Positions 1 through 64,000 of a stretch of DNA of 64,000 nt are shown piece after piece. The position numbers were made by a program, and so were the translations under genes. Origin of the DNA: Nocardia sp. NBC_01503 (GTDB taxonomy: Bacteria > Actinomycetota > Actinomycetes > Mycobacteriales > Mycobacteriaceae). The stretch spans positions 186,001-250,000 of the forward strand of contig NZ_CP109596.1 of NCBI RefSeq assembly GCF_036327755.1, in the 5' to 3' direction. The notes beneath the pieces were generated by a model that was not told where the DNA came from, searched no databases, and worked only from the letters and a program-made list of their open reading frames with translations. The stretch's first letter is position 1. The number at the start of each line of letters is the position of its first letter.

Positions 1-38
1 CGATCACGGCGCGAAGATATCTGTTGTGGCGAGGGTTA

Positions 39-683
39 TCACGGCTGCGAGATGCGGCTGAAGAAGCCGATACCGACGCCGATGGCGGCCGGAACACCGG
101 TCAGCACCAGGCCAGCGGCGGCACCCAGCGGGATACCGACCAGGGCGCCCGCCATGCAGCCGCCGATCCAACCGGGCAGCAGCACCGGGGTGCCGAGGAA
201 CGCGCCGATGGCGCAGCCGCCGATACCACCGATGAGGGTGCCGACCATGGTGCCGATGGCGGTGATGACACCGAACTGCGAGGAGGCGGCCGAGAAGGCG
301 GCGTCCTGATCGGCCTGGCTGGCCACATTCTGCAGCGGCAGATCGGCCGGGTGAGCGGCGGCCGGATCCATATTCGGGGTGAGCGTGGCGGTATTGCCGT
401 CGATCTGGGCCGCGATCGGGAAGGCCAGACCGTCCTTGATGAAGTTCAGCGGGAAGGCCGTGACCAGACCGCCCTGCGGATCGCGCACCTGGAACTGATC
501 ACCCTGGGTGGTCAGGGAGCCGATATCGGTCTTCAGAACCACGGACGCGCCTTCGATCTTGGCGTCGTAGTGGATGGCCGAGGCCTCCGGGGCGTCGGCG
601 GGGGCGGCATAGCTGGTGCCGGCGGTGATACCGAGGGCCGCGATGGCCAGGGCCGAGGTGGCGGCGAACTTCTTGAAACGCAT
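39..683 (-). CDS. Secreted DUF8020-type protein with glycine-rich hydrophobic C-terminus
   Basis: A 214-aa exported protein. Residues 1-26 form a signal peptide (MRFKKF start, hydrophobic core, cut near TSYA/AP). The middle (about 35-110) is a polar beta-rich domain with VVLKTDIGSLTTQGDQFQV and TAFPLNFIKDGL. The last 80 residues are rich in glycine and alanine, with GG, GA and GxxxG steps and two GGC motifs flanking GAFLGTPVLLPGWI; this looks like a membrane-inserting glycine zipper. I recognise the layout as the nocardial family called DUF8020 (from memory); its function is unknown. The ATG at 683 is preferred because it starts the signal peptide; the longer frame adds an Arg-rich non-signal segment. 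It is paralogous to the next gene upstream on the same strand. Confidence 0.85.
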   Translation of the reverse strand: MRFKKFAATSALAIAALGITAGTSYAAPADAPEASAIHYDAKIEGASVVLKTDIGSLTTQGDQFQVRDPQGGLVTAFPLNFIKDGLAFPIAAQIDGNTATLTPNMDPAAAHPADLPLQNVASQADQDAAFSAASSQFGVITAIGTMVGTLIGGIGGCAIGAFLGTPVLLPGWIGGCMAGALVGIPLGAAAGLVLTGVPAAIGVGIGFFSRISQP

Positions 684-889
684 GACTTCTCGTCGCTTTC
701 TGCAGCGGGCGGGACCCCTGTCTTGGGGAGCAGGTCCTCGTCGAGCACCTGAGAAGAAGCATCGTTTCAATGTGTTGCCGTGATGTTGCCGAACTATGGC
801 AACGATGGGTCGTCAAGCACGTTTCGGTTACAGTTCATGTTCAAACGGTCTTTTCAGGCCGGTTTAAGCAAACTTCCAGTACATGACTA

Positions 890-923
890 GGGCCCGTACC
901 AATCCTTGGATCGGTACGGGCCC
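890..923 (-). terminator. Hairpin terminator downstream of the second DUF8020-type gene
   Basis: GGGCCCGTACC at 890-900 pairs perfectly with GGTACGGGCCC at 913-923 around a 12-nt loop. It lies 23 bases past the stop at 946 of the minus-strand gene and separates the two paralogues, so each probably has its own transcript. There is no clear U-tract, as is common in actinobacteria. Confidence 0.7.
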
Positions 924-945
924 CTAGTGGTTCAGAGCGGTTCTA

Positions 946-1647
946 CTACTGGTTCGCGGGATCGTTGATGCGCTGGAAGAACCCGATGCCCACGATGATC
1001 GCGGCCGGAACGCCGGTCAGCACCAGGCCAGCGGCGGCACCCAGCGGGATACCGATCAGCGCGCCGGTGAAGCAGCCGCCGATCCAACCCGGCAGCAGTA
1101 CCGGGGTGCCGAGGAACGCGCCCAGCGCGCAACCGCCGATGCCGCCCACGAGGGTGCCGACCAGGGTGCCGACGGCGGTGATGACACCGAACTGCGAGCC
1201 CGCGGCCGATACCGCATCGTCGAATGCCTTCTGCTGCACGACCTGATGCACCGGCAGATCGGCGGGGCGGGCGGCGGCCGGATTCACATCCGGGGTCAGC
1301 ACGGCGCGCAGGCCGTCGATGGCGGCGTGGATCGGGTACTGCATGCCGTCCTTGACGAACCCGAGCGGGAACGCGGTAACCAGACCGCCCTTGTTGTCGA
1401 GCAGCTGGAACTGGTCATCCTCGGTGGTCATGACACCGGCATCGGTGGTCAGCACGACCGAATCGCCTTCGATGGCGGCATTCCAGTGAATGGACGGGAC
1501 CAGGCCGTCGACCGCCTGGTTGAGGCCGCCGACAATGTCGGGAACCGCGGGAAGAGCGGGAGCGGGAGCTGCGTGAACGGTTCCGGCAGTGATGCCGAGA
1601 GCCGCGATAACCATGGCCGATGTTGCGGCAACCTTGCTGAACTTCAT
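946..1647 (-). CDS. Secreted DUF8020-type protein, paralogue of the 39-683 product
   Basis: A 233-aa exported protein with signal peptide MKFSKVAATSAMVIAALGIT followed by an AP-rich cut region. The polar domain carries VVLTTDAGVMTTEDDQFQL and a C-terminal glycine/alanine hydrophobic region has the same two GGC motifs as its neighbour (GGCALGAFLGTPVLLPGWIGG). It differs mainly by about 20 extra residues after the signal peptide. A GTG lies directly before the ATG at 1647; the ATG is preferred because GGAAAG sits at a usable distance. The tandem copies, diverged mostly outside the C-terminus, suggest local duplication with the hydrophobic part under constraint. A role in the mycolate outer layer is only inference. 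Confidence 0.85.
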   Translation of the reverse strand: MKFSKVAATSAMVIAALGITAGTVHAAPAPALPAVPDIVGGLNQAVDGLVPSIHWNAAIEGDSVVLTTDAGVMTTEDDQFQLLDNKGGLVTAFPLGFVKDGMQYPIHAAIDGLRAVLTPDVNPAAARPADLPVHQVVQQKAFDDAVSAAGSQFGVITAVGTLVGTLVGGIGGCALGAFLGTPVLLPGWIGGCFTGALIGIPLGAAAGLVLTGVPAAIIVGIGFFQRINDPANQ

Positions 1648-1878
1648 CACTTCGTTTGCTTTCCTTGCTCGAACACTGACGGGAATTCGGTTTCAGGGCC
1701 TTTCAAAGCTCCCTAGTCAAGTGTCCAGGAATAAGTTACTGATAGGTAGCTAAGAAAGCGTATTGATAGCGGAAGTCACTGACCGTGCGGATATGTGACC
1801 CGGGCGACCCATCCGCTCCTCTCGACCGCGGGGCGCGGTCCATACTGTTCGCATCCGACCAAGATCGAAAGGTGTGGA

Positions 1879-2859
1879 ATGGCCGAGACCATGCGTGCCG
1901 TCGTTCTCGATGCGCCGGGGCCTCCCGAGGCCCTGCGAATTCGTGATCTTCCGATTCCCGTACCCGCACCCGGACAGGTACTGATACGGGTGAAGGCGTT
2001 CGGTATCAACCGCTCCGAACTGCACACCCGGCTGGGATTGGCCGAGGGCGTGGTCTTTCCGCGCGTACTCGGCATCGAGGCCGCGGGCATCGTCGAGGCG
2101 TGCCCCGGCGGCGAGTTCGAGCCCGGACAGCAGGTCGCCACGCTCATGGGCGGTATGGGCCGCACCTTCGACGGCGGCTATGCCGAGTACACGTGTGTGC
2201 CCGCGGGACAGGTGATTCCGTTCCGGAGCGAACTGCCCTGGGCCACCCTCGGCGCGATCCCGGAGATGCTGCAGACCTCCTACGGCTCACTCACCGTCGG
2301 CCTGGACGCCCAGCCCGGTCAGTCGATTCTGATTCGCGGCGGCACCTCCTCCATCGGCATGTGCACCACGGTGCTGGCCAAACAGCGCGGTATGACCGTG
2401 CTGGCCACCACACGCAATCCGGACAAGACCGAGGCGCTGCATAGCATCGGGGTCGACCACGTCCTGCTGGACAAGGGCGAGGTGGCGCCCGCCGCCCGCG
2501 CGATCATCGATGGCGGTGTGGATGTGGCGCTCGAACTCGTCGGCACCCCGACTCTCCCGGATACCTTGCGCGCCACCCGTTTCCACGGCGTTGTCTGCTT
2601 CACCGGCATGCTGTCGAACCAATGGACGGTCGAGAACTTCTATCCCATCGGCTACCTGCCACGTGGGGTCCGCCTCGCCGGTTACGGCGGCGAGGCCGGT
2701 GATCTGCCCGCCGCGGTTCTCCAGGACTTCCTGGATGCCGTCGCCGCCGGGACAGTGATCGTGCCCATCAGCGAGGTCTTCACCATGGACCGGATTCAGC
2801 AGGCACACAGGATTATGGAATCCGGCAGTGCGACAGGAAAACTCGTCGTCACCACCTGA
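1879..2859 (+). CDS. Zinc-independent quinone oxidoreductase-type alcohol dehydrogenase
   Basis: A 326-aa medium-chain dehydrogenase/reductase. The N-terminal GroES-like domain has PAPGQVLIRVKAFGINRSEL and PRVLGIEAAGIV; the Rossmann domain has the NADPH loop GGTSSIGMCTTVLAKQRG near residues 150-165. The structural-zinc cysteine cluster and GHE catalytic motif of zinc alcohol dehydrogenases are absent, so the quinone oxidoreductase branch fits best (NADPH-dependent reduction of quinones or enones). The ATG at 1879 follows GAAAGG and begins the conserved MRAVV strand; the longer frame adds an unrelated leader. It is transcribed away from the DUF8020 genes and appears monocistronic. Confidence 0.85.
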   Translation: MAETMRAVVLDAPGPPEALRIRDLPIPVPAPGQVLIRVKAFGINRSELHTRLGLAEGVVFPRVLGIEAAGIVEACPGGEFEPGQQVATLMGGMGRTFDGGYAEYTCVPAGQVIPFRSELPWATLGAIPEMLQTSYGSLTVGLDAQPGQSILIRGGTSSIGMCTTVLAKQRGMTVLATTRNPDKTEALHSIGVDHVLLDKGEVAPAARAIIDGGVDVALELVGTPTLPDTLRATRFHGVVCFTGMLSNQWTVENFYPIGYLPRGVRLAGYGGEAGDLPAAVLQDFLDAVAAGTVIVPISEVFTMDRIQQAHRIMESGSATGKLVVTT

Positions 2860-2864
2860 TTCCG

Positions 2865-3038
2865 CTAGTACATGCAGCCCGCGACCTCCGGATAGTCACA
2901 GCGAGAAGTCGTCGGGTCCGGGCCGGAGTCCTGGACATAGTGCAGAAGCTGTCCGTTCGGGCCGGTGGCGCACGCCATTTCATAGGCGTGCTGATGTCCC
3001 ACGCACGCGACATAGTGAGTGCATTTGGTGGGGTTGCG
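2865..3038 (-). pseudogene. Remnant of a small chitin-binding (CBM14/peritrophin-like) protein
   Basis: This minus-strand frame of 57 codons begins right after a TAG (3039-3041) and has no start codon before its first cysteine. It reads RNPTKCTHYVACVGHQHAYE, then MACATGPNGQLLHYV, and ends in SRCDYPEVAGCMY. The order C, YxxC, AC..G..L, C.YP..V.GC matches the peritrophin-A/CBM14 cysteine framework, but the first cysteine, the upstream GxYP segment and the signal peptide are missing. I read it as the C-terminal part of a secreted carbohydrate-binding protein whose 5' end has been lost. It overlaps the start of the facing thioredoxin-like gene. Confidence 0.55.
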
Positions 3039-3606
3039 CTACCCTCGGCTTCCCGCACCGCTGCCCCTCGACCGCACCGCTCTGATAACGGTGACTGTCG
3101 CCGTAGTGACAGTTCAACTCTGGCAGGGCTCGGCGCTGCGCCGACTACGACGCGAGCGGGGCGTCCCCGTTCCCACCGCGTCGACGCCCAGCCAACTCCC
3201 GATCGGGTCGCTCGCACCGGGATTCACGCTCCCCGCGGCGCTCGGAACACCGGCGAGCCTGCGCGATCTGCTCGCGAGCGGTCATCCTCAGATCCTGCTC
3301 TTCCTGCATCACGGTTGTGGCCCGTGCCGCCAGTTGGCCGATGAATTGGCGTCCTGGACAACCAAACTCGACGGCCGCGTCGACCTCACCGTTATCGGCT
3401 CGGGCACCCTTGCCGACAATGCGCTCTGGTCCGAGGAGTACGGCCTTACCCGCTACCTGGTCCAGGAGTACCGGGAGGTGGCCGACCGTTACGCCGTTCG
3501 CGGCACCCCCACCGCCATCGAAATCTCCTCGGACGGTCGAATCGCCACCGGCCAAGCCTTCGGTACCGCCGCCATTCGCACGTTGCTGGAATCCGCCACC
3601 GGCTGA
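3019..3606 (+). CDS. Membrane-anchored thioredoxin-like/TlpA-type protein
   Basis: Up to 195 aa. A hydrophobic anchor near residues 20-37 (TALITVTVAVVTVQLW) is followed by an Arg-rich stretch and an extracytoplasmic thioredoxin fold. LPIGSLAPGFTLP is the usual first strand of AhpC/TSA-Redoxin proteins; the redox motif is GCGPCRQL (CxxC near residues 100-103), and the cis-proline loop is RGTPTAIEI. The fold suggests a thiol-disulfide exchange protein such as the MauD/TlpA-like group. The start is uncertain: GTG 3019 lies inside the chitin-binding remnant, and GTG 3091 falls inside the anchor. The N-terminus may itself be truncated. Confidence 0.75.
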   Translation: MHLVGLRYPRLPAPLPLDRTALITVTVAVVTVQLWQGSALRRLRRERGVPVPTASTPSQLPIGSLAPGFTLPAALGTPASLRDLLASGHPQILLFLHHGCGPCRQLADELASWTTKLDGRVDLTVIGSGTLADNALWSEEYGLTRYLVQEYREVADRYAVRGTPTAIEISSDGRIATGQAFGTAAIRTLLESATG

Positions 3607-3637
3607 GGTACGGGGTTGGCCCCGCCTACGTGCTGTT

Positions 3638-3674
3638 ATGAACAACTGTCTATAGTATTTAGACAACCGTTCAT
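3638..3674. promoter_or_regulatory. Inverted-repeat operator upstream of the DUF1304/TetR operon
   Basis: ATGAACAACTGTCTA (3638-3652) and TAGACAACCGTTCAT (3660-3674) are inverted copies matching at 12 of 15 positions around a 7-bp AT-rich centre. The inner TGTCTA and outer ATGAAC half-sites are perfect. The site ends 17 bp before the ATG at 3691, so it overlaps the promoter or leader. It is the obvious binding site for the TetR protein encoded at 4050-4628 (inference). Confidence 0.7.
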
Positions 3675-3690
3675 TAACTGAGGAGGGCTC

Positions 3691-4053
3691 ATGGGGACCG
3701 TTGCCGTCGTACTGGTCGCACTAGTGGCCGCGCTGCACGCGTACATCCTGGTGTTGGAGATGTTCCTGTGGGACAAGGCGCCGGGACGGAAGTTGTCCGG
3801 ATTCGATGCCGAGATGGCGGTCGCCACCAAACCACTGGCCGCGAATCAAGGGCTCTACAACGGATTTCTGGCGGCCGGCCTGGTGTGGGGTTTGATCCTG
3901 GGCGGCGATGCCGGACATGACGTGCAGGTGTTCTTCACACTCTGCGTGGTGATCGCGGGCGTCTACGGTGCTCTCACGGCGAATCGGCGAATTCTCTTCG
4001 CGCAGGCCCTACCCGGCGCGTTGGCGCTGGCCGCGGTTCTCATCGCCGGGTGA
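3691..4053 (+). CDS. DUF1304 family integral membrane protein
   Basis: A 120-aa protein with four predicted membrane helices (about 3-24, 51-70, 75-95, 100-119). Its features match my memory of the DUF1304 family: VAALHAYILVLEMFLW at the N-terminus, ANQGLYNGFLAAGL in helix 2, and VYGALTANRRILF before the last helix. The function is unknown. A strong ribosome site (GAGGAGG) lies 6 nt before the ATG. The stop overlaps the start of the TetR gene, so the two are probably translated together and controlled by the inverted repeat at 3638-3674. Confidence 0.88.
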   Translation: MGTVAVVLVALVAALHAYILVLEMFLWDKAPGRKLSGFDAEMAVATKPLAANQGLYNGFLAAGLVWGLILGGDAGHDVQVFFTLCVVIAGVYGALTANRRILFAQALPGALALAAVLIAG

Positions 4054-4628
4054 GCGTTATGGGGGACCCGCGGGCCGAACGCACTCGCGGCAAGCTGCGA
4101 CAGGCGCTGTTCGACGAGTGCGCGGAACGGCCGCTGGAGCAGGTGAGCGTATCGGCGGTGGTACGGCGGGCGCGAGTGAGCCGGGGGGCGTTCTATCTGC
4201 ATTACCCGGATCTCGAGACCCTCGCCGTGGATGCCTGCGCGGAGGTGGTCCGCGATGGGGTGGAGGCGCTGCACGCCTGGCGCGGAATCCCCGATCCGGA
4301 TACGCCGCCGGGCGCTCTGCTCGATTTCTTCCGCGTCATCGAACACAGTGCCGCGCTGTACCGAACCCTGTTGCGCCCCGGCGGTTCCGGGCCGTTGGGT
4401 GAGCTGCTCCACCGCGAACTGCGCGAACGCTCCAGACAGGAGCGGCTGCTGATCGATGCCCCCGCCGCCGATCTGATCGCCTCGGCGGTGGCGGGCACCT
4501 TCACCGGTGTGCTGGCCGACTGGTTGCACGGTCTGATCGACGCCGATGCCGATGCGGTCGCCGCGCGGGTGTGGCGGCTGCTGATCGCACTGCACCGCAC
4601 CTCGCCACCTCCCCCGGGCCACCGATAA
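4050..4628 (+). CDS. TetR family regulator of the DUF1304 operon
   Basis: A 192-aa protein. The N-terminal HTH (about 15-60) reads RGKLRQALFDECAERPLEQV, then VVRRARVSRGAFYLHYPDLE, a typical TetR recognition helix ending. The C-terminal helical ligand domain has no clear specificity signature. GTG at 4050 overlaps the upstream TGA (GTGA), giving translational coupling; ATG at 4059 is the alternative. Probably autoregulatory through the operator at 3638-3674 (inference). Confidence 0.85.
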   Translation: MSVMGDPRAERTRGKLRQALFDECAERPLEQVSVSAVVRRARVSRGAFYLHYPDLETLAVDACAEVVRDGVEALHAWRGIPDPDTPPGALLDFFRVIEHSAALYRTLLRPGGSGPLGELLHRELRERSRQERLLIDAPAADLIASAVAGTFTGVLADWLHGLIDADADAVAARVWRLLIALHRTSPPPPGHR

Positions 4629-4645
4629 CCGGTTACGGTGGCCTG

Positions 4646-5647
4646 ATGAACGAACCCGCGATCTCACCGCTGCGCATCGGCATCCTCGGCGCGGCGCGTA
4701 TCGCACCCGCGGCTCTGATCAACCCGGCGAAGTCGAATCCGGAGGTCCAGGTCGCGGCGGTCGCCGCCCGAAACACCGCCCGCGCGAAGGCTTATGCGAA
4801 CAAGCACGGTATCGCCCAGATCTACGACGACTACGACGAACTCGTCACCGCACCCGACCTCGACGCCGTCTACATCCCGCTGCCGAATGGCTTGCACGGC
4901 AAATGGACTCGCGCCGCGCTCGCCGCCGGCAAGCATGTGCTGTGTGAGAAGCCGTTCACCGCCGATGCCGCCGAAGCCCGCGAAATCGCGGACCTGGCAA
5001 AGGATTCCGATCGCGTGGTGATGGAGGCATTCCACTACCGCTATCACCCATTGACCCTCGCGGCCGAAAACATCATCGCCTCAGGAGAATTGGGCAAACT
5101 CCAACGCGTTGAAACCGCCTTCTGCTTCCCGCTTCCCCGGTTCTCCGATATCCGCTACAACTACGACCTGGCCGGCGGCGCACTCATGGACGCGGGCTGC
5201 TACGCGGTCCACATGGCGCGCGTGCTCGGCGGCGAAACCCCCGAAGTCACCGCGGCACAGGCGAAAGTCCGCGACCCCCGCATCGATCGCGCCATGCGCG
5301 CGGACCTGCGCTTCCCCAGCGGCCACACCGGCAGCATCCGCTGCTCCATGTGGTCCTCGGACATCCTGCGCGTCAGCGCCCGCGTAATCGGCGACCAGGG
5401 CGAACTACATATCCTCAACCCCATCGGCCCCCAACTCCCCCACCGCCTCACCGTCCGCTCCCCCCACGGCAAGCGCACCCAACGCTTCACCCACCGCCCC
5501 ACCTACGCCTTCCAATTGGAAGCCTTCGCCGCCGCCGTCCTACGCGGCGAACCGGTGAAAACCCCACCCGAGGATGCGGTCGCCAATATGACCGTCATCG
5601 ACGCCATCTACGAAGCCGCGGGCCTACCCCTGCGTCGGCCCAGCTGA
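4646..5647 (+). CDS. Gfo/Idh/MocA family NAD(P)-dependent oxidoreductase
   Basis: A 333-aa protein. The N-terminal Rossmann fold begins LRIGILGAARIAPAAL; the family motif HVLCEKPFT lies near residues 97-105, its lysine being the usual catalytic residue. The C-terminal alpha/beta domain contains GGALMDAGCYAVHMARVLGG, matching the GG.l.D.G.Y.v family block. The substrate, probably a sugar or inositol derivative or a dihydrodiol, cannot be told. The ATG at 4646 is preferred; it lies 17 bases past the TetR stop and may be read from the same transcript. Confidence 0.85.
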   Translation: MNEPAISPLRIGILGAARIAPAALINPAKSNPEVQVAAVAARNTARAKAYANKHGIAQIYDDYDELVTAPDLDAVYIPLPNGLHGKWTRAALAAGKHVLCEKPFTADAAEAREIADLAKDSDRVVMEAFHYRYHPLTLAAENIIASGELGKLQRVETAFCFPLPRFSDIRYNYDLAGGALMDAGCYAVHMARVLGGETPEVTAAQAKVRDPRIDRAMRADLRFPSGHTGSIRCSMWSSDILRVSARVIGDQGELHILNPIGPQLPHRLTVRSPHGKRTQRFTHRPTYAFQLEAFAAAVLRGEPVKTPPEDAVANMTVIDAIYEAAGLPLRRPS

Positions 5648-5662
5648 GCCAGCGGTATTCGA

Positions 5663-6775
5663 CTAGCCTTCGGCGGCGAGTTGGCCGCAGGCGGCGGCGA
5701 TTTCCTGGCCTCGGGTGTCGCGGACGGTGCAGGGGACGCCCTGCGCCTCCACGCGGCGGACGAATTCGCGCTCGACGGGTTTCGGGGAGGCGTCCCATTT
5801 GGAGCCCGGGGTCGGGTTCAGGGGGATCAGATTCACGTGGACTCGGGAGCCGAGGGCCTTGTGGAGCTTCTGGCCCAGCATGTCGGCTCGCCAGGGCTGG
5901 TCGTTGATGTCTCGGATCAAGGCGTATTCGATGGAGACTCGGCGGCCGGATTTGTCGGCGTAATACCTTGCGGCGTCCAGAACTTCGGCAACGGACCAGC
6001 GGTTGTTGACCGGGACCAGGGTGTCGCGGAGTTCGTCGTCAGGGGTGTGCAGGGAGACGGCGAGGGTTACGGACATGTTCTCGTCGGCCAATTTGCGGAT
6101 GGCGGGGGCCAGTCCGACGGTGGAGACCACGACGCTGCGCTGGGAGATGCCCAGGCCGTCGGGGGCGGGCGAGGTGATGCGGCGGACCGCGTTCACCACG
6201 CGCTTGTAGTTGGCGAGAGGTTCACCCATGCCCATGAAGACGATGTTCGACAGGCGACCCGGACCACCCGGGACCTCACCGTCGCGCAGGGATGCGGCGG
6301 CGGCGCGCACCTGGTCGACGATTTCGGCGGTGGAGAGGTTGCGGGTCAGGCCCGCTTGGCCGGTGGCGCAGAACGGGCAGGCCATTCCGCAGCCCGCCTG
6401 GCTGGAGATGCAGAGGGTATTGCGGTCGGTGTAGCGCATCAGGACGCTCTCCAGGAGCGTGCCGTCACCCGCGCGCCACAGCGTCTTGCGGGTGCTGCCG
6501 TCATCGCAGACCACATGCCGGACCTCGGTCAGCAGCGGCGGGAACAGCGCCTCGCCGACCTTGGCGCGCATGGCCTCGGGCAGATCGGTCATCTGGGCCG
6601 GATCGGCGACCAGACGACCGTAGTACTGGCGCGCGATCTGATCGGCGCGGAACTTGGGGAGCCCGAGCTCCTCGACGGCCGCCTTGCGTTCCTGCGGATC
6701 GAGGTCGGCGAGATGCCGGGGCGGCAGGCCACGGCGGGGGGCGTCGAACACGAGGGGCACGGGGATGGCAGTCAT
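5663..6775 (-). CDS. rlmN: Dual-specificity 23S rRNA A2503/tRNA A37 C2-methyltransferase RlmN
   Basis: A 370-aa radical-SAM enzyme. The iron-sulfur cluster motif CxxxCxxC occurs in [19 protein letters not shown]. Other family blocks are [17 protein letters not shown], the SAM-contacting [10 protein letters not shown], and a C-terminal cysteine in [17 protein letters not shown] that belongs to the methyl-Cys pair. It methylates A2503 in the peptidyl-transferase centre. ATG 6775 is chosen because the longer frame adds a hydrophobic segment with no place in the family. It lies left of cdsA in the expected order, but accessory genes have come between them. Confidence 0.95.
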
Positions 6776-6911
6776 AGCCCTTCCAGTGTTCCATCCGAAC
6801 AGCCGTTTCGGGCGTGCGGGGTGCGATGCGCTCATCACATTCGCCGTGAGACCGGCAACAGTGCGCTGGCTAACACTCAGCAGAAACGACATATAGCCGA
6901 TAAGGGGCAAT

Positions 6912-7274
6912 ATGCGTGCAACGGTCATAGCAATCGGCAATGATAAAGCAATGACCGCTGACGCCGCACCGACCGCCGGGTCTGAGCCGACCCCGAATAC
7001 CGGGAACACCAAGAACAAGGGCCAGGGCGTCCTCAAAACCCGCGCCGGCTACGCCTGGGTCGGCCTCGTCATCGCCGCCCTGCTCGGCATCGTCGTACTG
7101 ATCTTCATCCTGCAGAACCTGGAACAGGCGCATGTCACCCTGTTCGCCTGGGATTGGAACCTGCCAATCGGCGTACTGGTGCTGCTCTCGGTGTTCGCCG
7201 GCGCGCTCTTCACAGCACTCGTCGGCGGCTACCGCATTCTGCAGCTGCGCCGCGCCACCAAGAAGCACGGCTGA
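6912..7274 (+). CDS. LapA-like (DUF1049) membrane protein
   Basis: A 120-aa protein with a disordered polar N-terminus (to about 42), then two membrane helices: [19 protein letters not shown] and [19 protein letters not shown]. Between them [16 protein letters not shown] is the hallmark lapA block, and a basic tail (RRATKKHG) follows. AAGGGG precedes ATG 6912 at good distance; ATG 6951 is the alternative. Transcribed divergently from rlmN. The family is linked to lipopolysaccharide assembly in Gram-negatives; its role in actinobacteria is not established. Confidence 0.85.
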
Positions 7275-7277
7275 CCG

Positions 7278-7444
7278 CTACCACACTCCCGCCAACAGCA
7301 GATCGTCCGCGGACTTACGGTATTGCCCAGGGGCAGTACCGTATTCGCGTTTGAACGCCTTGCCGAAGGCATACTCCGAGCCGCCCCGGTACGACGGGCC
7401 ACACTCGCGAGCGGCGCATCGGTATCGCGCAGCAGCCAGGTCAA
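7278..7444 (-). pseudogene. Frameshifted C-terminal remnant of an AraC family regulator
   Basis: One frame reads TWLLRDTDAPLASVARRTG (the end of the first AraC HTH and start of the second). The next frame continues GGSEYAFGKAFKREYGTAP and GQYRKSADDLLLAGVW before the stop at 7278. In intact relatives these form one frame, RTGYGSEYAF; here one base appears to be missing at the junction. The part between TW and LLRDTDAP is also shorter than usual. Everything upstream of the HTH pair is gone, so this is not a working regulator. Confidence 0.65.
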
Positions 7445-7499
7445 CGAACGCGGACGGCAACATGGAGTCCAGGCGATCCACGATGCCGCCGTGGCCGCC
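7445..7499 (-). pseudogene. Fragment of a second cdsA 3' end
   Basis: Translation gives GGHGGIVDRLDSMLPSAF, which matches GHGGIMDRLDSMLPSAF near the C-terminus of the intact CdsA encoded at 8851-9999. The DNA is clearly similar but not identical, so this is a diverged or foreign copy rather than a recent duplicate. It lies in the same orientation as the intact gene and runs directly into the AraC remnant. Together the copies flank the F420-reductase/TetR module. Confidence 0.6.
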
Positions 7500-7506
7500 G
7501 ACTCCG

Positions 7507-8136
7507 CTACCCGGCCAGCGCCTCGCCCCGACGGTCGAGTCGAACGTGCACGGTCAGTAGATCGGCGCCGAGCACGCGCACATTGAGCGCATTGAACGCG
7601 CGCAATGGATGCCAGGCGATGATGCGCCGCTGCCGGGCGAGCGGATCATCATCGGGCATGACGGTGGCGAGGCCCGGCACCCAGCGATAACGCAGCCCGA
7701 TGCGCAACCGCACCCGCACGCGTGGATCCTGCTGAATATTGCGGACGTATCCGGCGCGAGTGCCGTGTTCGGCAATGATCCAGAACGAGTTCCCCTCGCG
7801 GCCGTTCCCCACCGGGACCCGGCGAATCTCGCCGGTCCGACGTCCCCGAGTCTCCAGAATCGCCAGTCCGAGCGGGTTCACCCCGATGGCGAGCAACATA
7901 CGCATCAGCGGATTGACGGTGTACCGCTGCACCGTCCGGATGATCAGCACCTTCGCCCGTCGACTGTGGCACGTGAGCGCCAACAACCCGAGGTAGACCG
8001 CACTCTGGACGAGCGAGGCGATGGGGCTCTGACCCGGCAGCAGCACGAAGGGCCCCCATACCAGCACGTTCGCCACGATTGTTCCGGTAAGCAGGCCACG
8101 CGGCACGCGGAACCCAGGAACTTTGATCGGCACCAT
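7507..8136 (-). CDS. Deazaflavin (F420)-dependent nitroreductase family protein
   Basis: A 209-aa protein. Two hydrophobic segments occupy the first 60 residues (GTIVANVLVWGPFVLLPG and SLVQSAVYLGLLALT). The C-terminal half has the DUF385 core: LETRGRRTGEIRRVPVG, SFWIIAEHGTRAGYVRNIQQ and RVRVRLRIGLRYRWVPG. The family binds F420H2 and reduces nitro or enone compounds; the hydrophobic N-terminal extension suggests membrane association. GAAGGG precedes ATG 8136. Transcribed divergently from the TetR gene at 8224, with repeats between them. Confidence 0.82.
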   Translation of the reverse strand: MVPIKVPGFRVPRGLLTGTIVANVLVWGPFVLLPGQSPIASLVQSAVYLGLLALTCHSRRAKVLIIRTVQRYTVNPLMRMLLAIGVNPLGLAILETRGRRTGEIRRVPVGNGREGNSFWIIAEHGTRAGYVRNIQQDPRVRVRLRIGLRYRWVPGLATVMPDDDPLARQRRIIAWHPLRAFNALNVRVLGADLLTVHVRLDRRGEALAG

Positions 8137-8169
8137 GGCCAATTCCCTTCGAGCACAATGAGATTTAAA

Positions 8170-8213
8170 TAGCACATCCATGCTAACACCATCATGCTAG
8201 TACGGCGATGCTA
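8170..8213. promoter_or_regulatory. Operator region with three ATGCTA repeats at 14-bp spacing
   Basis: ATGCTA begins at 8180, 8194 and 8208, an exact 14-bp step. An inverted partner TAGCA at 8170 forms TAGCA-N6-TGCTA with the first copy. The array lies between the divergent reductase and TetR genes and ends 10 bp before the TetR ATG, so it probably binds that TetR protein (inference). Confidence 0.55.
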
Positions 8214-8223
8214 CATTGAACCC

Positions 8224-8841
8224 ATGCCGAAGACGGTGGACCACGAGGCGCGCCAGCGCATACTCGCCGATGCCGCCTGCACGGTGATCGCACGCAACGG
8301 ACTCGCCGGCACCACCCTGGCCGATGTCGCCACGGAGTCGGGCTGGTCGATCGGCTCCATCCGGCACTACTTCCCGAACAAAGACGAGCTGATCGCCGCC
8401 GCGCTATGGCGAGTGGGAGAGCGCGTCGACGACCGCATTCGGCGCCATACCGCCGGGGGCATGCGCCTGGCCGATCTGCGAACCGCCGCACTCGAATTGC
8501 TCCCACTCGACGCCGCACGGCGCGAGGAGGCAACAGTCCACCTGGCATTCATGGCTCAGGCCGCAGTGGTTCCGGCATTGGCGAACGCGGCCGAAGAAGC
8601 GGTCCGGCGACTACACGAACCACTCGCGAAGCGCATCGCGCATGCCATACGAACGGGCGAGCTGCCGGGGCATTTGGATGCGGAAAAAGAAGCGACCCGC
8701 CTGCGGCTGCTCTTCGACGGGCTGGCGGTTCAGCTTGTGACCACACCTCGGCGGAAGTCGACGGACTGGGCGCTGGAGGTCTTGGACGACCACCTCGCCG
8801 CTCTCACCCGGTCCCCCGGTCCGTCGAAACCCCGGAATTGA
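8224..8841 (+). CDS. TetR family transcriptional regulator
   Basis: A 205-aa protein. The N-terminal HTH spans about residues 8-53: ARQRILADAACTVIARNGLA, then TTLADVATESGWSIGSIRHY with FPNKDEL, a textbook TetR domain of the BetI-like subgroup. The C-terminal half is helical. ATG 8224 is chosen; the longer frame starts inside the repeat array. It is divergent from the F420-type reductase and converges on cdsA, 9 bases away. Likely represses the reductase gene (inference). Confidence 0.85.
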   Translation: MPKTVDHEARQRILADAACTVIARNGLAGTTLADVATESGWSIGSIRHYFPNKDELIAAALWRVGERVDDRIRRHTAGGMRLADLRTAALELLPLDAARREEATVHLAFMAQAAVVPALANAAEEAVRRLHEPLAKRIAHAIRTGELPGHLDAEKEATRLRLLFDGLAVQLVTTPRRKSTDWALEVLDDHLAALTRSPGPSKPRN

Positions 8842-8850
8842 CGCGACGAT

Positions 8851-9999
8851 TCAGAGCAGGGCGGTCAGGACCAGCCAGGCCACGAAGGCTGACGGGAGCA
8901 TGGAGTCGAGGCGGTCCATGATGCCGCCGTGGCCGGGGAGGAGGGTGCCCATGTCTTTGATGCCGAGTTCACGCTTGACCTGGGATTCGATGAGGTCGCC
9001 GCTGGTGGCCACCAGGACGAGGGCCACTCCCAGCAGTACGCCGATCATCGAATTGGCTTGCAGCAGCAACGTTACGGTGAGCAGACCGCCGATGACGCAG
9101 AAGACCAGGGAGCCGCCGAAGCCCTCCCAGGACTTCTTCGGACTGATGTGCGGGACCATGGGATGCTTGCCGAACAGGACACCGGCGATATAGCCGCCGA
9201 CATCGGAGCAGACGACCAGGATCATGAAGGTCAGGACGCGCAGGTTGCCGTCGTCCTCGGTCAGCATGAGGACGGCGAAGGCGGCCAGCAGCGGAATCCA
9301 GGACAGGGTGAACAGGCTGATCGCGGTGTCGCGCAGATAGTTTCGCGGGGTCGCGCGCAGGCCGTGGTCGAACAGTCGCCACACCATCACCGTCAGGGCG
9401 GTGGCGCCGAACGCGCCGAGTACACCCTGCGGGCCGAACGGCCAGGCCAGCCAGATGATCGCCTGCCCGCCCAGCAGCAGTGGGATGCGCGGGACCAGGA
9501 CATCGGCCTCGCGCAGGCGCTTGGCGACCTCCCAGGTGGCGACCGCGACGGCCGCGGCGATAACGCCGATCAGGACCTTGGGGGCGAAGAGCAGAATCGC
9601 TATGAGCGACAGGCCCAAACCGAAGCCGACACCGAGGGCGGCGGGCAGATTACGGCCCGCCTTCGACGCGGGCGCGGGCGGCTCCGAAGCGGATGGCGAA
9701 CCGGCGGCGGCGGACTCGGCCCCGGCCGGACCGGACGACGACTGCGAACCAGCCGCGGCGAAACCCACTCCGGTGGCGTCGGATCCGGTTCCCAGGGAAT
9801 CGGATGACGTGGGGGAAGCAACAGCGCCCTGCGGATCAGCCGCTCCCCGCGAACCGGCGTCCCGCTCTCCCCCGCCCGTACTCGACTCGGACCCCGGCGT
9901 ACCCGGTGTGGCGGGCACCGACCCCGCGGTGCCCTCGCGGGGCGGCGTCACCGCACCGGTGGCGGCAGTTTCTTCGGCCACGATTGTCCTGTCGCTCAC
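8851..9999 (-). CDS. cdsA: Phosphatidate cytidylyltransferase
   Basis: A 382-aa membrane enzyme making CDP-diacylglycerol from phosphatidate and CTP. The first 120 residues are Ala/Pro/Ser/Thr/Gly-rich and disordered; about eight membrane helices follow. The C-terminal signature is present: CSDVGGYIAGVLFGKHPM, then SPKKSWEGFGGSL and the final SQVKRELGIKDMGTLLPGHG with GGIMDRLDSMLPS. GTG 9999 is the start. It follows pyrH and frr in the conserved order. The long low-complexity N-terminus is typical of actinobacteria but longer than most. Confidence 0.95.
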   Translation of the reverse strand: MSDRTIVAEETAATGAVTPPREGTAGSVPATPGTPGSESSTGGGERDAGSRGAADPQGAVASPTSSDSLGTGSDATGVGFAAAGSQSSSGPAGAESAAAGSPSASEPPAPASKAGRNLPAALGVGFGLGLSLIAILLFAPKVLIGVIAAAVAVATWEVAKRLREADVLVPRIPLLLGGQAIIWLAWPFGPQGVLGAFGATALTVMVWRLFDHGLRATPRNYLRDTAISLFTLSWIPLLAAFAVLMLTEDDGNLRVLTFMILVVCSDVGGYIAGVLFGKHPMVPHISPKKSWEGFGGSLVFCVIGGLLTVTLLLQANSMIGVLLGVALVLVATSGDLIESQVKRELGIKDMGTLLPGHGGIMDRLDSMLPSAFVAWLVLTALL

Positions 10000-10095
10000 T
10001 TGTCGTCCGTTCGTCCCTACCCCCGGTCGGCGCCGCCGACCGTCCGTACCAGATGCCGAGTCGCCGTACCGGGATTCGAAGCGCCCGCGAGGCCG

Positions 10096-10653
10096 TCAGA
10101 CCTCGAGCAGCTCGGCTTCCTTGTGCTTGACCAGTTCGTCGATCTGCGAGACGTACCGGGCGGTGGTCTTGTCGAGATCCTTCTCGGCGCGACCGACCTC
10201 GTCCTCACCCGCCTCGCCATCCTTCTGGATGCGCCCCAGCTCTTCCATGGCCTTACGGCGCACATTGCGAATGGAGATCTTCGCGTCCTCGCCCTTGGAC
10301 CGCGCCTGCTTACCCATCTCCCGGCGCCGCTCCTCGGTGAGCTGCGGGATGGACACCCGGATGATGTCGCCGTTATTGGTCGGGTTCACACCCAGATCCG
10401 AGTTGCGAATCGCGGTTTCGATGGCACCCAACTGCGACTGCTCATACGGCTTGATGATCACCATGCGCGGCTCCGGCACGGTGATGCCGGAGATCTGGGT
10501 GATGGGTGTGGGCGACCCGTAGTAGTCGACAACGATCCGGGAGAACATGCCCGCATTCGCGCGACCGGTCCGAATGGCACCCAGGTCGTCTTTCGCCACC
10601 GAGACGGCCTTCTCCATCTTTTCCTCGGCGTCGAAGAGCGCTTCTTCAATCAC
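10096..10653 (-). CDS. frr: Ribosome recycling factor
   Basis: A 185-aa protein of standard length. Recognisable blocks are [17 protein letters not shown] at the start, [27 protein letters not shown], and the domain I helices [19 protein letters not shown] and [10 protein letters not shown]. It splits post-termination ribosomes with EF-G. Start GTG at 10653. It lies 36 bases after pyrH and is followed by cdsA on the same strand. Confidence 0.97.
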
Positions 10654-10689
10654 GGCGTTTCCTCCACAGCGTCATTCGTTCTTCGGTGG

Positions 10690-11424
10690 TCACGAACGGA
10701 CCAGCGTGCCGATCTTCTCACCGGCGACCGCGCGGGCGATATTGCCCTTCGTCAACAAATTGAACACCAGCATCGGCATCTGGTTGTCCATGCACAAGCT
10801 GAACGCGGTGGCGTCGGCCACCTTCAAACCCTGTTCGAGCACCTCTTTATGGGTGATCTCGGTGAACATGGTCGCGTTGGGATCCTCGCGCGGATCGGCG
10901 TTGAAGACACCGTCGACGGCCTTGGCCATCAACACCACCTCCGCGCCGATCTCCAGCGCACGCTGCGCCGCGGTGGTGTCGGTGGAGAAGTACGGCATAC
11001 CCATACCCGCACCGAAGATCACCACGCGCCCCTTCTCCAGATGCCGCTTGGCGCGCAGCGGGAGATACGGTTCGGCGACCTGACCCATGGTGATGGCGGT
11101 CTGCACGCGGGTGTCGATACCCTGCTTCTGCAGAAAGTCTTGCAGCGCAAGACTGTTCATCACGGTGCCGAGCATGCCCATGTAATCGGAGCGGGCGCGT
11201 TCCATACCGCGCTCCTCCAACTCCGCACCGCGGAAGAAATTGCCGCCGCCGATGACCACGGCGACCTGGACACCGTCCTCGACGACCTCGGCGATCTGCT
11301 CGGCAACCGCCTGCACCACATCGGGATCGAGACCGACCTTGCCACCACCGAACATCTCGCCACCCAGCTTGAGGAGCACTCGGCGATAGCCCTTGCGGTC
11401 TGGGGCCGTATCCGGGTCCGTCAT
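10690..11424 (-). CDS. pyrH: UMP kinase
   Basis: A 244-aa amino acid kinase fold enzyme phosphorylating UMP to UDP. Motifs: [13 protein letters not shown] (phosphate loop), [32 protein letters not shown] and the nucleotide-site region [19 protein letters not shown] 11424 gives the normal length; the longer frame begins with an unrelated leader. First gene of pyrH-frr-cdsA, which has been separated from rpsB-tsf by accessory genes. Confidence 0.97.
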
Positions 11425-11558
11425 CGGTCTCCTTGTCCTCGGCGGTGATGCGTAACCACGCACATGAAAAGACCATCCCGGCGCATGAAACCACACGGGA
11501 CGGCAACAAACTTCTGTCTATCCTGCACCACGCGCGGGTACGACGGTGCGGCGACCCT

Positions 11559-12452
11559 CTATACCGTGCCCGAATTCGTGACATTGGGCGAATGCCGCGC
11601 ACCGGCCAGCAGAGTCGCCATCCGGGCGGCGGCGATCTCCCCGGTCGGGACCTGAACGACCATGAGCAGGCACGGGTTCTCCACCGGGCGTAATTGGAAG
11701 AGCTCCAACTCGATCACGCCCACCTCCGCGTGCTCGACGACAATGGTGCTCGGGCGGAAACGGCGGATCGGGTACTCCGACCACCAGCGGCGGAACTCCG
11801 GACTGGCCTCGCTCAAATCGGCGACCAGCGTGGCCAATGCGGGATCGCCGGGACGGCGGCCCATCGCCTCGCGCAGTTGACTCAGCACCGCCCTGGCGGC
11901 GAATTCCCAGCGCGGCATGCGGTCGCGATTATCCGGATCGGTGAACATCATCCACAGCAGATTGCGTTGCCGCGGCGGCAATTCCATCGGATCGTGCCGG
12001 ACCCGCGTGTAGGCGCTATTCCACACCAGATAGTCGAAATCCGCGGCGTAGATGACGGCCGGATTCGGCATCGACGCATCCACCAAGCGCTGCAGGCGTT
12101 TCCGGTCGGCATCATCGGTGCGGTCGTAGGGTGCGGCCAGGCCCGCCAGGAAACGCAGATGACTGTGCTGATCCGGATCCAGGCGCAGCGTGCGCGCGAG
12201 GGCGTCGATCACCTGCGCGCTGGCCGCCACATCGCGGCCCTGCTCCAGCCAGGTGTACCAGGTCAGGCCGACACCGGAGAGTTCGGCGACCTCCTCGCGG
12301 CGCAAACCCGGGGTGCGCCTGCGGGCCGGATCGCCGTACGGCGCCAAACCCACATCCCCCGGTTGCAGTTTGGCCCGCCGGGCGCGCAGGAACTCGCCGA
12401 GTTGGGCGTGCCTGCTCGGAATCGGTCCGGGATTGCCGTCGCCACTTACCAT
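11559..12452 (-). CDS. MmyB-like helix-turn-helix regulator
   Basis: A 297-aa protein. An N-terminal XRE-type HTH (about 12-75) contains LGEFLRARRAKLQP, RRTPGLRREEVAELSGVGLT and WYTWLEQGRDV. A PAS-like MmyB ligand domain follows, with NPAVIYAADFDYLVWNSAY and the closing SGSR-free actinobacterial tail. The family commonly sits divergent from short-chain or NmrA dehydrogenases, and here it faces an NmrA gene at 12559, which it probably controls. ATG 12452 is preferred; upstream extensions run through the neighbour in the wrong frame. Confidence 0.88.
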   Translation of the reverse strand: MVSGDGNPGPIPSRHAQLGEFLRARRAKLQPGDVGLAPYGDPARRRTPGLRREEVAELSGVGLTWYTWLEQGRDVAASAQVIDALARTLRLDPDQHSHLRFLAGLAAPYDRTDDADRKRLQRLVDASMPNPAVIYAADFDYLVWNSAYTRVRHDPMELPPRQRNLLWMMFTDPDNRDRMPRWEFAARAVLSQLREAMGRRPGDPALATLVADLSEASPEFRRWWSEYPIRRFRPSTIVVEHAEVGVIELELFQLRPVENPCLLMVVQVPTGEIAAARMATLLAGARHSPNVTNSGTV

Positions 12453-12558
12453 TTCGTCTTCCCCCGCGCTGAGACTATGGGTAGCAGTATCGCCACCAGG
12501 ACAGATCCGCGCGCGAGTTCCTACCGTGATCCTCAGATCGAGAACATGGGGAGTCGAC

Positions 12559-13443
12559 GTGAACGAGCACAACGGACCGGTACTGGTCATCGGGGCAACC
12601 GGCAAGCAAGGCGGGGCAGCCGCCCGAGCACTACTCGAAAGAGGTTGGGAGGTAAGGGCTTTCGTCCGAGATCCGGAGTCACCCAAGGCCGTCGCGCTGC
12701 GCGAGGCCGGGGCGCGGCTCGTCGTCGGCGATCTGGAGGACGAGGATTCGCTGCGGGCGGCCCTGGACGGCGTCTACGGCGTCTTCCTCATGCTGACCAT
12801 GATGTCCGGGGTCAATATCAGCCTCGAGGCCGTCGCCGCCGAAGAGCGGCACGGGCGCACCGTCGCCGACCTCGCCGCGAAAGCCGGTGTCGCACACCTG
12901 GTCTACAGCTCGCTCAATGGCGTCGACGCGGGCTCGGGCATCGAATACTACGACGCCAAAGAGCACATCGAGGATTACATTCGCACCCTCGGCCTGCCCT
13001 TCACCGTGCTGCGGCCGGTGTCGTTCATGGATAATTTCGCGACCTACAACAAACCCGCCCGCGACGGTGACAATCTGACGCTGGCACTGGCCATGGCACC
13101 CGAAACACCGATGGCACTGATCGCCGTGCACGATATCGGCGAATTCGCGGCAATCGCCTTCGAGCGGCCGGACGAATTCCTCGGCCGCACCCTCGGTCTC
13201 GCCGGAGACGTCCTCTCACCGGTTCAGATCGCCGAAACCTTGGCCGCGACAAGCGGATTGACCCCGCGCACCGTCCAGATCCCGATCGAACAACTGCGCG
13301 CCTTCGACGAGCAGGTGGCCAAGATGTTCGCCTGGTTCAATACCCACCCCGCCCCCGCCATCAACGTCACCGCCTTGCGCGCCCTCCACCCCGGCCTGAT
13401 GACCCTCGCCGACTGGGTGCAGGCCACCGACTGGAAACTCTGA
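12559..13443 (+). CDS. NmrA family NAD(P)-binding protein
   Basis: A 294-aa atypical short-chain dehydrogenase. The Rossmann loop is VLVIGATGKQGGAAARALLE (GxxGxxG); a YxxxK-like element is present as YYDAKEHIEDYI, and RPVSFMDNFATY is the conserved NmrA block. No earlier ATG is in frame, so GTG 12559 after GGGGAG is chosen. It is divergent from the MmyB-like regulator and 9 bases upstream of a cupin gene, so regulator, reductase and cupin look like one inducible unit. It may be a redox sensor or a quinone/flavonoid reductase. Confidence 0.85.
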   Translation: MNEHNGPVLVIGATGKQGGAAARALLERGWEVRAFVRDPESPKAVALREAGARLVVGDLEDEDSLRAALDGVYGVFLMLTMMSGVNISLEAVAAEERHGRTVADLAAKAGVAHLVYSSLNGVDAGSGIEYYDAKEHIEDYIRTLGLPFTVLRPVSFMDNFATYNKPARDGDNLTLALAMAPETPMALIAVHDIGEFAAIAFERPDEFLGRTLGLAGDVLSPVQIAETLAATSGLTPRTVQIPIEQLRAFDEQVAKMFAWFNTHPAPAINVTALRALHPGLMTLADWVQATDWKL

Positions 13444-13452
13444 GGAGCCACC

Positions 13453-13980
13453 ATGACCGACGGATTGCTGGCCGGAAACGGCCTACTCCTGCCGCCCGGC
13501 GCGGGCGATAAGGTCCAGCCCACCATGACCCTCAAGGTCGGCGCGGAGCGCTCGGATATCTGGTCCGCCTTCGAAGCCCAAGTCCCACCAGGCTTCGACG
13601 TCGGCGCCCACTGGCACGGCCACGCCGAGGAGATCTTCTACGTAGTCGAAGGCGAACTGGATCTCCTGGCCTTCCACCCCGCCGCCGACCCCATCGGCGA
13701 CTGGACGACCTGGCAAGCCGAAGACGGCATGACCGTATTCCGCGGCAGCCCAGGCGCTTTCATGCACGTCCCGGCGGGCTGCCCACACGCCTTCTACAAC
13801 CCCGGCACCGCAATCGCCAAAATGCTCTTCCTGGTCACCCCCTCCGGCCATGAGAAATACCTCGCCGAACTCAGCGAACTACTCCTGTCCGGCGAAGCAA
13901 CCCCGGACCTCATCGCCGAATTGCGGCTGAAGCACGACATTCACCAGCTGACAGCCCTACAGAGTCGCCCGGTCGGATGA
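13453..13980 (+). CDS. Cupin domain protein
   Basis: A 175-aa single-domain cupin. Metal ligands are visible in HWHGHAEEIFYVVEGELDL (motif 1, two His plus Glu) and HVPAGCPHAFYNPG (motif 2 His). GAGGAG precedes ATG 13453, 9 bases after the NmrA stop, so the genes are co-transcribed. The arrangement resembles quercetinase-like dioxygenases or small metabolite isomerases; the substrate is unknown. Confidence 0.85.
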   Translation: MTDGLLAGNGLLLPPGAGDKVQPTMTLKVGAERSDIWSAFEAQVPPGFDVGAHWHGHAEEIFYVVEGELDLLAFHPAADPIGDWTTWQAEDGMTVFRGSPGAFMHVPAGCPHAFYNPGTAIAKMLFLVTPSGHEKYLAELSELLLSGEATPDLIAELRLKHDIHQLTALQSRPVG

Positions 13981-14037
13981 TCCGGGGGAATTGCCGAAAC
14001 ACAGTCTGAAACATATGCATTTCGCTAATGTGCGGGT

Positions 14038-14439
14038 ATGAATCTCACACATCGGACCGGCGCGTTCATTGCCGGCCTGACAATCGCGGCGGGACTGATG
14101 GCAACCGCGGGCCAAGCCTCGGCGGATATCCCCCTTACCCCGGCCGCCGACACTACCGCCAACACCAGCGTCGACGGTGGTCCGTTCGACAGCCCCATAG
14201 GCTCCGCCGCCGGTTCACTCGGCGCGCCCCTGGTCAGCTTCAGCGGCTGGGCGCAGGCCAACAACCTGCCCGACTTCAGCTCACTCAGCGCGGCTGCCAG
14301 CGGAAGTTCCGCGGTGCAAGCGATCTGGTTCCCGATCCTCAACGGCATCATCACCGTGGTCTGCGGTGCGGACTCGGCGAGCGGCGGCGGGCTGTGTCAG
14401 TCCGGCTCGGGCCATGGCAACAACCAGCAGGGCGGCTGA
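14038..14439 (+). CDS. Small secreted protein with two cysteines and NQQGG tail
   Basis: A 133-aa exported protein. The signal peptide is AGLTIAAGLMATAGQASA, cut before DIPL. The mature part is Ser/Ala/Gly-rich with a hydrophobic stretch (VQAIWFPILNGIITVVCG), a second Cys in GGGLCQSG and the C-terminus NNQQGG. One disulfide is likely. No known family recognised. It lies 4 bases upstream of a paralogue with the same SSLSAAAS core and tail. Confidence 0.7.
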   Translation: MNLTHRTGAFIAGLTIAAGLMATAGQASADIPLTPAADTTANTSVDGGPFDSPIGSAAGSLGAPLVSFSGWAQANNLPDFSSLSAAASGSSAVQAIWFPILNGIITVVCGADSASGGGLCQSGSGHGNNQQGG

Positions 14440-14443
14440 TCAT

Positions 14444-14785
14444 ATGGATTCGACATCTCGAATCCGAGGCGCGGTCGCAGGGCTCGCGGTCGCCGCCACG
14501 CTGGTGGCCGCCGCAGGGTCGGCCGCCGCGGATGTGCCATTGGACGCCGCGCCGGTGGTCACCGCCGACAACATCTACACATCCGGCGAAACCATCAACC
14601 TCGGTTCGGTCACCATCCCGCGAACCACCGATCTGCTCAGTTCACTGAGCGCCGCGGCTTCCAACAGCCACCCACTGGGTGATATCTGGAAAGCCTTCGG
14701 AAACGCGGTGCTCGTGCCCTTCCTCATCGCCTTCGGAAGTTCGTGCCAAAGCGCAGGGCATTCTTGCAACCAGCAGGGCGGCTGA
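14444..14785 (+). CDS. Small secreted protein, paralogue of the 14038-14439 product
   Basis: A 113-aa exported protein. The signal peptide is GLAVAATLVAAAGSAAA followed by DVPL. The mature protein keeps LLSSLSAAASNSHPLGDIW, a hydrophobic helix (AVLVPFLIAFGSS), paired cysteines (SSCQSAGHSCNQQGG) and the same ending as its neighbour. ATG 14444 lies 4 bases after the upstream stop, so the two are one operon ending at the strong hairpin 14820-14862. No known function; the shared core and tail suggest a family for secretion or hetero-assembly. Confidence 0.7.
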   Translation: MDSTSRIRGAVAGLAVAATLVAAAGSAAADVPLDAAPVVTADNIYTSGETINLGSVTIPRTTDLLSSLSAAASNSHPLGDIWKAFGNAVLVPFLIAFGSSCQSAGHSCNQQGG

Positions 14786-14819
14786 GCGGAGCCGCGTCGA
14801 AAGCGCAGCGGTACACGGC

Positions 14820-14862
14820 AAAGGCCCCTCGCTCATCGGAATCCGATGAGCGAGGGGCCTTT
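14820..14862. terminator. Bidirectional hairpin terminator
   Basis: A 21-bp perfect stem: 14820-14840 (AAAGGCCCCTCGCTCATCGG plus A) pairs with 14842-14862, one unpaired base between. It has A-rich 5' and T-rich 3' flanks, so it can stop the secreted-protein operon on the plus strand and tsf on the minus strand. Confidence 0.9.
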
Positions 14863-14880
14863 TCAGGTTTGGCAGGCGAA

Positions 14881-15705
14881 TTACGCCTGGCCGACCTCGA
14901 AGCGGGAGAAGGCGGTGACAACGGCACCGGCCTCGTCCAGGAGCTGCTTCACGGTCTTCTTGTTGTCGGTGACCGACGGCTGCTCCAGCAGGACGACGTC
15001 CTTGTAGAAGCCGTTGACGCGACCTTCGGTGATCTTCGGGAGGGCGGCCTCGGGCTTGCCCTCTTCGCGAGCGGTCGCCTCGGCGATCGAACGCTCCTTC
15101 TCGACGAGGTCGGCGGGGACCTCTTCGCGGGTGACGTACTTGGCCTTGAGCGCGGCGACCTGCATGGCGGCGGCGCGGGCAGCCTCGGCGGCGGCTTCGC
15201 TGTCACCGGTGTACTGCACCAGCACGCCGACGGCGGGGGGCAGATCGGTGGCACGCTTGTGCAGGTAGGTCGCGACCGGGCCGTCGTAGGAGACGACGCG
15301 ACGCAGCTCGAGCTTCTCGCCGATCTTGGCGGCCAGCTCCTGCACGGCCTGATCGGCGGTCTTGCCGCCCAGGTCGACAGCCTTGAGTGCGTCCAGGTCG
15401 GCCGGACGAGCCTTCGCGGCAGCCGCGACGACAGCGTTGGCCAGCTCCTGGAACTCCGCGTTCTTGGCGACGAAGTCGGTCTCGGAGTTGATCTCGATCA
15501 GCACGCCGTCGAGGGCGGTGACCAGACCTTCGGCGGTGGCGCGCTCAGCGCGCTTGCCGACGTCCTTGGCGCCCTTGATGCGCAGGATCTCGACGGCCTT
15601 CTCGAAGTCGCCGTCGGTCTCCTCGAGCGCCCGCTTGCAGTCCATCATGCCGGAGCCGGTGAGGTCGCGAAGCTTCTTCACGTCAGCGGCGGTGTAGTTC
15701 GCCAT
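14881..15705 (-). CDS. tsf: Elongation factor Ts
   Basis: A 274-aa protein, the usual actinobacterial length. The N-terminal UBA-like domain has [20 protein letters not shown]; the core has [15 protein letters not shown] and the subdomain [20 protein letters not shown]. It recycles EF-Tu by exchanging GDP. Cotranscribed with rpsB, 103 bases upstream on the same strand, and ended by the 14820-14862 hairpin. Confidence 0.97.
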
Positions 15706-15808
15706 GTCGGGCGAGCCTCCTCAGTGTTGGTCTGTGGTGGTCACACCTTGCCGCCCGCTTCCGAACAGGAAGGGGCGGCAGGGTGAACGAACGTCGTTAG
15801 GACGCGAC

Positions 15809-16669
15809 TCAGAAATCAGCCGGGGTGGAAGCCGGGGGAACCTCGGCAACCGCGGCCTCAGCGGCGGTCTCGACGGCAGGAGCCTCGGCCTCGGCGGCCG
15901 GGGTGGCCGAAGACAGCAGTTCCTGCTCCCACTCGGCGAGCGGCTCGGCGGCCTCGGGCTTCGAATCGCCACCGGCACGCGAGGCACGAGCCTGCACGCC
16001 CTCGGCGACGGCGGAAGCCACAACGCGGGTGAGCAGCGCGGCCGAACGGATCGCGTCGTCGTTACCCGGGATCGGGTAGTCGACCAGGTCGGGATCGCAG
16101 TTGGTGTCCAGGATCGCGATGACCGGGATGTTCAGCTTGCGAGCCTCACCGACGGCGATGTGCTCCTTGTTGGTGTCGACAACCCAGATGGCCGAGGGAA
16201 CCTTGGCCATATCCCGGATGCCGCCCAGGGTGCGCTCGAGCTTGTTCTTCTCACGCGTCAGCATGAGGATTTCCTTCTTGGTGCGACCCTCGAAGCCACC
16301 GGTCTGCTCCATGGCCTCGAGCTCCTTCATACGCTGAAGGCGCTTGTGCACGGTGCCGAAGTTGGTGAGCATGCCGCCCAGCCAGCGCTGGTTCACGTAG
16401 GGCATGCCGACGCGAGTGGCCTCGGCCGCGATCGACTCCTGGGCCTGCTTCTTGGTACCGACGAAGAGGACGGTGCCACCGTGGGCGACAGTCTCCTTGA
16501 CGAACTCGTAGGCCTTGTCGATGTAGGTCAGCGTCTGCTGCAGATCGATGATGTAGATGCCGTTGCGGTCGGTGAAGATGAAGCGCTTCATCTTCGGGTT
16601 CCAGCGACGGGTCTGGTGTCCAAAGTGGGCGCCGCTGTCGAGCAGCTGCCGCATTGTTACGACGGGCAT
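15809..16669 (-). CDS. rpsB: 30S ribosomal protein S2
   Basis: A 286-aa protein. Signatures: [20 protein letters not shown] near the N-terminus, [26 protein letters not shown] and [20 protein letters not shown]. The last 60 residues are an Ala/Glu-rich extension common in actinobacteria. First gene of the rpsB-tsf operon; the upstream 16670-16894 holds its leader and promoter region, where no clear motif stands out. Confidence 0.97.
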
Positions 16670-16894
16670 GGCCTCGTAACCCTTTCATTGCTGGTTGACG
16701 CAGGGATCGGCGATCTCTGCCCTGGCGCCCACGGCCACCGGAACCTCCAACTGAAAATCTGGGGGACCAGCCGACGACCCTCGATGTGGGCGCGCGAAGT
16801 CGGGTTGCGTTCAAGCAAACCGCTGGATCAGTTTACGGTGCCGTCATCCGAGACCGAAATCGGCCCCGCGCGCAACCCGCTGGCCTGGGGATAC

Positions 16895-17224
16895 TCACTT
16901 TCCCAGGACGGCGTATTCGACCGTGAGCACCATCGCGACCAACGCCACCGCGACAATCGAGACGGTCACCGCGCGAATACCTCGCGCGCCATTGTTCCAG
17001 TCGCCCTTGCGATGTGAATGCAGTACTCGACCGCGGCGCACACACACCACCGTGACCACCAACAATGCGATACAGGCGAAGAATTCGGCCACCGTCACCG
17101 CAGGCCAATCACTGTCGAAACCGGCTTTGAGGAAGAGCACCGCGTTGGCCATGGCCGCGATCGCGGTGCGCCGCCAGGCCAGAGCGGTGCGCTCGGCCGC
17201 GAGACCCGCCTCCGGACCGGTCAC
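16895..17224 (-). CDS. DUF202 family membrane protein
   Basis: A 109-aa protein with three predicted helices. LAAERTALAWRRTAIAAMAN is the DUF202 signature (ERT..AW.RT). GTG 17224 overlaps the upstream stop (GTGA), so it is coupled to the second DUF202 gene at 17221-17655. Function unknown. Confidence 0.85.
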   Translation of the reverse strand: MTGPEAGLAAERTALAWRRTAIAAMANAVLFLKAGFDSDWPAVTVAEFFACIALLVVTVVCVRRGRVLHSHRKGDWNNGARGIRAVTVSIVAVALVAMVLTVEYAVLGK

Positions 17225-17655
17225 GACAGCAGCAGGCCGATGCCCGCGAGCACCGCGATCACCGCGATGCCGCCGGCCAGAATCGGGACCATCAGCGTGC
17301 GCGGGAGCTTGTCACCGCGCTCCATCGACGCCTGCACATGCCGCCAGCGACCGTACGCGCCGACCGCGATAACGCCCGCGAGCACGATGCAGCTGACAGC
17401 AACCGCCGAACGGACTCCGTGATGGCGGAAGGGTTTCACGAGTTCATGCACCGCGACGCCACCCGCGAGCAGGCCCAGCGCGGTGCGCATCCAGGCCAGG
17501 AAGGTGCGCTCGTTGGCGAGGGTGAAACGGTAGTCGAGCTCCTGCTCATGGACCTCGGTGAGCTCTTCGATCCGGGCTTCGCTGTCGGCGATCCCTCGTT
17601 CGACAGCGGTCTCGTCCCGCTTCGCGGGATTTCCGGACGGCTCGGCGGAGCCCAT
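17221..17655 (-). CDS. YidH/DUF202 family membrane protein
   Basis: A 144-aa protein. A polar N-terminus with a charged helix (about 20-45, IADSEARIEELTEVHEQELD) precedes the DUF202 core RFTLANERTFLAWMRTALGL, then three membrane helices ending VIAVLAGIGLLLS. The second of two close ATGs (17655) is preferred because AGGAG lies about 8 bases before it. It pairs with the smaller DUF202 protein, suggesting a two-subunit membrane complex. Confidence 0.85.
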   Translation of the reverse strand: MGSAEPSGNPAKRDETAVERGIADSEARIEELTEVHEQELDYRFTLANERTFLAWMRTALGLLAGGVAVHELVKPFRHHGVRSAVAVSCIVLAGVIAVGAYGRWRHVQASMERGDKLPRTLMVPILAGGIAVIAVLAGIGLLLS

Positions 17656-17811
17656 CTGCATTCTCCTTCGTTTTTGCGGGTGAGCTGGCGAATAGTGCCT
17701 GGTACAGCAACTTTCGAGGATTTCAACCATGCGGTATTCACAAGGCGCGGAGTATCCACATTCGCCGTTCACGGTAGTCCGGGGACAGACGCGGACGCGC
17801 ACAGTGAACGC

Positions 17812-18324
17812 ATGCGCCTGATCGTGTCGATCGCCCTCGGCTGGTTGCCCCTACTGCTGCTCGGACCGGTGCTGTTCGCACCGGAATGCCTCGCCGCGCC
17901 GACCGGATTCGACTGGCCGCTACAACCTCGACCGGCGGTGGTGCGCGGATTCGACAAACCGGAGCGGAACTGGCTGCCGGGGCATCGCGGCGTGGACCTG
18001 GCCGGATCCCCGGGACAGCAGGTGCTGGCCGCGGCTGCTGGCACGGTGGTCTTCGCCGGAACGGTCGCGGGCAAACCGGTGCTCTCCATCGACCATCCCG
18101 GCGGACTGCGCACCACCTATGAGCCGGTGACGCCGTCAATTCCGGTGGGGCGCACGGTGAATCGCGGTACCGCGATCGGGACCCTCGATCGCGGTCACAG
18201 CGGCTGTCCGGTGAGTGCCTGCCTGCACTGGGGATTGCGCCGGGGACGCGACTATCTGAATCCGCTGGGCCTGATCCATCAGACGCCTATCCGGCTCAAA
18301 CCCCTGACACCGACCACCGGATGA
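17812..18324 (+). CDS. Secreted M23 (LytM-type) metallopeptidase
   Basis: A 170-aa exported protein. The signal peptide spans about residues 1-28 (RLIVSIALGWLPLLLLGPVL). Zinc-site motifs are GHRGVDLAG (HxxxD) and the C-terminal SACLHWGLRRGRDYLNPL. The domain is minimal, as in many actinobacterial LytM proteins, and should cut peptidoglycan cross-links or act as an amidase activator. ATG 17812 is chosen because it opens the signal peptide. Divergent from the DUF202 pair. Confidence 0.88.
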   Translation: MRLIVSIALGWLPLLLLGPVLFAPECLAAPTGFDWPLQPRPAVVRGFDKPERNWLPGHRGVDLAGSPGQQVLAAAAGTVVFAGTVAGKPVLSIDHPGGLRTTYEPVTPSIPVGRTVNRGTAIGTLDRGHSGCPVSACLHWGLRRGRDYLNPLGLIHQTPIRLKPLTPTTG

Positions 18325-18349
18325 AGAACGATGGGGCCAGGATGTAGGA

Positions 18350-18865
18350 ATGTCGCACGAGTCCGCTTCAGCCCCATTCACCTACTCCGATGTCGGAGCC
18401 ACCGGTGGTGAATTCCCACCGGGGTACGACCATTTCCGGCTACGCCGCCGAATCGGTTCGGGGCGGGCGTTGTTCGACAAGGCCGGATCGCAGCTCCTCG
18501 CATACGAAATGCAGCGTGGGACCGGCATTTTCGTTCAGGCGAGTACGCCGAACGCCGAACCCGGCACCGAATTGAGTGTCCGGCTCGGGTTCGGTCCGTT
18601 CGGGATCACCGCCCCGTGCCGTGTGGTCTATGTCCTCGATGAACCCAACCGACGCGGCTTCGCCTACGGCACGCTTCCCGGACACCCGGAGAGCGGAGAG
18701 GAGTTGTTCGCCGTCGAATACGACCCCGCCGATGACTCGGTCCACGGCATGGTCGCGGCCTTCTCCCGCCCCGGCACCTGGTACACCCGGGTAGGCGGCC
18801 CGGTCGTCCGAATCATCCAGCGCTGGTTCGCCGCTCGCTACATAGCAACCCTGCGCCCGCGCTGA
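18350..18865 (+). CDS. DUF1990 family protein
   Basis: A 171-aa soluble protein. It shows the family outline I recall: FTYSDVGATGGEFPPGYDHF at the N-terminus, VVYVLDEPNRRGFAYGTLPG, HPESGEELFAVEY and RPGTWYTRVGGPVVRIIQRW near the end. Function unknown; a lipocalin- or START-like fold has been suggested for such proteins. It starts 25 bases after the M23 gene, in the same direction. Confidence 0.85.
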   Translation: MSHESASAPFTYSDVGATGGEFPPGYDHFRLRRRIGSGRALFDKAGSQLLAYEMQRGTGIFVQASTPNAEPGTELSVRLGFGPFGITAPCRVVYVLDEPNRRGFAYGTLPGHPESGEELFAVEYDPADDSVHGMVAAFSRPGTWYTRVGGPVVRIIQRWFAARYIATLRPR

Positions 18866-18981
18866 TACAGCCGATGTGCGGGTAATGCCGCAGTGGCCTT
18901 CTCGACTATCACCAGCGTGAATACCTGCGCGGTCGTTGACGGGACGGATGCGACGCCGAGGGATCGCGGTCGGCTCTTTCG

Positions 18982-19353
18982 CTAGTCCAGATGTCCGGCG
19001 AGGGCGTCCGCTTCGGCGCGGAGCGCGGCGGCTCGGTCGGCTCCTCCGGTCAGGGACTCGTATTCCGTTGCGGCGGTGCGGCGCTCGTCGACCTCCGACT
19101 GGACGATGGCCGCGATATCGGCTTCGGTGAGGATGCGGCGAGCACGCTCGGCGGTGCCCAAACCGACGGCGCTGGTCTCGATCGCGCCCGCGTGAACATC
19201 GGATGCGTCGACGGCCTCGGCATTGTCGATCGCCCCGAGCGCCGATCGAAGTGCGGCGGTGGCACTTCGATCGCGCGCCTTCATGGCCACCGGGAGGGCA
19301 GCGCGCAGGCGATCACGCAGGGGCGGGACTTCGCTGGGGCGTTCGGTCGTCAT
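18982..19353 (-). CDS. GatB/YqeY domain protein
   Basis: A 123-aa protein. LRDRLRAALPVAMKARDRSA then TAALRSALGAIDNAEAV begins the YqeY fold, and ILTEADIAAIVQSEVDERRT with a C-terminal AAALRAEADALAGHLD is its second helical part. Proteins with this domain resemble the tRNA-binding tail of GatB. ATG 19353 is preferred; ATG 19359 is possible. The long upstream frame is antisense to the neighbour and rejected. Confidence 0.8.
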   Translation of the reverse strand: MTTERPSEVPPLRDRLRAALPVAMKARDRSATAALRSALGAIDNAEAVDASDVHAGAIETSAVGLGTAERARRILTEADIAAIVQSEVDERRTAATEYESLTGGADRAAALRAEADALAGHLD

Positions 19354-19456
19354 GATCATCGACGCTACGTGCGGCGGCGAGCTTCGTCGAACATATTCGA
19401 GGTCGGTCGCGCGGTCGGGCCGGTCACCGTCGGCGGTCCGACCCTTACGGCGTCGG

Positions 19457-20218
19457 TCAAACCCCTGCGGGCGTGCCCTTTTCGCTCTCGGCGAGTTCGG
19501 ACTTCCAGCGGCGGAAGCCCTCCTCGGTGCGGCCGCGACGCCAGTAACCGGAGATGGATGCCCATTCGGCGGTGACACCGCGTTCCTTGCGGATGTACGG
19601 GCGCAGGTCGTGCATGACGGCTTGTGCCTCACCGTGGATGAAGACGTGGACCTGGCCTTCGAGCCAGGGTTCGGCGCGCACGGCGGCGGCCAGGCGCTCG
19701 CCCGGATCGGCGTCGCCGCGGTGGATCCAGGTCAGTTCCACACCCTCGGGATGGACGAAGGCGAGTTCGTCCGCGGGGCCGGAGATTTCGACGAAGACGC
19801 GACCGATCGCGTCACCGGGGAGGGCGGCACAAGCGGCGGCGATGGCGGGCAGGGCGGAGTCGTCACCGGCGAGCAGATGCCAGTCGGCGTCCGCGCGCGG
19901 AGCGTACGCACCGCCGGGGCCGAGCAGGTCGATGGTGTCACCGGGTTCGGCGGCGGCCGCCCACGGACCGGCTACGCCCTCGTCACCGTGGTAGACGAAG
20001 TCGATGGCGATCTCCTGCGCGGCGGCATCCACCGAGCGCACGGTATAGGTGCGCATGACGTCACCGTCCGCGCTGGGGAAAGCCAGTTTGACGTAGGCAT
20101 CGGTGAAGCCGTTGGGCTGGAAGGCGGCGAAGCCGGGGCCGCCCAGGTGCACGCGGATCAGATGCTCCGAGAGGCGGATGGTGTTCTGAACGACAAAGGT
20201 TGTGCGGACGCGGGCCAA
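19457..20218 (-). CDS. Siderophore-interacting protein (FAD-dependent ferric reductase)
   Basis: A 253-aa protein. The FAD-binding barrel contains DAYVKLAFPSADGDVMRTYT then VRSVDAAAQEIAIDFVYHGD; the NAD(P)H-binding SIP domain has LLAGDDSALPAIAAACAALP and HVFIHGEAQAVMHDLRPYI, ending RRGRTEEGFRRWKSE. These are the standard blocks of the ViuB/FscN group, which frees iron from siderophores by reduction. A candidate DtxR/IdeR iron box overlaps its promoter (20234-20252). Confidence 0.93.
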   Translation of the reverse strand: MARVRTTFVVQNTIRLSEHLIRVHLGGPGFAAFQPNGFTDAYVKLAFPSADGDVMRTYTVRSVDAAAQEIAIDFVYHGDEGVAGPWAAAAEPGDTIDLLGPGGAYAPRADADWHLLAGDDSALPAIAAACAALPGDAIGRVFVEISGPADELAFVHPEGVELTWIHRGDADPGERLAAAVRAEPWLEGQVHVFIHGEAQAVMHDLRPYIRKERGVTAEWASISGYWRRGRTEEGFRRWKSELAESEKGTPAGV

Positions 20219-20233
20219 GGGGCACCTCCATAA

Positions 20234-20252
20234 TTAGGGTTACCTAACTCAA
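20234..20252. promoter_or_regulatory. Candidate IdeR/DtxR iron box
   Basis: TTAGGGTTACCTAACTCAA matches the palindromic consensus TTAGGTTAGGCTAACCTAA at 13 of 19 positions by my count. A perfect short dyad TTAGG-GTTA-CCTAA lies inside it, and another half-site (AACCTA) follows. It ends 34 bp upstream of the siderophore-interacting gene start, where iron-loaded IdeR would repress. Confidence 0.6.
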
Positions 20253-20302
20253 CCTAGCATGCGCTTCGACTGTTCGTCGATAGAGTTCCGATAGATCGTC
20301 GA

Positions 20303-21103
20303 TCACGACAACTTGTCGACCAGCGTGGCCAGTGCGTCGGCCAGGGGCTCGAGGCCGGGACCCGGCGGACCGCCGGGCTCGGTCATATAGGTGTCGCGAC
20401 GAATCTCCACCATCAACGCGGAGACGCGCGGATCTATGCCGTAGCAGTCCAGCGGAACATAGGTTCCCGCGAACGGACTGTTGATTCCGACGCCGCCGAA
20501 CTCCGCGAATGCCTCCGCGGCATAGGCTTTCAGCTCGGCCGGAGTGTGGAAATCGTCCACGCCGAGGCAGATCGACGGGCGGTCGCCGTCACCGTGCAGT
20601 TCGTAGGGCAGGCGTTCGGTGGGGTACGAGTGCACATCGATGATTACGGCACGTCCGGTCGCCAGCAGTCGGTCGGCGACCACATCGGTCATTGCCCGCG
20701 CATACGGACGGAAGTAACTATCCAGGAGCAGTACGGGGTCGAAATCCTTGTCCCGCAGCAGGTCCCGATGCGTTGTGCGCGTGTAGACCGCGCCCATACC
20801 GACGGCGAGCATCTCCTCACGCTCGTCGGGGAAGCGCTCCGGGTCGATGACCAGCCGGGAAAGCCGGTTCACGAATTGCCAGGGCCGCGTCGCGGCAAGT
20901 GCCGCGGCGGTGGCGGCCAATTGTGCGGTGTGCGCATCGGTGATGTGGTCGAGTTCGCGGACCAACGCCTGGTCATCGAGGACGATATCGCCGCGAACGG
21001 CTGCCGGAATCACTCGCGAGGAGTGCGGAACGTGCAGGATCACCGGTGAATCGGCCGCGCCCGGCCACAATGCGACCGAGTCGGGCATCGCAGCCGTGCT
21101 CAT
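20303..21103 (-). CDS. N-formylglutamate amidohydrolase family protein
   Basis: A 266-aa zinc hydrolase. Motifs match the family: [13 protein letters not shown] (first ligand His), [29 protein letters not shown] and [14 protein letters not shown]. It may release glutamate and formate in histidine breakdown, or act on other N-acyl substrates; no hut genes are nearby. Its ATG overlaps the xerC stop (ATGA), so it is translationally coupled. Confidence 0.88.
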
Positions 21104-22023
21104 GCGCGCGGATGGGCCTGGTCGTGCACCTTCTTCAGGCGATCGATCGAGACGTGCGTGTAGAGCTGCGTCGTGGCCAGGCTGGCATGACCGAGAATCT
21201 CCTGTACCACCCGCAGGTCGGCCCCGCCCTCCAGCAGATGTGTCGCCGCCGTATGCCGGAAGCCGTGCGGCCCCATATCCGGTGCACCGGGAATCGCGGA
21301 GATAACCTCGTGCACAACGGTTCTGGCCTGTCTGGGATCGAGTCGCCGCCCGCGCCGCCCGAGTAGCAGCGCCCGCCCGGACTGCGGAGTCGCCACCGCC
21401 GCCCGGCCGAACCGCAACCAGGCGTCCAGTGCCTGATCGGCCGGTCCGCCGAAGGGCACCGCCCGCTCCTTGTTCCCCTTACCCAGCACCCGCGCCAATC
21501 GCCGCTCCCGATCCACATCCTCGATATCGAGGCCGACCAATTCGCTCACCCGAATCCCGGTGGCGTACAACATCTCCACGATAAGCCGATCCCGCAGCGC
21601 CATCGGATCATGCTGCGCCGCACCCGATTCCGCCGCATCCATGGCCGCTCGTGCCTGATCTCGCCCGAGAACAGCGGGCAGCACCCGATGCGCCTTGGGT
21701 GACCCCAGCCGAGGCCCCGGATCCACGCCCAACCTCCCGGTATGCGTCAGCCAGGCCGTGAATGTCCGCGCCGAGGAGGTCCGTCGCGCCATGGTCGTGC
21801 GAGCCGCACCGCCCGCCGCCTGCGCCGCTAACCACGCCCTCAGCAAGGCCAAATCCACCTCCCCCACACCGGAATCCGCCGCCCGCTCCACCAAATGCTC
21901 CAGCAGCGATCGCGCATCCCCCATATAGGCCCGCACCGTATGCTCCGACCGATTCCGCCCCAGCCGCAAATGCCGCCCGTACTCGGTCAGCAGCTCCTCC
22001 AGATCCTCGGGCAATCCACTCAT
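21100..22023 (-). CDS. xerC: Tyrosine recombinase XerC
   Basis: A 307-aa tyrosine recombinase. The SAM-like core-binding domain (about 8-95) has [19 protein letters not shown]. The catalytic set is visible: Arg in [15 protein letters not shown], Lys in [17 protein letters not shown], HxxR in [19 protein letters not shown], His in [15 protein letters not shown] with the Tyr nucleophile. It sits after dprA, as in many actinobacteria, and resolves chromosome dimers at dif. Confidence 0.92.
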
Positions 22024-22055
22024 CCCCCCACCGTTCACCTCCCCCACCCGGCAAA

Positions 22056-23666
22056 TCAAGCCCCCGCGCCGTCGACCGTGCCACGGCCGCGCCTGCGCCG
22101 GTTCCGGTCGTGTTCGGCCACTATGGCTTCCGCGCCGCGGGTGGTGGAGCGGGCGAGGCGGTACCAGCCGGAGTCGTCGCAGGCGACCAGCCCCGCGATC
22201 TCCAATGCGGACAATGTCGCGCGGACAACCGGAAGCGAAAGTCCGGTCTCGACCATCAACGAGCGCGCCACTCGTGAACCGGCCGCGGGTAAGGCGGCGT
22301 AGATCAGCGCCTCGTCGTCGGAGAGATCGTCCTCCGGCGATGCGGAGACGGTCGTCGGCAGGGAGAAGCGCAGTGGCCCGGCCTCGTCGAGGATGTCGGC
22401 AGCGCTGGTCACCAGAAATGCCTCACCATCGCGAATCATCCGGTGGCAGCCGACCGAGGCCGCCGAAGTGATCGGCCCCGGGACCGCCAAGGCCGGGCGC
22501 CCCAGGCGACGAGTCCATTTCACGGTATTGCGCGCACCACTCCGCGCACCCGCCTCCACGACCACCACCGTGTCCGCCAGCGCGGCAATGAGCCGATTCC
22601 GCGCCAGGAAGTGATGCTTCCGGGCCGATGTACCGGGCGGATACTCGCTGACAACCAGCCCGCTGGCGGCGATCTCGGCCAGCAGGTGATCATGCTGCAC
22701 CGGATACGGCCGGTCGACACCGCATCCGAGCACCGCGATCGTGGACCCGCCCACCGCCAGTGCCGCCCGATGCGCCATCCCGTCGATCCCGAACGCCGCC
22801 CCGGACACCACCGTCCACCCCCGCGCCGCGAGCTCCCCCGCGATCTCCCCCGTGGCGTGATTTCCATACCCGGTACTGCACCGAGCACCTACAACGGCCA
22901 CGGCCCGCTCGGTGCACTCCAACAGCGACCGAGGTCCGCGCACCCACAGCACCAACGGCACGGCAGCCGCGTCATCCTGTTCCGGATCCAACTGTCGCAA
23001 CCCCAACATCCGCCAAGCGGGCCACTCCGCATCATCCGGGGTCACAACCCGCCCTCCGAGTTTGGCCATCAACGCCAAATCCGCTGCGGCCCGGTCGATC
23101 CCACGCCGCATCTCGGTCGGCCCCCGTAGCACCTCGGGCAGCGCACACTCTCGCACCGCCCGCGCCGCCTCCACCACCCCGACCGACTCGATCAGCGAAG
23201 ACAATGCCGCACAAGGCCCTTCGACAACCCGCGACAAATAGACCCAGGCCAGTCTGCGTGCCTCGGCATCTCCGTTGCCGAGCCGGTCGGCATCGACCGC
23301 CGCGCACGCGGGATGGTCATCGCCGGCCGCTCCGGCGGCCACGGTCTCGTTCCCGGCAGGAAGGCCGCATTTCGAAAGAGTCAGCGGCACCGTCCCATTC
23401 GCAGCGGTCTCGCCGCCCGCTGATTCGCTGTCACGTCCGGACTGCGCTGTCACCGCGAATTCCTGGTCAACGGTCGGCGCTGTTGTGCCGCTGCTCGATT
23501 CGACCGAGGCAGGCGTGGATTCTCTTGGGGTACAGCGATTCTCCGCAGCGTAGTCAGGCGACCAGGGGTCCGAGTCGTTCGAATCGCAGGCAGGGCCGCG
23601 GCTTCGGCTGTGGTCGGTACGTCCGATGCGGTGATCGCCGGAGGCATGGCCGGGCCGCGCGGTCAT
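22056..23666 (-). CDS. dprA: DNA-processing protein DprA with long disordered N-terminus
   Basis: A 536-aa protein. About 130 N-terminal residues are polar and low-complexity; then come an HhH/SAM-like region (about 140-200), the Rossmann DprA core ([53 protein letters not shown]) and a winged-helix tail. DprA loads RecA on incoming single-stranded DNA during transformation. ATG 23666 overlaps the comM stop (ATGA). The extension roughly adds a third to the normal length; a later start cannot be excluded. Confidence 0.9.
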
Positions 23667-25171
23667 GCGGCACCTCGCTGTCGGAAGTTCAAGGCCTGCA
23701 GGACGTCCTGGGCGGTGGGGAGATCGCCGCCGCGAAGATCACAAACCGTCCAGGCAACCCTTATCGCTCTATCCGCGCCGCGGGCGGACATGCGGCCGTG
23801 GCGGAGAGCGTTCTCCACCGGGGCGAGGGCCTCCCGTGGGAGGCGGAACATTTGGCGCAGGATGTGGCCTGGGACTTCGGCATTGGTGGACAGACCCAGG
23901 GCGGACCAGCGCTCGGCGGCGGCGTTACGGGCCACCGCCACCCTGGCTCGGACCACCTCGCTGCTTTCGACCTCTTCACCGCTCAAGGCTCCTGCGGATT
24001 GGGCATGCATTTGGACAGCGAGGTCTATGCGGTCGAGCAAGGGACCGGAGAGTTTGCCCAGATAGCGACGGCGGGCCAGCGGGGCACAGATGCAGTCGAT
24101 ATCGCGCGCGGGCGCGCAAGGGCATGGGTTCGCGGCGAGGACCAATTGGAATCTGGCCGGATAGCGCGCCACGCCGTCGCGGCGGGCTATGCGAACCTCG
24201 CCCTCCTCCAAGGGAGTTCGCAGCGCTTCGAGGACCTTCGTTCCGATCTCCGCGCATTCGTCCAAGAACAGGACGCCGCGATGGGCGCAGCTGGCCGCGC
24301 CCGGGCGGGCCGAACCCGAACCGCCGCCGATCATCGCGGCCACCGACGACGAGTGGTGCGGGGCCACGAAGGGCGGCGAGAAGATCAACGGGTGATCATC
24401 CGAGAGGATCCCCGCCACCGAGTGAATAGCGGTCACCTCCAGGGACTCACGTTCGCGCAGTGGCGGCAACAGGCCCGGAAGACGCTGCGCCAACATGGTT
24501 TTGCCGATGCCGGGCGGGCCGGTGAGCAGCAGGTGGTGCCCACCGGCGGCGGCCACCTCCAGCGCCCAGCGGGCCTCGTCCTGGCCTACCACCTCCCGCA
24601 GGTCGCCGGTGGGCGGTACGAGCGGTGGCGCGGTGGGCTCCGGCAGTGCCAACTCCCCGCCGCCGCGCAGCCAATCCACCAGTTCGCCCAGGCTGGCGGC
24701 GCCCAGGACGCGGATACCGTCCACCAGCCCGGCCTCGGGCAGCGCGGCGGTGGGCACCACAACCGTGCCGCGACCGGCCGTGCGGGCGGCGAGTACGGCG
24801 GGCAGGATGCCGCGGACGCGGCGGACCCGGCCGTCCAGGGCCAGCTCACCCAGCAGCACCGTATCGGCGAGCCGCTGCGCGGGAATCGAGCCCGCCGCAT
24901 CCAGTACCGCCGCCGCCAAGGCCAGGTCGTAGACGCTGCCGACCTTGGGCAATGTCGCCGGGGACAGGGCCAGGACCACCCGGCCGTCCGGCCACTTCTC
25001 CCCGGTATTGCTGACCGCCGCCCGCACTCGATCACGGGATTCCTGCAATGTCGTATCGGGCCGCCCCACCAGGTGCACCGAGGGCAATCCCTGCCCGATA
25101 TCGGCCTCGATCTCCACCAGTTGCCCGTCCACCCCGGCGACGGCCACCGAAAACGCTCTCCCCAAAGGCAT
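23663..25171 (-). CDS. comM: YifB/ComM family Mg-chelatase-like AAA+ ATPase
   Basis: A 502-aa protein. The N-terminal Lon-protease-like domain begins LGRAFSVAVAGVDGQLVEIE; the AAA+ core has Walker A LLTGPPGIGKTMLAQRLPGL and Walker B HRGVLFLDECAEI; the C-terminal Mg-chelatase region follows with ADRAIRVAWTVCDLRG. ComM is a hexameric helicase that aids branch migration of transforming DNA. ATG 25171 gives the normal start. It is 1 base after yraN and overlaps dprA. Confidence 0.93.
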   Translation of the reverse strand: MPLGRAFSVAVAGVDGQLVEIEADIGQGLPSVHLVGRPDTTLQESRDRVRAAVSNTGEKWPDGRVVLALSPATLPKVGSVYDLALAAAVLDAAGSIPAQRLADTVLLGELALDGRVRRVRGILPAVLAARTAGRGTVVVPTAALPEAGLVDGIRVLGAASLGELVDWLRGGGELALPEPTAPPLVPPTGDLREVVGQDEARWALEVAAAGGHHLLLTGPPGIGKTMLAQRLPGLLPPLRERESLEVTAIHSVAGILSDDHPLIFSPPFVAPHHSSSVAAMIGGGSGSARPGAASCAHRGVLFLDECAEIGTKVLEALRTPLEEGEVRIARRDGVARYPARFQLVLAANPCPCAPARDIDCICAPLARRRYLGKLSGPLLDRIDLAVQMHAQSAGALSGEEVESSEVVRARVAVARNAAAERWSALGLSTNAEVPGHILRQMFRLPREALAPVENALRHGRMSARGADRAIRVAWTVCDLRGGDLPTAQDVLQALNFRQRGAA

Positions 25172-25172
25172 T

Positions 25173-25532
25173 TCAGAACACCCCCTTGAGGTGTTCCACC
25201 ACCGGCTCGGTGCCCTGCCGCATGAGCACCGACACCACATCGAACCGGACCCGCGACCACGGCCACTGCTGTTCGTGCAGCCACAGTAGCGCCAGCCGCC
25301 GAATCCGCTGCTGCTTCAGAAACGTGACCGCTTCGGCAGGCGACCCGAAGGCGACCCCGCGCCGCGTCTTCACCTCGACGAAGGCGGTCACCCCCTCGGT
25401 GTCCCGCCCGATCAGATCCAGTTCCCCGTACCGGCATCGCCAATTGCGTGCAACGATCTCCATCCCGGCGGCGCTCAGGTACCGCGCCGCCAGCTCCTCC
25501 CCATGCGCTCCGAGCGCGAGATTGTCTCCCAT
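25173..25532 (-). CDS. YraN/UPF0102 family endonuclease-like protein
   Basis: A 119-aa protein with the restriction-endonuclease-like core: LGAHGEELAARYLSAAGMEI, RNWRCRYGELDLIGRD (catalytic E/D) and FVEVKTRRGVAFGSPAEAV (ExK). ATG 25532 is preferred over the long frame. It begins the comM-dprA-xerC set; a role in DNA processing is likely but unproven. Confidence 0.9.
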   Translation of the reverse strand: MGDNLALGAHGEELAARYLSAAGMEIVARNWRCRYGELDLIGRDTEGVTAFVEVKTRRGVAFGSPAEAVTFLKQQRIRRLALLWLHEQQWPWSRVRFDVVSVLMRQGTEPVVEHLKGVF

Positions 25533-25617
25533 GAGGCCAGCATGGCCGGGCCCGAAGCGGACCCGGCCATGCCGACCTGCGGAAACAGGTTGCCTGTGGA
25601 TAGCGAAAAGCTGTGGA

Positions 25618-25923
25618 TTACTCCGGAAGCCGCAGGTCAGGCTTCTCCAGCTCTTCGATATTGACATCCTTGAAGGTGATGACGCGAACATGCTTCACGA
25701 AGCGAGCGGGCCGGTACATATCCCAGACCCACGCATCGGACATGCGCACCTCGAAGTACACCTCGCCATCGGCGTTCTGCGGCCGCAGTTCAACCGTATT
25801 GGCCAGGTAGAAGCGGCGCTCGGTCTCCACCACATATGAGAACTGGCCGACGATGTCCTTGTACTCGCGATATAGCGAGAGTTCCATCTCGGTTTCGTAC
25901 TTCTCGAGATCCTCGGCGCTCAT
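25618..25923 (-). CDS. DUF2469 family protein
   Basis: A 101-aa acidic protein almost fixed among actinobacteria: MSAEDLEKYETEMELSLYRE, then DIVGQFSYVVETERRFYLAN, and the end FKDVNIEELEKPDLRLPE. Function unknown. It always lies next to rnhB, as here. ATG 25923 gives the standard length. Confidence 0.93.
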   Translation of the reverse strand: MSAEDLEKYETEMELSLYREYKDIVGQFSYVVETERRFYLANTVELRPQNADGEVYFEVRMSDAWVWDMYRPARFVKHVRVITFKDVNIEELEKPDLRLPE

Positions 25924-25966
25924 CGGGTGGAACGTCCTCCTTGTCGCCCAACTGGGTGTAGAGACA

Positions 25967-26716
25967 TCATCCCGCATACGCGGTATCGGTAGCCACCCGG
26001 CCGGTCTCGCGCACATTGCGCCAGGACCGACGGTGCTCCGGGGTGATGCCCAACCGCTGTAGGGCCTCGGTGTGTTCGGGCGTGTTGTAGCCCTTGTGAC
26101 CGGCGAATCCATAACCGGGGAATTGCTCGTCCAGCTGCACCATCATCCGATCCCGGGTGACCTTGGCGAGCACGCTCGCCGCGGCGATACAGGCCGCCGA
26201 CGCGTCGCCGCCGATCACCGGCAGCGACGGCACCGGAATGCCCGGCACCCGGAACCCATCGGTGAGAACGTACCCGGGCACCGGGTCCAGCCCCGCCACC
26301 GCACGCCGCATGCCCTCGATATTGGCGACGTGAATACCGATGGCGTCGATCTCCCAGGCGGGGATGACGATCACCTTCCAGGCCAGGGCGACCCGTTTGA
26401 TGATCGGGAAGAGCTCCTCGCGGGCCGCCTCGGTGAGCCGTTTGGAGTCGTCCAGTCCGGCCAGCGAGGTGTACGCCTTGGGTGCGAGCAGACAGGCCGC
26501 CACCACCAGCGGGCCCGCCGACGGACCGCGGCCCGCCTCGTCGACCCCGGCGACGGGACCGAGGCCGCTGCGAATCAAGGCCGCTTCGAGCGTGCGTAGC
26601 CCGCCCGCCTTGCGCATGACCACGCGCGGCGGCCAGTCGCCGCGTTCGATCGGCTGAATCACCTTGCCGCCCCGTGGCTTCACACCACGTATGGACCCGT
26701 TCGCCATCTTCCCCAC
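25967..26716 (-). CDS. rnhB: Ribonuclease HII
   Basis: Up to 249 aa. Catalytic residues are in [20 protein letters not shown] (D-E), [19 protein letters not shown] and the later Asp of [31 protein letters not shown] is the conserved helix. It cuts RNA in RNA-DNA hybrids. The start is uncertain: 26716 adds a basic leader, while ATG 26617 starts just before the conserved part. Confidence 0.93.
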
Positions 26717-26737
26717 CGGTCGATTATCCCGCTGTGC

Positions 26738-27529
26738 TCAGTTGGACTGAGGGTCTTGCGACTTCACGAATCCGATCCGGCCCAGTGGCCAGATCTTGTA
26801 GACCGCCTTACCGCGCACATCGTCGACCGGAACCGTGCCCTGCAACTCGTCACGCATGTGATAGCGGGAGTCCGCGGATTCGGCGCGATTGTCGCCCATC
26901 ACCCAGAGATTGCCGTTCGGCACCTTGATCGGCCCGAACGCGCGACCGCCGGCATTGAACGGCACATCCGGGTGCGCCGGATCGAACGGATTGTTGAACT
27001 TCACGTACGGCTCGTCCAACGGTTTGCCGTCGACCAGGATGCGGCCCTGCGCGTCACAGCACTGCACGGTCTGGCCGCCGGTCGCGACCACCCGCTTGAC
27101 CAGGTCGTTCTCATCCGGCGGCACCAGGCCGAAGAACGAGAGGAAGTTCTGTACGCCGCGCACCACGGTGTTCCGCGAGCGGATGGAGGTGTAGTGCTTG
27201 TTCCAGTCATTGGTCGGGCCGACGAACACCACCACATCACCCGGCTTGGGATCACCGAAGTAGTAGCTCAGCTTCTCCACATAGATGCGGTCGCCGGTGC
27301 AGCCCGCGCATCCGTGCAGGGTGGGCTCCATCGACTGCGACGGAATCACATAGGGCCGTCCGATGAATGTCACGACCAGCGCGGTGATGACCGCGGCAAT
27401 GCCGATGAGCATCGGCAGTTCCTGCCAGAACGGCCGCTGCTTCTTCTTCGGCTTGCTGGTCGGCGCATCCGCTGCCCGACCCTCGTCGTCCGCACCGGAC
27501 ACCGTCACCGACTCGCTCTCGTCTGCCAC
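26738..27529 (-). CDS. lepB: Signal peptidase I
   Basis: A 263-aa S26 peptidase. A disordered N-terminus and one membrane helix (LIGIAAVITALVVTFIG, about 41-58) precede the Ser nucleophile in IPSQSMEPTL and the Lys general base in DLVKRVVATGG; GDNRAESADSRYHM is box E. Two inserted cysteine motifs (CAGCTGD, VQCCDAQG) may form disulfides outside the cell. GTG 27529 is preferred; GTG 27550 lies inside the rplS terminator hairpin. Confidence 0.92.
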   Translation of the reverse strand: MADESESVTVSGADDEGRAADAPTSKPKKKQRPFWQELPMLIGIAAVITALVVTFIGRPYVIPSQSMEPTLHGCAGCTGDRIYVEKLSYYFGDPKPGDVVVFVGPTNDWNKHYTSIRSRNTVVRGVQNFLSFFGLVPPDENDLVKRVVATGGQTVQCCDAQGRILVDGKPLDEPYVKFNNPFDPAHPDVPFNAGGRAFGPIKVPNGNLWVMGDNRAESADSRYHMRDELQGTVPVDDVRGKAVYKIWPLGRIGFVKSQDPQSN

Positions 27530-27536
27530 CGGAACA

Positions 27537-27580
27537 GAGTAGCCCGGCACCGCGAAGAACCATGCGGTGCCGGGCTACTC
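27537..27580 (-). terminator. Strong hairpin terminator after rplS
   Basis: GAGTAGCCCGGCACCGC (27537-27553) pairs perfectly with 27564-27580, a 17-bp stem with a 10-nt loop. It sits between rplS and lepB and makes the longer lepB start (27550) unlikely. Confidence 0.9.
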
Positions 27581-27603
27581 GGCGTTCTGGGCGAAAAGCT
27601 AGC

Positions 27604-27945
27604 TCAGCGCTTTTCCTTGATCTTCGCGGCCTTGCCACGCAGATCGCGCAGGTAGTACAGCTTCGCGCGGCGGACGTCACCACGGGTGACGACCTCGAGG
27701 TGGTCGATGTTCGGCGAGTGCACCGGGAAGGTGCGCTCCACGCCGACACCGAACGACACCTTGCGCACGGTGAAGGTCTCGCGGATGCCACCGTTCTGAC
27801 GGCGGATCACGACGCCCTTGAAGACCTGGACGCGCTCCTTGTTGCCTTCGATAACCTTCACGTGCACGTTGACCGTGTCACCCGGGCGGAATGCCGGGAT
27901 GTCGCTACGCAGCGACTTTTCGTCGACGAAGTCGAGGGTGTTCAT
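27604..27945 (-). CDS. rplS: 50S ribosomal protein L19
   Basis: A 113-aa protein of standard size with [40 protein letters not shown] and the end [19 protein letters not shown]. It sits at the 30S-50S interface. Its own terminator follows. Confidence 0.98.
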
Positions 27946-28113
27946 TTCCGTCCTTATTGGATTCGCGCGAACAGAGGAACCTGGCGGCTACCTCCCGAGC
28001 GGGAGATGCTCTACCGGTTCGTGCTCCGGATAATTGGGCGGTGCCCGGGCATGCGAGCGCCCAAGGCAACCTGAGTATTGTGCCAGACGAAACCGCACCC
28101 CTTGTAATCGGGG

Positions 28114-29781
28114 CTAGGAGCGGGAGTTCGCCCGGGTTATCGCCGATGCTATATCGGAGACCAGCGGCGGGTAATCAGTGCGTCCCGTGACCACCTGCAG
28201 GAAAACCAGACAGTCTTGCGCTGCCGCGGCAACCTCCAGGCATTCGCGTAGTTCGCCGACCGTGGTCGCGCGCAGTGTCAGCACCGAGTCCTCATCGCCG
28301 CCGAAGGCGTGCGGGAGTTCGGACCAGCGCCAGGGGGCGATGTCGTTGTACGGGGCGTTCGGTCCGTGGATGGCGCGTTCGATGGCGTAGCCGTCATTGT
28401 CGACCAGGACGATGACGCCGGTGAGCCGCTCACGAATCCAGGTGCCCAACTCCTGGATGGAGAGCTGCGCCGCACCGTCGCCGATCACCAGCACGGCGCG
28501 GCGATCCGGACAGGCCAGGCCCGCGCCCAGCGCGGCGGGCAGGGCGTAGCCGATGGAGCCCCAGAGCGGCTGGCCCATGAAGGTGATGCCGGTCGGCATG
28601 CGCAGGGTCGCCAGGCCGAAGAAGGCCGAACCCTGGTCCGCGACAACCACATTGTTGTTGTCGAGGGCTCCGGCGATGAGCGGCCAGAGCGTGGCCTGGG
28701 TGAGGGGGGTTTCATTGGCGTCGGTGACCATCGGGATGACATCGGCGGTCGGCATCGTCTTGTCCGGATCGGCGAACTCTTCGGTGAGATCGGTGAGCAC
28801 CTCCAGCGCGGCCGTCAGCGAGAGCGGGGCGAAGGCGTCGACACCGCCGATGACCGTGCGCTCCGGGCCGATATCGATGGTGCGGCGCGGGTCGATGCGA
28901 TGACTGAATCCGGCGGTGATGCTGTCGGTGTACTGCACGCCGACGGTCACCAGGCGTTCGGCGTCCTCGACCGCGGCGCGCACGCTCTCGGGTGAGGCCG
29001 CGCCGGTGTAGACGCCCAGGAAGTTCGGGGTCGATTCGTCGACCAGGGTTTTGCCCCAGGCCAGGGTGGCGTACGGCAGATCGCCGGAGGCGAGCAGACC
29101 GCGCAGTTGATCGGTCGCGCCGATGCGATTGACGAAGATGTCGGCCAGTATCGTCACGCGTCGCTCGGCGAGGAATTCGCGGGCGGCCACGGCGAAAGCG
29201 GCTCGCGCGCCGTCGCTGCTGAAGTCGGCGGGTGGTGACAGGCGCGCGGTCGGCGGGTCGACCGCCATGCGCGCGGTATCGGTGGCGAGCATCAGATAGC
29301 CCGGACGGCGGTGCACCAGAACGGAATTCAGTACCCGGTCGATCTCCTGGCAGGCATCGGCGGCACCGAGATCGGCCTGGGCGCAGGTGACCTCGGCGGC
29401 GATCCGGCGGAAGTGGTGGAAGTCCCCGTCGCCGAGTGTGTGATGGATGATCCGGTGATTGGCCTGAATGTCCTTGGCCGGGACACCGACAATGTGCACG
29501 ACCGGGACGTATTCGGCGTAACTGCCCGCGATCGCGTTGACGGCGCTGAGCTCGCCGACACCGTAGGTGGTGACGACCGCGCCGATCCCGCGTAGTCGCG
29601 CGTACCCGTCGGCCGCGTAGCCGGCATTGAGTTCATTGGCGCTGCCGACCCATCGCAGGCCCGGATGCCGGACCACATGATCTAGGAACTGCAGGTTGAA
29701 ATCGCCAGGTACCCCGAATATTTCGGTGACTCCGAGTTCGTGGAGCCGATCGAGCAGATAATCGCCGACAACGTAGCCCAT
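28114..29781 (-). CDS. Alpha-keto-acid/indolepyruvate decarboxylase (thiamine diphosphate)
   Basis: A 555-aa ThDP enzyme. The N-terminal Pyr domain has HELGVTEIFGVPGDFNLQFL and the ThDP-activating Glu in GSANELNAGYAADGYAR; HHTLGDGDFHHF is the HH motif of the pyruvate/indolepyruvate decarboxylase branch. The C-terminal PP domain has the cofactor motif from VLVIGDGAAQLSIQELG to VDNDGYAIE. It resembles mycobacterial branched-chain keto acid decarboxylase. ATG 29781 is the natural start. Its intrusion next to rplS is an accessory placement. Confidence 0.9.
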   Translation of the reverse strand: MGYVVGDYLLDRLHELGVTEIFGVPGDFNLQFLDHVVRHPGLRWVGSANELNAGYAADGYARLRGIGAVVTTYGVGELSAVNAIAGSYAEYVPVVHIVGVPAKDIQANHRIIHHTLGDGDFHHFRRIAAEVTCAQADLGAADACQEIDRVLNSVLVHRRPGYLMLATDTARMAVDPPTARLSPPADFSSDGARAAFAVAAREFLAERRVTILADIFVNRIGATDQLRGLLASGDLPYATLAWGKTLVDESTPNFLGVYTGAASPESVRAAVEDAERLVTVGVQYTDSITAGFSHRIDPRRTIDIGPERTVIGGVDAFAPLSLTAALEVLTDLTEEFADPDKTMPTADVIPMVTDANETPLTQATLWPLIAGALDNNNVVVADQGSAFFGLATLRMPTGITFMGQPLWGSIGYALPAALGAGLACPDRRAVLVIGDGAAQLSIQELGTWIRERLTGVIVLVDNDGYAIERAIHGPNAPYNDIAPWRWSELPHAFGGDEDSVLTLRATTVGELRECLEVAAAAQDCLVFLQVVTGRTDYPPLVSDIASAITRANSRS

Positions 29782-29806
29782 GCTCAAACCCTGGCATGCC
29801 GATCGC

Positions 29807-30676
29807 TCAGTCAGCGATCTTTCGGCTACCCAGGTGTGGCGTGGGTAATGGTGCGGAGGGCGCGGGCACCACGGTGCGCACCAACTCCTCCTCGGCGGCG
29901 CGTCGCACATGGGCGACATCGGGGCTACCGGCCACCAGATCCTGCAGGAAGATCTTGGCGCGAATCACCGGCCGCCGATACCTGCGTTCGCGCACGATCG
30001 CACGCCGCATCCGCCCACGGCGAGTGCCGTAACGCCAGCGTGCCCACGGCGCACCCGGCCGACTCAAGCGCAGCGCGCCGACGAACAGCAGCGGCGGGAA
30101 GAACATGCCGAACAGGCCGGTCCAAATCTTGCCCTTGGCAATGACAATCGCGGCCAGCAGCAGATTCACCACCGCGAAGACGACGATCACCACGCGTTCG
30201 GCGGTACCCGGATCCGAGCGCAGATCATTGATGTCCAGCAACCACAGTGGATGAAAACCCAGCAGCAGCAACCCGGTCACCGCGACCGCGACGAATACGG
30301 CGTCGACCGAAGTGCGGCCCTGCTCCTCCCAGTACACGTCACGCAGGTAGTAGATGAGCGCGAACTCGTCCAGCACCAGCGCCGCGCCCACACCGAAGAC
30401 CGCCGCCACCGCACCGACCACACCGCTGCTGCTGTCGTACAGCGTCACCAGGCCGACACCGGAACCCAGTACCAGGATCACGCCGAAGACCATGTGGTGG
30501 ATGTGCACATCGCCCGCGCGGACGTTCCCGGGCCACCAGCGCACCTGTTTGCGGATGAGCCGCACGCTGATGCGGATCAGGATGAAGCCGATGATGAAGC
30601 CGAGCAGCAGGCAGGCCAGGGGTAGGCGGCCGTTGTCGATGACGTCGTCCTCCCACCACCGGTGAAAACCTCTCAT
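29807..30676 (-). CDS. Conserved multi-pass membrane protein, function unknown
   Basis: A 289-aa protein with about seven helices in the first 210 residues, including LACLLLGFIIGFILIRISV, then GDVHIHHMVFGVILVLGSGV with two or three His and LVLDEFALIYYLRDVYWEEQ. The C-terminal 80 residues are basic and cytoplasmic (RRGRMRRAIVRERRYRRP). The His/Asp/Glu pattern suggests metal or lipid binding, but I do not recognise a named family. Upstream of it lies the inverted-repeat element. Confidence 0.75.
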   Translation of the reverse strand: MRGFHRWWEDDVIDNGRLPLACLLLGFIIGFILIRISVRLIRKQVRWWPGNVRAGDVHIHHMVFGVILVLGSGVGLVTLYDSSSGVVGAVAAVFGVGAALVLDEFALIYYLRDVYWEEQGRTSVDAVFVAVAVTGLLLLGFHPLWLLDINDLRSDPGTAERVVIVVFAVVNLLLAAIVIAKGKIWTGLFGMFFPPLLFVGALRLSRPGAPWARWRYGTRRGRMRRAIVRERRYRRPVIRAKIFLQDLVAGSPDVAHVRRAAEEELVRTVVPAPSAPLPTPHLGSRKIAD

Positions 30677-30801
30677 GCCACTCTCGTCTCCGGGATCCGC
30701 TCATAAGGTCATTGCCGAGCCTAGCCATGGGTTGTGGATGCCCATGTCAGGGCTATTCTCCCGCGCGAGATCGGCCGTCGAATGAACCTCCGGCTACGAC
30801 T

Positions 30802-30993
30802 CGGGGCCTACGTAGCAGACTCGGACGAATCACCTTCAGCCTCAGCGGGGTTCGGAGGATGGCCACGATTTTTCAGCGTGGTTACCTCGCCTGCCGTACC
30901 CGGCTTTCGCTCCCCCTTTTGGGAGCACACTCTCACCTACCAGCCTGGTCGGCCGGCCGTGGGAACCTTCAGAACCCCAACGACAAAAAACAA
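30802..30993 (+). repeat. Left arm of a large imperfect inverted repeat
   Basis: This arm of about 190 bp is the inverted, diverged partner of 31213-31402. Nearly identical blocks shared with the right arm are CAGCGGGGTTCGG, CCACGATTTTTCAG, GTGGTTACCTCGCCTGCCGT, ACCCGGCTTTCGCTCCCC, GGTCGGCCGG and GGGAACCTTCAGAACC. Short indels and a replaced stretch after CTCCCC separate them. No gene-like frame continues out of it with a start signal. Confidence 0.8.
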
Positions 30994-31183
30994 GAGACCA
31001 AGAACCAAGACAAAAGACGCCAGGACCAGAGGAACCACCCGCACGAAGTAGACAATCCGGGCAAAGTGGGCCGCCTCGGGGTGCCCGTACCCCACTTCCG
31101 AGGTGACCGCACCACTGACACAGGGCTATCACACCCCGCGTACTGGTATCACACCCCGTACAAGGGGTGTGCGGGTTAGACAC
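30842..31183 (-). CDS. Uncertain open frame with three CxxC pairs inside the inverted-repeat element
   Basis: From GTG 31183 the frame encodes 113 aa. It carries PCTGCDT, LCQWCGHLG and LCPDCLLRAG, spacing that resembles a zinc ribbon. The second half runs through the left repeat arm and looks like translated repeat rather than protein. No clear ribosome site precedes the GTG. It may be a real small zinc-binding protein, a remnant of one, or chance in GC-rich DNA. Confidence 0.25.
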   Translation of the reverse strand: MSNPHTPCTGCDTSTRGVIALCQWCGHLGSGVRAPRGGPLCPDCLLRAGGSSGPGVFCLGSWSLVFCRWGSEGSHGRPTRLVGESVLPKGGAKAGYGRRGNHAEKSWPSSEPR

Positions 31184-31193
31184 GGGGTGTGAT
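31127..31193. repeat. Four-copy CACACCCC dyad in the spacer of the inverted repeat
   Basis: CACACCCC occurs at 31130-31137 and 31150-31157; its complement GGGGTGTG occurs at 31164-31171 and 31184-31191. Both pairs share one exact symmetry centre at 31160/31161. The outer pair extends to ATCACACCCCG/CGGGGTGTGAT. This looks like a protein-binding array or a structured RNA stem. Confidence 0.7.
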
Positions 31194-31212
31194 GACTTCG
31201 AGGGTGGGGGAG

Positions 31213-31402
31213 TTTGTTTTTTCGTGGTGGTTCTGAAGGTTCCCGCTACCGGCCGACCCGGCTGGGGCGCGAGTATTCGCGCCCGAGTGGGGAGCGAAAG
31301 CCGGGTACGGCAGGCGAGGTAACCACTCTGAAAAATCGTGGCATTCTGCCGAACCCCGCTGGAACGTGATGCCCCGCAGGGCATTCGGCTACGAAGGCCC
31401 CG
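31213..31402 (-). repeat. Right arm of the large imperfect inverted repeat
   Basis: Inverted partner of 30802-30993 (see there). The inner edge is T-rich (TTTGTTTTTTCG), matching the A-rich inner edge of the left arm; the outer edge is AGGCCCCG. Together with the 219-bp spacer the unit spans about 600 bp in the gap between a membrane protein gene and tex. No target-site duplication was recognised. Confidence 0.8.
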
Positions 31403-31444
31403 GGTACATCCCCTTCTACCGTCCCATTCGACCGATTCCCCGGG

Positions 31445-31523
31445 AGAGACGTACACCGATGTACTCACGCAGGCAAACGTCGAGTAGACCCCTGCGTGAG
31501 TACATCCATGTTGATTCGTCTCT
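31445..31523 (-). terminator. Long two-part hairpin downstream of tex
   Basis: ATGTACTCACGCAGG (31459-31473) pairs perfectly with CCTGCGTGAGTACAT (31491-31505) around a 17-nt loop. The outer AGAGACG (31445-31451) and CGTCTCT (31517-31523) can extend it with internal loops. It lies 20 bases past the tex stop and probably ends that transcript. Confidence 0.7.
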
Positions 31524-31543
31524 GCCGACCGGTAGGTACGGAG

Positions 31544-34036
31544 CTACTTGCCGAAGCCAGCGCGGCGGAGGGCGTCGGCCATCGAGCCGGAGGGCGCGGC
31601 TTGCGGGCGGTTGCCGCCCTGGCCACCGCGGGCACCGCCGCCACCTTGGCCACCGCGAGCGCCACCGGCACCCTGGCCGCCGCGCGCAGCACCACCGCCA
31701 CCCTGGCCGCCCCGGGGGTTATTGCCTTGGCCGCCCTGGCGGGCACCGCCGCCTTGCCCCTGGCCCTGGGGCCGCTGGCCCTGGCCGCCGCGCGGACGGC
31801 CTTCGCCGCGTTCGGGTTTGGGTGCGCCGGGCTCGTCGTCGAGGCGGAGGGACAGGCCGATGCGCTGGCGTTGGACGTCCACCTCCATGACCTTGACCTT
31901 GACCACATCGCCGGATTTCACGACCTCGCGAGGGTCCTTGATGAAGTTGTGTGACATGGCGGAGACGTGGACGAGGCCGTCCTGGTGGACGCCGATGTCG
32001 ATGAAGGCGCCGAAGGCCGCGACATTGGTGACCACGCCTTCCAGGACCATGCCGGGCTTCAGGTCGGCGACTTTTTCGATGCCAGCGGCGAATTCGGCGG
32101 TTTTGAATTCGGGGCGGGGGTCGCGACCGGGCTTCTCCAGTTCGGCGATGATGTCGGTGACCGTGGGGACGCCGAAGCGTTCGTCGGTGAAGTCGGCCGG
32201 GCGCAGGGCGCGCAGGGCCGTCGTATTGCCGATGAGTTCGTGCATGCCGCGGCCGCTGGCCTCGAGCATGCGGCGGACCACCGGATATGCCTCGGGGTGG
32301 ACCGAGGAGGTGTCCAGGGGGTCGTCACCGTTGCGGATGCGGAGGAAGCCCGCGCACTGTTCGAAGGCCTTGGGGCCCAGGCGTGGAACGCTCAGCAGCG
32401 CGGTGCGGCTGCGGAACGGTCCATTGGCGTCGCGGTGGGCGACAATGCTTTCCGCGACCGCGCCGCTGATACCGGAGACGCGCGACAGCAGCGGAACCGA
32501 GGCGGTGTTGACGTCGACGCCGACCGCGTTCACGGCGTCTTCGACGACCGCGCCGAGGGAGCGGGCGAGCAGCGTCTCGGAGATGTCGTGCTGGTACTGG
32601 CCGACGCCGATGGACTTCGGGTCGATCTTCACCAGCTCGGCCAGGGGGTCCTGGAGGCGGCGGGCGATGGAGACCGCGCCACGCAGTGAGACATCCATAT
32701 CGGGCAGCTCCACCGAGGCGTACGCGGAGGCGGAGTACACCGACGCGCCCGCTTCGGAGACCACGATCTTGGTGGGCTTGTTCTCCGGAATACGCGAGAT
32801 GAGTTCGGCGGCAAGGGCATCGGTTTCGCGCGAGGCGGTGCCGTTGCCGATGGCGATGAGCTCCACCTTGAAGCGCGCCACCAGTGCGCCCAGCACCGCG
32901 AGGGATTTCTCGGTCTGTCCGGTGTGCGGGTAGATGACCTCGGTGGCGACGCACTTGCCGGTGGCATCGACCACGGCGACCTTCACACCGGTGCGGAAGC
33001 CGGGGTCCAGACCCATGGTGGTGCGGGTGCCCGCGGGTGCGGCCAGCAGCAGATCGCGCAGGTTCATGGCGAAGACGTCGACGGCGTCGCGCTCGGCGGA
33101 CTGGCGCAGTCGCATGCGGATATCGATGCCCATGCTCACCTGGAGCTTGGTGCGCCAGGCCCAGCGCACGGTGTCGAGCAGCCAGGTGTCGGCGGCGCGG
33201 CCCTGGGCGGCGATGCCGAACTTGTGGGCGATGCGGCCTTCGTAGATGGTGCGCTCGCCGGGTTCGGGCTCTTCGGTGTCGGCCTCGAGGTGCAGGGTGA
33301 GCACCTCTTCCTTCTCACCGCGCAGCAGCGCGAGGATGCGGTGCGACGGCAGCTTCGAGAACGGCTCGCTGAATTCGAAGTAGTCGGCGAACTTCGCGCC
33401 CGCCTCTTCCTTGCCCGCGCGCACGCTGGAGCTGATCTGCCCGCGATTCCACATCAGCTCGCGCAATTCACCGACCAGGTCGGCGTCCTCGGCGAAGCGC
33501 TCCACCAGGATCGAGCGCGCGCCGTCGAGCTGTTCGGCGTTGTACTGCGCGGGATCGGTGGTCGGATCGTTGATCAGGGCATCGGCGACGGGCTCGTGTC
33601 CGGCCTCGCGCGCGATCTGCGCCTTGGTGCGCCGCTTGGGCTTGTACGGCAGGTAGATGTCTTCCAGGCGGGCCTTGGTGTCGGCGAGCATGATCTGCGC
33701 GTGCAGCGCGTCATCCAATTTGCCCTGACCGCGGATGGATTCGATGATCGATCCCCGGCGCTCGTCGAGTTCGCGCAGGTAGTGCAGGCGCTCGTCGAGC
33801 TGGCGCAGTTGCGCGTCGTCCAGGCCGCCGGTGACCTCCTTGCGGTACCGGGCCACGAACGGAACGGTGGATCCGGCGTCGAGGAGTTCGACGGCGGCAC
33901 GCACCTGTTCTTCCCGTACCCCCAGCTCGTCGGCGATACGGCGGCCGACACTGGCTAGGCGGACGGTTCCGGTTCCGGTGGAGCTGACGGTGTCTGCGTT
34001 GACAGGTTCGGAGGCTATCGTCACGCCCGCAGACAC
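31544..34036 (-). CDS. tex: Tex-type RNA-binding transcription accessory protein with RGG-like tail
   Basis: An 830-aa protein. It has the N-terminal Tex domain (ELLDAGSTVPFVARYRKEVT), the YqgF-like domain (TMGLDPGFRTGVKVAVVD), helix-hairpin-helix units (SRVSGISGAVAESIVAHRD), and an S1 domain near 650-720 (LEGVVTNVAAFGAFIDIGVH). The last 80 residues are repeats of GGQG, RGG and GGGA, an RGG-like RNA-binding tail, ending SMADALRRAGFGK. The start is GTG 34036 or 34024. Tex helps transcription-linked RNA handling and stress tolerance. Confidence 0.95.
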   Translation of the reverse strand: MSAGVTIASEPVNADTVSSTGTGTVRLASVGRRIADELGVREEQVRAAVELLDAGSTVPFVARYRKEVTGGLDDAQLRQLDERLHYLRELDERRGSIIESIRGQGKLDDALHAQIMLADTKARLEDIYLPYKPKRRTKAQIAREAGHEPVADALINDPTTDPAQYNAEQLDGARSILVERFAEDADLVGELRELMWNRGQISSSVRAGKEEAGAKFADYFEFSEPFSKLPSHRILALLRGEKEEVLTLHLEADTEEPEPGERTIYEGRIAHKFGIAAQGRAADTWLLDTVRWAWRTKLQVSMGIDIRMRLRQSAERDAVDVFAMNLRDLLLAAPAGTRTTMGLDPGFRTGVKVAVVDATGKCVATEVIYPHTGQTEKSLAVLGALVARFKVELIAIGNGTASRETDALAAELISRIPENKPTKIVVSEAGASVYSASAYASVELPDMDVSLRGAVSIARRLQDPLAELVKIDPKSIGVGQYQHDISETLLARSLGAVVEDAVNAVGVDVNTASVPLLSRVSGISGAVAESIVAHRDANGPFRSRTALLSVPRLGPKAFEQCAGFLRIRNGDDPLDTSSVHPEAYPVVRRMLEASGRGMHELIGNTTALRALRPADFTDERFGVPTVTDIIAELEKPGRDPRPEFKTAEFAAGIEKVADLKPGMVLEGVVTNVAAFGAFIDIGVHQDGLVHVSAMSHNFIKDPREVVKSGDVVKVKVMEVDVQRQRIGLSLRLDDEPGAPKPERGEGRPRGGQGQRPQGQGQGGGARQGGQGNNPRGGQGGGGAARGGQGAGGARGGQGGGGARGGQGGNRPQAAPSGSMADALRRAGFGK

Positions 34037-34149
34037 TACCGTCGTACGGGGACAAGGCTGAACAGTGCCGCACCGAAAGACCGGATAGTCGCACTCGCCG
34101 GGATTTTCGACACACCGCGAGACACGCGGAAACGCGAACGGCGCGAAGG

Positions 34150-34848
34150 TTACTCGCCGGTCGGGGGCAGCAGATCGGGGCGGCGTTCCCGGGTGCGCTC
34201 CAGGGACTGCTCATGCCGCCAGGCGTCGATCTTGGCGTGATTGCCCGAGAGCAGGATCTCCGGGACGTCCAGACCGCGCCAGGAGACCGGACGGGTGTAG
34301 CTGGGCCCCTCGAGCAGTCCGTCGGAGAACGAATCCTGTTCGTGTGACTGCTGATTGCCGAGCACGCCGGGAATCAGGCGGACGACGGCCTCGGTCATGA
34401 CGAGCACCGCGGCCTCCCCGCCGATCAGCACGTAGTCGCCGATGCTGACCTCTTCGACGCGTACGCGCCGGGCGGCATCATCGAAAACCCGCTGATCGAT
34501 GCCCTCGTAGCGTCCACAGGCGAACACCAAATGCTTTTCGGCGGACCATCTTTCGGCGGTCCGCTGGGTGAACGGCACACCGGCGGGGGTGGGCACCACC
34601 AGCAACGCGTCGTCCGGGCACACATCGTCCAGCGCCGGACCCCACACCGTGGGCTTCATGACCATGCCGGGCCCACCGCCGTACGGGGTGTCGTCGACGG
34701 CCTTGTGCACGTCATGGGTCCACCCGCGCAGATCGTGCACGCCGACCTCGAGCAGCCCCTTGTCGATCGCCTTGCCCAGCAAGGCCGTTCGCAGCGGCTC
34801 CAGGTATTCGGGGAAGATCGTGACGACGTCGATTCGCATCGCGCTCAC
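34150..34848 (-). CDS. trmD: tRNA (guanine-N1)-methyltransferase TrmD
   Basis: A 232-aa SPOUT enzyme making m1G37. Signatures: [49 protein letters not shown] and the knot [20 protein letters not shown]. Its start overlaps the rimM stop by 4 bases, so the two are coupled. Confidence 0.97.
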
Positions 34849-35381
34849 TCCGGATCCAGCAGACCCTCGGGCGGATCGATGACGATCAGCGAGTCCGCGA
34901 TCGAGACGGTCGGAACCATGGCATTCACGAAGGGCACCAGGATCTCTCGCCCCGCGGGCGGGAATCCCTCGGCCGCGGTGATCGAAAGCAGTTCTCCCGC
35001 AGCGGAATGCAGGACTTCGCGCACCTTGCCGACGACAGTGCCGTCACCGAGCTGCACTGTCAGACCTTCGAGTTCGTGATCGTAGTACTCGTCCGACTCC
35101 TCCGAAGGCGGCAGATCGGCGGTATCGATCACAAAGAGCATGCCGCGCAACGCATCCGCGGCTTCACGCGTGACGAGCCCGTCCAGACGCACGAGAAGCC
35201 GGCCCGAGTGCTCCCGGGCCGACTCCACGACGTACTGGTTGATCTGCTTCGCCTTCGGCAGCCGCCCCTTGAGGGTGCTGCCGGGCGCGAAACGCAGATC
35301 CGGCTCGTCGGTGCGGACCTCTACGACGAGTTCGCCGCGCACTCCGTGCGACTTGGCGACCCGCCCGACGACGAGTTCCAT
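34845..35381 (-). CDS. rimM: Ribosome maturation factor RimM
   Basis: A 178-aa protein. The N-terminal domain has [20 protein letters not shown]; the PRC-barrel domain has [20 protein letters not shown] and ends [20 protein letters not shown]. It binds S19 during 30S maturation. It lies 2 bases after khpA and overlaps trmD. Confidence 0.96.
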
Positions 35382-35383
35382 CT

Positions 35384-35626
35384 CTATTGATCCGTGTCGA
35401 CCACGTCGACGCGAATGCCCTTACCGCCGATACCGGCGACGAGGGTGCGCAGTGCGGTGGCGGTACGACCACCGCGACCGATCACCTTGCCCAGATCATC
35501 GGGGTGCACGTGCACCTCGACGGTCCGGCCACGACGGCTGGTGATCAGCTCGACGTGGACATCGTCCGGATTGGCGACGATGCCGCGAACCAGATGTTCG
35601 ACGGCATCGGCGACGACGGCCGTCAT
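35384..35626 (-). CDS. khpA: KH-domain RNA-binding protein KhpA
   Basis: An 80-aa single KH domain with LVRGIVANPDDVHVELITSR and the GxxG loop in LGKVIGRGGRTATALRTLV. Such proteins bind RNA, in Gram-positives often with KhpB/EloR. Its ATG overlaps the rpsP TAA by one base. Confidence 0.95.
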   Translation of the reverse strand: MTAVVADAVEHLVRGIVANPDDVHVELITSRRGRTVEVHVHPDDLGKVIGRGGRTATALRTLVAGIGGKGIRVDVVDTDQ

Positions 35627-36072
35627 TACTCGGCAGCCGGGGTCTCGGCAGCCTCGGTGGAAGCCTCTGCGGCTTCCTCCTTCTTGGCGGCCTTCTTCTT
35701 CGGGGTGACGGCCTCGGCGGTGGGCTCGCTGTCGGCGGCGGCCAGCGCGGCGTTGAACAGGTCCAGCTTGGACGGCTTGGGGGCCTTGGTCTTCAGGGTG
35801 CCCTCGGCGCCCGGCAGGCCCTTGAACTTCTGCCAGTCGCCGGTGATCTCCAGCAGACGCTGCACGGGCTCGGTCGGCTGCGCGCCGACACCCAGCCAGT
35901 ACTGCGCGCGCTCGGAATCGATCTGGATGAGCGAGGGCTCTTCCTTGGGCTGGTAGATGCCGATGGATTCGATCGCGCGGCCGTCACGACGGGTACGGGC
36001 ATCGGCGACGACGATGCGGTACTGCGGGTTGCGGATCTTGCCCATGCGGGTCAGCTTGATACGAACAGCCAT
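35626..36072 (-). CDS. rpsP: 30S ribosomal protein S16
   Basis: A 148-aa protein. The ribosomal part is the first 85 residues ([50 protein letters not shown]). The rest is an Ala/Lys/Glu-rich tail, usual in this lineage. First gene of rpsP-khpA-rimM-trmD. ATG 36072 is chosen over the longer frame because it begins the S16 fold. Confidence 0.97.
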
Positions 36073-36273
36073 TAGCTGTGCCTTTCGATGGCGGCCTTCC
36101 ACACGGGAGGGCCTGATTGGTCACGGCGCAATTCAGCAGCCCACACGGGGTGGGCCCGGTTTTGCGTTGAGTGTGTGACCGCCGCGCGGAACGTATCCGG
36201 AGACGGGCTGCACTGTCCTCGATGAGGACGATCGACCATTCTGCCAGACGGGCCACACGCCTCGGAAATCGGG

Positions 36274-36828
36274 CTAGTCGGTGCGGTAGCGCAGCAGCAC
36301 GATGCCGGAGCGGAACCGCTTGTTCTCGATCAGCCGCAGCGACGGCACCTTGGCGCCCTCGGGGAACATGCGTGCACCCTGTCCGAGCACCACGGGATAG
36401 ACGAACAGCCGGTATTCGTCTACAAGTCCGGCGGCGGTCAGATCGTGAACCAGGGTGATACTGCCGGTGCTGACGATATCTTTGCCCGGCTGCTGTTTGA
36501 GCACGCGGACCTCATCGAGGTCCCGCAGCACCTCGGAGTTCTGCCAGCCCGGATCGCCCATGGTCCGTGAGACCGCGTATTTGCGCATCTCGTTCAGTTC
36601 GGCGGTGATGCCGGTTTCATCGTCGGCCTGTTTCGGCCAGTACTCGCGCATGCCTTCGAAGGTGACCCGCCCGTACAGCACCGCATCGCAGTTCTCGGTG
36701 TGTTTCATGAGTTCGGCGAGTACATCGTCGGTTTCGCCGTGTTCGCCCGCGCCGACGCTGAACCAGCCCTGGCTGGCGTCGATGACTCCGTCGAGCGTGA
36801 TGTTCTGTGTGACAACCAGATCCCGCAT
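36274..36828 (-). CDS. RibD C-terminal/dihydrofolate reductase-like protein
   Basis: A 184-aa protein. DLVVTQNITLDGVIDASQGW is the DHFR-like N-terminal block; DAVLYGRVTFEGMREYWPKQ, DIVSTGSITLVHDLTAAGLV and EYRLFVYPVVLGQGARMF are the RibD_C signature. The family is probably NADPH-dependent; the substrate is unknown. GGAGG lies 6 bases before ATG 36828, better than the upstream TTG. Confidence 0.9.
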   Translation of the reverse strand: MRDLVVTQNITLDGVIDASQGWFSVGAGEHGETDDVLAELMKHTENCDAVLYGRVTFEGMREYWPKQADDETGITAELNEMRKYAVSRTMGDPGWQNSEVLRDLDEVRVLKQQPGKDIVSTGSITLVHDLTAAGLVDEYRLFVYPVVLGQGARMFPEGAKVPSLRLIENKRFRSGIVLLRYRTD

Positions 36829-36952
36829 GATCAACCTCCCGGTCGTGAAACGTCCTTCGACTCAGGACTCCCTTGGGACCCGGAATTCATCGGTCGGACA
36901 TGCGACAGCCCACCGAAGCCCGCGCGACCTCGATGGGCTGGTGTGCGTGCGG

Positions 36953-37033
36953 CTAGTGGCCGATGCTGCCGGTCAGCAGCTTGACGACCAGTCCGGCCAG
37001 CACGGCCGTCACAAAGCTCTCGACGGAACCCAA
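36953..37033 (-). CDS. Possible 26-aa hydrophobic peptide
   Basis: The frame runs from TTG 37033 with a strong ribosome site (AGGTGAGGAGAAG). The product starts GSVESFVTAVLAG and continues LVVKLLTGSIGH: one short amphipathic or membrane helix with a single Lys. It resembles tiny membrane peptides seen across actinobacteria, but I know no named family. Gene size is too small for statistics; the ribosome site is the main support. Confidence 0.4.
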   Translation of the reverse strand: MGSVESFVTAVLAGLVVKLLTGSIGH

Positions 37034-37490
37034 GGTCTTCTCCTCACAAGGTGGAACGACAAAACATGTGAAGCATGACTGATTCACTTGTTTCGCGTAG
37101 CCGAATCCGTCAACCTGTGAACCGATTTCGCGCGGTCAGCTCAAGAGTGAGGTGTCGACCGTGACCGGAACAGGCCCCGGCGCGACGACGGTCTCGCCTG
37201 CCGCCGCGTAGACCTCCGCGCTTATGCGGTGGGGGATCACTCTCGATCCCTGGGATTCTGACATGCGGCACCGACGAGTACGCCCTGATAAGGGGGCTAT
37301 CCGAGTAATTCGCGGCGGTACGGGCGCCTATCGGCGGGCACGGCGAACCGGTCGAGAAATCTGCCCTCGACCGGGAATTCGCCGCAGCGGCTGGGGACCG
37401 CCGGGTGTGGTACTCATGGCAATTCCCCTCCGAATGCCTGCGTGAGAAGGATTCTAGAAGCCGGACCGCCGGTCGGAGTAGCCCATGGAA
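37034..37490. other. 457-bp gap with decayed coding pieces
   Basis: No complete gene. It holds the fragment at 37136-37240 and a minus-strand ATG at 37417 with a strong GGAGGGG site whose frame closes after 29 codons (MSTTPGGPQPLRRI, Arg-rich). In a shifted frame the sequence continues protein-like (GEFPVEGRFLDRFAVPADRR) to another stop, so a frameshifted gene start is likely. Confidence 0.4.
37136..37240 (-). pseudogene. Short C-terminal-like gene fragment
   Basis: From GTG 37240 the frame gives MIPHRISAEVYAAAGETVVA then PGPVPVTVDTSLLS and a stop. It has strong G/C third positions and resembles the end of Uma2-family (DUF820) nucleases, where a pro-Val-rich strand closes the protein. The rest of such a gene is not found upstream. 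Weak call. Confidence 0.25.
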
Positions 37491-38591
37491 TTACCGGTAC
37501 CCGGTGACGGGATCGCGGCGATCGTAAACGCGACCACGCAGCACCACCCAGGCGGGAGTGCTCAGCGCGGCGAGATTCAGGCGCGGATCCTGCTGGTAGA
37601 CCACGAAATCCGCGCGAGCTCCGGGTTCGATACCGGAGCGGCCCAGCCAGGAGCGCGCATTCCAGGAGGAGGCGCCCAACGCGTCGTGCGTGCTGAAACC
37701 CGCACCGGCGAGGGCGGATATCTCATCGGCGATGCGACCGTGCGGGATCGAACCACCCGCATCGGTGCCGGTATAGATCGGCACCCCCGCCTCGTGTGCT
37801 TTGGCCACGGTCTCCCGCGAACGCCGATGCAGGTCGCGCATATGCGCCGCGTAGATGGGGAATTTACCTGCGCTGTCGGCGATTTCGGGGAAGGTGTCGA
37901 TATTGATGAGCGTCGGGACCAGTGCGGTGCCGTTGCGCGCCATCATCGCGATGGTCTCGTCGGTGAGGCCGGTGCCGTGCTCGATGCAGTCGATACCCGC
38001 GTCCAGCAGCCCGTAGAGCGCGTCCTCGCCGAACACATGCGAGGTGACCCGCGCGCCCTCTCGGTGGGCCGCGTCGATGGCCTCTTTCAGAATGGCATCC
38101 GACCACAGCGGAGCCAGATCACCTATCGACCGGTCGATCCAGTCACCGACGATCTTCACCCAGCCGTCCCCGCGCCGAGCCTGTTCGGCGACGATCTCCG
38201 GTAGATCCCGTTCGTCGTCGAGCTCGATGCCGAGTTCGCGAATGTACCTGCGCGGGCGGGCGATATGCCGCCCCGCGCGAATGATCTCGGGCAGGTCTTC
38301 GCGGTCGTCGATGAACCGCGTATCTATCGGCGAACCGGCATCGCGCAACAGCAGCGCTCCCGCATCCCGCTCCACCTCGGCCTGCGCGATCGCCCCGTCC
38401 GAATCCTCGTCCCCGCCACCGTATTTGATTCCGACATGGCAGTGCGCGTCCACCAGCCCCGGCACGATCCATCCCGAAGCGTGCACGGTCTCGGCACCCG
38501 CGAGCGGCTCGAACGAGATGACCCCGTCATGCACCCACAGATCGAGTACCTCAGATCCGGGCAGAACCACTCCGCGAAAATGCAGCCGCAT
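37491..38591 (-). CDS. Amidohydrolase family protein
   Basis: A 366-aa metal-dependent hydrolase. Ligands are visible: HxH in VPGLVDAHCHVGIKYGG, a Lys in GDGWVKIVGDWI, His in ARVTSHVFGEDALYG and CIEHGTGLTDETI, Asp in YTGTDAGGSIPHGRI. The closing beta-sandwich has PGARADFVVYQQDPR. This is the imidazolonepropionase/prolidase-like group acting on cyclic amides or dipeptides. GGAGG precedes ATG 38591. Confidence 0.88.
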   Translation of the reverse strand: MRLHFRGVVLPGSEVLDLWVHDGVISFEPLAGAETVHASGWIVPGLVDAHCHVGIKYGGGDEDSDGAIAQAEVERDAGALLLRDAGSPIDTRFIDDREDLPEIIRAGRHIARPRRYIRELGIELDDERDLPEIVAEQARRGDGWVKIVGDWIDRSIGDLAPLWSDAILKEAIDAAHREGARVTSHVFGEDALYGLLDAGIDCIEHGTGLTDETIAMMARNGTALVPTLINIDTFPEIADSAGKFPIYAAHMRDLHRRSRETVAKAHEAGVPIYTGTDAGGSIPHGRIADEISALAGAGFSTHDALGASSWNARSWLGRSGIEPGARADFVVYQQDPRLNLAALSTPAWVVLRGRVYDRRDPVTGYR

Positions 38592-38698
38592 CGCCGACCT
38601 CCGTGTCTCGGACTGTTTCACATACTAGAACGAGGCCGGACCCCGTCCGGGCGGGGATGGGAGTTACTCGGAAAGGCGAGTCCGGGCCCGAACGAGCA

Positions 38699-38724
38699 CC
38701 GGCCCCGCCGCAAGGCAGGGCCGG
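38699..38724 (-). terminator. Hairpin terminator of ffh
   Basis: CCGGCCC-c-GCC, loop GCAA, GGC-a-GGGCCGG: a 10-bp stem with one mismatch and a GCAA tetraloop, 15 bases past the ffh stop. Confidence 0.75.
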
Positions 38725-38739
38725 ATTCTCTTGTGAGCC

Positions 38740-40311
38740 TTACTTCTTGGGGAAGTTGAGCTTGGAGAGGTCGAAGCCCTCCAGACCCGGGGGGAGCTCG
38801 TTCAGACCGGCGGGCATGTTGGACAGGTCCGGCATCCCGCCGGGCATCCCACCCGGGAGGGCGGGCATGCCGGGGAAGCCGCCGCGCACCTTCGGCGGGG
38901 TGGGGCCGCGGCCGCCCTTCTTACCCTTCTTGCCCTTGCCCTTACCCTTGTTGCCACCGCGCGAGCCGGGCAGCCCGAACTGGCGGCTCATCATGCCCAT
39001 CATCTTCTTGGCTTCGAAGAAGCGGTCGACGAGCTGGTTGACCTCGGAGACCGTGACACCGGAGCCGTTGGCGATGCGCAGGCGGCGAGAGGCGTTGATG
39101 ATCTTCGGGTTATCGCGCTCGGCGGGGGTCATACCGCGGATGATGGCCTGGACGCGGTCGAGTTGCTTGTCATCGACCTGCGCGAGAACATCTTTCATCT
39201 GACCGGCGCCCGGCAGCATGCCGAGCAGGTTGCCGATCGGGCCCATCTTGCGGATGGCGAGCATCTGCTCAAGGAAGTCCTCGAGGGTGAGTTCGCCCGA
39301 GCCGATCTTGCGCGCGGCCTCCTCGGCCTGCTGCGCGTCGTAGACCTGTTCGGCCTGCTCGATCAGGGTGAGCAGATCGCCCATGCCCAGGATGCGGCTG
39401 GCCATACGGTCGGGGTGGAAGACGTCGAAGTCCTCCAGCTTCTCGCCGGTGGAGGCGAAAAGGATGGGCTGGCCGGTGATCTCACGCACGGACAGCGCCG
39501 CACCACCGCGGGCGTCACCGTCGAGCTTGGTGAGCACGACGCCGGTGAAGCCGACACCGTCGCGGAAGGCCTCGGCGGTGGTGACCGCGTCCTGACCGAT
39601 CATCGAGTCCAGGACGAACAGGGTCTCGTCCGGATTGACGGCATCGCGAATGCCCGCAGCCTGTGCCATCAGCTCAGCGTCGATACCGAGGCGACCGGCG
39701 GTATCGACGATGACGATGTCGTACTGCTTGGCCTTGGCCTCTTCGATACCGCGGCGCGCCACATCCACCGGATCGGCGGCCGAGACACCGAGCGGGTTCT
39801 CGCCACCGCCGATGGAGGTGCCCGGATTGGGCGCGAACACCGGCACACCGGCGCGTTCACCGACAACCTGAAGCTGGGTGACCGCGCCCGGCCGCTGCAG
39901 GTCACAGGCGACGAGCAGCGGCTGATGCCCCTGCCCCTTCAGCCATTTCGCGAGCTTGCCCGCGAGGGTGGTCTTACCGGCGCCCTGCAAACCGGCCAGC
40001 ATGATGACCGTGGGCGGGTTCTTGGCGTACTGCAGTCGCCGGGTCTCGCCGCCGAGAATGGCGATGAGCTCCTCGTTGACGATCTTGACGACCTGCTGCG
40101 CCGGATTCAGCGCCGCGGAGACCTCGGCGCCCTTGGCGCGCTCCTTGATCTTGGCGATGAAGGTGCGGACCACCGGCAGCGCGACGTCGGCCTCGAGCAG
40201 GGCGAGTCGGATCTCGCGGGCGGTGGCATCGATGTCGGCGGGTGACAGGCGCCCCTTTCCGCGCAGATCCTTGAGGGCACCGGCCAACCGGTCGGAAAGG
40301 GATTCGAACAC
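38740..40311 (-). CDS. ffh: Signal recognition particle protein Ffh
   Basis: A 523-aa SRP GTPase. The NG domain has LAGLQGAGKTTLAGKLAKWL, VDTAGRLGIDAEL and TKLDGDARGGAALSV. The Met-rich M domain has MGPIGNLLGMLPGAGQMKDV and SRRLRIANGSGVTVSEVNQL. The tail is basic (GKGKGKKGKKGGRG) followed by Gly/Pro/Met repeats. It binds 4.5S RNA and signal sequences; partner FtsY is encoded at 45492-47102. Confidence 0.97.
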   Translation of the reverse strand: MFESLSDRLAGALKDLRGKGRLSPADIDATAREIRLALLEADVALPVVRTFIAKIKERAKGAEVSAALNPAQQVVKIVNEELIAILGGETRRLQYAKNPPTVIMLAGLQGAGKTTLAGKLAKWLKGQGHQPLLVACDLQRPGAVTQLQVVGERAGVPVFAPNPGTSIGGGENPLGVSAADPVDVARRGIEEAKAKQYDIVIVDTAGRLGIDAELMAQAAGIRDAVNPDETLFVLDSMIGQDAVTTAEAFRDGVGFTGVVLTKLDGDARGGAALSVREITGQPILFASTGEKLEDFDVFHPDRMASRILGMGDLLTLIEQAEQVYDAQQAEEAARKIGSGELTLEDFLEQMLAIRKMGPIGNLLGMLPGAGQMKDVLAQVDDKQLDRVQAIIRGMTPAERDNPKIINASRRLRIANGSGVTVSEVNQLVDRFFEAKKMMGMMSRQFGLPGSRGGNKGKGKGKKGKKGGRGPTPPKVRGGFPGMPALPGGMPGGMPDLSNMPAGLNELPPGLEGFDLSKLNFPKK

Positions 40312-40418
40312 CGATGCTCCTGATCTCGAGGGACGTCACTCGAGATACCAGGGTAGTGGGATCTGCGACGGGCCGTTATTCCAGGGACCGTGAGCAGCGC
40401 TATTCGTTGCGGGCGGGG

Positions 40419-40727
40419 CTATTCCAGCGAGCGCGGGCGGGTGGGGGGCCGGCGCAGATCGTGCAGTTCGGCGGCGACCATGCCGACGGCTTCGCGCGCG
40501 GTGAGCCCGAGTTCGAGGGCGAGTGCGTCCAGGACGGTCCATTCGGCGTCGGTGAGCACATGGTCGACGAGGGTGGCGGCGATGGTCATGGCGGTCACCG
40601 CCTGTTGACCGGAGAGGGTGCGACCGGGGAGCCAGGAGACCACCCAGCGGTCGCCGCCTACGCAGCGCGCCATGTGCGGGGTCGAATCGCTCGTCATCAT
40701 CGATGCTGAAACAACTTCGATTGCCAC
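40419..40727 (-). CDS. Hypothetical protein, actinobacterial
   Basis: A 102-aa protein (from GTG 40727 after GAGGGGAG). An N-terminal beta part has CVGGDRWVVSWLPGRTLSG and a helical part has AVTAMTIAATLVDHVLTDAE, then LALELGLTAREAVGMVAAEL. No family recognised. It lies after the inverted repeat at 40832-40866, which may control it. Confidence 0.6.
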   Translation of the reverse strand: MAIEVVSASMMTSDSTPHMARCVGGDRWVVSWLPGRTLSGQQAVTAMTIAATLVDHVLTDAEWTVLDALALELGLTAREAVGMVAAELHDLRRPPTRPRSLE

Positions 40728-40831
40728 CGACCAACTCCCCTCATAGCACACGCGACCGCATTGGTTGAGGCGATATTAGGGGGATTCGGGATTGCTCGAT
40801 CAGTATTTCAGCAAATTACGTGCAACGATCA

Positions 40832-40866
40832 GATTAACTGGCAAACGTACGGTTTGCCAGTTAATC
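40832..40866. promoter_or_regulatory. Perfect AT-rich 15-bp inverted repeat
   Basis: GATTAACTGGCAAAC (40832-40846), a 5-bp centre GTACG, and GTTTGCCAGTTAATC (40852-40866). It lies 18 bases past the glnD stop and about 105 bases before the hypothetical gene start. Low GC makes it unusual for a terminator here; it may be an operator. Confidence 0.65.
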
Positions 40867-40884
40867 CAGCATCCTGGCGATCGG

Positions 40885-43359
40885 TCAGAAAACCGAGGTT
40901 GATCCGTTTTCCGTGTCCGATTCGGGCGTTTTCTTCGGTTGTTGCGGAGGCACCACCGCGAGCACCGCCGCCGCGATTTCCGCGCGCCGCTCCGGCGTGT
41001 CGGCAGCCCCCAGATCCAGGCAGAACGTATCCACCACCGCCGCGCCCATGGTCGACACCTTCGCCCAGCTCACATTCGCACCGGATTCCGCGAGCGCGGC
41101 CGCCAAACGACTCAGCAATCCGATTCGATCCTCGGCGCGCAATTCCAGCAGCACCCGGCCGGGCTCGGCGGTTTCATTCCAGAGCACGCGCGGCGCGGCC
41201 TGCGCGTATGGACTCGGCTGGGTGCCACCGGCTTCGCGTTCCTTACGCGCGAGAACCGAAACCAGGTCCAAATCACCGTTAATGGCCCTGATCAATTCCT
41301 GGCGCAGCAGGCCGGGCTCCGGTGGATTTCCGAAACGCGGTGCGACGGCGAAGGTATCGATGGCGGATTTTCCGACACCGGCGAGATCCGCGGAGAGCAC
41401 GCGCAGTGAATGCAGTGCCAGTACGCCCGCCGCATCCGAGAGCAAACCCGGATTATCCGGCGCGACAACCGTCACAATATGGGTATACCGCCCGTCCCCG
41501 GGCTTCAATTCCACATGTACGCCACCGCTTTCCGCCTTTTCGCGCAGATCATCCGGAATGGCCTCGGGTTCGGGCAGCTCCTCCCCCGCCATGGACAACC
41601 GGCAGCGGCGCACCAGATCACCGATCAGCGAGGCTTTCCAGTCGTTCCAGACCCCCGGCCCGGTGGCCAGCGAATCGGCCTCGGCCAGCGCGTGCAGCAA
41701 TTCGAGCAATTGCGAATCGCCGTCGAGGGCCTCGACCACCATTTTCACGGTGTCCGGATCGGCGAGATCGCGACGCGTGGCGGTATCGGGCAGCAGCAGA
41801 TGATGCCGCACCATGGCCGAGAGCAGCCGCACATCGGAGGGCCACAACCCGAGCCTGCGCCCGATGGAGGTGGCCAGCTCCGCGCCGACCGCACTGTGAT
41901 CCTCCGTGCGCCCCTTGCCGATATCGTGCAGCAGCGCGCCGATCAACAGCAGGTCCGGGCGGGCCACCCGGGTGGCGAGGGCACCGGCCTGCGCGACCGC
42001 CTCCATGAGATGACGGTCGACGGTCCAGGTGTGCATGGCATCGCGCGGCGGTAGATCGCGCACCACACCCCACTCCGGAAAGAGCCTGCCCCACAAGCCG
42101 GTTCGGTCGAGAGCCTCGATCGCGTCGATGGCGCCGCGGCCCGTGCCCAGCAACACCAGCAGGTCGTTGAGGGCTTCCTTGGGCCACGGCTCGCGTAGCT
42201 CGGGTGCGTCCTCGGAGAGCCTGTTCAACGTCGTCGCGGACATGGGCAATCCGGTCTGCGCGGAGGCGGCGGCCACGCGCAGTATCAATCCCGGATCACG
42301 CTGCGGCCGCGCGTCCCTGGCCAGCACCACCTCACCGGAGTGCTCGACCACCCCCTCATCGAGTGGTCGGCGCACCGGCATCCGGCGCAGCCGGGCCAGG
42401 CCGCGGCGAGGCAGCGCGTTGGCGGCGGTGCGCAGCCCGACATCGGTGGAGTAGCTGACGGTTCGCGCCGCATCGCTGAGGGTGCGGGCGAGGTCGAAGC
42501 GGTCACCGATGCGCAGGGCCGCGCCGATTTCGTCCGCATCCTGGGCGCGCAGTTGATCGCGGGCACGACCGGCCACCCGATGCAGTTCGGTGCGAACATC
42601 CAGCAATCTGCGGTGCGCCTGTTTCAGCCCGCCACCGGGCACATCCGGACCGAGCCCCGGCATGGCATCGGTCAGTTGTGCGATGGCGAGAGCGTCCAGG
42701 AGCTGGATATCGCGGAGCCCACCGCGCCCGTTCTTGAGATCGGGTTCGGCGCGATGCGCGATCTCTCCGCTACGCCGCCAACGGGTTTCAGCCTGTGCGA
42801 TGAGACCGTCGAAGCGGGAACGGATCCCGGTCCGCCAATCCCGTCGCACCCCGCTGACGAGCAGATTGCTGAGACCTTCATCGCCGACGATATGGCGGGC
42901 CTCCAGCATGCCCAGGGCGGCGGTCAGATCATCGGCTGCCACGCGCAGCGCCTGCGGCACCGTGCGCACGCTGTGATCGAGTTTGATGTGCGCGTCCCAC
43001 AGCGGATACCAGAGCTGATCGGCGACTTCGGCGACCTTGGCGGGGTCTATGTCGTCGTAGAGCAGCACCAGATCCAGATCCGAGTAGGGCAGCATTTCGC
43101 GGCGGCCCAATCCGCCCACCGCGACGATCGAAAGCCCGCTCCCCTCGGTGATGCCGACCTCGTGACCCTTTGTGGTCAGCCATAATTCGTACAGGTCGAC
43201 CAGCGCCAACCGCAGCGCCTCCGGGTCCAACCGGGTGGCGCGCCCATGTGCGGCGGTGTGTTCGGCGAGTAGTTGGTTGCGAGCCCGGACCAGATCCGAA
43301 GCGCCGTTGGAGACCTTCTCCGTGGAGTCCTTCTCGTCGCGTGCCTGCTGGAAACCCAC
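40885..43359 (-). CDS. glnD: PII uridylyltransferase/uridylyl-removing enzyme GlnD
   Basis: An 824-aa nitrogen sensor. The nucleotidyltransferase domain has [20 protein letters not shown]; the HD domain has [20 protein letters not shown]; two ACT domains close the protein ([20 protein letters not shown] near 640 and [20 protein letters not shown] near 740), sensing glutamine. It modifies the PII protein encoded next to it. GTG 43359 is the start. Confidence 0.95.
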
Positions 43360-43401
43360 ACCACACCCCTGTATCTAATTTGCCTCCGCTGCGCTCCGGC
43401 G

Positions 43402-43498
43402 AGTTCGCGGCCCTGGGAGTCTCACTTGTTCCCTCGCTCCGCTCCCCCGCTTCGCTCCTCCGCTCCACTCAGTCCAGAAGTGAGACGGGCCGCGAACT
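43402..43498 (-). other. Long bulged hairpin between glnB and glnD
   Basis: AGTTCGCGGCCC (43402-43413), a 5-nt bulge, then GTCTCACTT (43419-43427) pair with 43478-43498, giving a 21-bp stem. The 50-nt loop is pyrimidine-rich with repeated CGCTCC. It lies inside the presumed amt-glnB-glnD transcript. Confidence 0.7.
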
Positions 43499-43530
43499 TT
43501 CGGGCGCATCAGCTGTCCAGTTATATGCGT

Positions 43531-43576
43531 GCGGCCCCGCACCCACCCGATCGTGCACCGGTGGGAACGGGGCCGC
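43531..43576 (-). terminator. Hairpin directly after glnB
   Basis: GCGGCCCCG (43531-43539) pairs with CGGGGCCGC (43568-43576), and inner CCCACC with GGTGGG, 14 bases past the glnB stop. It may weaken read-through into glnD. Confidence 0.75.
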
Positions 43577-43590
43577 CGCTCGGTCCTCGA

Positions 43591-43932
<342 letters not shown>

Positions 43933-45285
43933 TCATGCCTCCTTGACGGCGGTGGTACGTGCCGTGCCACCCACAGCAGCGAAATCGTATGCCGATTCAG
44001 CGTGCTCCGACTCGTCCAAGCCCACGAACTCGGCTTCCTCGTCCGCACGGAGGCCGATGGTGTACTTGATGGCGAGCGCGATGACGAGCGTCGCGACGGC
44101 GGAGTAGGCGAGCACCGCACCGGCGCCGATCGCCTGCTTGACCAGCTGATCGAAACCGCCACCGTAGAACAGGCCCTTGACCGCGGCCGGGGCCTCGGGG
44201 GCGGCGACCAGACCGACCATCAGGGTGCCCGCGATACCACCGACGAGGTGGACGCCGACCACGTCGAGCGAGTCGTCGAAGCCGAAGCGGAACTTCAGGC
44301 CGACGGCCAGGGCACACAGCACACCGGCGACCACACCGATGGCGAGCGCGCCGATCACGTTGACCGAGGAGCAGGACGGGGTGATGGCGACCAGACCGGC
44401 CACGATGCCCGAAGCGGCGCCGAGGGAGGTGGCGTGACCGTCACGCACCTTCTCCACCAGCAGCCAGGCGAGCATGGCCGCACCGGTGGCGACGGTGGTG
44501 GTGACGAAGGTGGCGCCGGCGATACCGTTCGAGCCGATCGCGGAGCCCGCGTTGAAGCCGTACCAGCCGAACCACAGCAGACCGGCGCCGAGCATGACGA
44601 ACGGCAGGTTGTGCGGGCGCATCGGGGTGCCCGGCCAGCCCTTGCGCTTGCCCAGCACGATGGCCAGGACCAGGCCCGCGACACCGGCGTTGATGTGGAC
44701 CGCGGTACCACCCGCGAAGTCGATCGCCTTGAGCTTGTTGGCAATCCAGCCACCGTGCTCACCGGTGACGCCGTCGAAGGCGAAGACCCAGTGCGCGATC
44801 GGGAAGTAGACGACCGTGGCCCACACGGTCGCGAAGAGCATCCAGGCGCCGAACTTCAGGCGGTCAGCGACTGCACCCGAGATGAGGGCGACGGTAATGA
44901 TCGCGAACATGAGCTGGAAGGCCACGAAAACCGTGGCCGGAATAGTGCCCGCGAGTGGTACAGCCACCTTGACGGATGCGTCGGTCGCATCGGCCAAGTA
45001 GGTGCCACCGATAAGACTCTTCAGGCCGAAGTACTGCGCCGGATCACCGAAGAGATTGCCCTTGTCCTCGCCGAACGCCATGGAGAAGCCGTACAGCACC
45101 CACAGGACGGTGATAACGCCCATGGCACTGATGCTCATCATGATCATGTTCAGCACATTCTTCGAGCGGACCATGCCGCCGTAGAAGAATGCGAGTCCGG
45201 GGGTCATCAACAGCACGAGTGCGGCGCTGGCCAGCATCCATGCGGTATCTCCGGCGTCAGGTGCGCCTAATACGGGGAACGCCAC
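43933..45285 (-). CDS. amt: Ammonium transporter
   Basis: A 450-aa, 11-helix transporter. Family blocks: LLMTPGLAFFYGGMVRSKNV, FPIAHWVFAFDGV (first twin-His region), FAGGTAVHINAGVAGLVLAI and DVVGVHLVGGIAGTLMVGLV (second twin His). The C-terminal cytoplasmic tail contacts PII. GTG 45285 follows GAGGAGG at 8 bases, better than the longer frames. Confidence 0.96.
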   Translation of the reverse strand: MAFPVLGAPDAGDTAWMLASAALVLLMTPGLAFFYGGMVRSKNVLNMIMMSISAMGVITVLWVLYGFSMAFGEDKGNLFGDPAQYFGLKSLIGGTYLADATDASVKVAVPLAGTIPATVFVAFQLMFAIITVALISGAVADRLKFGAWMLFATVWATVVYFPIAHWVFAFDGVTGEHGGWIANKLKAIDFAGGTAVHINAGVAGLVLAIVLGKRKGWPGTPMRPHNLPFVMLGAGLLWFGWYGFNAGSAIGSNGIAGATFVTTTVATGAAMLAWLLVEKVRDGHATSLGAASGIVAGLVAITPSCSSVNVIGALAIGVVAGVLCALAVGLKFRFGFDDSLDVVGVHLVGGIAGTLMVGLVAAPEAPAAVKGLFYGGGFDQLVKQAIGAGAVLAYSAVATLVIALAIKYTIGLRADEEAEFVGLDESEHAESAYDFAAVGGTARTTAVKEA

Positions 45286-45379
45286 CTTAATTTCCTCCTC
45301 ATCTCGGGCCCCGCCGATAACGGCGAATGAGCCTGACATGAAGGTTCGGGGAGTGGTGTTTCCGCCGTGATCCTGCGGC

Positions 45380-45427
45380 GTTTCGCGTAGGTGAACGGAT
45401 GAGATCGCAGTGTTTCGGTCAGGTTTC
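45380..45427. promoter_or_regulatory. Candidate GlnR-type nitrogen box upstream of amt
   Basis: GTTTC-GCGTAG-GTGAAC (45380-45396) approximates the GTTTC-n6-GTnAC half-site pair of GlnR sites. A second weaker pair GTTTC-GGTCAG-GTTTC lies at 45412-45427. Spacing from the amt start (about 95-140 bp) suits activation. The match is imperfect. Confidence 0.4.
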
Positions 45428-45491
45428 CGCAATCGCACCGCTGTTACGGGCGGGGCGTGAGGTTATGTGAGTTCCCCGTGGTACGGGCAAC

Positions 45492-47102
45492 TCAGCCGAG
45501 TAGCGCGTCCACGAAAGCGCCCGGCTCGAAGGGGGCCAGATCGTCCTGACCCTCACCCAAACCGACCAGTTTTACGGGTACGCCGAGCTCATGCTGGACC
45601 TGGAAGACGATGCCGCCCTTGGCCGTTCCGTCCAGCTTCGTCAGGGCAACACCGGTGATATCGACGACGTCGGCGAAGACGCGAGCCTGCATCAGACCGT
45701 TCTGTCCGACCGTGGCGTCCAGGACCAGGATGACCTCGTCCACCTCCGCCTTCTTCTCCACCACCCGCTTAACCTTGCCCAGCTCATCCATCAGGCCGGT
45801 TTTGGTGTGCAGCCGGCCCGCGGTATCGATGAGCACCACATCAACGCCACGATCGATACCGGCGCTCACCGCGTCGAAGGCCACGGCGGCCGGATCGGCG
45901 GCCTCCTTACCGCGCACGGTCTCCGCACCCACGCGCTCACCCCAGGTCTGCAGCTGATCGGCGGCAGCGGCACGGAAGGTATCGGCGGCGCCGAGCAGGA
46001 CGCGACGCCCGTCGGCCACCAGCACACGCGCGAGTTTGCCCGTGGTGGTGGTCTTTCCGGTGCCGTTCACACCGACCACCAGCATCACCGCCGGGTGATC
46101 CTGGTGCGGCAGTGCGCGAATCGAGCGATCCAGCTCCGGGCGCAGCGCCTCGACCAGCACCTCGCGCAGCACCGCGCGGGCATCGGCGGCGGTGCGCACG
46201 GTGCGCGCGGCCATCTCCTCGCGCAGGCGCTCGACGATCGCGGCGGTCACCGCGGTGCCGAGATCGGCCATGACGAGGGTGTCCTCGATCTCCTCCCAGG
46301 AGTCCTCATCGAGATCACCGCCGCCGAGCAGGCCGAGGAGCGATTTGCCGACGGCGTTCTGCGAACGGGCCAGGCGGCCGCGCAGGCGGTTCAGGCGACC
46401 GGCGGTGGGCTCGATATCGGCGGTGAAATCGATCTCGGGCTCGGCCGGAGCGACGGAAACATCGGCGGGCGCGACGGTTTCGGGGGTCGCGGACGGTGCG
46501 GCCTCGGCGGGCGCTACCGCGGCGGCCGCGGCCTGATCCTGCGCCGAGGTCTCGACGGCCGAAGCCGGGGCGGCGCTTGCCTTCTCATCGACGGGCGCTT
46601 CGGTGTCCGGTGTGGCGATATCGGCGGCCTCGGCCGGAACCGTGGTGACAGGCGGCGCGGTCGCCGCCTCGGCGGTGTCGGCCTCGGCCTCAGCGGTGTC
46701 GGCTGCGGCCTCAGCCGCGGCGGTGTCGGCCTCGGGAGCGCGCTCGGGACCCTGGACCGGTTCGGGGAGCCGGACATCGTGAATGCTGCGCTTGGCGGCA
46801 TCGCGCGGAATGGCGGCGTCATCGCCGACGTGCGGCTGACCGTCGGTGTCGGTGCGCTCGATCGGGACGGGTTCGGGTTCGGGGCGCGGTTTCGGCAGGG
46901 TCGCCGTTCCGCCGCCTTGACTGAAGCTGAATCCGCTCGATGCCGTGTATCCACCCGACCGGTCGGTCAACTCCGGCTTCGCCTCCTCGGCGGCCGGGGC
47001 GAGGGAGATACGGCGGCGCTTGTACAGGACGAATCCCGAGACGAACGCCACCAGCAGGACCGCGGCGATAGCGGCGATGAGGATCCAGGCTTGTGCAGTC
47101 AC
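45492..47102 (-). CDS. ftsY: SRP receptor GTPase FtsY
   Basis: A 536-aa protein. An N-terminal membrane helix (WILIAAIAAVLLVAFVSGFV) is followed by about 210 acidic, Ala/Glu/Pro-rich residues (A domain). The NG domain has VVGVNGTGKTTTTGKLARVL, IDTAGRLHTKTGLMDELGKV and TKLDGTAKGGIVF. It docks SRP-bound ribosomes at the membrane. Normally close to smc; here 7 kb of accessory genes lie between. Confidence 0.96.
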   Translation of the reverse strand: MTAQAWILIAAIAAVLLVAFVSGFVLYKRRRISLAPAAEEAKPELTDRSGGYTASSGFSFSQGGGTATLPKPRPEPEPVPIERTDTDGQPHVGDDAAIPRDAAKRSIHDVRLPEPVQGPERAPEADTAAAEAAADTAEAEADTAEAATAPPVTTVPAEAADIATPDTEAPVDEKASAAPASAVETSAQDQAAAAAVAPAEAAPSATPETVAPADVSVAPAEPEIDFTADIEPTAGRLNRLRGRLARSQNAVGKSLLGLLGGGDLDEDSWEEIEDTLVMADLGTAVTAAIVERLREEMAARTVRTAADARAVLREVLVEALRPELDRSIRALPHQDHPAVMLVVGVNGTGKTTTTGKLARVLVADGRRVLLGAADTFRAAAADQLQTWGERVGAETVRGKEAADPAAVAFDAVSAGIDRGVDVVLIDTAGRLHTKTGLMDELGKVKRVVEKKAEVDEVILVLDATVGQNGLMQARVFADVVDITGVALTKLDGTAKGGIVFQVQHELGVPVKLVGLGEGQDDLAPFEPGAFVDALLG

Positions 47103-47287
47103 GACGCCATCCTCTCAGAGGGGTCACTATTGCCGGTTTCACATACCTACTCGCGGGTTGCGAGGCAGTGTCGTCTAACACACATCGGTGCGCACCGGCT
47201 ATGGACACGCCGATCAGAGGGCTACGAACCGCTATACGGACCGACCGGTCTGCTCGACAACGCACCACAGTGCGGAAGGAGCGGCGA

Positions 47288-47707
47288 ATGCGACACCGAG
47301 ACAATAGGATCGGCGACGTGACCGATCGAAATGTGCTTGGGGGACCGCTGGAGGAGTGTGGCACCGATCCTCTCACCGGCTTCTACCGGGACGGCTGCTG
47401 CAGCACCGGCCCCGAAGACCTTGGCAGCCACACCGTGTGCACCGTGGTGACCGCGGAGTTCCTGGAGCACCAGAAGTCGATCGGAAATGACTTACTGACC
47501 CCGCGGCCGGAGAACAACTTCCCCGGCCTGCAACCGGGTGATCGCTGGTGCGTGGTGGCGGTGCGCTGGCTGCACGCGCATGAGGACGGGGTGGCCGCGC
47601 CGGTGGTGCTGGCCGCCACCCATGAGAACGCGCTCGAGGTGGTGCCCATGGATACGCTGCGCAAATACGCCGTGGATGTGCCCGACGACGTCAGCGATCT
47701 GCTCTAG
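47288..47707 (+). CDS. DUF2237 family protein
   Basis: A 139-aa soluble protein. GPLEECGTDPLTGFYRDGCC, then DLGSHTVCTVVTAEFLEHQK and GDRWCVVAVRWLHAHEDGVA, are the family blocks, with conserved Cys that may bind metal. GGAAGGAG precedes ATG 47288; GTG 47318 is an alternative. Function unknown. Confidence 0.88.
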   Translation: MRHRDNRIGDVTDRNVLGGPLEECGTDPLTGFYRDGCCSTGPEDLGSHTVCTVVTAEFLEHQKSIGNDLLTPRPENNFPGLQPGDRWCVVAVRWLHAHEDGVAAPVVLAATHENALEVVPMDTLRKYAVDVPDDVSDLL

Positions 47708-47721
47708 GAGCACAACCGTTC

Positions 47722-48843
47722 TCATCGATTCCCGTCGGCTCGGACCCGCCGCATGAACCGGGCGGCGGTGTCGCGCAGCAGGATTCCGAGGCGACTGCGC
47801 GGGACGATGAACATTCCGGCCGCGCGGGCACCGTTCTGTTTGGGGTCCGACAGCACCCGCTGGCGCTGTTCGTAGCGACGCAGGGCGATGTCCGGTTCGC
47901 CTGGAGTGCGGGCCAATTCCTCGGCGAGGGTGCTGGCGGCGGCGATGGCCAGGCTGGAGCCGTCACCGAAGAGCGAGACGCTCGAGCCGGCATCGCCGAG
48001 CAGCGTGACGCGCCCCTTCGACCAGGTGGGGAGTTGAACCTTGCTGACGGCGTCGAAGTACAGGTCGTCGGCGGCGTCGATCTGGTCGAGCAGATCACCG
48101 AAGATCCCGACCGGTCCGTCGAATGCGTTGCACAGCAGGCGTTTGTGCTGCTCCAGGTCCCGATAGTCGTAACCGGGGATGGCGGGGCTGCGGAACATCA
48201 AGGCCGCGAGGGGCTTTCCACCGGCCGGATGCACCGAGATGGAGCGGCCGGGCGTGTTGTACATGACCACCTCGTCGGGATCACCGTAGGCGCGATCCAC
48301 CGGCAGGGTGGCGACGTAGATTCCCATATGCCGCACGAAGTCCCGCTCCGGTCCGAAGGCGAGGCGGCGGACATTGGAGTGCAGGCCGTCCGCGCCGACG
48401 ACGTAGTCGAAGGTCTCCGGGGCGTGCTGTTCGAAGGTCACCGAAACGCCTGATTCATCCGCGTTCAACCCGGTAATGGTGTCGCCCCACCGGATTTCGG
48501 CCCGGTCGCGCGCCGCGCCCAACAGAATCTTCGCCAATTCGGCGCGCGCCAGCTCGACCTCGCTCGCATCCGGCGCCTTGGTGGCCACCGAGGTCCGCCG
48601 CCGACCCGCGGAATCGATGAAGCTGAGCCGATCGACTTCGATTGCCGACTTACGCAATTCGGGCATCACACCCATCTGCTCGACCACATCGATCGCGAAT
48701 CCGCGCACGTCGACCGGGTTTCCGCTGGACCGCTGCCCGGTGGCGCGCTCGACCACCGTGACATCGAACCCGCGTTCGCTCAGCCAGTGCGCCAGCGTCG
48801 AGCCGCCGACACCCGCACCCGAAATGAGAACTTTTCCGCTCAT
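47722..48843 (-). CDS. FAD-dependent monooxygenase (aromatic hydroxylase/TetX-like)
   Basis: A 373-aa group A flavoprotein. Motifs: VLISGAGVGGSTLAHWLSER (ADP-binding), DYVVGADGLHSNVRRLAF (DG motif) and GRVTLLGDAGSSVSLFGDGS (GD motif). It should hydroxylate small aromatics or drugs. ATG 48843 is chosen. Divergent from the TetR gene at 48933, with two shared operators between them. Confidence 0.9.
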   Translation of the reverse strand: MSGKVLISGAGVGGSTLAHWLSERGFDVTVVERATGQRSSGNPVDVRGFAIDVVEQMGVMPELRKSAIEVDRLSFIDSAGRRRTSVATKAPDASEVELARAELAKILLGAARDRAEIRWGDTITGLNADESGVSVTFEQHAPETFDYVVGADGLHSNVRRLAFGPERDFVRHMGIYVATLPVDRAYGDPDEVVMYNTPGRSISVHPAGGKPLAALMFRSPAIPGYDYRDLEQHKRLLCNAFDGPVGIFGDLLDQIDAADDLYFDAVSKVQLPTWSKGRVTLLGDAGSSVSLFGDGSSLAIAAASTLAEELARTPGEPDIALRRYEQRQRVLSDPKQNGARAAGMFIVPRSRLGILLRDTAARFMRRVRADGNR

Positions 48844-48863
48844 GACAATCACCTTTTCGATCC

Positions 48864-48926
48864 AAGTGGACGAACTTCGTCCGCTTATCCGAATGCTACG
48901 CTAAGTGGAATCAATTCGTCCACTTA
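48864..48926. promoter_or_regulatory. Two related TetR-type operators
   Basis: First dyad: AAGTGGACGAA (48864-48874), one base, TTCGTCCGCTT (48876-48886), matching at 10 of 11. Second: TAAGTGGA (48902-48909) and TCCACTTA (48919-48926). Both share AAGTGGA half-sites and lie between the monooxygenase and the TetR starts. Confidence 0.75.
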
Positions 48927-48932
48927 TAGGAG

Positions 48933-49520
48933 GTGGGTCCGACGGCCGAGCAGCTACGGGCCGATGCGCGCAGTAATCGGGACCAGATCATCGATGCGGC
49001 ACTGGCGGTCTTCCGCGAACGCGGCACCGATATCCCCATGAAGGAGATCGCCGACCGCGCCGGGGTCGGCGTCGGCACCCTCTACCGCCGCTTCCCCGAT
49101 CGCGACGCACTCCTGATCGCGACCACGCGGGCGCATCTGGAGCGGCTCGCGGAGCTGGCCGCCACGGCCTGGCGCGAGGAGCGCACGGCCTGGGGCGGAA
49201 TGCGCCGATTCCTGCGCGAATGCGTCGAAATGCAGCTCGGCGCACAGTCTTCCGCCATCGGCCCCACCGTGCACAAGGCCATGCACGCCGACCCCCGATT
49301 GACCGAGGTCCGCGCCGCGGTCGTCGATCTGGTGGCGCGGATGACCGTCCAGGCCCAAGCCGACGGCGACCTGCGCCCGGACGTAGGCCCGGAAGATATC
49401 GCCCTGATCATGACCGTGCAGGTCTACACCCGCGAAGGCGAGTCCTACCTCGAAGCCGTCGACCGCGTCATGACGATCATGGTGGACGGCCTACGCCCCC
49501 AACCTGATTCGGCGAGCTAG
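48933..49520 (+). CDS. TetR family regulator of the flavin monooxygenase
   Basis: A 195-aa protein. The N-terminal HTH has RDQIIDAALAVFRERGTDIP, MKEIADRAGVGVGTLYRRFP. The C-terminal domain is of the SbtR-like type (MRRFLRECVEMQL). GTG 48933 follows TAGGAGG. Probably represses itself and the divergent monooxygenase through the dyads at 48864-48926 (inference). Confidence 0.88.
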   Translation: MGPTAEQLRADARSNRDQIIDAALAVFRERGTDIPMKEIADRAGVGVGTLYRRFPDRDALLIATTRAHLERLAELAATAWREERTAWGGMRRFLRECVEMQLGAQSSAIGPTVHKAMHADPRLTEVRAAVVDLVARMTVQAQADGDLRPDVGPEDIALIMTVQVYTREGESYLEAVDRVMTIMVDGLRPQPDSAS

Positions 49521-49526
49521 CGGATG

Positions 49527-49563
49527 GTGGATCCCGGCCAGAAGCATGCCGGGATGACGAGGG
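49527..49563. repeat. REP-like palindromic repeat
   Basis: ATCCCGGC (49531-49538), 9 bases, GCCGGGAT (49548-49555), then GACGAGGGG. It resembles the GCCGGGATGACG element at 61566-61589 and lies between convergent genes, where it may also act as a terminator. Confidence 0.55.
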
Positions 49564-49618
49564 GACGCATGCGGAAAGCCGCCCGGCCGAGTGGCCGGAC
49601 GGCATGGAGCGCCGACAA

Positions 49619-50032
49619 TCAGCGCGTGGCGCGGAGGGCGTAGGTCTGCACGGCGGCCATGGCGGCGGTGAAGGCGGCGATGAACAGGATGCCCGCGATG
49701 CCCAGGGTGGTGGGCTCGAGCCATCCGGCCTCGAGTGTGATGACGCTGTCGACCGCCCAGACCGCATTGAGTCCGGCGACGAACGCGGCCGGGCGGCGTG
49801 GGATTTCGCGGCGGGTGGCGATGACGAGTACCCCGGCCGCGTACAGGATGAAGAAGGCTCCGACGCCCAGCAGCAGTTCGGTGGACAGGCCCAAGGCGGT
49901 ATCGAGGACTCCGGACAGGGCGGCGATCAGGATGCCGGAGGCGAGGGTGACGATGCCGTCGGCCTCGTAGGCCCGGCGCAGCGGGGACATACCGGCGATC
50001 AGACGGGGGCGAGTGGCGGTGCTGGCGGTCAT
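49619..50032 (-). CDS. Four-helix membrane protein, function unknown
   Basis: A 137-aa protein with helices near 28-50, 55-72, 82-100 and 108-132 (VTLASGILIAALSGVL, LLLGVGAFFILYAAGVLVI, IAGILFIAAFTAAMAAVQ). It resembles the SPW-repeat-like small integral proteins, but I cannot name a family. GGAAGGA precedes ATG 50032. Confidence 0.7.
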   Translation of the reverse strand: MTASTATRPRLIAGMSPLRRAYEADGIVTLASGILIAALSGVLDTALGLSTELLLGVGAFFILYAAGVLVIATRREIPRRPAAFVAGLNAVWAVDSVITLEAGWLEPTTLGIAGILFIAAFTAAMAAVQTYALRATR

Positions 50033-50153
50033 GAGATGGGGTCCTTCCGTGAGGCTTTCGAAGACACCTCAACGGTCGCCGCGAGTGCACTGCCGTCACC
50101 ATCCCAAGAGCTGCCGAATACTGCCGATCACAGGTCAGGGGTGGTGTATTGGT

Positions 50154-51494
50154 TCAGGAGACGACGGTGTCGAGTCCTGCGCGCAATTGCGCCGCGATGA
50201 TTCGCGCTGCCGCGTTCTGCCAATTGCGCAGTGTGCGTTCGGGTACCTGATCCGCGAACCAGGACAGGGCGCGCCGCGAGATCGGATCGAGGTCGGTGCG
50301 TTTGGTGCGGACGCTGTAGGGGCGGATGCCGACGACGTAGTAGAAGTACACCGAGTTGTAGTGCCGCCACTCCTCGCTGGTGCCGAAATCCTCTCCGGTG
50401 CGGGGCTTCAGGTGGGAGATGCTCTCGGTCAGTAGGGCTTTGAGTTCGGTGGCGCGGTCGAGTGGACCGGGTGGACTGTCACGGCCCGCGAGCCGGGAGT
50501 CGATGGCGGGCAGGTCGATCAGCGGGCTGGAGACGAGTTTGCCGAGATCGGCGTAGTGGCTCAGGGCGCGCCGGGTGAGCCGGATGAATTCGGCCTCGCC
50601 GAGGGCGGCCAGTCCGGTCTCGACTCGTTTGCGCGGTAATTCCTCGGCGGCGGTGCGCAATTCACCACGCGCCTGCTGCAGCGGCGGCGCGAAGGCGAAG
50701 CGATCGATCCCCGCCTGCAGTGGACCATTGAGCACCTGCATGGCGATGGCGGCGGCGATCGCTCCGAAGAGTAAGGCCACCAGTGCCGTGCGCTGTCCCG
50801 CCAGCACGATGGCCACGGCGGCCTGTCCGCCGAACACCGCGGCGGTCGCGGTCGAGATCAGCAGGGAGCGCACCATATCCGCGCGCAGCGCCTGCCCCTC
50901 CTCGAAAGCGTCGAGTACCGCGATCCCCACTCCCAAGGTCGCCAGATCCACGGCGATGGCCGACAACATGGCGGTGCGCGGAAGTACGTTCAGTCCCAAC
51001 AGGATCAGAGCCGCGCTGAGCCCGAACATGAGCGCGCCGACGGTGAGCAGTCCGGCCACCGACCGCCGGCCGTCCTCATCCCAATCGCACTGCTGCCCCA
51101 GTACGGCCAGCATTCCGCCCATGAGCGCGAGCAGCGCGACCGTCCCGAGTACGTAACCGGCGGGCAGGAATCCCGCCGCGGCGGGCATGGCGAGCACGGC
51201 GCTCAGCGGTATCAATCCCAAGCGCCACAACCGATCCGCGTGTGTGGACCACCGCTCGGTGAGCAGCAGGACGAATACCCCGCTCCAGGCCACCGCGGGC
51301 AGGCACACCAGCACGATCCGCATTCCGTCGAACCATGCGTCCCCCGTGGCCAATTGATCCGCCACCACCGCGATCGCGTATGCGATCAATCCGGCGGCGG
51401 CCCTGCGCAGCACCGCTTTGCGCGCATCCCGCGCGAGCAGATACCACCCCAGCCACCACGCGACACCGAACGCCACCGCCGATACCCACACCAC
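50154..51494 (-). CDS. Multi-pass membrane protein, function unknown
   Basis: A 446-aa protein. About ten hydrophobic helices fill residues 1-270 (LIAYAIAVVADQLATG, MGGMLAVLGQQCDWDEDG, AAVFGGQAAVAIVLAGQR). The soluble C-terminus (about 270-446) has ADLGKLVSSPLIDLPAID and EWRHYNSVYFYYVVGIRPYS. No kinase motif is visible although the layout recalls sensor proteins. The start is uncertain: GTG 51494 or 51491, with TAGGCT about 7 bases upstream, which would suit leaderless transcription. Confidence 0.6.
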   Translation of the reverse strand: MVWVSAVAFGVAWWLGWYLLARDARKAVLRRAAAGLIAYAIAVVADQLATGDAWFDGMRIVLVCLPAVAWSGVFVLLLTERWSTHADRLWRLGLIPLSAVLAMPAAAGFLPAGYVLGTVALLALMGGMLAVLGQQCDWDEDGRRSVAGLLTVGALMFGLSAALILLGLNVLPRTAMLSAIAVDLATLGVGIAVLDAFEEGQALRADMVRSLLISTATAAVFGGQAAVAIVLAGQRTALVALLFGAIAAAIAMQVLNGPLQAGIDRFAFAPPLQQARGELRTAAEELPRKRVETGLAALGEAEFIRLTRRALSHYADLGKLVSSPLIDLPAIDSRLAGRDSPPGPLDRATELKALLTESISHLKPRTGEDFGTSEEWRHYNSVYFYYVVGIRPYSVRTKRTDLDPISRRALSWFADQVPERTLRNWQNAAARIIAAQLRAGLDTVVS

Positions 51495-51549
51495 AAATGC
51501 GAGCCTACTGCGCGCGCACCTCGATTCCGGCCCTATCTCCCGACTCGTA

Positions 51550-51735
51550 TCACCCGCTGTGGTCAGGGAATTCGAGTTCGGGTTGCTGATCGGCGGCGAG
51601 CGGGAAGTAACCGAGGCACTCGACATCGGTTGTGCCCGCGTCGAAGCGGGCGATGCGCGCGCCCTCCGGTTCGTAGCAGACATCGCCAAGGCCGAGGACG
51701 GTCTCGGGTTCACCCTCGATCCGGGTCTGGTTCAG
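51550..51735 (-). CDS. Possible 61-aa ORF coupled to the zinc-finger TetR gene
   Basis: The frame with strong G/C third positions starts at or near a CTG (51735) that overlaps the TetR TGA: NQTRIEGEPETVLGLGDVCY then EPEGARIARFDAGTTDVECL, ending LEFPDHSG. Either a small protein read by re-initiation from a non-standard start, or a frameshifted extension of the TetR. No family recognised. Confidence 0.35.
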   Translation of the reverse strand: MNQTRIEGEPETVLGLGDVCYEPEGARIARFDAGTTDVECLGYFPLAADQQPELEFPDHSG

Positions 51736-52550
51736 GGGAGGTTCGCGTGGCGGCGGCGGTGGGCTTTCTGACGGCAGGCGGGTGAGCAGTAGCGGGGTGG
51801 GCGGCCGGTGCCGGTGGGGTGCACCGGGGTCGCGCAGACGGGGCATGGGCGGGCGCAGGTTTCGTTACTCCGGACGGTTTCGTCACGCGGCCTAGCGGAC
51901 TTTCCGGGTTTCGTTACGGTGGCGGGCACCCCGGGCGCGCGCATGGCCTCCAGCACTATCAGGGCGGGGCGGGCGAGGCCAGGGGCGGGGGAAATGCGCT
52001 GGATGGCAACGCATCCGGTGTAGAGGGCGAGAACGTCGGAGAGGGCCAGGTCCGGGCGGATCGCGCCTTGGCGCTGGGCGGCGGTGAGCAGATGCCCGAG
52101 CGCCTGATGGAAGCGTGTGCCCGCTTCCTGGAGCAGATCCCGAGGCCAGCCGTCATTGTCGAAGACTTCGCAGAGGGCGGTATTGCCGCTGGTGGAGGTG
52201 ATCACCTCGGTACAGAAGGCGAAGAAGGCCAGACCGGCGTCGGGTGCGTCGCGGTAGCCGAGCGCCAGGGCGGTGAGGCGATCGATGCGCTGTTGCAGAA
52301 CCGCTTCCAGGAGAGCGATCTTGGTGGGGAAATGGCGGTGCACGGTGCCCGCGCCGACACCCGCGCGGCGCGCGATTTCGGCCAGCGACACCCCGGTTCC
52401 GTCCTCGGCGAAGGCGCGCTGCGCGGCCGCCAGGACCAGGGCGCGATTTCGCCGGGCGTCGGCGCGCGCATTCGGCGCGGCCGATCCACCGGCAGGGGCG
52501 GGATGCGGTGCGACAGCGGGGTTTCGGGAGGTGCGTGACGGGGCGGTCAT
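51732..52550 (-). CDS. TetR regulator with C-terminal cysteine cluster
   Basis: A 272-aa protein. HTH: RALVLAAAQRAFAEDGTGVS, LAEIARRAGVGAGTVHRHFP. The C-terminus carries a fused zinc-finger-like tail: PCPVCATPVHPTGTGRPPRY then CSPACRQKAHRRRH (CxxC...CxxxC). The tail type is common alone in actinobacteria (bacterial CxxC-CxxxC domain near phage or fragment ends) but unusual here. Divergent from the NmrA gene; operator at 52612. Confidence 0.85.
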   Translation of the reverse strand: MTAPSRTSRNPAVAPHPAPAGGSAAPNARADARRNRALVLAAAQRAFAEDGTGVSLAEIARRAGVGAGTVHRHFPTKIALLEAVLQQRIDRLTALALGYRDAPDAGLAFFAFCTEVITSTSGNTALCEVFDNDGWPRDLLQEAGTRFHQALGHLLTAAQRQGAIRPDLALSDVLALYTGCVAIQRISPAPGLARPALIVLEAMRAPGVPATVTKPGKSARPRDETVRSNETCARPCPVCATPVHPTGTGRPPRYCSPACRQKAHRRRHANLP

Positions 52551-52611
52551 TTCGTTACGGCGTCCTTCCGCGGAGCTGGCGACCCGGGTACGCGACTCGT
52601 AGCGTCGGGAT

Positions 52612-52635
52612 TATTCGGGTCGCTCGACCCGAATA
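52612..52635. promoter_or_regulatory. Perfect dyad operator between TetR and NmrA genes
   Basis: TATTCGGGTCG (52612-52622), CT, CGACCCGAATA (52625-52635). An exact 11-bp inverted repeat 15 bp before the NmrA ATG and about 60 bp before the TetR ATG, hence a likely TetR site. Confidence 0.8.
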
Positions 52636-52650
52636 CTACCGAAGGACAGG

Positions 52651-53556
52651 ATGAACATGTCTGCTCAGCATGAGCTCGTATTGGTGACCGGCGCGACCGG
52701 GAAGCAGGGCGGTGCCACCGCGCGGCGGCTGCTCGCGACGGGGCGACCGGTGCGCGCACTGGTACGGGATCCGCAATCGGCCGCGGCGCGGGCACTTGCA
52801 GCCGCGGGCGCGGAGTTGGCACCGGGTGATTTCGACGCACCGGAGACGCTTGCGGGCGTAATGGCCGGTGTGAGTGCGGTTTTCATCGTGCCACCCGCGG
52901 CGTTCGGGCCGGACGGCTGGGATGTGGAGTTGGAGGCGCGGCGCGGGGAAGATCTGGTGCGGGCGGCACAGGCCGCCGGGGTCGATCAGCTGGTGTTCAC
53001 CGGAATCGCTTCGATCGACAGTGAAGACGCGGAGTGGGGCGCGTTCGGTAAGCACCGAATCGAGGAGGCGGTCCGATCCAGCGGGCTGCGGTGGACCATT
53101 CTGCGCCCGGTGCGATTCATGGAGAACTATCTGATTCAGGGATTCCCGGTCGATGGCATCCGCGAGGGCGTACACCGCCATCTGTTCCCCGCCGAGCTAC
53201 CGACGCAGATGATCGCCGTCGACGATGTGGCGGCCTTCGCCGAGCTCGCGCTCACCGATCCCGCTCGCTTCCACGGGCAGATCCTGGAGCTCGCCGGGGA
53301 TGAGCACACCATGGTGGCGGCGGCCGCGGTGATCTCCGAGATCACCGGGCACGCCGTCACTTACGAGGAACTGCCGGAGGAGTTCGCCGCCGGCATGGGT
53401 CCGGAGGTGCTCAATGTCTTCCGCCTGACTCGGGCGGGCCGGACCTGGCACGCCGATATTCCCGCCCTGCGCGAAATCCTGCCGTCCCTGCGCACTTTCG
53501 AGACCTGGCTCACCGAAACCGGTGCGGCACAGTTGAAGCCGATACTGGCCGGTTAG
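52651..53556 (+). CDS. NmrA family NAD(P)-binding protein
   Basis: A 301-aa protein. LVLVTGATGKQGGATARRLL is the nucleotide loop; RSSGLRWTILRPVRFMENYL is the NmrA block and ILELAGDEHTM the C-terminal part. Same family as the 12559-13443 product (both with GATGKQGGA) but with a different regulator type. ATG 52651 is used; a nearby ATG 2 codons later is possible. Probably induced when the TetR at 51732 releases the dyad. Confidence 0.9.
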   Translation: MNMSAQHELVLVTGATGKQGGATARRLLATGRPVRALVRDPQSAAARALAAAGAELAPGDFDAPETLAGVMAGVSAVFIVPPAAFGPDGWDVELEARRGEDLVRAAQAAGVDQLVFTGIASIDSEDAEWGAFGKHRIEEAVRSSGLRWTILRPVRFMENYLIQGFPVDGIREGVHRHLFPAELPTQMIAVDDVAAFAELALTDPARFHGQILELAGDEHTMVAAAAVISEITGHAVTYEELPEEFAAGMGPEVLNVFRLTRAGRTWHADIPALREILPSLRTFETWLTETGAAQLKPILAG

Positions 53557-53559
53557 GGC

Positions 53560-54219
53560 TCACTGCAACGCGCCGTCGTAGTCGGGTAGTTTGAAGGTGG
53601 CCTGAGCGTGCCCGCCCGCGAGATCGGAGGCGCTGTTGCCGATATTCGCGACAATCGTGTAGCCCTTGCTCTCGATATCGATGCGGGCGCCGGTCTTGTA
53701 CGACTCCAGCGCGCCCGCACCCGCGGATCCGGTGGTGAGCCCGCCGCCGTAGAGCCCGTCCACCGTGTAGCCCACCGCGGACAGGTTCGTCTGGGTGTAA
53801 ATGCCCATGATCGAAGGTCGCCCGGTCACGAAAATGACTGCCGCGCCCTGCTGTTTGGCCCATTTCGTCAGCGCCAGCACCGGCGGGATGGCCGGGGTGA
53901 TGATGCCGGGGTTGTAGCTGGTCTCCAGGCTCGTGTTGTCGATATCGAGCACGATGGCGGGCTTGGTCACCCCGGGCAGCGCGGCGGCGAGGTAGCTCTG
54001 CGCCTGGGTGGTGACGGCGGTGACATCGGCGATCCACTGACTGTAGCTGGGCTTGCTGCCGCCGCCCGACAGTGACGAGGAGCCGGAGCCACCACCCGAG
54101 AGCGAGGAGGATCCGGTCCCGCCGGACAGCGAGGAGGACCCGCTGTCCGCCAGCGCGGCGGCCGGAAAGGCAAGGGCGACAGCGACACCGAGGGCAACGC
54201 CTGCGTAAGAACTTCTCAT
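53560..54219 (-). CDS. Secreted HAD family acid phosphatase (class B-like)
   Basis: A 219-aa exported protein. The signal peptide is GVALGVAVALAFPAAALA. Then a repeated linker GSSSLSGGG (three copies) precedes the HAD fold: motif I AIVLDIDNTSLETSY, motif II VIFVTGRPSIMGI, with Lys in ESYKTGARIDIESKGYTIVA and DLAGGHAQATFKLPD. It should dephosphorylate small esters outside the membrane. Ends 3 bases from the convergent NmrA gene. Confidence 0.88.
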   Translation of the reverse strand: MRSSYAGVALGVAVALAFPAAALADSGSSSLSGGTGSSSLSGGGSGSSSLSGGGSKPSYSQWIADVTAVTTQAQSYLAAALPGVTKPAIVLDIDNTSLETSYNPGIITPAIPPVLALTKWAKQQGAAVIFVTGRPSIMGIYTQTNLSAVGYTVDGLYGGGLTTGSAGAGALESYKTGARIDIESKGYTIVANIGNSASDLAGGHAQATFKLPDYDGALQ

Positions 54220-54324
54220 GCCCCCGGACGGTATGCGTCGGCACACTTCGACGTGATCATGTTTCAAATTGTTGGCTTGTCGGGTTTTTCACTCCCACTC
54301 ACCGGGATGCGCCGATCGAATCGC

Positions 54325-57300
54325 CTACGCGTTCGCCCCCACCAGGTTCTCCCCGCGCAACCGCTGCGAGATCACCTGGGTGATGCCGTCCCCGCGCATG
54401 CTGACGCCGTAGAGCGCGTCCGCGATCTCCATGGTCGGCTTCTGGTGGGTGATGACAATGAGCTGGCTCTTCTCGCGCAGCTGCTCGAACAGGCCGATGA
54501 GGCGGCGCAGGTTGGTGTCGTCCAGCGCGGCCTCGACCTCGTCCATGACATAGAACGGGGAGGGCCGCGCACGGAAGATGGCCACCAGCAGAGCGACCGC
54601 CGTCAACGACTTCTCACCACCCGAGAGCAGCGAGAGTCGCTTGACCTTCTTGCCCGGCGGCCGAGCCTCGACCTCCACACCGGTGGTGAGCATGTCACTC
54701 GGATCGGTGAGCAGCAGTCGGCCTTCACCGCCGGGGAAGAGTTTGCCGAAGACGCCGACGAATTCGCGCTCCACATCCTCCCAGGCTTCGGTGAAGACCT
54801 GCAGGATGCGGGCATCGACCTCGGCCACCACATCCAGGAGGTCCTGCCGGGCCTTCTTGACGTCCTCGAGCTGGGTGGCGAGGAAGTTGTAGCGCTCTTC
54901 CAGGGCCGCGAACTCTTCCAGCGCAAGGGGATTCACCTTGCCGAGGGTGGTGAGATCCTTCTCGGCGCGTTTGGCGCGGCGCTCCTGGGTGGCGCGGTCG
55001 TACGGCATGGGCTGCGGTTCGGTGACCTGGTCACCGCGCTCCTTGGCCTGTTCGTACTCGATCATCTCCAGCGCCGTCGGCGGCATGGGGTTGTGCGGAC
55101 CGTACTCTTCGATGAGGTCGTCCAGCGCCACACCGAATTGTTCGGCGATATTGGTTTCGAGCTGTTCGATGCGCAGCGCGGCCTGCGCACGCGCCACCTC
55201 GTCACGGTGCACGGCATCGGTGAGCTGGGTCAGCTGCGCGGTGAGCGCGCGGGCGCGCTCCTTGGTCTGATCCACCTGTGCCGCGAATTCGGTTCGGCGG
55301 CGCACCAATTCGTCACGGCGCAGACCGGCCTGCGCGACCACCTGCTCCAGTTCGGCGGCGACCTTCTCCGCAGACTCGGCGACCACCGCGGCCACGGCGG
55401 CGGCCTGGCGGCGGGCGGCGTGCTGGCGTTCGGCGCGGGCCCGGTTCTCGCGTTCGGAGCGGGCGGCGCGGCGCAGTGAATCCGCTTTGCCGCGAACCGA
55501 TTCCGCGCGCTCCTCGGCGGTGCGCACGGTCAGGCGCGCCTCCACCTCCATGGTGCGGGCCTCGGCGAGCGCGGCGGCGGCCTCCTCGCGGGCGTACCCG
55601 GCGGTCTCGGTACCGGCGGAGTCCGAATCCAGTTCGGAGCCTTCACCTTCCACATGCCGCAGGCGATCCTCGAGCTCGGCGAGCTTGGTGAGGGTCTCCT
55701 CGCGCCCGGACTCGGTCTCGGCGCGCTGGGCGAGCAGGCGTTCACATTCGCGCTGGGCGTTGCGCGCGGTCTGCCCGAGCCGGCCGAGCCGGTCGTAGAT
55801 GGCCACCAGCGCCTGATCGGATTCGTGCAGGGCGAGCAGGGCGTGATCGACGGCTTCCTTGCGATCGGTCTGCTCGGCGAGCGCCCCGGAGAGCGCGGCC
55901 TCGAGCTCCTCGGCCTGGCGCTGCCAGGATTCGAGTTCGCCCTTGGCGGAGTCGATATCGGCCTGCACCTCGAGCTGTGAGGGTGCGCGATCGGAGCCGC
56001 CGAGCACCCAGCCCGCACCGGTGAGATCGCCCTCGCGGGTGACCACGCGCAGTTCGGGCCGGACGGCGATGACCTGTGCGGCGGCGTCGAGATCCGCGGC
56101 CACGGCGATACCGGTGGTGAGCGCGGCGATGGCCCCGCGCATGTGATCCGGGCAGTCCACCACGTCCGCGAGCCAGCGCGCAGCACCGGGCAGTTCGCCA
56201 CCGTGACGCGAATCAGCCTGTGCCGCACCGGCATACACCAGCGCCACGCGGCCGCCGTCGGCCTCCTTGAGCGCCCGCACCGCGGCGTGCGCGGACGGCC
56301 CGGTATCGGCGGCGACGGCGTCGGCGAGCGGCCCGAGCGCGGCGGCAACCGCGGCCTCGAAACCACCGTGCACGCGAATCAATCCCGAGAGCGGTCCCAG
56401 CAGTCCGTCCGCGCGATGCTCGAGCAACCAGGCCGCACCGTCACGACGCGCCAAACCCATGGTGAGCGCCTCGATGCGCGCGGTCAGCGATGCGACGCGT
56501 TTACCGGCCTCGCGATCCTTCTCACGCAGTTCGGTCACGCGCTGATCGGCGAGTTGCAGGGCCTCGGCGGCATGCTCGTACTGGGCGTCCAGTCCGGCCT
56601 CACCCGAGTCGAGTTCGCTCAATTCCTCCTGGACGGACTCGAATTCGGCGTCCGCGGCCGATCCGCGCTGGCGGGCCTCGGCAATGGAGGCCGAGATGCG
56701 GGTGATCTCTCCGTCCACCGACTGCGCCCGCGAGCGCAGGGTGTCGACCTGTCCGGAAAGCCGGGCCAGCCCCTCCCGGCGATCGGCGATGGCGCGCACG
56801 GCGGCCAGATGCGCCTGTTCGGCGGCCTTGGCGGCCTGTTCGCGCTCATGCAGCAGGTCACGCGCGGCTTCGAGGGTCTCGGTGGCGATCTCGACGGCCT
56901 CGACGAGTTCGGCCTCCTCGGCCTCGACCCGGTCGGCGTCGCGTTCGAGCTGCTCCGGATCGCGGCCTTCGCCGGTGGGCTGTTCGATGGTCAGATTGCG
57001 CGCGCGATCGCGGGCGATGCGAATAGTGGCATTGACACGTTCTGTCAGCGCGGAGAGCTGGAACCAGGTCTGCGCCGCCGCCTCCGCACTCGGGGTGAGC
57101 CGGGAGAGTTCGAACTCCTGTTGGGCCAGTGCGGCATTGGCGGCGTCCAACTCCGCGTGCACATTGACCTGTTGTTCGCGCGCGTAGGACTCTTTGCTCT
57201 GCTGACTCTCCAGCTCATTGCGCCTGGTCACAAGGTCGTCGGCGGCCAATCGCAGGCGTGCGTCGCGCAATTCCGATTGCACGGTCGCCGCCCGCCTGGC

Positions 57301-57933
57301 CACCTCGGCCTGCCGCCCGAGCGGTTTGAGCTGGCGGCGCAGTTCGGTGGTGAGGTCGGTCAGGCGGGCCAGATTGGCCTGCATCGCATCGAGTTTGCGG
57401 ACCGCCTTCTCCTTACGGCGGCGGTGTTTGAGCACGCCAGCGGCCTCTTCGATGAAGGCGCGGCGGTCCTCGGGCCGGGATTCGAGAATGGCCGAGAGTC
57501 GGCCCTGGCCGACGATGACATGCATTTCGCGGCCGATACCGGAGTCGCTGAGCAGTTCCTGCACATCCATGAGCCGGCAGGAGTTGCCGTTGATCTCGTA
57601 TTCACCCGCGCCGTCGCGGAACATGCGGCGGGTGATGGAGACCTCGGAGTAGTCGATCGGCAGCATGCCGTCGGAGTTGTCGATGGTGAGCGTGACCTCG
57701 GCGCGGCCCAGCGGCGCGCGCCCCGCGGTCCCGGCGAAGATGACGTCCTCCATCTTCCCGCCACGCAGCGCTTTCGCGCCCTGCTCCCCCATCACCCAGG
57801 TCAGCGCGTCGACGACGTTCGACTTGCCCGAACCATTGGGCCCCACCACACAGGTGATGCCCGGTTCCAACCGCAGTGTCGTCGCGGACGCGAAGGACTT
57901 GAATCCCTTCAGCGTCAGACTCTTCAGGTGCAC
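54325..57933 (-). CDS. smc: Chromosome segregation protein SMC
   Basis: A 1202-aa condensin. The head starts [20 protein letters not shown], Walker [21 protein letters not shown]. Coiled coils flank a Gly-rich hinge near residues 510-650 ([20 protein letters not shown]). The C-terminal head has the signature [20 protein letters not shown] and Walker [18 protein letters not shown] 57933 begins the family N-terminus; the longer frame adds 46 unrelated residues. No acylphosphatase gene lies directly upstream. Confidence 0.97.
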
Positions 57934-58271
57934 AGCCGCCCAGGCTACCCGGTCGAAGCCGATTGCCCCGAGTATGCCGAGTACGCGTCCGGCTGGGCGA
58001 TCGACCAGGTTATGGTCGCGGGAGTGGGCCGCGTCCCGATCCGGCGCGGCCATGACTTGCGACACGTCCACGAGGTGGGAATTCGTCGGATGTACCGAAG
58101 ATCAGGTACTGTCTTGCTTGTTGCAACTTTTGGTTCTCACAGACTTCAGTACGCGCCTGCTGACCATCACGCAGGCGCGCATTTGTGTTTCCAGTGACTC
58201 CTGACGGCGTCATTACAGCGACATCAGATCCGCAAAGTGCGGGTCGCACCAAACAAAGAGGAGAGTCAATC
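57934..58271. other. 338-bp gap between divergent smc and cspA
   Basis: No gene is visible. It should hold both promoters. The cspA leader is long and contains a hairpin: CGCGCCTGC (58152-58160), loop TGACCATCAC, GCAGGCGCG (58171-58179), followed by a T-rich ATTTGTGTTT. It could be a thermosensing or attenuator structure typical of cold-shock leaders (inference). Confidence 0.5.
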
Positions 58272-58475
58272 GTGGCTACCGGTACCGTGAAGTGGTTCAA
58301 CACCGAAAAGGGCTTCGGCTTCATCGAGCAGGATGGTGGCGGCCCTGACGTGTTCGCCCACTACTCGAACATCGCCGCGCAGGGCTTCCGCGAGCTGACC
58401 GAGGGCCAGAAGGTCTCGTTCGACATCGCGCAGGGCCAGAAGGGCCCGCAGGCCGAGAACATCACCCCTGCCTAA
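58272..58475 (+). CDS. cspA: Cold-shock protein CspA family
   Basis: A 67-aa OB-fold RNA chaperone. RNP1 and RNP2 are in [20 protein letters not shown] and [26 protein letters not shown] precedes GTG 58272. The long leader and the perfect UUCG-loop terminator are fitting for a highly expressed gene. Confidence 0.97.
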
Positions 58476-58487
58476 TCAGCAGGAGTT

Positions 58488-58531
58488 CGAACGGCGGCCC
58501 GGTGTACTTCGGTACACCGGGCCGCCGTTCG
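58488..58531 (+). terminator. Very strong terminator of cspA with TTCG loop
   Basis: A 20-bp perfect stem (58488-58507 with 58512-58531) closed by TTCG, 12 bases past the cspA stop, with T-rich tail (GTTGTAT). Confidence 0.95.
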
Positions 58532-58641
58532 TTGTATCCGGGTTACGCCTTGCCATAAAGTGATGGCGGGTGCCAGCACATTTGCCAGCGGGAGCGAGGC
58601 GGTGAGATGGTTGGCATCGAACCTTCGCACAAGGAGTACCC

Positions 58642-59874
58642 GTGGACCTCGACTGGTCGCCCGCTGAACTGGCGTTTCGCGATGAAGTGCGCCACTTCCT
58701 CGATGAGAATCTGACACCCGAATTGCGGCGCGCGGGACGGTTGGCCACCAGCGTCTACCCGGACCATGAGGCCAGCATGGCGTGGCAGCACATCCTGCAT
58801 GCCAAGGGGTGGGCCGCGCCCGCCTGGCCGGTGAAGTACGGCGGCTGCGACTGGAGCCTGACCCAGCACTACATCTTCGGGCGCGAATGCACCCTGGCCG
58901 GCGCACCGAACCTGTCCCCCATGGGGATTCGGATGGTTTCGCACGCCATCATGGCCTTCGGCACGGCGGCGCAGCAGGAGTTCTTCCTGCCCCGCATCCT
59001 CACCGGTGAGGTGTTCTTCTGCCAGGGCTACTCCGAGCCCGAGGCCGGATCGGATCTGGCATCGCTGTCCATGGCGGCGGTGCCCGATGGTGAGGATCTG
59101 GTGGTCACCGGCTCCAAGATCTGGACCACCCATGCCACCGAGGCCAATTGGATCTTCGCGCTGGTGCGCACCTCCCGGCAGGCCAAGAAGCAGCAGGGCA
59201 TCACCTTCGTGCTGATGGAGATGGACAACCCCGGGATCCAGATCCGCCCGCTGGTCATGACCTCCGGTGAGCAGGTGCAGAATCAGGTCTTCTTCGATCA
59301 GGTGCGGGTACCCAAGGCGAATGTGCTGGGGCAGATCGACGACGGCTGGACGGTGGCGAAGTTCCTGCTCAATTTCGAGCGCGGCGGCGGCGCGGCGGCG
59401 CCGGCGCTGCAGGTGATGGCGGAGGAGCTGGCGCAGGCCGCACGCACCCAGCCCGGCCCCAATGGCGGTGCGCTGCTGGATGATCCGGCCTTCGCGGCCA
59501 AGCTGGCAGATGCGCGAATGCGTGCGGATGTGCTGGAGATTCTCGAATACCGCACGCTCGCACTGGTTTCCAGTGGCAAGGATCCGGGACCGGCGGCCTC
59601 CACCATCAAGATTCTGGGCACCGAGCTGAGCCAGGCCCTCACCGAGCTGGCATTGGAGGCGGCCGGTCCGCGCGGTCGCGCGTATCAGCCGCACGCCACC
59701 ATGCCGGGTGGTCCGATCGCCGACTTCACCCCGCCCGCGGACGGTTTCGTCTCGGGGCAGGAGTGGCAGGCGGTCGCACCGCTGCGCTACTTCAACGACC
59801 GTGCCGGTTCGATCTACGCCGGTAGCAATGAGATTCAGCGAAATATCATCGCCAAAGCGACCCTGGGACTGTAG
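58642..59874 (+). CDS. Acyl-CoA dehydrogenase, subunit 1
   Basis: A 410-aa flavoprotein. Family blocks: FFCQGYSEPEAGSDLASLSM (flavin site), VTGSKIWTTHATEANWIFAL, VPKANVLGQIDDGWTVAKFL and the end DRAGSIYAGSNEIQRNIIAK. GTG 58642 is the start. A second acyl-CoA dehydrogenase gene begins 2 bases after its stop, the pattern of alpha2-beta2 FadE pairs that act on steroid side chains or related acyl-CoAs in mycolata. The true substrate is not shown. Confidence 0.92.
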   Translation: MDLDWSPAELAFRDEVRHFLDENLTPELRRAGRLATSVYPDHEASMAWQHILHAKGWAAPAWPVKYGGCDWSLTQHYIFGRECTLAGAPNLSPMGIRMVSHAIMAFGTAAQQEFFLPRILTGEVFFCQGYSEPEAGSDLASLSMAAVPDGEDLVVTGSKIWTTHATEANWIFALVRTSRQAKKQQGITFVLMEMDNPGIQIRPLVMTSGEQVQNQVFFDQVRVPKANVLGQIDDGWTVAKFLLNFERGGGAAAPALQVMAEELAQAARTQPGPNGGALLDDPAFAAKLADARMRADVLEILEYRTLALVSSGKDPGPAASTIKILGTELSQALTELALEAAGPRGRAYQPHATMPGGPIADFTPPADGFVSGQEWQAVAPLRYFNDRAGSIYAGSNEIQRNIIAKATLGL

Positions 59875-59876
59875 CC

Positions 59877-61001
59877 ATGGATTTCTCCTTCACCGCTGAA
59901 CAAGAACTGCTCCGCGATACCGTCACCGAATTCCTCGCGGCCCGCTACGACATCGAAAGCAGCCGGGCCGCAGCGCGCCTCGGCGCGGGCTGGCAGCCAC
60001 AGGTGTGGCGCGGACTGGCCGAGGAGGTCGGCATCCTGGGCGCGGCGCTGCCGGAATCGGTCGGTGGTATAGGCGGCGGGGCCGTCGAAACCATGATCAT
60101 CGCCGAGGCGCTCGGTGGCGCACTCGTGGTGGAACCGTATGTGGACACCGTGGTCGTCGGCGGCGGTCTGCTCCAGCGCGCCACCGGCAAACGCGCCGAG
60201 GATCTGCTCGCCGGGATCGCCGAGGGTTCGGTCATCATCGGCTTCGCCGGGCTCGAACCCCAATCCGGTTACGACTACGGCAATGTCGCCGCCACCGCCG
60301 TGCGCGAGGGTGAGGACTGGCTGCTCACGGGCGTGAAGACGGTGGTCACCTCGGCCCCGCTCGCCACCCAGCTGCTGTTGACCGCCACCATCGACGGTGA
60401 GATCGCGCTCTTCGCAGTGGATTTCGATGCCGCGAACCCGCCCGCCGAGCTCACCGTCGAGTCCTACCGCACCATCGACGAACGGCCCGCCGCCGACGTG
60501 ACCTTCCAGAATCTGCGCCTGCCGGCGGATTCCCTGCTGCTGGAGCGGGCATCGGAGGCGGTGGCCGCCACCGTCGACGAGGCCATCGCCGCCATCTCGG
60601 CCGAGGCGGTCGGGGCCATGCGCAAGGTGGTCGCCGATACGGTCGATTACACCAAGCAGCGGCAGCAGTTCGGCGTCCCCATCGCCAGCTTCCAGGCGCT
60701 GCAGCACCGCATGGTGAATATGCATCTGGAGCTCGAACAGGCCATTGCCGCAACGTATCTGGTGACATTGAAGCTCACCGGCGATCCGGTCGAGCGCGCC
60801 AAGGCCGCCGCCGCCGCCAAGGCCACCATCGGCCGCGCGGCCCGGCTCATCGGCCAGGAGGCGGTGCAGCTGCACGGTGCCATGGGCATGACCGAGGAGC
60901 TCGCCATCGGCCACTTCTTCAAACGCCTCACCGCCGTGCAGTACGAGTACGGCACCACCGCGCATCACACCGCGCGCTACGCCGCGCTGACCCGGCCCTG
61001 A
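59877..61001 (+). CDS. Acyl-CoA dehydrogenase, subunit 2
   Basis: A 374-aa protein. EVGILGAALPESVGGIGGGA and SYRTIDERPAADVTFQNLRL are typical of the smaller partner; AAKATIGRAARLIGQEAVQL with HGAMGMTEELAIGHFFKRLT is the C-terminal block. Catalytic residues are probably shared with the first subunit, as in heteromeric FadE pairs. Adjacent start, so co-translated. Confidence 0.92.
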   Translation: MDFSFTAEQELLRDTVTEFLAARYDIESSRAAARLGAGWQPQVWRGLAEEVGILGAALPESVGGIGGGAVETMIIAEALGGALVVEPYVDTVVVGGGLLQRATGKRAEDLLAGIAEGSVIIGFAGLEPQSGYDYGNVAATAVREGEDWLLTGVKTVVTSAPLATQLLLTATIDGEIALFAVDFDAANPPAELTVESYRTIDERPAADVTFQNLRLPADSLLLERASEAVAATVDEAIAAISAEAVGAMRKVVADTVDYTKQRQQFGVPIASFQALQHRMVNMHLELEQAIAATYLVTLKLTGDPVERAKAAAAAKATIGRAARLIGQEAVQLHGAMGMTEELAIGHFFKRLTAVQYEYGTTAHHTARYAALTRP

Positions 61002-61106
61002 TCCTGGTGTGACGGGCCGCACAGGCGCGGCCCGTCACGTCCGCGCGCGCTGTCTCGTCCAATGGATGTACCGAACCCGATCGGCACGTCACGAAAGGAC
61101 GAGCAC

Positions 61107-61544
61107 ATGTCACGAATGAACCTGGCAGCGGTCGCACCCGAGGTCTACCAGGCGTGGGTGGCCGCCGAGACCGCGATTCGGCGCGGCCCGCTCGACGCCA
61201 CGGTCCGTGAACTGGTGAAGATTCGCGTCTCCCAGATCAATCGGTGCCTGTTCTGCATCGAGATGCACACCACCGAGGCCCGCAAAGAGGGCGAGACCGA
61301 GAAGCGCATCTACCACCTGACCGCCTGGCGCGAATCGGACCAGTTCACCCCCGCCGAGCGCGCCGCCCTCGAATACGCCGAGGCCGCCACCGAACTCGGC
61401 GAGCACGGCGTCTCGGACGAAACCTGGGCGCAGGTCGAGAAGAACTTCGACGAGGGCCAGCGCGCGGGCCTGGTAGCGATTACCGCCCAGATCAACCTCT
61501 GGAACCGCCTCGGCGTCCCCATGCGCCTCTACGAAGCGGACTAA
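61107..61544 (+). CDS. Carboxymuconolactone decarboxylase/AhpD-like protein
   Basis: A 145-aa helical protein. The redox motif is QINRCLFCIEMHTTEARKEG (CxxCxxxH), the AhpD peroxidase-type site. Another block is LTAWRESDQFTPAERAALEY. AAAGGA precedes ATG 61107. It probably reduces peroxides or supports AhpC; sigma-factor fusion partners of this family are absent. Confidence 0.9.
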   Translation: MSRMNLAAVAPEVYQAWVAAETAIRRGPLDATVRELVKIRVSQINRCLFCIEMHTTEARKEGETEKRIYHLTAWRESDQFTPAERAALEYAEAATELGEHGVSDETWAQVEKNFDEGQRAGLVAITAQINLWNRLGVPMRLYEAD

Positions 61545-61565
61545 CCCGTCTCGCCGGATCGACAT

Positions 61566-61589
61566 CCCCGTCATGCCGGGATGACGGGG
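61566..61589. repeat. REP-like hairpin after the AhpD-like gene
   Basis: CCCCGTCAT (61566-61574), GCCGGG, ATGACGGGG (61581-61589): a perfect 9-bp dyad. It shares GCCGGGATGACG with the 49527-49563 element, and may end the upstream transcript. Confidence 0.6.
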
Positions 61590-61791
61590 GTGGCGGTCCC
61601 GCCGAGATCGATCGGTGAGAACCGGTATCGTTTAACGCAATTCATATATGTGGCGCGCCGGGAAGCCTGGTCGGCATTCGGTCCGAGACCTCGGGCCGGA
61701 TTCGAGCCGGGAGTTTCGATGACGCCGCGCTATTCGATCTTGACGTATTCTCTTCGCGTGATACCTGGCCGCAGCGTCGTATCCTGCAATT

Positions 61792-62235
61792 ATGCATGCC
61801 GCTCAGATGGCCGAGGAATACCCGGTGATCGATTTGGACTCAGATGCGATGGATGCGGCGAGGTTGCTTGCCGAGCATCGACTGCCCGGGATTCTGGTCA
61901 CCGACGCGAACGGGGCACCGCATTCGGTGCTGCCCGCCTCGCAGGTGGTGTTGTTCATCGTGCCGAAGTACGTGCAGGACGATCCGTCGCTGGCTGGGGT
62001 GCTGAACGAATCCATGTGCAATCAGGTGGCGAATCGGTTGCGCGGCAAGAAGGTTCGCGATGTGATTCCGGAGCGGCTGACCAAGATTCCGGCGGCGCAG
62101 GCGGACGACAACACCGTCGAGGTGGCGGCGCTGATGGCCAGGTACAAATCGCCGCTGATCGCGGTGCTGGACGGCAAGCGGCTGATCGGTGTCATCACCG
62201 CCTCGCGGCTGCTGGAAGTGGCGTTGAACAACTGA
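61792..62235 (+). CDS. CBS domain protein
   Basis: A 147-aa protein of two CBS motifs: [40 protein letters not shown] and [32 protein letters not shown]. It should bind adenosyl ligands. ATG 61792 is used. It lies 16 bases before a transporter gene, so it probably modulates that transporter. Confidence 0.88.
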
Positions 62236-62251
62236 ACCCGCGGCGGTCCCG

Positions 62252-63541
62252 GTGACCGCCGTCGCCATCGCGGTCTTCGCGGTGGCGTACACGCTGATCG
62301 CCTCCGAGCGCGTTCACAAGACCACGGCCGCGCTGGCCGGTGCCGGTGTAGTGGTCGCCGTCGGGCTGATGACCTCCGATGACGTCTTCTTCTCCCGGGA
62401 GACCGGCGTCGACTGGAATGTCATCTTCCTGCTGCTCGGCATGATGATCATCGTCGGCGTACTGCGCCAGACCGGTGTCTTCGAGTTCGCCGCGGTGTGG
62501 GCGGCCAAGCGCGCCAAGGGTTCCGCGCTGCGGGTGATGATCCTGCTGACGCTGATCACCGCGATCGCCTCGGGGTTCCTGGACAATGTGACCACGGTGC
62601 TGCTCATCGCCCCGGTCACCCTGCTGGTCTGCGAGCGCCTGGACGTACCGCCCGCGCCGTTCCTGATCGCGGAGGTGCTGGCCTCCAATATCGGCGGCGC
62701 CAGCACCCTGATCGGTGATCCGCCGAACATCATCATCGGCAGCCGGGCGGGCCTGTCGTTCAATGATTTCGTCTTCAATCTGACCCCGATCGTGCTGATC
62801 GCGCTGGCGGTGTTCACGCTGCTGCTGCCGCGTCTGTTCCGCGGTTCGTTCACCGTCGATCCCGAGCGCGCCGCCGACATCATGCTGTTGAACGAGCGGG
62901 AGGCGATTCGCGATCCGAGGCTGCTGATCAAATGCGCCGCGGTGCTGGCGGCGGTGTTCGCGGGGTTCTTCGGGCACTCCCTCTTCCATATCGAGCCGTC
63001 GCTGGTGGCGCTGCTGGGCGCGGGCGTGCTGGTGCTGATATCCGATCTGCCGCAACGGGATTACCTGGTGGCGGTGGAGTGGGAGACGCTGCTGTTCTTC
63101 GCGGGCCTGTTCGTCATGATCGGCGCACTGGTGAAAACCGGTGTGATAGCCCGCATTGCGAGCTGGGCGACCGACCTCACCGGCGGAAACGCGCTGGTGG
63201 CAACGATGCTCATCCTGGGTGTGTCGGCGGTGTTGTCCGGTGTCATCGACAATATTCCGTACGTGGCGACCATGAGCCCGCTGGTGGCCGAGCTGGCCGG
63301 TTCCATCGATCACCCGGGGCAGTCGCAGGCGCTGTGGTGGGCGCTGGCGATCGGCGCGGATTTCGGTGGCAATCTCACCGCGGTCGGCGCGAGCGCGAAT
63401 GTGGTCATGCTCGGTATCGCCCGCCGCTCGGATCACCCCATCTCGTTCTGGGAGTTCACCCGAAAGGGCGCGGTGGTCACGGCCGTGACCGTGGCGGTGG
63501 CCGCGCCCTACCTCTGGCTACGGTATTTCGTGCTCGCCTGA
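62252..63541 (+). CDS. ArsB/NhaD/SLC13-type ion transporter
   Basis: A 429-aa protein with about 11-12 helices. Features: [20 protein letters not shown], the [14 protein letters not shown] block, and [20 protein letters not shown], repeated as [17 protein letters not shown] and [20 protein letters not shown] in the second half. This inverted-repeat pattern is the ion transporter superfamily (arsenite, citrate, Na+/H+). Substrate unclear. GTG 62252, translationally near the CBS gene. Confidence 0.88.
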
Positions 63542-63632
63542 TCACCCGTCGAGTCCTGTTCGCCGGGACATTGGCCACATTCCGGTGAAGATTCGTGCGG
63601 CGACTGGCAAATTCACGGCTACGGATACCAGA

Positions 63633-64000
63633 ATGGTCGCCGCCATGTCCTTATCCAGCACCGATCAGCCCTCGCCGACAGCGCCGGACAGCGACCCCCA
63701 GGCCGCACCGGCGCCGAGCCCCGGTTCCGGTACCACGGACCGCGCTCCGGGCGTGTACCGGCACGACCTGGACGGTCTGCGCGGTATCGCCATCGCCCTG
63801 GTGGTGATCTTCCATATCTGGTTCGGCCGGGTCTCCGGCGGCGTGGACGTCTTCCTGGTGCTCTCGGGCTTCTTCTTCACCGGCATGCTGCTGCGCCGCG
63901 CGGACGGCGGACCGGTCGGTGTGCCCGCGACCATCCGGCGCACGCTGCGGCGGCTACTACCCGCCATGGTGGTGGTGCTCGCGGCGGTCGTGATCGCGGC
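63633..64000 (+). CDS. Acyltransferase 3 family membrane protein (truncated by window end)
   Basis: The frame is open at the window edge. After a disordered Pro/Ser-rich N-terminus it reads VYRHDLDGLRGIAIALVVIF then HIWFGRVSGGVDVFLVLSGF, the DGLRGxA and SGGVDVFFVLSG hallmarks of O-acyltransferases such as OatA, with further helices beyond. It probably acetylates cell-wall or envelope sugars. ATG 63633 or 63645. Confidence 0.85.
   Translation, partial: MVAAMSLSSTDQPSPTAPDSDPQAAPAPSPGSGTTDRAPGVYRHDLDGLRGIAIALVVIFHIWFGRVSGGVDVFLVLSGFFFTGMLLRRADGGPVGVPATIRRTLRRLLPAMVVVLAAVVIA

What the first reader, a model, noticed from the sequence alone, without database searches (positions are those of the whole stretch)
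30802..31402. 600-bp element: 190-bp inverted arms around a symmetric CACACCCC array and CxxC-rich frame
The arms (30802-30993 and 31213-31402) share long identical blocks but are diverged by indels, so they are two related copies in opposite orientation. The 219-bp spacer holds four CACACCCC copies with one shared symmetry centre (31160/31161), different from the arms' centre near 31102. An open frame with three CxxC pairs lies in the spacer. No transposase and no target duplication are visible. It could be a mobile miniature element, a structured RNA locus or a site-specific recombination target.
Basis: partly seen in the sequence, partly recalled or inferred. Interest (0 to 1): 0.75.

Follow-up and report, generated by a model that had tools for sequence, protein, structure and literature searches.

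The report
Gene-less mobile repeat linked to DUF222-HNH
The 600-base palindrome is one gene-less copy of a mobile DNA repeat in Nocardia that also sits just behind nearly every DUF222-HNH nuclease gene examined, which suggests that this common but poorly understood nuclease family has DNA partners that travel with it.

Summary
Observation confirmed: arms 30801-30993 and 31213-31402, nested CACACCCC dyad centred at 31160/31161. It is a dispersed repeat. The genome holds 23 places with element sequence; 12 lie just 3' of a DUF222-HNH gene (12 of 13 such genes; 22 of 24 over three species where the 3' side is assembled), 11 are gene-less, this one among them. Two 2-kb copies carry the gene between similar arms. 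Insertion is shown by absence at orthologous sites: window locus without element in G063, copy L015 cleanly empty in G173, the 2-kb copy L010 absent in 8 of 8 fetched loci. Left and right arms are two distinct types, about 84% and 86% alike within type and 74% between. I saw no target duplication and no recombinase gene inside; the core shows sequence conservation without convincing covariation; the CxxC frame is broken in other copies. Best reading: a MITE-like, non-autonomous partner of REP13E12-type DUF222-HNH elements, perhaps mobilised in trans by the HNH protein; that last step is inferred. New variant of a known kind.

The parts
30801..30993 (+). left-type arm, outer end CGGGGCCTACGTAGC
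31213..31402 (-). right-type arm, outer end CGGGGCCTTCGTAGC; in copies beside a DUF222 gene the right type tends to face the stop codon (L166, L191; less clear in L165, undecided in L176)
30877..30916 (-). core of the left arm (GGGGGAGCGAAAGCCGGGTACGGCAGGCGAGGTAACCACG read on the minus strand)
   Evidence: 60-arm alignment
31288..31326 (+). core of the right arm (same sequence read on the plus strand)
   Evidence: 60-arm alignment
31014..31030 (+). purine-rich motif AAGACGCCAGGACCAGA, found just inside arms of other copies and also upstream of several DUF222 genes (L165, L166, L167, L169-L172)
31128..31193 (.). nested CACACCCC dyad, an exchangeable spacer module
30842..31468 (-). open frame with three CxxC pairs; by-product, not a conserved gene
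31416..31535 (.). second small palindromic repeat beside the element; neighbour, not part of the unit

Best explanation
A gene-less (non-autonomous), MITE-like copy of a Nocardia mobile repeat whose fuller forms include a DUF222-HNH nuclease gene of the REP13E12 kind. Shown by comparison: many copies with fixed ends, presence and absence at orthologous sites, gene-bearing 2-kb copies with similar ends, and a strand-fixed position 3' of DUF222-HNH genes. Inferred: the HNH protein recognises the near-invariant core in the arms and nicks or cuts there, and the element is then copied elsewhere by host repair or by an uncharacterised strand transfer; gene-less copies are served in trans. I give about 0.8 to 'gene-less mobile repeat linked to DUF222-HNH' and about 0.4 to 'the HNH protein is what moves it'.
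For: 23 places in the own genome. Arm 3' of the gene in 12 of 13, 6 of 7 and 4 of 4 DUF222 genes in G000, G138 and G063. Gene between arms in L010, L011, L182, L189. Insertions against empty sites: window in G063, L015 in G173 and nearly so in G158, L010 in 8 of 8 fetched loci where menD is followed by the same next gene, L011 in 5 relatives. Distinct left and right arm types. Core nearly invariant in 60 arms of several species. Only DUF222 was found by Pfam in the two 2-kb copies.
Against: Gene and 3' element can have separate histories: the genes of L180 and L188 are 96% alike but their 3' elements 79%. In the 2-kb copies L010, L011 and L182 the 3' arm is nearer the left type, while in L166 and L191 the gene faces the right type, so the 600-bp form is not a simple internal deletion of the 2-kb form. 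DUF222 units of other genera compared here showed no such arms (a weak test). No target duplication seen, which most MITEs have. No cutting, excision or present-day movement is shown. Pfam HNH was reported only for L009 among the proteins tested; the HNH motif in L010/L011 is read by eye. L010's insertion also brought one extra gene.
Confidence: 0.58

Rival explanations
1. Two independent elements: a MITE moved by an unrelated transposase that likes to land behind DUF222 genes, or DUF222-HNH genes that home to sites beside the element. The association would then be one of target choice.
For: Separate histories of gene and 3' element in L188; the 600-bp form has its own two ends and starts 10-35 bp after the stop codon; DUF222 units elsewhere without arms.
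Against: The arm lies on the 3' side in 22 of 24 genes of three species, and no other recombinase was found in the two 2-kb copies; the IS256-type gene in L009 is a later insertion into an arm.
Confidence: 0.25
2. A chromosomal module without own mobility (terminator, protein binding site or prophage attachment site) that is spread by gene conversion and recombination between DUF222 copies.
For: Hairpins behind several genes; REP13E12 loci are reported as gene conversion hotspots and as holding a putative prophage attachment site (PMC13061034, passages).
Against: 11 gene-less places in the own genome and empty sites with unrelated flanks, which gene conversion alone would not make.
Confidence: 0.12
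3. A structured RNA, possibly a guide-like RNA serving the HNH nuclease.
For: Core in the same sense 3' of the genes inspected (by eye); small hairpins in single folds; paired cells above all 500 shuffles; weak NCBIfam matches of two DUF222-HNH proteins to the HNH part of IscB.
Against: No excess of double changes (5 against 4.4) and RNAalifold finds 3 pairs at -1 kcal/mol; no Rfam match; the IscB matches score 22-23 bits against a cut-off of 175.
Confidence: 0.05

Closest known systems
REP13E12 / DUF222-HNH repeats of mycobacteria
   Same: related protein family; multi-copy chromosomal repeat with sharp borders
   Different: the window copy has no gene; arms, core and gene-less copies are not described in the passages read and were not found at DUF222 units of other genera compared here
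MITEs (miniature inverted-repeat transposable elements)
   Same: about 600 bp, inverted ends, no gene, many copies, gene-bearing relatives with similar ends
   Different: arms about 190 bp and of two distinct types; no target duplication seen; the gene in the larger form is DUF222-HNH, not a known transposase
IS200/IS605 elements and their palindrome-ended gene-less derivatives (recalled)
   Same: no target duplication, structured non-coding ends, nuclease gene next to a non-coding end
   Different: no Y1 transposase or TnpB reported by Pfam in the copies tested; an HNH protein instead

Membership tests
REP13E12 / DUF222-HNH repeat | carries a DUF222-HNH gene | tested here: not met
   the window copy has no such gene; 12 related places in the genome adjoin or contain one
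REP13E12 / DUF222-HNH repeat | multi-copy chromosomal repeat | tested here: met
   23 places
MITE | short, gene-less, inverted ends, many copies | tested here: met
MITE | target-site duplication | tested here: not met
   none seen by eye in the flanks; exact empty sites are few, so a very short one is not excluded
MITE | ends shared with an autonomous element that encodes its transposase | tested here: inconclusive
   ends shared with 2-kb copies holding DUF222-HNH; that this protein transposes is not shown
Structured RNA family | covariation or a match to a known family | tested here: not met
   no Rfam match at gathering score over the window; no excess of double changes, though the share of paired cells exceeded all shuffles
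IS200/IS605 | Y1 transposase or TnpB | tested here: not met
   Pfam on L010, L011 and L009 proteins; not every copy was tested

The most novel reading that the evidence does not exclude
DUF222-HNH elements are a distinct class of bacterial mobile element: an HNH nuclease acting on a conserved core in long inverted ends mobilises its own gene and gene-less copies, with no DDE, tyrosine or serine recombinase and no target duplication.
Probability: 0.25. Interest if true: 0.85.

Novelty: new variant of a known kind. Interest (0 to 1): 0.58.

Why it matters
DUF222 genes were found in 49 of 61 genomes of the order, in up to 32 copies, yet REP13E12 repeats are said to lack a defined biological function (PMC13061034, passage). 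Defined non-coding ends, a near-invariant core and gene-less copies would give a concrete DNA substrate and make the question of how this family spreads directly testable.

Tried and rejected
Phage and plasmid origin: no match of the element in 50,697 phage and 72,556 plasmid records at the default E-value. The DUF222 protein L174 has no phage match and matches 3 Tsukamurella plasmids; two viral-contig scans gave no relative. Structured RNA: little support. CxxC gene: rejected. Inverted arms at DUF222 units of other genera: none evident, by eye and a crude 20-base comparison. Structure of the DUF222-HNH protein: a two-row alignment gave mean pLDDT 38, uninformative, so no fold search; no PDB sequence relative at E <= 1; no PADLOC match for 4 proteins. 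End motif with up to 2 mismatches: 36 + 40 matches in the genome against 35 + 28 of the backward control, so only the exact and 1-mismatch matches are informative.

Literature: the listings (REP13E12; DUF222 with HNH; 13E12 with HNH; 13E12 repeat with mobile; Nocardia with miniature inverted-repeat; phiRv1/REP13E12/attB; DUF222 with mobile element; non-autonomous, HNH endonuclease, inverted repeats, actinobacteria; DUF222) showed no paper whose title or abstract start describes such an element. I read only passages of PMC10589994 and PMC13061034. The library holds open-licence papers only.

Rows left out: of 67 arms, 61 remained after removing those over 95% alike and 60 were aligned, L004 being left out by me. 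One search looked at 29 fetched loci of the 150 genus genomes; 4 of these show only the left flank. In one search the arms of L111 were labelled by position; by spacer orientation the labels would be reversed, so one search gives the figures as labelled (83.1 / 84.9 / 74.8), without L111 (83.9 / 85.7 / 73.8) and reversed (82.5 / 82.9 / 75.9). An earlier count said 7 of 8 for G138; the recount is 6 of 7.

Full report
What is there. The whole lies between two minus-strand open frames, 29807-30676 and 31544-34036 (the latter looks like Tex by its sequence, recalled).

It is a dispersed repeat. The element finds 57 matching pieces in its own genome (40 of 55 candidates scored), which merge into 23 places. 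Two other copies are full length (84% and 82%) and one covers two thirds (82%). By hand count, G138 has about 38 places and G063 about 12. Of 60 relatives 8 have any match, in 2 of 22 genera, the one outside the genus being a single piece of about 31 bases. No match in the phage or plasmid collections.

The DUF222-HNH link. Two places are 2 kb long arm to arm and hold a DUF222 gene (L010, L011). A PF02720 search gave 13 matches in G000, 11 in G138 and 7 in G063, two of the latter in one gene. With a profile built from 28 arms, an arm lies 3' of the gene in 12 of 13, 6 of 7 and 4 of 4 genes; contig ends cut off the 3' side of 4 G138 and 2 G063 genes. The two exceptions, L190 and L187, are close relatives (90% over 1.1 kb); L187 has the purine motif downstream. 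In G000 element sequence begins 394-1214 bp beyond the 3' end of the DUF222 domain, and is near the 5' side only in the two 2-kb copies. Random placing of 23 points puts 2 or more of the 13 genes within 1.9 kb in 0.2% of 20,000 trials. The remaining 11 places have no DUF222 gene near; 8 of them hold arm sequence and 3 (L019, L023, L028) only spacer sequence. Layouts: gene between arms (L010, L011, L182, L189); gene, stop codon, 10-35 bp, then the two-arm element, with the right-type arm facing the gene in L166 and L191 (86 and 88%), less clearly in L165 and undecided in L176; gene followed by a single reversed arm (L167, L169, L170, L172).

Insertion. Window locus: G063, 91% alike in the left flank, has 91 bp between the matching flanks and no arm; G138 has both ends but only about 150 bp, the interior lost. 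Of 29 fetched orthologous loci two have an arm: G138, and G028 with a different single arm and its own TTCACACCC dyad (dyad by eye). Copy L015: its joined flanks align as one piece in G173 (590 of 600, 81%) and, with about 43 extra bases, in G158, while G138 has a miniature of about 92 bp with both ends at the same place. Copy L010: in 8 of 8 fetched loci the menD flank is followed by the same next gene as in G000, with no arm and without the extra gene that also lies in the G000 insertion. Copy L011: shared with G138 and G063, no arm in 5 others. Copy L014 is shared with G138's L105 (83.6% over the whole stretch, L191 against L194).

Ends and core. Over 55 distinct ends, many of them related copies, the terminus is CGGGGCCTTCGTAGC; nine bases outside are weakly conserved (GGGATGTAC; G at -9 in 45, C at -1 in 51 of 55) and conservation falls away beyond. 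I saw no target duplication. Without L111, left arms of 6 copies are 83.9% alike, right arms 85.7%, left against right 73.8%, within one element 73.7%: two distinct ends inherited as a unit. Sixty arms from several species share a near-invariant core AGCCGGGTACGGCAGGCGA. Three hairpins tested on it gave 82.3% paired cells against a shuffled mean of 81.2 (none of 500 as high), covariation score reached by 28 of 500, but double changes 5 against 4.4 (238 of 500) and pair types 17 against 15.5 (113 of 500). I read this as constraint on sequence more than on RNA structure.

Spacer. The CACACCCC dyad is at 9 places in G000 and 7 in G138, at none in 4 other genomes, control zero; at L023 and L028 it stands without arms. 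Other copies have another palindrome (GTACTCACGCAGG type, by eye). It is thus an exchangeable module. The CxxC frame is a by-product.

What it most likely is. A gene-less mobile repeat belonging with DUF222-HNH elements. That it inserted, and the link to these genes, rest on comparison; that the HNH protein does the work is inferred from the association, from finding no other recombinase in the 2-kb copies, and from the conserved core. Against: gene and 3' element can have separate histories, the 600-bp form is not a plain internal deletion of the 2-kb form, and DUF222 units of other genera showed no arms. The rival in which genes home to the element, or the element lands beside the genes, keeps about a quarter.

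Known relatives. REP13E12 of M. tuberculosis is named together with HNH endonuclease/DUF222 in PMC10589994 (passages) and is said to lack defined biological function in PMC13061034 (passages). The searches listed under Tried and rejected showed no description of such arms or gene-less copies.

Noticed in passing
window 31416-31535: A second, 120-bp palindromic repeat (CTACC...GGTAG around a GATGTACTCACGCAGG hairpin) starts about 13 bp beyond the right arm. 2 matches in G000 (one is itself), 12 in G138, 18 in G063; by hand count 6 of 9 distinct G138 places adjoin an element copy.
   Followed up: partly
L009 3437-4869: An IS256-type (Transposase_mut) insertion sits inside one arm, flanked by a 9-bp repeat GGGAGCGAA; a later, unrelated insertion.
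   Followed up: yes
L025 1160-1228; L146 about 1406-1500; L077 2002-2149: Shrunken copies of 67, about 92 and about 148 bp that keep both ends, as if the interior were lost by recombination between arms.
   Followed up: partly
L058 about 1499-1520: A lone exact end motif in G000 (C1:4115953), whose left flank resembles that of the G138 copy L109 by eye; arm profile E 0.35. It may be a remnant of a shared insertion.
   Followed up: partly
L088 about 2000-2260: G028 has in the same intergenic region as the window a different single arm next to a TTCACACCC double dyad, a variant of the CACACCCC array.
   Followed up: no
L171 2860-3620 against L167 and L170: At one DUF222 locus shared by three species, G063 has a two-arm element behind the gene where G000 and G138 have a single-arm type.
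   Followed up: no
G200 loci L224-L231: In another genus of the same family, DUF222 units 90-96% alike mostly end near the stop codon and begin about 145-175 bp before the domain, so the bare gene cassette seems to be what is repeated there.
   Followed up: partly
window 31617-31807: 27-bp direct repeats inside the 3' part of the neighbouring minus-strand gene (31544-34036) encode a glycine-rich tail.
   Followed up: no
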